A DNA stretch of 21,407 bases from positions 1-21,407 of IMG/VR virus record IMGVR_UViG_3300030430_001065; one strand, 5' to 3'. The position numbers and the translations under genes are program-made. Numbering within the stretch: position 1 is the first letter of the stretch; the number at the start of each line of letters is the position of its first letter. Of this stretch, positions 1 through 21,407 are shown in pieces. The stretch is from a virus. Under the pieces are notes generated by a model. That model did no database searches and was not told where the DNA came from. It worked only from the letters and a program-made list of their open reading frames with translations.

Positions 1-73
1 AAGTTCCCCAGGTTCCTGACTCATCACCAGTAGCTATTTCTTTAAGTCTTAAATTATTTACATACGTAGCCAT
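1..73 (-). CDS. Phage tail protein, N-terminal fragment (truncated by window edge)
   Basis: Only the first 24 codons are inside the window; the gene continues past position 1. It reads MATYVNNLRLKEIATGDESG and then TWGT. From memory this opening is typical of tail fibre or tail-associated proteins in uncultured marine phages, which often continue into a beta-rich fibre. The ATG lies seven bases after a GGAG ribosome-binding site on the minus strand. A good promoter candidate sits just upstream (93-121), so this gene may have its own transcription start behind the repeat-protein gene. The tail assignment rests on the N-terminal match and on its position at the distal end of the structural block. 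No function can be read from so short a fragment. Confidence 0.6.
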   Translation of the reverse strand, partial: MATYVNNLRLKEIATGDESGTWGT

Positions 74-92
74 TTATATCTCCGTTCAATTG

Positions 93-121
93 ATTATATT
101 ACCTTTCTTGTGCATAGTTAA
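93..121 (-). promoter_or_regulatory. Sigma70-type promoter for the tail gene at 1-73
   Basis: On the minus strand there is a perfect TATAAT (93-98) preceded, exactly 17 bases away, by TTAACT (116-121), which matches four of six bases of the -35 consensus. The -35 overlaps the stop codon of the preceding repeat-protein gene. The predicted start is about 20 bases from the tail gene start codon, whose GGAG site is appropriately placed. This was seen by eye only. Confidence 0.45.
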
Positions 122-783
122 GCAACATCTTCCCAACCGGGGGTTTGAGTTTCATCTATGTCAGTATAATTAGGTGTTTGAGTTTCATCTATAAGACTCC
201 AAACAAACGGTTCGCCAACTTCTCCAGTTGCTGAAACACCTGTTAGGGATATTATTGCTTTAGCTACAACAGTAAGAGATCCCACAGAACCTGTCGCAGA
301 TACTCCGTCTATGTTGAATCTAGCGTTGTGATGTATGGTTACAGAACCAACAGATCCTGTTGAACTAAGGCCAGAAACAGGAACATTTGCTTCACCATCT
401 ACATCAACTGATACAGATCCTAATGTTCCTACAGCACTAGGACATACAGCTACAGCTTGAGCATTTACACCTACACCAGATACTGCACCTGTAGCAGATT
501 GTCCTGTGGGCGTTACATTAGCCTCTGCATCTGTTGTAGGCGTTCCTAAAGCAGATGTTCCAGCTTGTCCTGAAAGTGTTAAATTAGCTGCTGCTACTGT
601 AGTTACAGATCCTACAGCAGAGGTGGCAACTAAAGTAGAAGGAGTTACATTAGCTTCTGCGTCTACACTTACAGAACCTAATGCAGAAGTTGCAGCTACA
701 CCAGATATGGTGAAGCTTATAGGTACAGAGGCGGGTTGTCCCCAGGGACCTTCGCCCCAGCCAGCTCGACCCCAACCTGACAT
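118..783 (-). CDS. 22-residue-repeat virion/tail protein
   Basis: A 221-residue protein. Residues 1-17 are Trp/Gly-rich (GWGRAGWGEGPWGQP). Residues 27-195 are about seven and a half degenerate 22-residue repeats of the type SGVSATGSVGSVTVxAxANV, rich in Ala, Gly, Ser, Thr and Val, as expected of a beta-strand repeat. The C-terminus carries two copies of IDETQTP followed by an aromatic residue (about residues 198-218). Proteins with this layout recur in marine phages as unassigned virion or tail proteins, which is recollection rather than a search result. It lies between a conserved virion protein and the tail gene, so an appendage or tail-fibre role is likely. The ATG follows the upstream stop by three bases. 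No enzymatic motif is visible. Confidence 0.65.
   Translation of the reverse strand: MSGWGRAGWGEGPWGQPASVPISFTISGVAATSALGSVSVDAEANVTPSTLVATSAVGSVTTVAAANLTLSGQAGTSALGTPTTDAEANVTPTGQSATGAVSGVGVNAQAVAVCPSAVGTLGSVSVDVDGEANVPVSGLSSTGSVGSVTIHHNARFNIDGVSATGSVGSLTVVAKAIISLTGVSATGEVGEPFVWSLIDETQTPNYTDIDETQTPGWEDVA
199..705 (-). repeat. Degenerate ~66-bp coding repeats
   Basis: This is the DNA encoding residues 27-195 of the repeat protein. The 22-codon period is clear in translation (units begin at residues 27, 49, 71, 93, 115, 137, 159 and 181), but the DNA copies have diverged. The pattern suggests old internal duplication rather than recent expansion. Confidence 0.6.
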
Positions 784-786
784 TTA

Positions 787-1215
787 CTAAGCTATTCTTA
801 TGATAGCTGTGCTTGCTGCTGCCGCAGGGAAAACCACTGTAAAGTCACCGGCTGTAGAAGTTTTATCTCCACCAAAATCTATCGTAGCAACAGATTTATT
901 ACTGTCACTTGAATTGTAGATCATACAACCTCTAGCAGTTATGGTAGCTGTGCCAAAAGTCAAATCAGCAAAATCAGTAAAACCTGTAGTTCCACCTGTA
1001 GTTGGATCAACTCTTGTTAAGTTTGCTCCACCTGAAGTGTAATTAGTTCCTGATGCTTGCCCGGTGGTAGTAAACGCAGTTGTAGTAGCACCTAAAGTAG
1101 CAGAACTTGTATATAGTGCTAATTTAAATGTGTCTCCACCTGAGTTTTTAAAGTTATGGACAGCTTCTAGTAGCTCCTTTTTGAAGCTGGTTGTTAATGT
1201 TGATGTGATAGCCAT
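787..1215 (-). CDS. Conserved phage virion protein, function unassigned
   Basis: A 142-residue protein starting MAITSTLTTSFKKELLEAVH. A helical N-terminus is followed by Thr/Ala/Gly-rich, probably beta-rich sequence, with FKLALYTSSATLGA (about 30-43), DFADLTFGTATITARGCMIY (about 81-100) and IDFGGDKTSTAGDFTVVFP (about 112-130). I recognise this pattern from marine phage genomes, where it sits among tail or virion genes and is normally unnamed. There are no Cys motifs, membrane segments or catalytic signatures. It follows the gene at 1218-1517 by two bases and precedes the repeat protein by three, so all three are probably co-translated. A structural role is inferred from context. Confidence 0.65.
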   Translation of the reverse strand: MAITSTLTTSFKKELLEAVHNFKNSGGDTFKLALYTSSATLGATTTAFTTTGQASGTNYTSGGANLTRVDPTTGGTTGFTDFADLTFGTATITARGCMIYNSSDSNKSVATIDFGGDKTSTAGDFTVVFPAAAASTAIIRIA

Positions 1216-1217
1216 AT

Positions 1218-1517
1218 TTATATCCTTTTTACAATTTTAGCCACATCTTCTTCACCAGCTTTTAACAACTCTTGAATTAGTGTAGCTTTATAGGATTTTA
1301 TAGCATTTTTTATGTAAATCAAACAGACTTGTTTTATCTGCTCTTCATAGGCTTTTGCTTGTGCTTTTACATGTGGCTCTAGTTCTTCAGAACTACCAAC
1401 TATTTTTTCAGTCAAACGCTCTGCCCAAAACTCAGGAGGATGGCCACCAAAGTTAGATGTTTTAGTTTCTATTACGCCTAAACTCGGTATTGCCGTAGGT
1501 GTTATTTCATCTACCAT
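1218..1517 (-). CDS. Hypothetical protein, 99 aa, tail module
   Basis: A 99-residue protein, not recognised. The first half has a Pro-containing N-terminus and a segment NFGGHPPEFWAERLTEKIVG. The second half is helical and Lys/Glu-rich (about residues 48-99). It overlaps the end of the upstream Rossmann-like gene by seven bases, so its ribosome-binding region lies inside that gene. Its place between the Rossmann-like gene and a conserved virion gene suggests a small virion or assembly factor. No catalytic motif is visible. Confidence 0.5.
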   Translation of the reverse strand: MVDEITPTAIPSLGVIETKTSNFGGHPPEFWAERLTEKIVGSSEELEPHVKAQAKAYEEQIKQVCLIYIKNAIKSYKATLIQELLKAGEEDVAKIVKRI

Positions 1518-2260
1518 ACCTTTGGCTCGTTATCTCTTGGTTTTAAGTGACTATCGTTTCTATCTATGAGAATAGGTTCTTGTTCCTTTACTTCTTCCTG
1601 TAGCTCCATAGCTTCGCTTTGTTTCATTGAAACCATATAGCCTTTTCCGTCAGACATAATTACCAAAGGATCCTGGAGTCTGTGATAACCATACAACTTC
1701 TCTTGTGCAAGAACGTTGGTATCTAATAATCCACTTGATTTTGCAACTTCAACTTGAACTCCGAGGTGCATAGCTTTTGATAGCCAAAACTCTACACAGC
1801 CTCTGCCAGCCTCTGCAAAATGCAAGTTACCTTTATAGCTAAAATCTATTCCAAATAATTTTAGCGTTGATACTTTATTCCACAATGCAAAAGCTATTGC
1901 ATAGGCAACTGTATTATTTAAATAACAACAATTAAATTCTTGTAATATTTCATTAATTGGATATTCAATCAGATTCTTACATCTATCATCTAGTTCACAG
2001 GTGTATATGGGTTTGTCGTCATTTAACAAAACTTCTACCATTCCACTCGTTTGACCCCCAGCATCATCTGTATCTAAGAATCTACTAACCGGGTCCATCA
2101 TGAAAGTTCTGTCGTGAAATATTACAGATCCTACTGAATTGATAGTCCACACTTCGTCAAATTGTGCTCCATGTGATTTAGCCAAATTATAGTCTTGCCA
2201 ACTTCCTCCCAATCCTACAATAGCTACGCTCTTGCCCTCTAAGCTTTTTATTCTCTCCAT
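1511..2260 (-). CDS. Rossmann-like phage protein (MptE/DUF115-like)
   Basis: A 249-residue protein. Residues 12-20 (VAIVGLGGS) form a beta-strand and Gly-rich turn typical of a Rossmann-like nucleotide-binding fold. Later conserved-looking segments are FHDRTFMMDPVSRFLDTDDA (48-67), YLNNTVAYAIAFALW (113-127) and LFGIDFSYKGNLHFAEAGRG (135-154). The Asn-Asn-Thr plus Gly-Ile-Asp-Phe pattern resembles DUF115/MptE-like proteins, some of which act on pyrophosphate or sugar-nucleotide substrates. That is family resemblance from memory, and the substrate is unknown. The last ~50 residues are charged and probably flexible. It sits inside the tail gene run, unusual for an enzyme-like protein unless it modifies virion components or works during assembly. 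SD AGGAG lies upstream of the ATG. Confidence 0.6.
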   Translation of the reverse strand: MERIKSLEGKSVAIVGLGGSWQDYNLAKSHGAQFDEVWTINSVGSVIFHDRTFMMDPVSRFLDTDDAGGQTSGMVEVLLNDDKPIYTCELDDRCKNLIEYPINEILQEFNCCYLNNTVAYAIAFALWNKVSTLKLFGIDFSYKGNLHFAEAGRGCVEFWLSKAMHLGVQVEVAKSSGLLDTNVLAQEKLYGYHRLQDPLVIMSDGKGYMVSMKQSEAMELQEEVKEQEPILIDRNDSHLKPRDNEPKVW

Positions 2261-2270
2261 ATCTCTCTCC

Positions 2271-2945
2271 TTATGTAGTTTCGCTTCTTAATGAATCATA
2301 TCTATATTCGTCTCTTCTTCCTCTAGCTTCAGCCATATTTTTTAATCTTTGAATTTCTTGACCGAACCTAGTTTCATAAACAACTTGCATTTCTGGCTCA
2401 CCTTTCATAAATGTAGATGCCTCTATCAATGATCCATAAAGTAGTGCATTACGAGCATTGTTAGACATCCAAGTTCCTGTTGTTTGCGAAGTTAGACTTG
2501 TTGGTTTGTATAAGTAATGTAACTCAACGGTATAAGTTTGATCTGGAACAGGTGAAACTATTAAAGTAGAACCATTGTTGCTTGCAGTAGATAGGTCTTT
2601 ATCAAAGTCTGCATAATACAAAGGTCTTCCTCTTTCTGAGGTGTCCACTGCATCATTAGAATATTCACGCATGAAGCTAGTGTGTTTTTTGTCTAGATAG
2701 TGGTAATCGTTATTACTATCTATTACAGCTAAAGAAAAACTAAGTTTAAAATCGGTAGGAGCTGTAAGATAAGTATTACCAGTTGTCAAAGAACCTGTTA
2801 CATTTTTTCTGAAGTAATCAAATTCAATTAACTCTGCAATTCTCTCTTCAGTATTGATGATCATATCGTTTAATGTATTAACGAAAGTTGTCTCATCATT
2901 CTCTGTGTAGTTTTGTATTAGTGTTTTTAATTCAGTTAACGTCAT
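2271..2945 (-). CDS. Phage head-tail adaptor-like protein
   Basis: A 224-residue protein. The N-terminus is helical (MTLTELKTLIQNYTENDETT), then EERIAELIEFDYFRKN (about 33-48). A beta-rich centre contains YLTAPTDFKLSFSLAVI, and a segment LIVSPVPDQTYTVELHYLYK is followed by a long C-terminal helix. This resembles the adaptor proteins of short-tailed phages that bind under the portal, where an N-terminal helix is followed by a late VxPxPD-type strand and YxY. Its neighbours, a P22 gp4-like protein and a Zn-binding protein, support a connector role. It overlaps the upstream Zn-binding gene by four bases (ATGA). The specific role (adaptor versus tail-tube terminator) is uncertain. Confidence 0.55.
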   Translation of the reverse strand: MTLTELKTLIQNYTENDETTFVNTLNDMIINTEERIAELIEFDYFRKNVTGSLTTGNTYLTAPTDFKLSFSLAVIDSNNDYHYLDKKHTSFMREYSNDAVDTSERGRPLYYADFDKDLSTASNNGSTLIVSPVPDQTYTVELHYLYKPTSLTSQTTGTWMSNNARNALLYGSLIEASTFMKGEPEMQVVYETRFGQEIQRLKNMAEARGRRDEYRYDSLRSETT

Positions 2946-3280
2946 GTCGTGATTGTAACCTCCCCAACTGAGCCTGTCATTTTATCTACAACAAAATTTG
3001 ATCCAACTATGTTTGGATCCATAGAGTTGCCTTTAGTAATATCAGTATAAACAACAACAACAAATCCTTCACCCACACCAAGGTCTTGGTTAGGTCTAGG
3101 TTTGTAAAGAGCTTCAGGATCTATTACATGAGGTAAAGGTTCTAGTTGAGGATGTTTTGGTTCAAAACATGATGGACACGTTTTTAGTCCATTCCATTCT
3201 TCTTTTAGTTGATTTAGTTTGTATTCAAAACCACATCTATCGCAGATGGCTTTTGCAAATTTACCTACTGCGTATGCCAT
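2942..3280 (-). CDS. Small virion-associated protein with four-Cys zinc site
   Basis: A 112-residue protein. CxxC pairs at C13/C16 and C35/C38 form a probable zinc-ribbon or rubredoxin-like knuckle. A Pro-rich linker follows (about 42-64), then a beta-rich C-terminus (GEGFVVVVYTDITKG, about 70-84). I recognise the opening (GKFAKAICDRCGF) from marine phage structural gene runs, where it sits beside connector genes. Zinc binding is inferred from the Cys spacing. It follows the gp4-like gene by two bases and overlaps the adaptor-like gene with ATGA, so all three are probably made together. Whether it is in the virion or is an assembly factor cannot be said. Confidence 0.6.
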   Translation of the reverse strand: MAYAVGKFAKAICDRCGFEYKLNQLKEEWNGLKTCPSCFEPKHPQLEPLPHVIDPEALYKPRPNQDLGVGEGFVVVVYTDITKGNSMDPNIVGSNFVVDKMTGSVGEVTITT

Positions 3281-3282
3281 AT

Positions 3283-3951
3283 TTAAGCAAAAGATTTATA
3301 TCCAATCTTGAAAGATGCTCTATCTTCGTCTTGGCTCATGGCTCTTTCAAACTCTTCTTCATACATTTCTTTTAAAAGAATCGCCCTATCCGGGGCTTTC
3401 TTTATGGCTATGTAGTATGCAAGTCCAGCTACAAAACAAGGATAAAATCTAAAAGGCATATCCATAGTATTAGTTGGTTTGTCAGCATCATCCATCCTTA
3501 CAATTTTATTAAAAACTAATATATCTGTACTGTTCTCAGGAGAAGGCCATATTTTTAATACAGGTGTATTTAACTTATCAAGAAAAAACTGAGATGGTCT
3601 AGATTTAGTTGATTTAGTAGGAATGTTTAAATATTCGCTTCTGCTGATCCTAGACATCTGTAAATCCAAATCAGTTCCATTTGTGTTTCTTCTTAAAGAA
3701 CAATCTAATATATCAACTATGTTAGCATTTAGTGTGTAGTCAGTTTGTCCTTCGGTGACTGTTTGAGTTGCTTGCTCTACAGTCCATTGGTTTAAACCTC
3801 TATTAGCCCATTCAGCTAACATAAGATTTATAGATCTTTTTGCTGTTTTTAGATCGTATCCTGTTCTAAGTTCTAATCCACATCTTTCAAATGCTTCTTC
3901 TACAAACTCAGCTACATTAGGTTCAAAATCTGTACTACCTGAAAGTGCCAT
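3283..3951 (-). CDS. P22 gp4-like head-completion / packaged-DNA stabilisation protein
   Basis: A 222-residue protein. Residues 11-58 contain an acidic helix followed by the segment TAKRSINLMLAEWANRGLNQ (36-55) and WTVEQ. This is the hallmark I associate with the P22 gp4 family, the first connector protein added below the portal to keep packaged DNA in the head. The remainder is beta-rich with YTLNANIVDILDCSLRR (about 72-88) and a helical C-terminus. Known gp4 proteins are somewhat shorter (about 165 residues). It starts one base overlapping the upstream gene stop (TAATG), indicating coupling. Its presence with a large P22-like portal argues for a short-tailed virion. Confidence 0.68.
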   Translation of the reverse strand: MALSGSTDFEPNVAEFVEEAFERCGLELRTGYDLKTAKRSINLMLAEWANRGLNQWTVEQATQTVTEGQTDYTLNANIVDILDCSLRRNTNGTDLDLQMSRISRSEYLNIPTKSTKSRPSQFFLDKLNTPVLKIWPSPENSTDILVFNKIVRMDDADKPTNTMDMPFRFYPCFVAGLAYYIAIKKAPDRAILLKEMYEEEFERAMSQDEDRASFKIGYKSFA

Positions 3952-4628
3952 TATTCGTCCTCTGCATATAGATTATCAAAAATTCTGTTTATATCCAATG
4001 TGTAGTCTAAATCAGACTTTGAATAATGTATATGTGCAGATGGTTTAAAATCAGGTGCACCCGTTCCTGTTTCAAACCAAGCCGGATGTGTAACCCTAAC
4101 TCGGTTGTTTGGTAGTGCAACTATGTTTCCTGTCCAGGGTCCAGCATCTAGTAACTCCATAACATGACTTTGTTTGTGTTGAGCTGGATCATCAGCTATT
4201 TCGTTTTCTGCATAATCAACAGTAAATAAATATTTAGCTGGATAAAAATTACCATCAATCTTTGCCATCCAAGGACAAGGTGTTGCCCTATCTATAACAT
4301 AAACAGCGTGATGATGAGACGAACAATCCCAAGGTTGAGCATCGTGAACTGCCATCGGTTCAGGCCATTCTTCAAAAGGAGTATCACCTACTAGAGCAGT
4401 GATAGGCATTCTTGCCCACATTGCTCCACCATGTACTGTGTCTTCTTCTTCTCCTTCAGCTTCTATGCCTGTAAATATCAATTGAAAACTTAGACAACGA
4501 CATGGCATTGTTGTAACTGCAACTGCCATAGCGTGTAAGAATTCTCCGTGATATTTTTCGTGGTTGTGCGTGTACTCTCTCCTAACCCAACATTTAAAAT
4601 GTGGGATATTACTTTGCAAATATGCCAC
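3951..4628 (-). CDS. Conserved phage protein of unknown function (HNHE/HGEF motif)
   Basis: A 225-residue protein starting MAYLQSNIPHFKCWVRREYT, then HNHEKYHGEF (about 21-30). That opening recurs, as far as I remember, in phage structural regions without a known role. The protein is rich in His and Trp and has a His-rich stretch CSSHHHAVYVIDRATPCPW (about 102-120). The many His, Cys and Asp residues could bind a metal, but no known metalloenzyme signature is evident. The gene lies between the Lys/Gly-repeat gene and the gp4-like gene, overlapping the latter by one base. A virion or assembly role is inferred from context. Confidence 0.55.
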   Translation of the reverse strand: MAYLQSNIPHFKCWVRREYTHNHEKYHGEFLHAMAVAVTTMPCRCLSFQLIFTGIEAEGEEEDTVHGGAMWARMPITALVGDTPFEEWPEPMAVHDAQPWDCSSHHHAVYVIDRATPCPWMAKIDGNFYPAKYLFTVDYAENEIADDPAQHKQSHVMELLDAGPWTGNIVALPNNRVRVTHPAWFETGTGAPDFKPSAHIHYSKSDLDYTLDINRIFDNLYAEDE

Positions 4629-4629
4629 T

Positions 4630-4908
4630 TTATTTTACTTTACCTCCTTTTTTATAACCTTTAGATTTCATCATTCCGCCTTTTCTGTATCCCTTGGACT
4701 TCATCATTCCACCCATTTTCATACCTTTAGACTTCATCATGCCACCTTTCTTGTAGCCCTTAGATTTCATCATGCCACCTTTTTTGTAGCCTTTTGACTT
4801 CATCATTCCGCCCTTCTTCATGCCTTTGGATTTCATCATTCCACCCATAGCCATGCCTTTGGACTTCATTTTTCCGCCACTGCTATAGCCTTTTGTTTTT
4901 TTATACAT
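4630..4908 (-). CDS. Lys/Gly/Met tandem-repeat protein (7 x 11 residues)
   Basis: A 92-residue protein made almost wholly of repeats. After a 12-residue lead (MYKKTKGYSSGG), seven 11-residue units of the form MMKSKGYKKGG occupy residues 13-89, ending in KVK. It is extremely basic and has no hydrophobic core, so it is probably disordered and may bind nucleic acid. Similar repeat proteins occur in the structural regions of marine phages, without known function (recollection). It is one of a group of basic mini-proteins from 4630 to 6141, all read leftward and closely packed. A role in binding packaged DNA is a reasonable guess but unproven. The repeat number may vary between relatives. Confidence 0.7.
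   Translation of the reverse strand: MYKKTKGYSSGGKMKSKGMAMGGMMKSKGMKKGGMMKSKGYKKGGMMKSKGYKKGGMMKSKGMKMGGMMKSKGYRKGGMMKSKGYKKGGKVK
4642..4872 (-). repeat. 33-bp in-frame tandem repeat, 7 copies
   Basis: Seven contiguous 33-bp units encode the 11-residue repeats. The DNA copies differ mainly in the codons giving Y/M and K/R/A variation and in synonymous positions, so the array is partly diverged. Confidence 0.75.
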
Positions 4909-4916
4909 ATTTACTC

Positions 4917-5237
4917 CTAAGAAAATTTAGTTCTTTTTCTTCTATCGGACATAACTTTACCACATCCTCTAGCGATTCTTCTTACCTCTCCACCTTTTTT
5001 TAATTTGACTTTAGCTTTCTTTGTATTAGCAACAACGGTTTTACCTTTTCGCCCGGCTGCTTTCTTTTTGCGAGCTGTTTTAGCTCTTTCTGATTTTGAT
5101 AGGCTTTGTGCTTTTGCTCTTGGTAAACAACGATCTGGATTTTTTTTATCTTTGCTAGTACCACACGGTCCCTTGATAGAACCGTCTGTGCCTATCCTAA
5201 CCCAATTTTGTTCTCGCCATTGCTTAAGTTGTCCCAT
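4917..5237 (-). CDS. Basic phage protein with Cys pair, unknown function
   Basis: A 106-residue, strongly basic protein. The N-terminus LKQWREQNWVRIGTDGSIKG with the following GPCGTSKDKKNPDRCLPRAK (about 23-42) resembles a small domain recurring in marine phages (recollection). The middle is Lys/Ala/Arg-rich (43-85). The C-terminus has KKGGEVRRIARGCGKVMSDR (about 80-99), a version of a GG-x-G-K motif shared with several other basic proteins in this window. It overlaps the end of the upstream gene by one base. DNA binding is plausible from composition only. Confidence 0.6.
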   Translation of the reverse strand: MGQLKQWREQNWVRIGTDGSIKGPCGTSKDKKNPDRCLPRAKAQSLSKSERAKTARKKKAAGRKGKTVVANTKKAKVKLKKGGEVRRIARGCGKVMSDRRKRTKFS

Positions 5238-5458
5238 TACCTAAGTCTTGCTCTCATTACAATGCCTTGGCCTCTTATGTTAACCAAGCCACCTCTTTTC
5301 ATTTTCTTTCCTTTAGACTTTTTTGCGTAGTTAGGATCTTTGCAATATTTAGAGGCTGCCATATTTGCATATGCCGAAGGATATGTATCAAAAGTACGCT
5401 TTGCCCAAGCCTTACCTTTTGGGCATATTTTTCCACCACTCTTTGCTTTCTTTGCCAT
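5237..5458 (-). CDS. Basic mini-protein with C-terminal RGG-RGQG motif
   Basis: A 73-residue protein. It has a compact N-terminus with two Cys (C12 in GKICPKGKAWAKRTF and C39 in ASKYCKDPNYAKK), a Lys-rich stretch and a C-terminus KRGGLVNIRGQGIVMRARLR. The segment CPKGKAWAKRTFDTYPSAYA (12-31) looks like a small folded domain rather than low complexity. It shares the terminal Gly/basic motif with the proteins at 4917, 14741 and 14998. It abuts its neighbours with one-base overlaps. The function is unknown; a virion or DNA-binding role is inferred only from place and charge. Confidence 0.6.
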   Translation of the reverse strand: MAKKAKSGGKICPKGKAWAKRTFDTYPSAYANMAASKYCKDPNYAKKSKGKKMKRGGLVNIRGQGIVMRARLR

Positions 5459-5751
5459 TATTTTATTCTACCATGTTTTTTTCTTATAGCATCTTTGCCT
5501 CTTCTGAATATTTCAGCTTGTTTTGGCTTGCCTCCATATTTAGATCTTTGTTCTCCCACAGTCAATATTTGTATTAATCTTGCAAAAGGTTTTCTAGTTT
5601 TCTTAACTTTCGCAACTGTGTCTCTAGCATCTTGAACAGTTGCATACTTTATAGAGATAGTGTCTTTGGGGTTCTCATCAGTATAAAGTCTTCTGCCACT
5701 ACCTTTTGGTTTTTTTCCTGTTCCTACTTTTGGGTCTTTTCTTTTTGGCAT
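5458..5751 (-). CDS. Basic mini-protein, 97 aa, unknown function
   Basis: A 97-residue protein. The N-terminus PKRKDPKVGTGKKPKGSGRR is Lys/Gly-rich. The core YTDENPKDTISIKYATVQDA (about 23-42) followed by RDTVAKVKK looks folded, and the C-terminus is basic (KYGGKPKQAEIFRRGKDAIRKKH). There is no recognisable ribosome-binding site before the ATG at 5751, which lies in an A-rich stretch. Translation may therefore depend on coupling to an overlapping upstream reading frame (5699-5845). The family is not recognised by name. Its position among other basic mini-proteins suggests a common role. Confidence 0.6.
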   Translation of the reverse strand: MPKRKDPKVGTGKKPKGSGRRLYTDENPKDTISIKYATVQDARDTVAKVKKTRKPFARLIQILTVGEQRSKYGGKPKQAEIFRRGKDAIRKKHGRIK

Positions 5752-5845
5752 TTTTTACTAATTTTTTTAAAGTATTAGATTGTTTCTTGTGCATCCTAGA
5801 TGCTTTGTTAAGCTCTCTAGAAACTTTTTTAATTTTTCTTAACAC
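5699..5845 (-). CDS. Very basic 48-residue overlapping ORF
   Basis: This small frame fills the 87-base gap between two basic-protein genes and overlaps both. It starts at a GTG (5845) placed eight bases after AGGAGG, which lies inside the last codons of the upstream gene. An ATG at 5851 in the same frame is too close to that site. It ends inside the gene at 5458-5751 in a different frame. The product (LRKIKKVSRELNKASRMHKK and so on, 48 residues) is almost entirely Lys/Arg/Ser/Asn. The good ribosome-binding site and the otherwise empty gap support it; the composition alone does not. Confidence 0.4.
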   Translation of the reverse strand: MLRKIKKVSRELNKASRMHKKQSNTLKKLVKNAKKKRPKSRNRKKTKR

Positions 5846-6141
5846 TTCCATCTCCTCCTAGCTTGTCTGATTCTTGAGTTAGGATTATTTCTAGTCTTAG
5901 CAGAACTACGTTTTAATTGTCCTAATGATCTAGCACAATAAGACTTTCTACGCTTTGCTGCTTTACTGCCTTTTTTAACCTTGCCTGTTACAGCAGTTTT
6001 TAGTTTAGATCCTGGATTAGCTTTTCTATATGCACGAACACCTTTTTTAGTCATACCAGCCCCACTTTTCGTGGGGCGGTAATTAGCATTCTTACCTTTG
6101 GTAGTTCTGCGTATAGGTTTAGCTCTCCTCCGGGTAGCCAT
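5839..6141 (-). CDS. Arg/Lys-rich basic phage protein, 100 aa
   Basis: A 100-residue protein, MATRRRAKPIRRTTKGKNAN at its start, with a central KKGVRAYRKANPGSKLKTAV segment (about 32-51) and a C-terminus ending RRRWKC. More than a third of residues are Arg or Lys. The AYRKANPGSKLKTAVTG segment recurs in basic phage proteins I remember from marine genomes, also unassigned. Nucleic-acid binding is likely from charge. The gene begins four bases before the stop of the upstream virion gene region, and its 3' end carries the AGGAGG that may drive the overlapping frame downstream. Confidence 0.62.
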   Translation of the reverse strand: MATRRRAKPIRRTTKGKNANYRPTKSGAGMTKKGVRAYRKANPGSKLKTAVTGKVKKGSKAAKRRKSYCARSLGQLKRSSAKTRNNPNSRIRQARRRWKC

Positions 6142-6144
6142 TTA

Positions 6145-6549
6145 TCAATAGTTTTTGTTTAATACAAGAATTATTGAATAAGCGTCTCCACTAGAGTGAC
6201 CAACAGTTGTGAAATCAATGTCACCGGTAACACCTGATCCAGCGTTATTAGGTATACCGCTAAATCTGTCATCGTAATATTCATCTCCTGTACTGTCGGC
6301 TGGCAACGGAATTGCTAAAACATTGGTAGAAGCATCAAACTCTATATCGACACCCATACCTCTAGTTGCCCAATAAATCCTTGCGATAGAAACCTTTGTG
6401 CAAGCTCTCCCTTCGCTGTCAGCACTTAAAGCAGAAACATCTACTTTTTTTACAGATGATTCACCTGTGCCATCAGATTCATTGGTAAACTTTAAAATAG
6501 CAACTCTTTCACCATCCTGAATAGTTTGGGAAGTTACTGTATCAGCCAT
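6145..6549 (-). CDS. Probable virion protein, 134 aa
   Basis: A 134-residue, acidic, beta-rich protein starting MADTVTSQTIQDGERVAILK. Segments such as GTGESSVKKVDVSALSAD (about 27-44), IARIYWATRGMGVDIEFDAS (about 55-74) and NAGSGVTGDIDFTTVGHSSG (about 101-120) match a family I recall from marine phages and cyanophages, located among capsid and tail genes. It is not an enzyme by any visible motif. It lies 12 bases after the gene at 6562-7068, downstream of the transcription terminator that follows the capsid gene. A decoration or head/tail accessory role is inferred. Confidence 0.6.
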   Translation of the reverse strand: MADTVTSQTIQDGERVAILKFTNESDGTGESSVKKVDVSALSADSEGRACTKVSIARIYWATRGMGVDIEFDASTNVLAIPLPADSTGDEYYDDRFSGIPNNAGSGVTGDIDFTTVGHSSGDAYSIILVLNKNY

Positions 6550-6561
6550 TATTTACTCCTA

Positions 6562-7068
6562 TTAAGCGTCAGCAAATGGTGTTACTAAAGTTCCTGAACC
6601 TAGTGTAATACCCTCTACTGCATACTTGGCAGAAGCCATGGCAGTTACTTTGATAATACTACCAGCGAGTCCGCCTTTTGTACTTCCGTTCAAAGTAATT
6701 ACATCGTTAGATGCACCAGATATAAAAGTTTTACCTGTAGCATCATTAACGCCTGTGTAAAGACCACCTACAAATTTATCTGTTCCATCTGTTTTGATGT
6801 CCATGTCTGTGGCTGCTGTTACTACAACAAAGAAGAAACTTGCACCTAAGTTATTAAGTTGATTAGGATCATCATCAGATCCTGGTGCTGTTGCTACTAT
6901 GCTTGGTAAAGTAAATTTACCATCTGCATCATTGGTGGTTAAAATTTTACCTGCGTGTGCTGCTACTGTAAGTGTAGTGTCAGCCGTTAAGCTTACTACT
7001 GCTGCATTACCTGCTGAAATAAAACCAGATAAAGATTTAACTGGTCCTGAAAATGTCGATTTTGCCAT
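6562..7068 (-). CDS. Probable virion/decoration protein, 168 aa
   Basis: A 168-residue, Ala/Thr/Gly-rich, beta-type protein starting MAKSTFSGPVKSLSGFISAG. It contains LTVAAHAGKILTTNDADGKF (about 33-52), a pattern seen in phage capsid-accessory proteins located next to the major capsid gene. It has the strongest ribosome-binding site of the block (AAAGGAGGAAATT before ATG) and follows a terminator, so it probably has its own start and is made at high level, as expected of an abundant virion protein. The name is uncertain; no receptor-binding or enzyme motif is visible. Confidence 0.6.
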   Translation of the reverse strand: MAKSTFSGPVKSLSGFISAGNAAVVSLTADTTLTVAAHAGKILTTNDADGKFTLPSIVATAPGSDDDPNQLNNLGASFFFVVVTAATDMDIKTDGTDKFVGGLYTGVNDATGKTFISGASNDVITLNGSTKGGLAGSIIKVTAMASAKYAVEGITLGSGTLVTPFADA

Positions 7069-7089
7069 AATTTCCTCCTTTGGAAATAA

Positions 7090-7131
7090 GTTCTATAGTC
7101 TCGGCTTGTCTGCTAGGTCAGTCGATAGAAC
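7090..7131 (-). promoter_or_regulatory. Inverted repeat in 5' leader of the 6562-7068 gene
   Basis: GTTCTAT (7090-7096) and ATAGAAC (7125-7131) are perfect inverted arms around 28 bases. They lie between the capsid terminator and the start codon at 7068, so in the minus-strand mRNA they could form a long hairpin about 20 bases upstream of the ribosome-binding site. This may be an mRNA-stabilising leader or an operator. Confidence 0.3.
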
Positions 7132-7185
7132 AATTTATTATCCTAGTCTTTTCGATTGTATAACAGATATTAGTAAAAATGAAAT

Positions 7186-7213
7186 AAAAAAAAGGGAGCC
7201 AAAGCTCCCTTTT
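7186..7213 (-). terminator. Rho-independent terminator after the major capsid gene
   Basis: The stem GGGAGC/GCTCCC (7194-7199 and 7204-7209) with a CAAA loop is flanked by eight A on the left and four T on the right. On the minus strand this gives a 6-bp GC-rich stem followed by eight U, 22 bases after the capsid stop codon. It would end or reduce transcription from the head genes before the next virion genes. Confidence 0.8.
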
Positions 7214-7234
7214 CTTCGAGACGTTCTCTAGAAC

Positions 7235-8143
7235 TTACGCTCCTTGAGATGCAAACACTGCTCTTGGATTTGAGAATCCAAATGAGTATCTTTCTCTAGC
7301 TTTGAATCTGACATTACCAGTATCAAAGTCACCTTCCATAGAAGTTGAAAGAGGTGATCTCTCAAAGTGTTTAAATCCATCTGGACAATCTGTTAACAAG
7401 AACCACGCATCGTTGTCTGTTAAGAAGTGGTTAACTGAATAACCTTCAGGGACCATACCCATATTCCTAATAGCATTGATGTCGTTATCAGAAGTTCCGA
7501 CTCTGCCCGGAGTTTGAAGTAGTCTATCTGCCACAAATTGTAGTTGTGGTGGAATAATTAACTTCTTACCTTGTAGAGCAAGAATCATGCTTTTGTCGTC
7601 AGTAAAAGTTGATACTGCGATTAAAGCGTCTTCTAACGAAGTCTCATTCAAGTCAGTGTAAGTGCTTGGTCTGTTTGAGAATGTTCCTCCACCAGCTAAA
7701 GGGTGATCGGTAGCAACAAGTGCTTTACCGTCTCCACCTGTGAAGCTAGATGAGAAAGCATTATTCAATACAGCAGCAGCTTTCACTTGCTTAGTATGAG
7801 CCATAGATCTCGCTAACGCCTTGGTGTATCTAGCACCTAGACGATCATAAAGATTGTCTTCTATTGCTTCTTCTGTAAGAGCAAACGCTAAGGCTATGGT
7901 TTCGTGTGAATACCTAGCAGTGAAACCCTCGGAAGCTGAATCAAATTCAACAGCGTTTCCTTCTGCTTTCACTTTGGCATTACCAAAACCAACGATCAAT
8001 GTTTCCTCTTCAAAAGCTCTGTCCGAAGACTCAGTTTCAAAGATTTCAGCATGTTCGTTTTCGTAGCGGTCATACTCCATTCCAAACAAAGCATTTAGCC
8101 CTGGTTCTAGCTCTTTAGCTAGTTGTGATCGATTAATCGCCAT
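7235..8143 (-). CDS. Major capsid protein (Mu gpT-like)
   Basis: A 302-residue protein. It resembles the Mu-like major head subunit gpT family. It has an N-terminal helix (MAINRSQLAKELEPGLNALF), then EEETLIVGFGNAKVKAEG (about 45-62), a helical region rich in Ala (84-130) and the segment GKALVATDHPLAGGGTFSNR (139-158) that I regard as the signature, followed by a beta-rich C-terminus with RERYSFGFSNPRAVFASQ. The length fits the family (about 300). Gene order (scaffold-like, unknown, decoration-like, capsid) and the strong terminator directly after the gene support the assignment. No prohead protease gene is seen nearby, so the capsid may not be processed; this is inference. Confidence 0.85.
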   Translation of the reverse strand: MAINRSQLAKELEPGLNALFGMEYDRYENEHAEIFETESSDRAFEEETLIVGFGNAKVKAEGNAVEFDSASEGFTARYSHETIALAFALTEEAIEDNLYDRLGARYTKALARSMAHTKQVKAAAVLNNAFSSSFTGGDGKALVATDHPLAGGGTFSNRPSTYTDLNETSLEDALIAVSTFTDDKSMILALQGKKLIIPPQLQFVADRLLQTPGRVGTSDNDINAIRNMGMVPEGYSVNHFLTDNDAWFLLTDCPDGFKHFERSPLSTSMEGDFDTGNVRFKARERYSFGFSNPRAVFASQGA

Positions 8144-8145
8144 TA

Positions 8146-8724
8146 CTAAACTCCTGTAGTTTGAGCATAGAAGTGCTCGTTAATTTTAACAATCATGTTG
8201 ACGTTTGTAGAAAGTGTTCCTGTTCCAAGAGCGTTATTCTCTGGATCATTGGAAAATCCAACAATTCTACATTGAGCTGTACCTGTAGCCATAGTTCCAC
8301 TGAGATCTACATTAGATTTACCAGTGGTTGTACTACCAGCAGCGTAAACAATGTCAGCGTTTAAGCCAACAACTGTTTGTGTAACACTACCTGTAGCAGC
8401 ACTTTGAACTTCAAATAAAGCATTAGGATCGTCAACTACGAAAGCAACTGCGTCTGATGTCACAGTACCATCAGGGAAATAAGGTGAAAATTGCACCTCT
8501 CCCGCTGAATCAGTGTACTGGCATCCCTGAAAGACTCCTAGTAATAAATCTCCAGCCGCAGCAACAGCTATGCCGCCTGTGGCTTTCATTACTACCGGGT
8601 CGCCTGTAAAGATACTTCCGGTTGTGCCTGAAAGAATTCTATACTCAGTAGTACCAGTGCTATTGACACCGCTTCCAAGTTTTCCTATAGGCCTCAAACC
8701 GAATTTAGCATTTGTATTTGCCAT
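8146..8724 (-). CDS. Probable head decoration/capsid accessory protein
   Basis: A 192-residue, Gly/Thr/Ala/Val-rich, beta-type protein that starts MANTNAKFGLRPIGKLGSGV. The N-terminal FGLRPIG pattern is familiar from proteins encoded immediately before phage capsid genes (recollection). Segments TGDPVVMKATGGIAVAAAGD (about 40-59) and LLLGVFQGCQYTDSAGEVQF (about 60-79) fit a small beta-barrel such as seen in capsid-stabilising proteins. It ends two bases before the capsid gene, so the two are probably co-expressed. No other function is evident. It could instead be a head fibre base. Confidence 0.6.
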   Translation of the reverse strand: MANTNAKFGLRPIGKLGSGVNSTGTTEYRILSGTTGSIFTGDPVVMKATGGIAVAAAGDLLLGVFQGCQYTDSAGEVQFSPYFPDGTVTSDAVAFVVDDPNALFEVQSAATGSVTQTVVGLNADIVYAAGSTTTGKSNVDLSGTMATGTAQCRIVGFSNDPENNALGTGTLSTNVNMIVKINEHFYAQTTGV

Positions 8725-8762
8725 AATAGTTTCCTAGTTAATGTTTATTATAGAAGTAGTAA

Positions 8763-9266
8763 TTATTTACTGCTTCCTCCAAAAGTAACCTTTGATGACA
8801 CTTTACTTGAAATTGGCATCGCAGGATTCTCTTCACGCATTAGGTCGTTCTCTACGGCAGTCATTTGGTTTTGAGTTTGTTGTTCAAAAAATTGGTTTCT
8901 TTGATCTGCGATTTCTTTATCAATTTTGCACAGTATCAACCCACCCACACCTATAACGCCGGCATGTCGACCATCATCGACTGTAGGAAGATCGTGAAAT
9001 CCAGATATTTCTTCAGGCTTTACCGGGACGAATCCTTCACGAAATCTTTTTGAGACATTCGTTTTGTCATCTTGCCCTAGTACAGATTCTCTAATCCAAT
9101 GATATTTTATACCTTCAGATTCAGCTTTTTGTATAACTTCCTCTGGCAGTTCTAAAGCAGAAGGCATTTTCCAGACTTTTGGTCTTTCGTCTTTTGCTCT
9201 AGTATCAGAACTTCTTGAAGTTCTAACATCTTCATCTTGAATCACTGTTTCTTTATCTTTTGTCAT
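8763..9266 (-). CDS. Conserved phage protein in head module, unknown function
   Basis: A 167-residue protein with a charged N-terminus, a central MPSALELPEEVIQKAESEGI (about 34-53) and KYHWIRESVLGQDDKTNVSK (about 54-73), then RFREGFVPVKPEEI. The WIRxSxxGxxDxxNVSxRxREGxxPV pattern recurs in phages between scaffold and capsid genes, from memory without an assigned role. A Gly-rich HAGVIGVGGLILCKI (about 102-116) and a Gln/Asn-rich helical C-terminus follow. It overlaps the scaffold-like gene by four bases (ATGA). A head assembly or minor capsid role is inferred from position. Confidence 0.55.
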   Translation of the reverse strand: MTKDKETVIQDEDVRTSRSSDTRAKDERPKVWKMPSALELPEEVIQKAESEGIKYHWIRESVLGQDDKTNVSKRFREGFVPVKPEEISGFHDLPTVDDGRHAGVIGVGGLILCKIDKEIADQRNQFFEQQTQNQMTAVENDLMREENPAMPISSKVSSKVTFGGSSK

Positions 9267-10282
9267 GATCTTTCTAACCTCGCTTTTTGTATTGCGTAAT
9301 CTTTAAATGACACTCCAAGCTTTTTAGCTAGTGTTTGTTCGCTCGGTGTCAACTCGATACGATTTTGTTTGCGTCCTGTCGATGTATTGCGTGTGGCTGA
9401 AGCGACTGTTTGGACGGGTTTTTTGTCCGCTTCCACGTTAAATTTATGAGGCAACTCTTGTCGCACTCTGTTATTTAGTTCACTATAGTATTCATCAGAC
9501 TCAAGGTCAAACCCTTCGTTCTCTAATTGATTGTGAATTGCAAAAGCAACTGAAGTTGCAATTTGATCTTTTCCAAACCAAGTGTTTTCTTGTGCCCATC
9601 TTTTAGCATTCTCTGAAGGATCTTCATATTCTTGAACTGGTTGTTGTTGTTCAAGATAATCTGGTTGATTTTTAACTTGTTCGTTATAGGCTGCTTCTTG
9701 TTCTTCATACCTTTTTTGCTCTTGCCTGTACTGTTCAAGTCTAGCCTTATCTGAGGTAGCCATTGTTAAAGCCTCAGTAGCTGTAGCTATTGCATCAGGA
9801 TCCTGGGACTCAGTAGCTGTTTTTAAGGCTTGTCTTGCCAAAGTTATTTGAGATTCAACACGATTCGTAAATTCATCTCCATAACTATTTTGAAAAGACT
9901 TTTGAGACTGCCTTAATTGTTCATTTTGTTCTTTTAACTCTTTAGCATATTGAACGGCCATCAACTCTCTTCTCTGAAACTCTTTGGCTTGTGCTACTGC
10001 TTTGTTAATTCTGTTCTGTGCAAGAGTGGCTCTTTTCTCTATATCTGATTGATCTTTAGCCTTCTCTTCGACTTGAGGAGAAACTTCAAAGTCTTCTTTG
10101 ATTTCATCCTCAGTTACAGGGGTAACTTCCTTGTTTTGATCTAAATCAATGTTTACAGACTCTTCTTGAACCTCATCCTCTACTCTCCTATGTGCAGGGA
10201 CTGCAGCTTTCTCTATCTTTTCATCTGTAATTTCTACATCGATGGTTTCTAATTCTTCAATGTTTTGTGCTTCTTCTGCCAT
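9263..10282 (-). CDS. Scaffold-like head assembly protein
   Basis: A 339-residue, very hydrophilic protein dominated by Glu, Gln, Lys and Ala, with almost no Cys or Trp. The first ~85 residues are acidic and probably disordered. Residues about 85-215 are long helical, coiled-coil-like Gln-rich stretches (RINKAVAQAKEFQRRELMAV). A second helical part carries FDLESDEYYSELNNRVRQEL, and the C-terminus is basic (RKQNRIELTPSEQTLAKKLG). This composition, size and place upstream of the capsid gene match internal scaffolding proteins, whose basic C-terminal end contacts the capsid protein. The call is from architecture and gene order, not from a strong sequence match. Confidence 0.65.
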   Translation of the reverse strand: MAEEAQNIEELETIDVEITDEKIEKAAVPAHRRVEDEVQEESVNIDLDQNKEVTPVTEDEIKEDFEVSPQVEEKAKDQSDIEKRATLAQNRINKAVAQAKEFQRRELMAVQYAKELKEQNEQLRQSQKSFQNSYGDEFTNRVESQITLARQALKTATESQDPDAIATATEALTMATSDKARLEQYRQEQKRYEEQEAAYNEQVKNQPDYLEQQQPVQEYEDPSENAKRWAQENTWFGKDQIATSVAFAIHNQLENEGFDLESDEYYSELNNRVRQELPHKFNVEADKKPVQTVASATRNTSTGRKQNRIELTPSEQTLAKKLGVSFKDYAIQKARLERS

Positions 10283-10291
10283 TATTTGCTC

Positions 10292-10765
10292 CTATAAAGA
10301 TTTAATATCGTCCGGGTTTAAGATGGTTGCTATCACTTCATCATCATTAATTATTCTAACTTCGTGATCATCTTCCAATCTAAATCTAGTTCCAGCGTAT
10401 CTACCTATCAGTATCCAGTCTCCTTTTTTACACCAAGGGTCATCACCAAATTTATTTTGATCTTGATAAGCCAACGGTCCTAGTTTTAGTACATAGCAAA
10501 TGACTGTAGACAAAGCCTCTCTGTCTACTGTTTCTTTTACTAATTGGATTCCAGCTTCTGTAACTCCCTTTCCTTTATAGGGTAGAACTAGCAAACGCCA
10601 CCCTGATGGGCTTGGCATTCTGTCTAGTAGGGATTTATTTAGTAGCTCTGGATCAAGAACTCTTTCTTCTTGTGTTACAAAAGCTTTGTCTAGTTCTGAA
10701 ACTTTTTCTTTTGCAAGATTTTCTTTATATTCTTCAAATTTTGTTTTTGCGACTTTTTCATTCAT
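10292..10765 (-). CDS. GroES-like co-chaperonin in the head operon
   Basis: A 157-residue protein. A GroES-like domain covers about residues 50-150. It begins with GWRLLVLPYKGKG (55-67), continues through a mobile-loop-like stretch with TEAGIQLVKETVDRE (69-83), where GIQL stands where cellular GroES has the GIVL motif that binds GroEL, then KKGDWILIGRYAGTRFRLE (113-131) and IINDDEVIATI (138-148). Cellular GroES is about 97 residues; this one has a charged helical extension of about 48. T4 gp31 is the known precedent, a phage cochaperonin replacing GroES so that the host GroEL can fold the capsid protein. The same role, folding the nearby capsid or scaffold, is inferred from gene order. It starts eight bases inside the upstream gene. 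Confidence 0.75.
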   Translation of the reverse strand: MNEKVAKTKFEEYKENLAKEKVSELDKAFVTQEERVLDPELLNKSLLDRMPSPSGWRLLVLPYKGKGVTEAGIQLVKETVDREALSTVICYVLKLGPLAYQDQNKFGDDPWCKKGDWILIGRYAGTRFRLEDDHEVRIINDDEVIATILNPDDIKSL

Positions 10766-10952
10766 CGATGTTATCCATATGCAGCGTTTCTCTTAAATCT
10801 TCTCTGAGAGAGCGAATCGCTGATAACTCCCCCATCAGGTATTTGTAATCCTCCATCGATTTTATATTGCCACTCGCAATTATGTCAACTGCGTTCTGTT
10901 CTCTTTGGTCTAAAGTCTTAAAAAAATATTCTGCTAAATTTACAGCATCCAT
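10758..10952 (-). CDS. Small helical protein upstream of co-chaperonin
   Basis: A 64-residue protein, acidic and helical throughout (NLAEYFFKTLDQREQNAVDI, then SIRSLREDLRETLHMDNID-like charged segments). It overlaps the co-chaperonin gene by eight bases, so the two are probably translated together. There is no recognisable domain. Comparable small helical genes are common just upstream of head genes in phages, but I cannot name a family. Confidence 0.5.
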   Translation of the reverse strand: MDAVNLAEYFFKTLDQREQNAVDIIASGNIKSMEDYKYLMGELSAIRSLREDLRETLHMDNIDE

Positions 10953-10976
10953 CGGCTCTCTCCTGCCTATTTTACT

Positions 10977-11861
10977 TTATCTTTGATCTCTCAACCGTAT
11001 TAGGTTCTCCTTAGAACCTGGTAATGTTCTAGAACTTGGTGACACAGTAACATTAGAAGGCCGAAGTCCAATGGGACTAATAGTTTCAGATGGTTGCAGT
11101 GTAGGTGGTAGTACAGGAAGTTGCGGTATTTGAGGCACTACTGGTGGTGCAGATATAGTTGGTACTGGAGCTGGAGCTGGAGCTGAAGCTGGAGCAGTAA
11201 CAGGTGTTCTTCTTGGTGCTGGAGTTTCTGCACCACCTGTATCTTCATACTCTAAAAACTTATCTCTAGCCCTATCTGCTTCTTCTTTATTCAAATAAAT
11301 ATAAGGTTTAGCTGAATCAGGAACTCTACTATAACCTTGAGTAGTGCTACCAGATTTCCCTGTGGTTGGATCAAAATAATAAAATGTCATTGAATCAATA
11401 TATTCTCCACCTAGTGCCCTTTTGCCTAAATCACTATAAGCAAAAGGATCATACTTTGGCTGTGGTGTAGGTTGTGGCATTGGCATTGGCATTGGTCTTA
11501 CTGGTCCCGGATCAACAGGTAGTGTTTCTCTAGGTTGTTCTATAGGCACTACTGGTGCTCTATCTTGAGGGACATCAATAGGCCTAGGCATGGGCACAGG
11601 CACAGGAGGAAGTATAATCGGTCTTTCGTATGGTCTACTGAAATTATCCCCTATAGGATCTGGTCTTCTATCCGTAGGCATGAAAGCTTGTTCTGGCTGA
11701 ACAGGAGCTTGATAGCCTTCAGGTGTAAAGAATGCTGGACCGCCTACGACTAAACTAGGTCTAGGTTGCATAGGTGGTGGAGGGGCTGGCATACGCTCTA
11801 TACGCTCAAAACCTCCAACCTGTTGGTTTTGAAAACCTGGTGCTACAGGAGGTGTTGCCAT
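10977..11861 (-). CDS. Pro-rich protein of unknown function
   Basis: A 294-residue protein with extremely high Pro content. The N-terminal ~125 residues are Pro/Met/Arg/Gln-rich, with several MPMPMPQP-like runs. A short more ordered part, about 135-205, includes DPFAYSDLGKRALGGEYIDS and MTFYYFDPTTGKSGS. The C-terminus is again low complexity (APASAPAPAPVP) and ends with basic residues. Most of it is probably disordered. The ordered segment could be a small virion-binding or protease-sensitive domain, but I do not recognise it. It starts one base inside the upstream mini-gene stop (TAATG). It lies between the portal region and the co-chaperonin, so a head role is possible. Confidence 0.55.
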   Translation of the reverse strand: MATPPVAPGFQNQQVGGFERIERMPAPPPPMQPRPSLVVGGPAFFTPEGYQAPVQPEQAFMPTDRRPDPIGDNFSRPYERPIILPPVPVPMPRPIDVPQDRAPVVPIEQPRETLPVDPGPVRPMPMPMPQPTPQPKYDPFAYSDLGKRALGGEYIDSMTFYYFDPTTGKSGSTTQGYSRVPDSAKPYIYLNKEEADRARDKFLEYEDTGGAETPAPRRTPVTAPASAPAPAPVPTISAPPVVPQIPQLPVLPPTLQPSETISPIGLRPSNVTVSPSSRTLPGSKENLIRLRDQR

Positions 11862-12034
11862 TAATAGATTCCGCTAAACTTAGTTCCTCTCAAAGCAGCT
11901 TTACCGCCACGAGATTTACCTGCTCCATATGGTTTAGGTGCACTACCGTTAGCAACTTTCTCTGCTTCAGAGTAATTAACAGTGCCTTGGTCTTTGATAG
12001 TAACGCTTGATTTTACGCCTTGTGTTTTTTCCAT
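11861..12034 (-). CDS. Small phage protein with C-terminal GAGKSRGGKAALRG motif
   Basis: A 57-residue protein starting MEKTQGVKSSVTIKDQGTVN and ending with a Gly/basic segment GAGKSRGGKAALRGTKFSGI. The C-terminus belongs to the same general style (Gly-rich, Lys/Arg, Ala, then an aromatic) as several other basic proteins here. A start with an AAGG ribosome-binding site seven bases upstream and a one-base overlap with the next gene (TAATG) make it a confident small gene. The function is unknown. Confidence 0.65.
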   Translation of the reverse strand: MEKTQGVKSSVTIKDQGTVNYSEAEKVANGSAPKPYGAGKSRGGKAALRGTKFSGIY

Positions 12035-12057
12035 AGTATTACCTTTTAGTTTTAATT

Positions 12058-12279
12058 CTATTTCTTTTTAGGCCTACCCCTTTTCTTTTTGGGTTTGCTT
12101 TCTTTAACAACTTTTGCGAGTACTTTTTCCGCTTCTTTGTCGGCTTTTTTCGCAATTTTCTCGATGTCGATATTTGCATTCGCATTGACGCTCTGTTGAT
12201 TGGCATTGATTCTTTGCTCCTCTTCTAGCTTCAGTTGTTTTTTATGTAATTCTGCTTGTTCTTTTCTGATTGAACTCAT
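12058..12279 (-). CDS. Helical basic protein with AT-hook-like C-terminus
   Basis: A 73-residue protein. Residues 1-28 are a charged helix (QAELHKKQLKLEEEQRINAN), then an Asn-rich link and a second Lys/Ala helix. The C-terminal KPKKKRGRPKKK is a canonical AT-hook core (RGRP flanked by Lys), a motif that binds the minor groove of AT-rich DNA. The start overlaps the portal stop by four bases (ATGA). A role in organising DNA at the portal or during packaging is a fair inference from the motif and place, but no such function is known to me for this protein. Confidence 0.6.
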   Translation of the reverse strand: MSSIRKEQAELHKKQLKLEEEQRINANQQSVNANANIDIEKIAKKADKEAEKVLAKVVKESKPKKKRGRPKKK

Positions 12280-14741
12280 CTGTTACCTCTCATAATATCC
12301 ATTGCTTTAAATTGTGCAGCTTGATCTATTCTTTCTCTAGCTATATCGTCTTTCATGATAGCAATATCTTTCTGAATAGCCAAACGTTGTTCTGAAAGTT
12401 TGTTATTCTCGATAGCTCTCATAGCATCAAACTCTTGTTTCTGAGCAAACTCTTCACGTTTACGTTGCACGTCATCAGCTTTGATGTCTAGTTCTTTTCC
12501 TCTCAATTCAACCAAAGGATCTGGCTGTGGTGGAGGTGGCATAAACAAGGCATTGATTTGTTCTGTAAGTTCTGAAACAACTGCCGCTATATCTTTTGCC
12601 ACATTCTCTTGCAGTTTCTGTTGATACTGCATACCTATTTCCGGTGGCAATTGTTGTATTTGTTGGAATATTGTTTGGAACTCAGGATTCTGTGCATTCT
12701 GCTGATCCACAATTTCAGCTGCTCTAAATGAAATATGCTGATAAATATGTGATTGTATCAAAGACAATACCACAGGGTTTGCCTGTGCAGTTATTGTTCC
12801 ATACAAAGACAAGTGACTATTGATGTGTGCATCGTGGTCTTGTCCTGCAAAAGCTTGTTGTGGCACACCAGCTATTAATCCAGCATTTTCGTTAGCAGGA
12901 TCAACAGGTTGTGGTTGTGGAGGTGGAGGCAACAATTGTTCTATGTTTTGCACACCCATAGAAGAATACATTCTTCTGTAAGCCTCGTATATTCCTTGCG
13001 GACCATGAATCTCTGGATTGCTTTGTACTGTTCTCAATAGTTCTTGAGACATCATAACCCTTTGACTCATAGAGAAAGTGTTAGGATCTGATACAGGTAA
13101 TACATCTACTCTGTCATCAAAGTCCATAGACTTAATCATTTGATTGCCATTCGCAGTATTGTACGGATATGAAGGCGGTAATGACTCTGCAAATACTTTT
13201 GCTAGTATTTCAAACTCTATTCTTTGGCTTGAATGTAATCTTTTGTGGATTGCACTCATTACACGAGTACCACGCTCCAACAAAGCAACCGTTGTACCTA
13301 CGGGTGCATTTTGGTTAGCATCACCTACTTGCATATCAGCGATAGATGCGAAACGCCTACCACTATCTACCAAGATCCCTAGGAGAGAGAGTAGGGTTTG
13401 ACTCGGTTCCTTAAAAGGTAGCGGAACAAAAGCGTCTCGCAAACTACCACCGGGAGCATCCATATCTCTGAACTCTCCAGGTTGTAAGGGCTGATCATCA
13501 TTACGTATGCGGATTCCTCTAGCTTTAAATCCAGCAGGTAAATTGGAAAGCGTTCCAGCATCTATAAGCTGACGCAGTATAGATGTTGAAGCTTTTGATA
13601 ATCCACCAATCATGTGAGTCAAACCAAAGCCGTAGAATCCTAGACCTGGTAAAAACTTGTAGTGAACAAAATAATCAATCCTTTGTTTCAAAGGATCGTT
13701 TTCTCTGTAGTTTCTTCTAACCGATAAAACTTTATCGTTAGCTATGGTTACGATATACGGAAGTTTTATTCCTGTCTCTTCGCCTTGTGCGTTGAGATCT
13801 TCAAATCCTGGTATGTCTAATTCTGTATGTATTTCATAAACTTTACAGGTATCGTCATCGTTATAACTAGGACTTATACCTTGTATTTCGTCTATTTCTT
13901 CTTGAATCTCATCAGTCTCTTCTGCCAACATGTTTCCAGAGTCTATGTTTACATCACTGTAGAAACCCATCTGTTGTAGTTTCTTGATGTCGTTTATAGA
14001 CATGTTGATAACATGTGTAATCCTAGTAGCACTGTGTAAATCAGTGGCAGCGTAAGGCACAATCAAATCTTCACTTGGTATGAACTTAGATACAGCTCTA
14101 CCCATGTTTTGATCGTAGTAAATCTTTCTAAAAGCAGACCCGGACAAAGGTAGATAAAATAACATTTGATCCGTTTCAGGATCGTATTCTTTCATGACTT
14201 GCATCAACTGATAGTTCATGAACTCTTGCACACGAGAAGCCTGTGCTTCGCTGTCAGGAGTAGTCATGCCTAATACCTGTGTCTTTACTGGTCCTTGAGA
14301 TGGTAGTAATTCGTTATAGGCTTGTGCTTGGAACTGAGTTACGGATTCTGCTAACAAAGGGTGCATTACGCCCGAAGCACCTTCAAATGGTTGTGCTCTT
14401 TCCTCTGTCTTCATGCCTAAGAACTCAAGGCCATCACGATAAGTGTTTTCCCATTCAGAACGAGAGTCTTTATCTGCGTCAACATTGTCCATCAAATCGT
14501 TCTTCAGGACGTTGAGTTCAGAATCATCCATCAAATCTGCTAAGTTAGCAGAGAAGTCTGTATCTAATATAGGTTCTGGCATACTGCCAAAAGCAATCGT
14601 ACCGTCTTCTAGTTCTTCAAATGAATCAAGTTCAGGATCTTCTTCAGTCACATCGACTTCAATATCCATAGACTTGTCACGATTCCTAACTTGAAGCTCT
14701 ATTTGTTCTTCAGGATCAATTGCTTTGTCTACTTCTGCCAT
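12276..14741 (-). CDS. Portal protein (large, P22-like type)
   Basis: An 821-residue protein. The first ~65 residues are acidic. Then come DSRSEWENTYRDGLEFLGMK (about 92-111) and PFEGASGVMHPLLAESVTQF (about 118-137), typical of the start of the portal fold. Further along are GSAFRKIYYDQNMGRAVSKF (about 202-221) and SEDLIVPYAATDLHSATRIT (about 224-243). The C-terminal third is long, helical and Gln/Pro-rich and may form the extended barrel. P22 portal is about 725 residues, so this is larger. The portal is the dodecameric ring through which DNA enters the head. Position after the terminase, and before scaffold and capsid, is standard. Confidence 0.85.
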   Translation of the reverse strand: MAEVDKAIDPEEQIELQVRNRDKSMDIEVDVTEEDPELDSFEELEDGTIAFGSMPEPILDTDFSANLADLMDDSELNVLKNDLMDNVDADKDSRSEWENTYRDGLEFLGMKTEERAQPFEGASGVMHPLLAESVTQFQAQAYNELLPSQGPVKTQVLGMTTPDSEAQASRVQEFMNYQLMQVMKEYDPETDQMLFYLPLSGSAFRKIYYDQNMGRAVSKFIPSEDLIVPYAATDLHSATRITHVINMSINDIKKLQQMGFYSDVNIDSGNMLAEETDEIQEEIDEIQGISPSYNDDDTCKVYEIHTELDIPGFEDLNAQGEETGIKLPYIVTIANDKVLSVRRNYRENDPLKQRIDYFVHYKFLPGLGFYGFGLTHMIGGLSKASTSILRQLIDAGTLSNLPAGFKARGIRIRNDDQPLQPGEFRDMDAPGGSLRDAFVPLPFKEPSQTLLSLLGILVDSGRRFASIADMQVGDANQNAPVGTTVALLERGTRVMSAIHKRLHSSQRIEFEILAKVFAESLPPSYPYNTANGNQMIKSMDFDDRVDVLPVSDPNTFSMSQRVMMSQELLRTVQSNPEIHGPQGIYEAYRRMYSSMGVQNIEQLLPPPPQPQPVDPANENAGLIAGVPQQAFAGQDHDAHINSHLSLYGTITAQANPVVLSLIQSHIYQHISFRAAEIVDQQNAQNPEFQTIFQQIQQLPPEIGMQYQQKLQENVAKDIAAVVSELTEQINALFMPPPPQPDPLVELRGKELDIKADDVQRKREEFAQKQEFDAMRAIENNKLSEQRLAIQKDIAIMKDDIARERIDQAAQFKAMDIMRGNR

Positions 14742-14995
14742 TATCTCTCACCTTTTAAAAAAGCCTTACCATGACCTTTGATAGCTAAACCGCCTTTTTT
14801 CTTTTTAACAGGCTTAATAACTTTTAAAGTTGAACCCCCATAAGCTTCGTCTAAAGCTTCTTGTACTTCTGGAACATTAGATTTGTAAGCTTGTTTGCCT
14901 GTACGGTATCTTTTCTTTTGCTCCTTAGTAGGCTTAGATTCCTTAATTTCTTTAACAAGTTTCTTTATTAAAGATTTAGCTATCTTTTTAGGCAC
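14741..14995 (-). CDS. Lys-rich mini-protein with GG-x-G-K-A-F C-terminus
   Basis: An 84-residue, strongly basic protein. It has a Lys-rich N-terminus (MPKKIAKSLIKKLVKEIKES), a middle segment KRYRTGKQAYKSNVPEVQEA (about 25-44) and a C-terminal KKKGGLAIKGHGKAFLKGER. The end motif recurs in several other proteins of the window (4917, 5237, 14998, 11861). The portal gene starts by overlapping its stop by one base, so it is coupled to the portal. The role is unknown. Confidence 0.6.
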   Translation of the reverse strand: MPKKIAKSLIKKLVKEIKESKPTKEQKKRYRTGKQAYKSNVPEVQEALDEAYGGSTLKVIKPVKKKKGGLAIKGHGKAFLKGER

Positions 14996-14997
14996 GT

Positions 14998-15645
14998 TTA
15001 CCTTTTAGAGTTCATATAGGCTTTGCCTAAACCTCTAGTAGCCATTCCTCCAGCCTTAAATTTAGCCATTTTTCTAGATCCTGGCTTGCCACTTCTTTTA
15101 ATTGGTTTACTTCTAGGCTTTAGAATTCTACTTAGCAATCCTTTTCGCTTACCTTTTCTGTTCAAATAATCTTTAAGTTCATTGGATTTATAACCTTTTT
15201 TCTTAAGATCATCTTTAGTTACGGCACTGAATTGTTTTCCTTTGTAGGTAAACTTAGTTCCTTCACCCTTGGCACGAGCTTGTTTAAAAGCTTCTCCGAA
15301 AGTCATCTCTGTAGCTTGAGGTTTACCCTTTCTTGTAAACATCGTTGCTAATCCAGCTGCGGGTACGGCAGCTGCAGCTACTTTTGCACCTGTAGGTACT
15401 TTACTAGCTCTTGCATTTCTTTTTTGAGTAGTTGGACTAACTTTAGTTTTAGTTGCCCTTGCACTTCTTTTTTTAGTTGTTGCAGGTTTTGCTTTTGCTT
15501 TAGGTGTTTTTTGAGCACCTATAGTTCCTTTCTCTGGCTGACCACTGATTGCTCTGCTTTGTGGTCTGTTAGGATCGGGTTTAAACTTCTTAGCTCCTTT
15601 TTTAGCCGCTTCTTTAGCTGCTTTTGTTAGTGCTTTTCTTGCCAT
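14998..15645 (-). CDS. Large basic phage protein with FGEAFKQARAKG domain
   Basis: A 215-residue protein counted from ATG 15645, chosen because a GAGG ribosome-binding site lies eight bases upstream; a longer frame would need a TTG. Residues 1-105 are Lys/Ala/Arg-rich and low complexity, with two related units (TKKRSARATKTK and TQKRNARASKVP). A short hydrophobic Ala/Val stretch follows (about 90-106). About 115-150 reads FGEAFKQARAKGEGTKFTYK and then GKQFSAVT, a small domain seen in marine phage proteins of this style (recollection). The C-terminus carries KAGGMATRGLGKAYMNSKR, the shared Gly/basic motif. It begins 11 bases after the terminase stop. A DNA-associated virion role is suggested only by charge and place. 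Confidence 0.6.
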   Translation of the reverse strand: MARKALTKAAKEAAKKGAKKFKPDPNRPQSRAISGQPEKGTIGAQKTPKAKAKPATTKKRSARATKTKVSPTTQKRNARASKVPTGAKVAAAAVPAAGLATMFTRKGKPQATEMTFGEAFKQARAKGEGTKFTYKGKQFSAVTKDDLKKKGYKSNELKDYLNRKGKRKGLLSRILKPRSKPIKRSGKPGSRKMAKFKAGGMATRGLGKAYMNSKR

Positions 15646-15656
15646 ATTGTTACCTC

Positions 15657-17129
15657 TCAATAATAAACTCGTTCTCTGGGTACAGGCTCATCGTCCTCTT
15701 CGTCTGACGCTAGTCTAACGAAGTTACCCTGACGAAATCTCAGTATAGCCTGAGTTGTCGAATCTACAAAATCATCGTGTTCACCGAATGGAAAGGATGC
15801 ACATTCTTCGATGACTTCTTCTGCGAAGATAGCATCCGGAGCCCAAACCATTCCTGCTTCAAACACTGGTGAAGCAGAGTGAACCCTTGTCACTTTGTCC
15901 TTCCCTTTGGTCGGTCTATAATTGACCACCGGGATTCCCATCATCCTCAACTCGTGCGTCAAAGGTGTACCACTTGCTTGGGATTCTACCAACACAATAT
16001 CTGGTTGCCAATATATAAATTCATCGTAGGCTGTGGTCTTCAAATCAGGGAAATCCCATCGCCCTCTCTTAGCATCTAGCAATATAATCGACTCAGGTGC
16101 ACCGTCACTAGGCCTGAACACACCCCACGTAGTAATCGCACTGTAGTCAGCCGTCTCCTTGGAACTAAAAGCCGTATCGTAAGACTGCAATATATACGAA
16201 CAAGGTGGCGGATCATCATGCTCCCAAATCTGCCACCAATTTCTTTTGATCAAAGCACCTTCCTCTGAAGTGGGATTCTGCATGTACTGAGCATTCCACT
16301 TCGATATAGGAATGGAAGCTTTCACAGATTCTAGCTCCTCAATCTTCCAAAAGCCCGGCCACAATGGAGTATCATCATCCAATATGGCAGGGAGTTCTAA
16401 GATCTCCCACTGATCTGCATGGTCTTCACTCATTCGCTTAATCAGCTTCTCAGTCAAATCCAAAGTGCTCCACCTCGTCATCACTATCACAATCGTCCCA
16501 CCAGGCTGTAAACGTTGGCGGGGACCAGAGGTGTACCACTCATAGGCAGACTCAAGGGCGGTGGGCGAGAGAGCATCTTGTTCTGAATGCGGATCATCAA
16601 TAATCAGAAGATCCGCACCTCGCCCTGTGATAGCTCCGCCTACGCCAGCTGCGAAGTATTCACCGCCTTTGTTGGTTTCCCATCGTCCTGCTGACTTACT
16701 GTCAGCCGATAGGCTCACCTTATCAAAGATCTGTTTGTATTCGTCTGTGTCCATGAGGTTACGCACCTTACGACCAAATCTAGCCGATAGTTCAGCGGTG
16801 TGGGTGGTCTGCATAATCTTCATGTCCGGGTTCAGTCCCATGATCCAAGATGGGAAGAACACAGAGGCAAACTCAGACTTGGTATGACGTGGGGGCATGT
16901 TAACGATGAGGCGTTTACACTTGCCTTGGGCTACACGCTCTAGCTTCTCAGCGAAAAGCCTGTGGTGTTCGCCTTCGATGAAGCCATCCCATACGTGCTT
17001 CACATACTCAATGAAGTTTGTTTGTGCTTTCTCTTTGATGCTCAGTTGTTTGATTCGATTCTGAATCATTACAATCTCTTTTAGAGCATCGTCCGAAACG
17101 TGTTTTAGATCTGTGTTTTGATCTGACAT
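15657..17129 (-). CDS. Terminase large subunit
   Basis: A 490-residue protein from ATG 17129. The ATPase half has a variant Walker A NMPPRHTKS (77-85), Walker B LLIID (174-178) followed by D179, and a coupling motif VMTRW (216-220). The nuclease half shows D318 in SYDTAFSSKETADYS, E382 in IVLVES and acidic residues in HDDFVDS (451-457), matching an RNase H-like nuclease. It is the motor that pumps DNA into the head through the portal and cuts it to length. A longer frame exists to a TTG at 17180, but no ribosome-binding site supports it. There is also none obvious before 17129, so the exact start is uncertain. No small-subunit gene is seen just upstream, where such genes usually lie. Confidence 0.93.
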   Translation of the reverse strand: MSDQNTDLKHVSDDALKEIVMIQNRIKQLSIKEKAQTNFIEYVKHVWDGFIEGEHHRLFAEKLERVAQGKCKRLIVNMPPRHTKSEFASVFFPSWIMGLNPDMKIMQTTHTAELSARFGRKVRNLMDTDEYKQIFDKVSLSADSKSAGRWETNKGGEYFAAGVGGAITGRGADLLIIDDPHSEQDALSPTALESAYEWYTSGPRQRLQPGGTIVIVMTRWSTLDLTEKLIKRMSEDHADQWEILELPAILDDDTPLWPGFWKIEELESVKASIPISKWNAQYMQNPTSEEGALIKRNWWQIWEHDDPPPCSYILQSYDTAFSSKETADYSAITTWGVFRPSDGAPESIILLDAKRGRWDFPDLKTTAYDEFIYWQPDIVLVESQASGTPLTHELRMMGIPVVNYRPTKGKDKVTRVHSASPVFEAGMVWAPDAIFAEEVIEECASFPFGEHDDFVDSTTQAILRFRQGNFVRLASDEEDDEPVPRERVYY

Positions 17130-17332
17130 ACCAAAATGTTTTTTTTTGTGTGAAATATAGTATCGCAATAGGGGTCCCAAGAGAAGAGGGGGGGGTAAAA
17201 TGGTTTTTGGGCTAATTGTAGATGTTGATAGTTATATATATATGTATATTTTTTTTGCTACCTCTTCTTATGGGGGGTGGGTGGTTAAAATTTGAGCAGT
17301 GCAAAAATCGGAACTCAATCCAATAGAGACCC
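17130..17332. other. Gene-free G-run and AT-rich region upstream of terminase
   Basis: About 200 bases with no supported gene. It holds an eight-G run (17188-17195), a six-G run (17272-17277), an alternating AT stretch (about 17232-17248) followed by eight T (17249-17256), and inverted arms AGAAGAGG (17182-17189) and CCTCTTCT (17261-17268) around 71 bases. The left part is next to the terminase start, so it must contain its leader. It could also hold the packaging start site (pac or cos), but no direct sign of cutting is visible. Confidence 0.4.
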
Positions 17333-17364
17333 AAAAAAAAAGGGAGCCGATCGGCTCCCCTTTT
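17333..17364 (-). terminator. Terminator after the Api92-like gene (bidirectional shape)
   Basis: A near-perfect palindrome GGGAGCC-GATC-GGCTCCC (17342-17359) is flanked by nine A on the left (17333-17341) and five T on the right. On the minus strand this gives a long GC stem followed by a U-run, 15 bases after the stop of the gene at 17379-17891. It would insulate the terminase block from that operon. It resembles the capsid terminator (same GGGAGC stem). Confidence 0.8.
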
Positions 17365-17378
17365 TGCCTTTACTCCTA

Positions 17379-17891
17379 TCAGGCTATTTTCTCTACCCCA
17401 TCCTCGAACTCATGCTCTGCATCCCAATCTAAGTAGAGATTATATTTATCACAATATTCTTTTATTCTCTCTGCAATTCCTCTAGGTGAATCCCAAGCAG
17501 ATAAGAAAGAGACGTAAAGAATGGACTCATCATCTTGAAGGACTTCAACCTCATAAGAATTCCACTTAGTACCCCAATGAAGACAAGCGAAGTCATACCA
17601 ATTATCAGCACCATATTCCATCATTAGATATTTTCTAGTGCTTGGATTTTTTGGTTTGTAGACTCCTCGAATGTTTTCATAATCTTCATGGTCTACTTTT
17701 TCCCCTGTTTCTATATCAAAACCGAGAGTTGCTCCTTTCTTAATTTCTTCAGGCATTGGAATAATTCCTTCAAAATCAAAATCACCTTCTTTAATATTTA
17801 AGTCGGTTTTCAATTCCTGTAGTGCTAGAATTTCTTCATCTACATTAGTGTTAGTTCCAATAGTCACAAAGTTAGTCGTATTATTTGGCAT
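17379..17891 (-). CDS. Api92/YubB-like protein (DUF1281 family)
   Basis: A 170-residue, acidic protein from ATG 17891 (GGAG seven bases upstream; a TTG start at 17903 is less likely). It has an N-terminal MPNNTTNFVTI typical of the family, then FDFEGIIPMPEEI (38-50), NWYDFACLHWGTKWNSYEV (97-115) and LSAWDSPRGIAERI (130-143). The HWGTKWN and FDFxxIIPMPEE motifs are the features I associate with the Api92-like or YubB family (DUF1281), with a ferredoxin-like fold, found on plasmids and phages, where its function is unknown. It follows the helical gene 17894-18256 by two bases, so the two share an operon. An accessory or early role is inferred. Confidence 0.7.
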   Translation of the reverse strand: MPNNTTNFVTIGTNTNVDEEILALQELKTDLNIKEGDFDFEGIIPMPEEIKKGATLGFDIETGEKVDHEDYENIRGVYKPKNPSTRKYLMMEYGADNWYDFACLHWGTKWNSYEVEVLQDDESILYVSFLSAWDSPRGIAERIKEYCDKYNLYLDWDAEHEFEDGVEKIA

Positions 17892-17893
17892 GA

Positions 17894-18256
17894 TTATCTC
17901 CAATCCTTAATTGTTAAAATAGATGATGATTTGATTTCATAAGGTGCTTTATGAGTCAGCTTAAATTTTGCTTTCTCTTTTTCACCTTCTAAAATCCCTT
18001 CAATGTTTTTCCTGTCTTTCGCCACGTGAACATCTTTCAAGTTCTGATTGGCGAATGTCTGGAAATTTTTTCTAATCCCAAACGCCAAAGGCTTTAAGAT
18101 AAGATTTTCAAGGAACATGTCTTTAATAGATTTTCTCAAATCTTGGACTATGCTTTGCCTTTCCTTGAGTTCTCTCACTTCAACAGTAAGTTCTAACTCT
18201 TGGATACGTTCTTGATTCATCTTTAGATAATCAAGTTTCTTTTTTAATGTTTCCAT
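17894..18256 (-). CDS. Helical protein of unknown function, 120 aa
   Basis: A 120-residue protein from ATG 18256. The first ~70 residues are Lys/Glu/Leu-rich helix (LKKKLDYLKMNQERIQELEL; VRELKERQSIVQDLRKSIKD), probably coiled-coil. The second half is basic, with KAKFKLTHKAPYEIKSSSIL near the end. A longer frame extends upstream, but its extra start codons lie at or beyond the predicted promoter at 18308-18313. A GGAG lies ten bases before 18256, so that start is chosen. It is the first gene of the leftward pair with the Api92-like gene. No family is recognised. Confidence 0.55.
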   Translation of the reverse strand: METLKKKLDYLKMNQERIQELELTVEVRELKERQSIVQDLRKSIKDMFLENLILKPLAFGIRKNFQTFANQNLKDVHVAKDRKNIEGILEGEKEKAKFKLTHKAPYEIKSSSILTIKDWR

Positions 18257-18293
18257 TTTTTGGTTTCTCCATTTTGTCATTTGCTTAATTGCT

Positions 18294-18310
18294 AATGAAC
18301 TACGTTCATT
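18294..18310. promoter_or_regulatory. Operator-like palindrome AATGAAC-TAC-GTTCATT
   Basis: Perfect 7-base inverted arms with a 3-base spacer. It overlaps the left end of the minus-strand -10 box and the expected start of transcription for the helical/Api92-like pair. This is the classical position for a repressor site. No regulator gene is seen in the window. Confidence 0.45.
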
Positions 18311-18313
18311 ATA
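18308..18313 (-). promoter_or_regulatory. -10 box of leftward promoter for 17894-18256
   Basis: TATAAT on the minus strand, about 50 bases before the ATG at 18256. The upstream -35 candidate is poor (TTGTTT, 16 bases away), so it may need an activator. Confidence 0.4.
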
Positions 18314-18353
18314 TAGATATACACACATAAAACAACACTTTTCTAATAAATTT

Positions 18354-18381
18354 ACACAATATTGCATTAATTATGTATAAT
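18354..18381 (+). promoter_or_regulatory. Rightward promoter with shared 14-base motif
   Basis: A perfect TATAAT (18376-18381) lies about 40 bases before the start codon at 18420. The only -35-like hexamer is TTTACA (18352-18357) with a long 19-base spacer. The sequence ACACAATATTGCAT (18354-18367), between the two, recurs inverted at 20565-20578 ahead of the other rightward cassette. It contains the palindrome CAATATTG. Confidence 0.5.
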
Positions 18382-18419
18382 GGTATTTCCATTAATAAAA
18401 CTATAAGGAGAAAATAAAA

Positions 18420-18842
18420 ATGGGAAATAGAGCCGTAATAACAATTAAAGAGGATGATATCAATGTTAATAAACAGGATTGGAATTCTCTTTATCTTCAT
18501 TGGAATGGTGGACGCGATAGCGTTGCACCATTTCTTCATGTAGCAAAACTTTATGGAATCAGATGCCAAGAAGATTCAAGCTATGCAATCGCTAGGCTTT
18601 CACAGTTGATAGGTAACTATTTTGGTGGCACGCTTTCGCTTGGCGTTGGTGCTTATAAGTCTTTGGATACTGACAATGGAGATAATGGCGTTTATGTTGT
18701 GTGGGATTGGAAGATAATCGAAAGAAGGCATTTTGATTACGAAGAACAAGATGAACATAACTTTGATGAGATGGTTAAAGATATCAGAAGTAAAAACGAT
18801 GAAGTCTTCGGATACAAAGAAGAAGAGGAGCAAGCATCGTGA
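18420..18842 (+). CDS. Conserved MGNRAVI-type protein of unknown function
   Basis: A 140-residue protein. It begins MGNRAVITIK and has LYLHWNGGRDSVAPFLHVAK (24-43), YAIARLSQLIGNYFGGTLSL (55-74) and DNGDNGVYVVWDWKIIERR (85-103). I recognise this pattern as a conserved family scattered in bacteria and phages, with no known function. Its many Trp, Gly and Asp residues suggest a compact enzyme or binding domain, but no catalytic motif is clear. The ATG follows AAGGAG by nine bases. It heads the coupled rightward cassette that runs to 19464, so it is probably an early or accessory gene. The C-terminus is acidic and Glu-rich. Confidence 0.65.
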   Translation: MGNRAVITIKEDDINVNKQDWNSLYLHWNGGRDSVAPFLHVAKLYGIRCQEDSSYAIARLSQLIGNYFGGTLSLGVGAYKSLDTDNGDNGVYVVWDWKIIERRHFDYEEQDEHNFDEMVKDIRSKNDEVFGYKEEEEQAS

Positions 18843-19003
18843 CTATGCCAAAAGAATTCCGCTTAATCAGAAAAAGAGTTATCAGAGAAGAATGCTATGT
18901 GATGGCTATGGATTGGGAGCACGCAGAAAGACTTGGACATGAAGAGGAACAAGAATGGGAACATCTGGACAGTCATGATGAAGTCGAAGTAGAGGAACAA
19001 TAG
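18839..19003 (+). CDS. Small acidic protein, 54 aa
   Basis: A 54-residue protein if it starts at GTG 18839, which overlaps the upstream TGA (GTGA) and lies eight bases after GGAG; an in-frame ATG at 18845 would give 52 residues but is 14 bases from that site. The N-terminus is basic (PKEFRLIRKRVIREECYVMA), the rest acidic and Glu/His/Asp-rich. No family is recognised. The coupling makes it a credible gene. Confidence 0.6.
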   Translation: MTMPKEFRLIRKRVIREECYVMAMDWEHAERLGHEEEQEWEHLDSHDEVEVEEQ

Positions 19004-19004
19004 C

Positions 19005-19145
19005 ATGAATGAAAATGTAAAAAACTTAGTAGATGATTTGGGTTGGGAATACCAACGCATGACATCAAGTGGAAGAGAGACATATAAAAAATTATGTCTC
19101 GAACTCGGTTGGAAGTTTGAATGGGATGATGAGGAGTTAGGATGA
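19005..19145 (+). CDS. Small protein, 46 aa
   Basis: A 46-residue protein, MNENVKNLVDDLGWEYQRMT at the start and KLCLELGWKFEWDDEEL near the end. The two LGW-x(0-1)-E/F segments (DDLGWEYQ and ELGWKFEW) look like a weak internal repeat. It starts one base after the upstream stop and its own stop overlaps the next start (ATGA). The function is unknown. Its place in the chain supports reality. Confidence 0.6.
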   Translation: MNENVKNLVDDLGWEYQRMTSSGRETYKKLCLELGWKFEWDDEELG

Positions 19146-19300
19146 TTAAAGGACTATATGGATTTATTTCAGCTTGTGCTTTAGTCGCAACTATAGCCTT
19201 GATCCCTGAGTACGTGGGGATCATACCAGGTTTTATGATCTTTCTTTGTGGTGGCCTGTTCACCTTTCTAATAACTAAAATAATTGAGGAGGAGGAATAA
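19142..19300 (+). CDS. Small two-helix membrane protein, 52 aa
   Basis: A 52-residue protein with two hydrophobic segments (about 4-21, GLYGFISACALVATIALI, and about 26-47, GIIPGFMIFLCGGLFTFLIT) joined by a short PEYV loop, ending in KIIEEEE. It is probably an inner-membrane protein. The start overlaps the previous stop by four bases, and the last codons carry GAGGAGGAGG, the ribosome-binding site for the next gene. Small membrane proteins of this kind in phages include lysis and superinfection-exclusion factors, but nothing specific can be claimed. Confidence 0.65.
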   Translation: MIKGLYGFISACALVATIALIPEYVGIIPGFMIFLCGGLFTFLITKIIEEEE

Positions 19301-19464
19301 TGAAACTAATTCAATGTCCTAAATGTATAGTTGGCCATATTGAAGAAGGAGAAGATTATTCCAATGCAACGCATATTGCTAAGTGCAATAATTGTTCATC
19401 CGAATTCTGGATCAATTACACAAAAGTTTATGACTTAGAAACTTTGAAGAATGAATATAACTAG
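19300..19464 (+). CDS. Small zinc-ribbon protein, 54 aa
   Basis: A 54-residue protein with CxxC pairs at C6/C9 (QCPKCI) and C29/C32 (KCNNCS), the spacing of a zinc ribbon. The rest is short beta-type (SEFWINYTKVYD). It shares one base with the preceding stop (TAATG) and has a strong GGAGGAGG upstream. Zinc ribbons of this size in phages may bind nucleic acids or proteins; the target is not known. It is the last gene of the rightward cassette. Confidence 0.65.
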   Translation: MKLIQCPKCIVGHIEEGEDYSNATHIAKCNNCSSEFWINYTKVYDLETLKNEYN

Positions 19465-19468
19465 AAGT

Positions 19469-19488
19469 CTGGGGGTGAAAGCCCCCAG
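19469..19488 (+). other. 7-bp GC hairpin directly after the cassette
   Basis: CTGGGGG (19469-19475) and CCCCCAG (19482-19488) with a TGAAAG loop form a perfect stem five bases after the last stop codon. No T-run follows, so it is not a normal intrinsic terminator. It could protect the mRNA 3' end or act as an RNA-binding site. Confidence 0.55.
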
Positions 19489-19503
19489 GATCCTTTGGCC
19501 TCC

Positions 19504-19541
19504 AGATCCTGGACCAGGATAGATCCCGGTATAGATCCAGG
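19504..19541. repeat. Three AGATCCNGG words plus ATCCTGG/CCAGGAT palindrome
   Basis: AGATCCTGG (19504-19512), AGATCCCGG (19521-19529) and AGATCCAGG (19533-19541) are close copies. The first overlaps a perfect inverted repeat ATCCTGG-A-CCAGGAT (19506-19520). A related CCGGATCCTGG occurs at 20357-20367. Confidence 0.5.
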
Positions 19542-19619
19542 TTTACTTCTAAGCTCGCAAATGTTAGAGTTCGCAAATCTATTTCATTAGATGGGTTTCT
19601 CCAAACCTTAGACAAAGAA

Positions 19620-19650
19620 GGCCCGGCTTAAACACCGGGTCTTTTTTTTT
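19620..19650 (+). terminator. Rightward terminator of the 18420-19464 cassette
   Basis: The stem GGCCCGG/CCGGGTC (7 bp with one G-U) and loop CTTAAACA are followed by nine T (19642-19650). It is a strong intrinsic terminator, though 156 bases beyond the last stop codon, so the mRNA has a long 3' tail that includes the hairpin and GATC repeats. Confidence 0.8.
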
Positions 19651-19651
19651 A

Positions 19652-19696
19652 GACGCACCGGGTCGCAAGTTACGGACCAGATCGCAAGTGCCGGAC
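19652..19696 (+). repeat. CGCA-core direct repeats (left cluster)
   Basis: GGTCGCAAGTTACGGAC (19661-19677) and GATCGCAAGTGCCGGAC (19680-19696) are direct copies with three mismatches in 17. The preceding GACGCACC joins the first to give GACGCACCGGGTCGCAAG (19652-19669), which matches GACGCACGAGGTCGCAAA at 20457-20474 in 15 of 18 bases. The left and right clusters therefore belong to one repeat family on both sides of the gene at 19740-20102. Confidence 0.6.
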
Positions 19697-19699
19697 ATA

Positions 19700-19727
19700 A
19701 AAAAACCCGGACTAAGCCGGGTTTTTT
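19700..19727. terminator. Bidirectional terminator AAAAAACCCGG-CCGGGTTTTTT
   Basis: CCCGG (19706-19710), loop ACTAAG and CCGGG (19717-19721) are flanked by six A and six T, so it works on either strand. It lies 12 bases beyond the stop of the leftward gene at 19740-20102 and would end that transcript. Confidence 0.8.
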
Positions 19728-19739
19728 ATCTAGCTACTT

Positions 19740-20102
19740 TTAGCAGTCAGTAAAGATTACGTCAAAGCCCCAATAACATTCCAAATACCAATCATGGGGA
19801 TTGCTCATCATGTCATAGCTTTCTGGGTGAGAGCCTATGGAATATCCTACGCCCCATTCCCATGGACCGGCCTCAAAGCATACCCAAATATCACCCTCGC
19901 TGATCTCTTCATAGTTTTCATGATCGCTAGTCATAAATACTTCTGTATCTGGATCAAAGCCCATTCTTTCAGCTTGCTTTCTCAAAGCTTGATAAAGCTG
20001 GTTAGCTGCGTCCTCTTTAGATACAGCTTTAGTTTTTAGATCTGGCAGTAAAGTTGGATCTAATGTTTGATGATAATCAAATTTATTTTTTGCATTTTGC
20101 AT
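19740..20102 (-). CDS. Isolated leftward protein, 120 aa, unknown function
   Basis: A 120-residue, acidic protein from ATG 20102 (GGAG seven bases upstream; a TTG start at 20126 lies at the transcription start and is unlikely). The N-terminal third is helical (SKEDAANQLYQALRKQAERM). The second part is Trp- and acid-rich, with ISEGDIWVCFEAGPWEWGVG and HDWYLECYWGFDVIFTDC at the end. I do not recognise it. It is a single-gene unit with an extended -10 promoter and a bidirectional terminator, and it stands between the two CGCA repeat clusters, so a link to their function should be considered. Confidence 0.6.
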   Translation of the reverse strand: MQNAKNKFDYHQTLDPTLLPDLKTKAVSKEDAANQLYQALRKQAERMGFDPDTEVFMTSDHENYEEISEGDIWVCFEAGPWEWGVGYSIGSHPESYDMMSNPHDWYLECYWGFDVIFTDC

Positions 20103-20130
20103 ATTGTTTCTCCAATTATTAAACAAAATA

Positions 20131-20139
20131 ATTATAACA
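20131..20139 (-). promoter_or_regulatory. Extended -10 promoter for 19740-20102
   Basis: TGTTATAAT on the minus strand is a perfect TGnTATAAT extended -10 box. The -35 region is poor (CACACA). The predicted start is a few bases before 20124, leaving a short leader with GGAG before the ATG at 20102. Confidence 0.55.
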
Positions 20140-20166
20140 AATAAGTGTAGATTTGTGTGTAAAAGT

Positions 20167-20175
20167 TGCTATAAT
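20167..20175 (+). promoter_or_regulatory. Extended -10 promoter for a structured transcript
   Basis: TGCTATAAT is a perfect extended -10 box. There is no good -35, which this promoter type tolerates. Transcription would start near 20182, directly at the 5' arm of the predicted RNA stem, and end at the terminator 20326-20353. It is divergent to the leftward promoter at 20131. Confidence 0.55.
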
Positions 20176-20181
20176 ATGCAA

Positions 20182-20353
20182 ATAGTTAGGTGGGAGTGAG
20201 CCTTTGTAAAATCCAATCGAAGAGAGAGGTTAAGGATAAAAGTAAATGAGAACTAGACCACCATGCACTACCTAGCTAGAGGATCTACCGGGACCCGCAA
20301 GCTTGAGCCGGGTAGCTCCGAAGTTAAGCCCGGCCTTATCCGGGCTTTTCTTT
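20182..20353 (+). ncRNA. Candidate ~170-nt structured small RNA or attenuator leader
   Basis: The 5' arm AGTTAGGT (20184-20191) pairs with ACCTAGCT (20270-20277), and AGTG (20195-20198) with CACT (20266-20269), so the predicted transcript starts and closes a long-range stem. A second stem pairs GGA-CTACC (20281-20289) with GGTAG-TCC (20311-20319). The terminator stem follows at 20326. A nine-codon frame (20246-20275, MRTRPPCTT) with AAGGA nine bases upstream ends inside the 3' arm of the first stem. A ribosome there would open that stem, as in attenuators. No named RNA family is recognised, and pairing was done by eye only. Confidence 0.4.
20326..20353 (+). terminator. Terminator of the RNA candidate
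   Basis: AAGCCCGG (20326-20333), loop CCTTAT and CCGGGCTT (20340-20347) are followed by TTCTTT. The eight-pair GC-rich stem with a T-rich tail is a good rightward intrinsic terminator. No protein gene of ordinary length ends before it, which supports a non-coding or leader transcript. Confidence 0.75.
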
Positions 20354-20375
20354 GTCCGGATCCTGGCCCGGATCA

Positions 20376-20475
20376 CGCTAAGGCACGCACAAGCTCGCAA
20401 GTTCTGATCTATAGAACGCAAAAGGTCGCAAAAATATACCCATCTGGACGCACAAGGACGCACGAGGTCGCAAAA
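20376..20475 (+). repeat. Helically phased CGCA iteron-like array
   Basis: Eight units approximating G-(G/C/A)-(T/A)-CGCA-(A/C)-AA have CGC cores starting at 20376, 20386, 20396, 20417, 20427, 20449, 20459 and 20469. The steps are 10, 10, 21, 10, 22, 10 and 10 bases, that is, one or two helical turns each. The clearest run is GGACGCACAA, GGACGCACGA, GGTCGCAAAA (20446-20475). Between the second and third groups of cores lies GTTCT-GATCTAT-AGAAC (20401-20417). An AT-rich stretch follows at about 20500. Confidence 0.65.
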
Positions 20476-20564
20476 ATTGTGGGGTGGTGGCTCTGTGTGT
20501 AGGGAAATGCAAATAAATACTTAAAAACTGCAACTTTTATTTATCCGTGTTTATCTTGTGTGTT

Positions 20565-20578
20565 ATGCAATATTGTGT
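20565..20578 (-). promoter_or_regulatory. Inverted copy of the 14-base motif at 18354-18367
   Basis: ATGCAATATTGTGT here is the exact reverse complement of ACACAATATTGCAT in the divergent promoter region at 18354. Each copy lies some 50-70 bases ahead of a rightward cassette (18420 and 20637), suggesting a shared regulator or promoter element. The core CAATATTG is itself palindromic. Confidence 0.4.
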
Positions 20579-20636
20579 GACTTTTGTGTTTTAATGTGCT
20601 AATCTATGCGTACATTAATTAAAGGAGAAACAACTA

Positions 20637-21113
20637 ATGGAAAAATTAACTAAAGAAGAATATTTCAATTTAGATAATGGGATTGTTCAAGATATAACAA
20701 GGGAATTTATAACACCCCATATTTATAGAAATCAATCTTCACTTATAACCCACTTACAAGAAAACTATGTTGAAGGTTTTAATTTTGATGATATAGAAAA
20801 CCTCTATATGACTGATTCTGACATCTTAAATTACTTTGGCTCGTATGATGAAGATATGAGCGATCAAGAACTAATTGATGAAGCAAGAAACAACGGCGAA
20901 GATATGAATGAAATCTTTGAATGGTATCTTGTTTCAGATTGGTTTCTTGAGAGACTAAGAGAAATAAACGAACCAATAATTGACAATGATTATGGCGAAT
21001 ACTGGGGAAGATGTTGCACAGGGCAATCCATATATCTTGACCATAATATACAAAAACTCGCCTATGAATGGGCAAGCGATGAGCGACTATACAAAGATGA
21101 GGAGGTCGCCTAA
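20637..21113 (+). CDS. Conserved unknown protein with YWGR-TGQ motif
   Basis: A 158-residue acidic protein. The first half is helical and rich in Asp, Glu and Tyr. The conserved-looking core is VSDWFLERLREINEPIIDND (99-118) followed by YGEYWGRCCTGQSIYLD (119-135). I remember similar YGxWWGRTxTGQ motifs in unassigned proteins of plasmids and phages. No catalytic motif is clear. The ATG follows AAAGGAG by about ten bases, and the stop overlaps the next start (TAATG). It heads the second rightward cassette, downstream of the AT-rich stretch. Confidence 0.62.
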   Translation: MEKLTKEEYFNLDNGIVQDITREFITPHIYRNQSSLITHLQENYVEGFNFDDIENLYMTDSDILNYFGSYDEDMSDQELIDEARNNGEDMNEIFEWYLVSDWFLERLREINEPIIDNDYGEYWGRCCTGQSIYLDHNIQKLAYEWASDERLYKDEEVA

Positions 21114-21259
21114 TGAAAATAAACCAAAAGAAACTGAAAGAATTAAACTCCATTAAAGATACTCAAAAGGCTATGGACTTTATTCTTGCACATGATCCAT
21201 TAAATATAATAACGATTAAAAAGGAGAGAAACCAATGGAAGATAAAAAAGCATTCATAA
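21113..21259 (+). CDS. Small basic protein, 48 aa
   Basis: A 48-residue, Lys-rich, helical protein starting MKINQKKLKELNSIKDTQKA. It shares one base with the preceding stop, and GAGGAGG lies close upstream. The next gene starts inside its last codons in another frame (21235). No family is recognised. Coupling on both sides supports reality. Confidence 0.55.
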   Translation: MKINQKKLKELNSIKDTQKAMDFILAHDPLNIITIKKERNQWKIKKHS

Positions 21260-21369
21260 GTGAGGAACGCAACACTTATGAAGAAGAGGAACGCAACTTA
21301 TATTGTCTTTGCGGAAAACTAAAAACCAAATGCGCAGATTTATACGCACATACAACCGGAGGCGCATGA
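21235..21369 (+). CDS. Small acidic protein with CxC motif, 44 aa
   Basis: A 44-residue protein beginning MEDKKAFISEERNTYEEEER with Cys at 24, 26 and 33 (LYCLCGKLKTKC), too few for a standard zinc ribbon. The two EERN-x-Y segments come from a 12-base direct repeat GAGGAACGCAAC (21262-21273 and 21286-21297), and each copy contains ACGCAA, as in the array at 20376-20475. It starts about nine bases after AAGGAG inside the previous gene. The function is unknown. Confidence 0.55.
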   Translation: MEDKKAFISEERNTYEEEERNLYCLCGKLKTKCADLYAHTTGGA

Positions 21370-21407
21370 TGTCAGAACAACCAATCACACAAGACGAAAG
21401 AGAAGAA
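21366..21407 (+). CDS. Start of a further cassette gene (truncated by window edge)
   Basis: Fourteen codons are visible (MMSEQPITQDEREE). GGAGG ends at 21362, so the second Met (21369) is better spaced than the first (21366), which overlaps the previous stop as ATGA. Too short for any identification. Confidence 0.45.
   Translation, partial: MMSEQPITQDEREE

Follow-up and report, generated by a model that had tools for sequence, protein, structure and literature searches.

Several well-described systems use arrays of short direct repeats. Regulators of the OmpR/PhoB type recognise a pair of short cores that point the same way, 10–11 bp apart and upstream of σ70 promoters, and their sites are often present in multiple copies. 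Ribbon-helix-helix proteins such as omega of pSM19035 and ParR bind cooperatively to contiguous arrays of 7–11-bp direct repeats upstream of promoters. Iteron origins (RK2, P1, the ori/crr of phage P4) place short direct repeats beside an AT-rich box and a promoter, and stoperators share one orientation, their word varying from subgroup to subgroup. Cluster A mycobacteriophages carry asymmetric stop sites that are specific to the phage (PMC9283540), and in SPP1 the pac site is found immediately 5′ of terS (PMC4737164).

Here we analyse a repeat array, termed array A, within a 21,407-nt fragment of a viral contig (IMG/VR record IMGVR_UViG_3300030430_001065, positions 1 to 21,407; hereafter the window). 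The genes for TerL, portal and major capsid protein all lie on the − strand of this fragment. Its named relatives are the Pelagibacter phages HTVC023P and HTVC027P, phage 023Pt_psg01 and DSL-LC04, with 59–61% identity to the window in TerL and 63–70% in the capsid protein. The phage of the window is related to pelagiphages HTVC023P and HTVC027P. The array is located in the terS–terL interval, which is crowded with small genes lacking an assigned function. When phage records were searched at the DNA level, the array region gave no matches, and a host search gave a single, uninformative match on a MAG contig. Rfam and tRNA scans yielded nothing above threshold, the Rfam matches being sub-threshold only, and the HTVC023P-type genome paper, searched for repeats, intergenic features and origin features, gave no mention of them.

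We propose that the array is an upstream regulatory (enhancer or operator) array for a putative, probably phage-encoded protein, and assign this reading a probability of roughly 0.55. The likeness to OmpR/PhoB-type sites lies in same-orientation core pairs about one helical turn apart upstream of σ70 promoters; the differences are that the phages yielded no response regulator, that arrays comprise up to 10 units and that the word varies by lineage. Arrays with a 7-bp repeat in HTVC027P recall the omega heptads, but no ribbon-helix-helix gene was identified, the arrays are scattered across a phage island, with array A fixed to a GATAA box. With Cluster A stoperators the array shares asymmetric, phage-specific sites in intergenic DNA (PMC9283540, PMC6550527). 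The cassette to which the array belongs would add a further form to the short-repeat control sites already described.

A densely phased array of CGCA units

Array A (20376–20475, + strand) consists of 10-bp units with a CGCA core, giving the consensus TTTTGCGWYCT on the other strand, which has the sense of terL, and is kept in relatives. A first-pass annotation, made by a model from the sequence alone, had described eight CGCA units here, all facing the same side of the helix. Direct reading and a script found CGC cores at all eight positions. Seven of these are CGCA (20386, 20396, 20417, 20427, 20449, 20459 and 20469); the eighth, at 20376, is a degenerate CGCT that close kin do not retain, so the array is better described as seven good units and one degenerate unit. 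The steps between units are 10, 10, 21, 10, 22, 10 and 10 bp.

The intergenic region 20127–20636 contains eight CGCA words, four pairs at exactly 10 bp and seven units within 100 bp. Dinucleotide-preserving shuffling of this region (5000 replicates) gave corresponding means of 1.25, 0.00 and 0.94, and none of the 5000 reached any of the three values. The cluster is thus far beyond chance, and the annotation's observation is confirmed. Array A is also the densest 10-bp-phased cluster of any 4-mer in the whole window, with four pairs compared to one or two in 60 shuffled windows. A terminator-like hairpin (20326–20347, + strand) points at the array and has a similar counterpart at the matching edge in relatives. 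The position of this hairpin suggests array A is shielded from incoming transcription.

The array is linked to a promoter and an exchangeable gene

Sequence comparison places array A in a rigid cassette common to a group of marine-type phages. Read toward the gene, the cassette is composed of the array of 10-bp units, an interval of 82–83 bp, the GATAA box with its A-tract, a −10 box, an RBS and an ATG. The window carries a conserved spacer block (20476–20519, + strand; TGTGGGGTGGTGGCTCTGTGTGTAGGGAAATGCAAATAAATA, or TATTTGCATTTCCC...CAGAG on the other strand) between the array and a double GATAA box with A-tract (20535–20555, − strand; GATAAACACGGATAAATAAAA), which is situated 83 bp from the first array unit. 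Alignment of 13 sequences showed that the GATAA-N5-GATAA box with its A-tract is invariant and that its distance to the first unit is fixed.

The whole viral collection was scanned for a GATAA box followed by TTTTGCG, which returned 41 contigs; six more were checked, giving 47. A strict 19-nt pair pattern had given many unrelated chance matches on viral contigs, hence the use of the cassette pattern instead. All 47 contigs, many of which are close relatives (we estimate about a dozen independent lineages), contain at least four TGCG units within the next 130 bp. The distance between box and array is 82–83 bp in 44 of the 47, and in most of them TATAAT (−10) starts 125–127 nt from the first array unit. 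An RBS and ATG are found at about 155–165 from the array. Relatives display TTGAAT or TTGAAA-16-TATAAT at the matching promoter distance. The equivalent position in the window (20577–20605, + strand) reads GTGACT-17-TAATCT, which is degenerate, and a consensus promoter scan of the window found no promoter there.

The gene downstream of the cassette in the window (20637–21113, + strand) encodes a 158-aa protein assigned to phrog_26364. Across phages this slot is occupied by 12 unrelated gene families, GP88 (PF17338) among them. The conserved cassette is real and probably regulatory, and the annotation's general description, of short direct repeats in phase that form a cis-acting site beside an AT-rich stretch, is supported. 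L012, a contig where a relative of the 20637 gene occurs, carries different arrays, with ATTTGC every 17 bp, at 958–1111 and 2984–3052.

Spacing is kept in close kin while the word changes between lineages

The closest kin of the window (TerL 96–98% identical) retain the array with the window's spacing. Steps are 10, 10, 22, 10, 21 and 10 bp in L016, identical with one extra pair in L015, and 10, 10, 22, 10, 20 and 10 bp in L106 and L181; pairs have been gained or lost in L106, L181, L114 and L162. The TGCG core is constant in relatives while the letters between cores drift. The expectation that spacing would be kept as sequence drifts is therefore borne out in the closest kin, in L016 and in L106/L181.

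The unit consensus was drawn from 117 units in 17 arrays; of the 100 gaps between neighbouring units, 49 measure exactly 10 bp and the remainder range from 4 to 38 bp, which identifies the 10-bp pair as the conserved unit. Same-face phasing thus holds in the window's kin but does not extend to other lineages, with their gaps of 4 to 38 bp. Helical phase as a general rule was rejected: the distribution of pair distances peaks only broadly, around 10.75 bp (R 0.39), and R is at most 0.28 once the 10-bp pairs are removed.

Other lineages present other words in the matching interval: CCCGAC (L005), GCTTG every 7 bp (HTVC027P), GCTCG (023Pt_psg01) and CCGTG(G) (DSL-LC04). This change of word between lineages suggests that the binder is phage-encoded and co-evolving. 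Almost all HTVC027P GCTTG words with a near partner (17/18) lie on one strand and within 16506–17726. Two of the three GCTTG arrays adjoin perfect TTGACA −35 boxes, which precede gp34 and gp33, the latter a GP88 homologue. HTVC027P RNA-seq reports exactly gp33 and gp34 as an extra temporal cluster, high at 6–9 h (PMC12753301). This shared temporal class is suggestive of array control, although the two genes are adjacent and the agreement is weaker than it appears.

Proposed role of the array

Further arrays support a link to promoters. Secondary arrays are positioned 51–64 bp upstream of a −10 box of equal polarity in L046, L053, L047, L085, L076 and L091. A consensus promoter occurs within 30–170 nt on one side of 14 of 22 arrays and on the other side of only one, with 2.0 expected for random positions. 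Promoters do not adjoin array B of the window (described below) or the array at 6504 of L048, both of which occupy convergent gaps, or the longest array of HTVC027P, at 16506. These promoterless arrays, together with the far-from-consensus promoter of the window, weigh against the promoter-control reading.

Under the proposed mechanism, several copies of a sequence-specific DNA-binding protein would sit side by side and in a single orientation on the 10-bp TTTTGCGWYCT units, binding cooperatively where units are 10 bp apart. The array and the double GATAA/A-tract box, with the reader of that box, would control a σ70-type promoter ~125–127 bp away. This promoter would drive whichever accessory gene fills the slot (the 20637 gene in the window), and similar arrays would control other promoters of equal polarity between terS and terL. 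As the units lie upstream at fixed distances and do not overlap the promoter, activation or enhancement is likelier than steric repression. Of the three functions the annotation had listed, namely an iteron-type origin, a partition site and a cooperative enhancer, comparative data favour the enhancer, ahead of the origin.

The annotation had put forward the isolated gene at 19740 as a candidate for the binding protein. This 128-aa ORF (19740–20126, − strand) has no family match and no homologue in a close relative that keeps the array, and is unlikely to be the binder. An HTH_60-like 71-aa protein of one relative, the one weak HTH match, was also rejected, being present in that phage only. Scans of the contigs against Pfam, PHROGs and NCBIfam gave no DNA-binding regulator candidate; many of the small proteins are unannotated.

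A more speculative extension, and one we hold only tentatively, is that of a plug-in cassette. Array, box and promoter would be read by a fast-diversifying phage regulator with a private word in each lineage (TTGCG, CCCGAC, GCTTG, GCTCG), and accessory genes would be swapped behind one switch that rivals cannot read. A readable binding word predicts co-regulated accessory genes and could provide bait DNA for the regulator, and the cassette illustrates a way for accessory genes to be exchanged in a phage that retains a single switch.

Replication origin and packaging site as alternatives

The array could alternatively belong to a replication origin, with the units as iterons for a phage initiator, the GATAA/A-tract box as an unwinding element and the promoter providing transcriptional activation. 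Here, as in iteron origins, short direct repeats stand beside an AT-rich box and a promoter, and for array A the invariant box at a rigid 82–83 bp resembles the pairing of iterons with an unwinding element. Shielding of the array by the terminator would also suit an origin. Relatives with the TTGCG word encode a PrimPol/AAA_25 protein, which could plausibly act as the initiator, and the replication proteins of HTVC027P, which has another word, are different; however, replication modules and words both track phylogeny, so this match is not independent. The repeats are shorter than typical iterons, the phages contain at least two arrays each, placed before different promoters, and the secondary arrays have no GATAA box. 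The HTVC027P arrays adjoin −35 boxes with no AT-rich spacer. A near-DnaA box noted in the first-pass annotation proves to be half of the invariant double GATAA box: the TTATC cores are invariant, but the remaining letters of the 9-mers vary between lineages, and hence the site does not behave as a DnaA box, which argues against an origin. GC skew, suggested as a check, tracks coding direction only in the three related genomes HTVC027P, HTVC023P and DSL-LC04 and gives no origin signal. An origin is therefore unlikely and, given several arrays per phage before different promoters, neither it nor a partition site is specifically indicated.

A packaging site is less probable still. TerS rings would dock on the array, its one-turn repeats matching the HTH domains of the ring, and headful packaging would start toward terL. 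The arrays are indeed limited to the terS–terL interval and are on the terS/terL strand, a Terminase_2-family TerS is encoded by array-bearing contigs long enough to show it, and one-turn repeats would suit ring wrapping. The combination of direct repeats with a phage TerS matching a terminase small-subunit family also resembles the SPP1/SF6 pac site (PMC4737164). In contrast to that site, the arrays lie kilobases downstream of terS, neither within nor next to it, and are promoter-linked, and packaging does not call for the arrays to be rigidly coupled to a promoter with an exchangeable gene. In addition, the 7-bp spacing of HTVC027P does not fit one-turn docking, and the DNA-binding domain of SF6 TerS showed little sequence specificity for pac repeats (PMC4737164), which further counts against this reading. 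The repeat element immediately 5′ of terS is of another kind. In L225 (7500–7830), L220 (7590–7900) and L215 (2700–2900), conserved non-coding DNA with many GTGCA/TGCAC words occupies this position; it is separate from the arrays and a candidate for a pac site or an origin. Directly 3′ of terS, a gene for the exonuclease VII small subunit (PF02609) is present in L215 (3384–3716) and L048 (247–519).

A second array, strand bias and words within genes

Five more CGCA units (19556, 19572, 19654, 19664 and 19683) form array B (19556–19690, + strand), 0.8 kb to the left of array A. Its units lie between and around a pair of terminator-like hairpins in the gap between convergent genes, and in the window the array is not promoter-linked; its layout is identical in L016, L106 and L181. 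The region 17181–21407, upstream of terL, also displays a strong strand bias, with 22 TGCG words in the terL sense and four CGCA. Neither array B nor the strand bias appears in the first-pass annotation. Pair matches are similarly confined to one strand, on which they occur in 12/14 and 13/13 contigs; a search of 26 distinct contigs returned none for the other strand. On long contigs, they fall within the terS–terL interval only.

The CGCA word exceeds synonymous-codon shuffles in island coding sequence, in one orientation only, in L225, L048, L091, L055, L106 and L030 (z 2.3–4.5). By the same shuffles, no enrichment was seen in L215, L223 or the window. An initial z of about 8 derived partly from spurious ORFs over arrays, and the filtered result is modest. 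The enrichment is confined to island genes and does not extend to late or early genes. Promoter control alone does not explain it.

Stoperator-like roadblocks, at which a bound repressor would halt or insulate transcription across the island, would account for this enrichment of words inside island genes, for the uniform, one-way orientation and for the arrays beside terminators and in convergent gaps, but we judge them the most doubtful of the readings, given that stoperators are single and dispersed whereas the units here form phased clusters rigidly linked to promoters, that the promoter stands at a fixed distance and faces away from the array, which favours promoter control, and that the contigs examined showed no immunity repressor.

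Other features of the window and its relatives

Between 20180 and 20350 (+ strand), a TATAAT-like box is followed by a stretch free of convincing genes and then by a terminator hairpin. This stretch possibly encodes a small RNA of ~170 nt, for which there is no Rfam match. A sub-threshold Rfam match to Trp_leader at 19697–19796 (− strand; 31.3 bits against a cut-off of 41) is probably merely a terminator hairpin. Elsewhere in the window (4630–4908), 33-bp repeats encode a repetitive small protein of the MMKSKGYKKGG type. Finally, L216 and L217 (contig of L061) correspond to a relative that has the curli genes CsgG and CsgF as well as a cyclase domain; curli genes have also been reported for uncultivated pelagiphages (PMC9599517).
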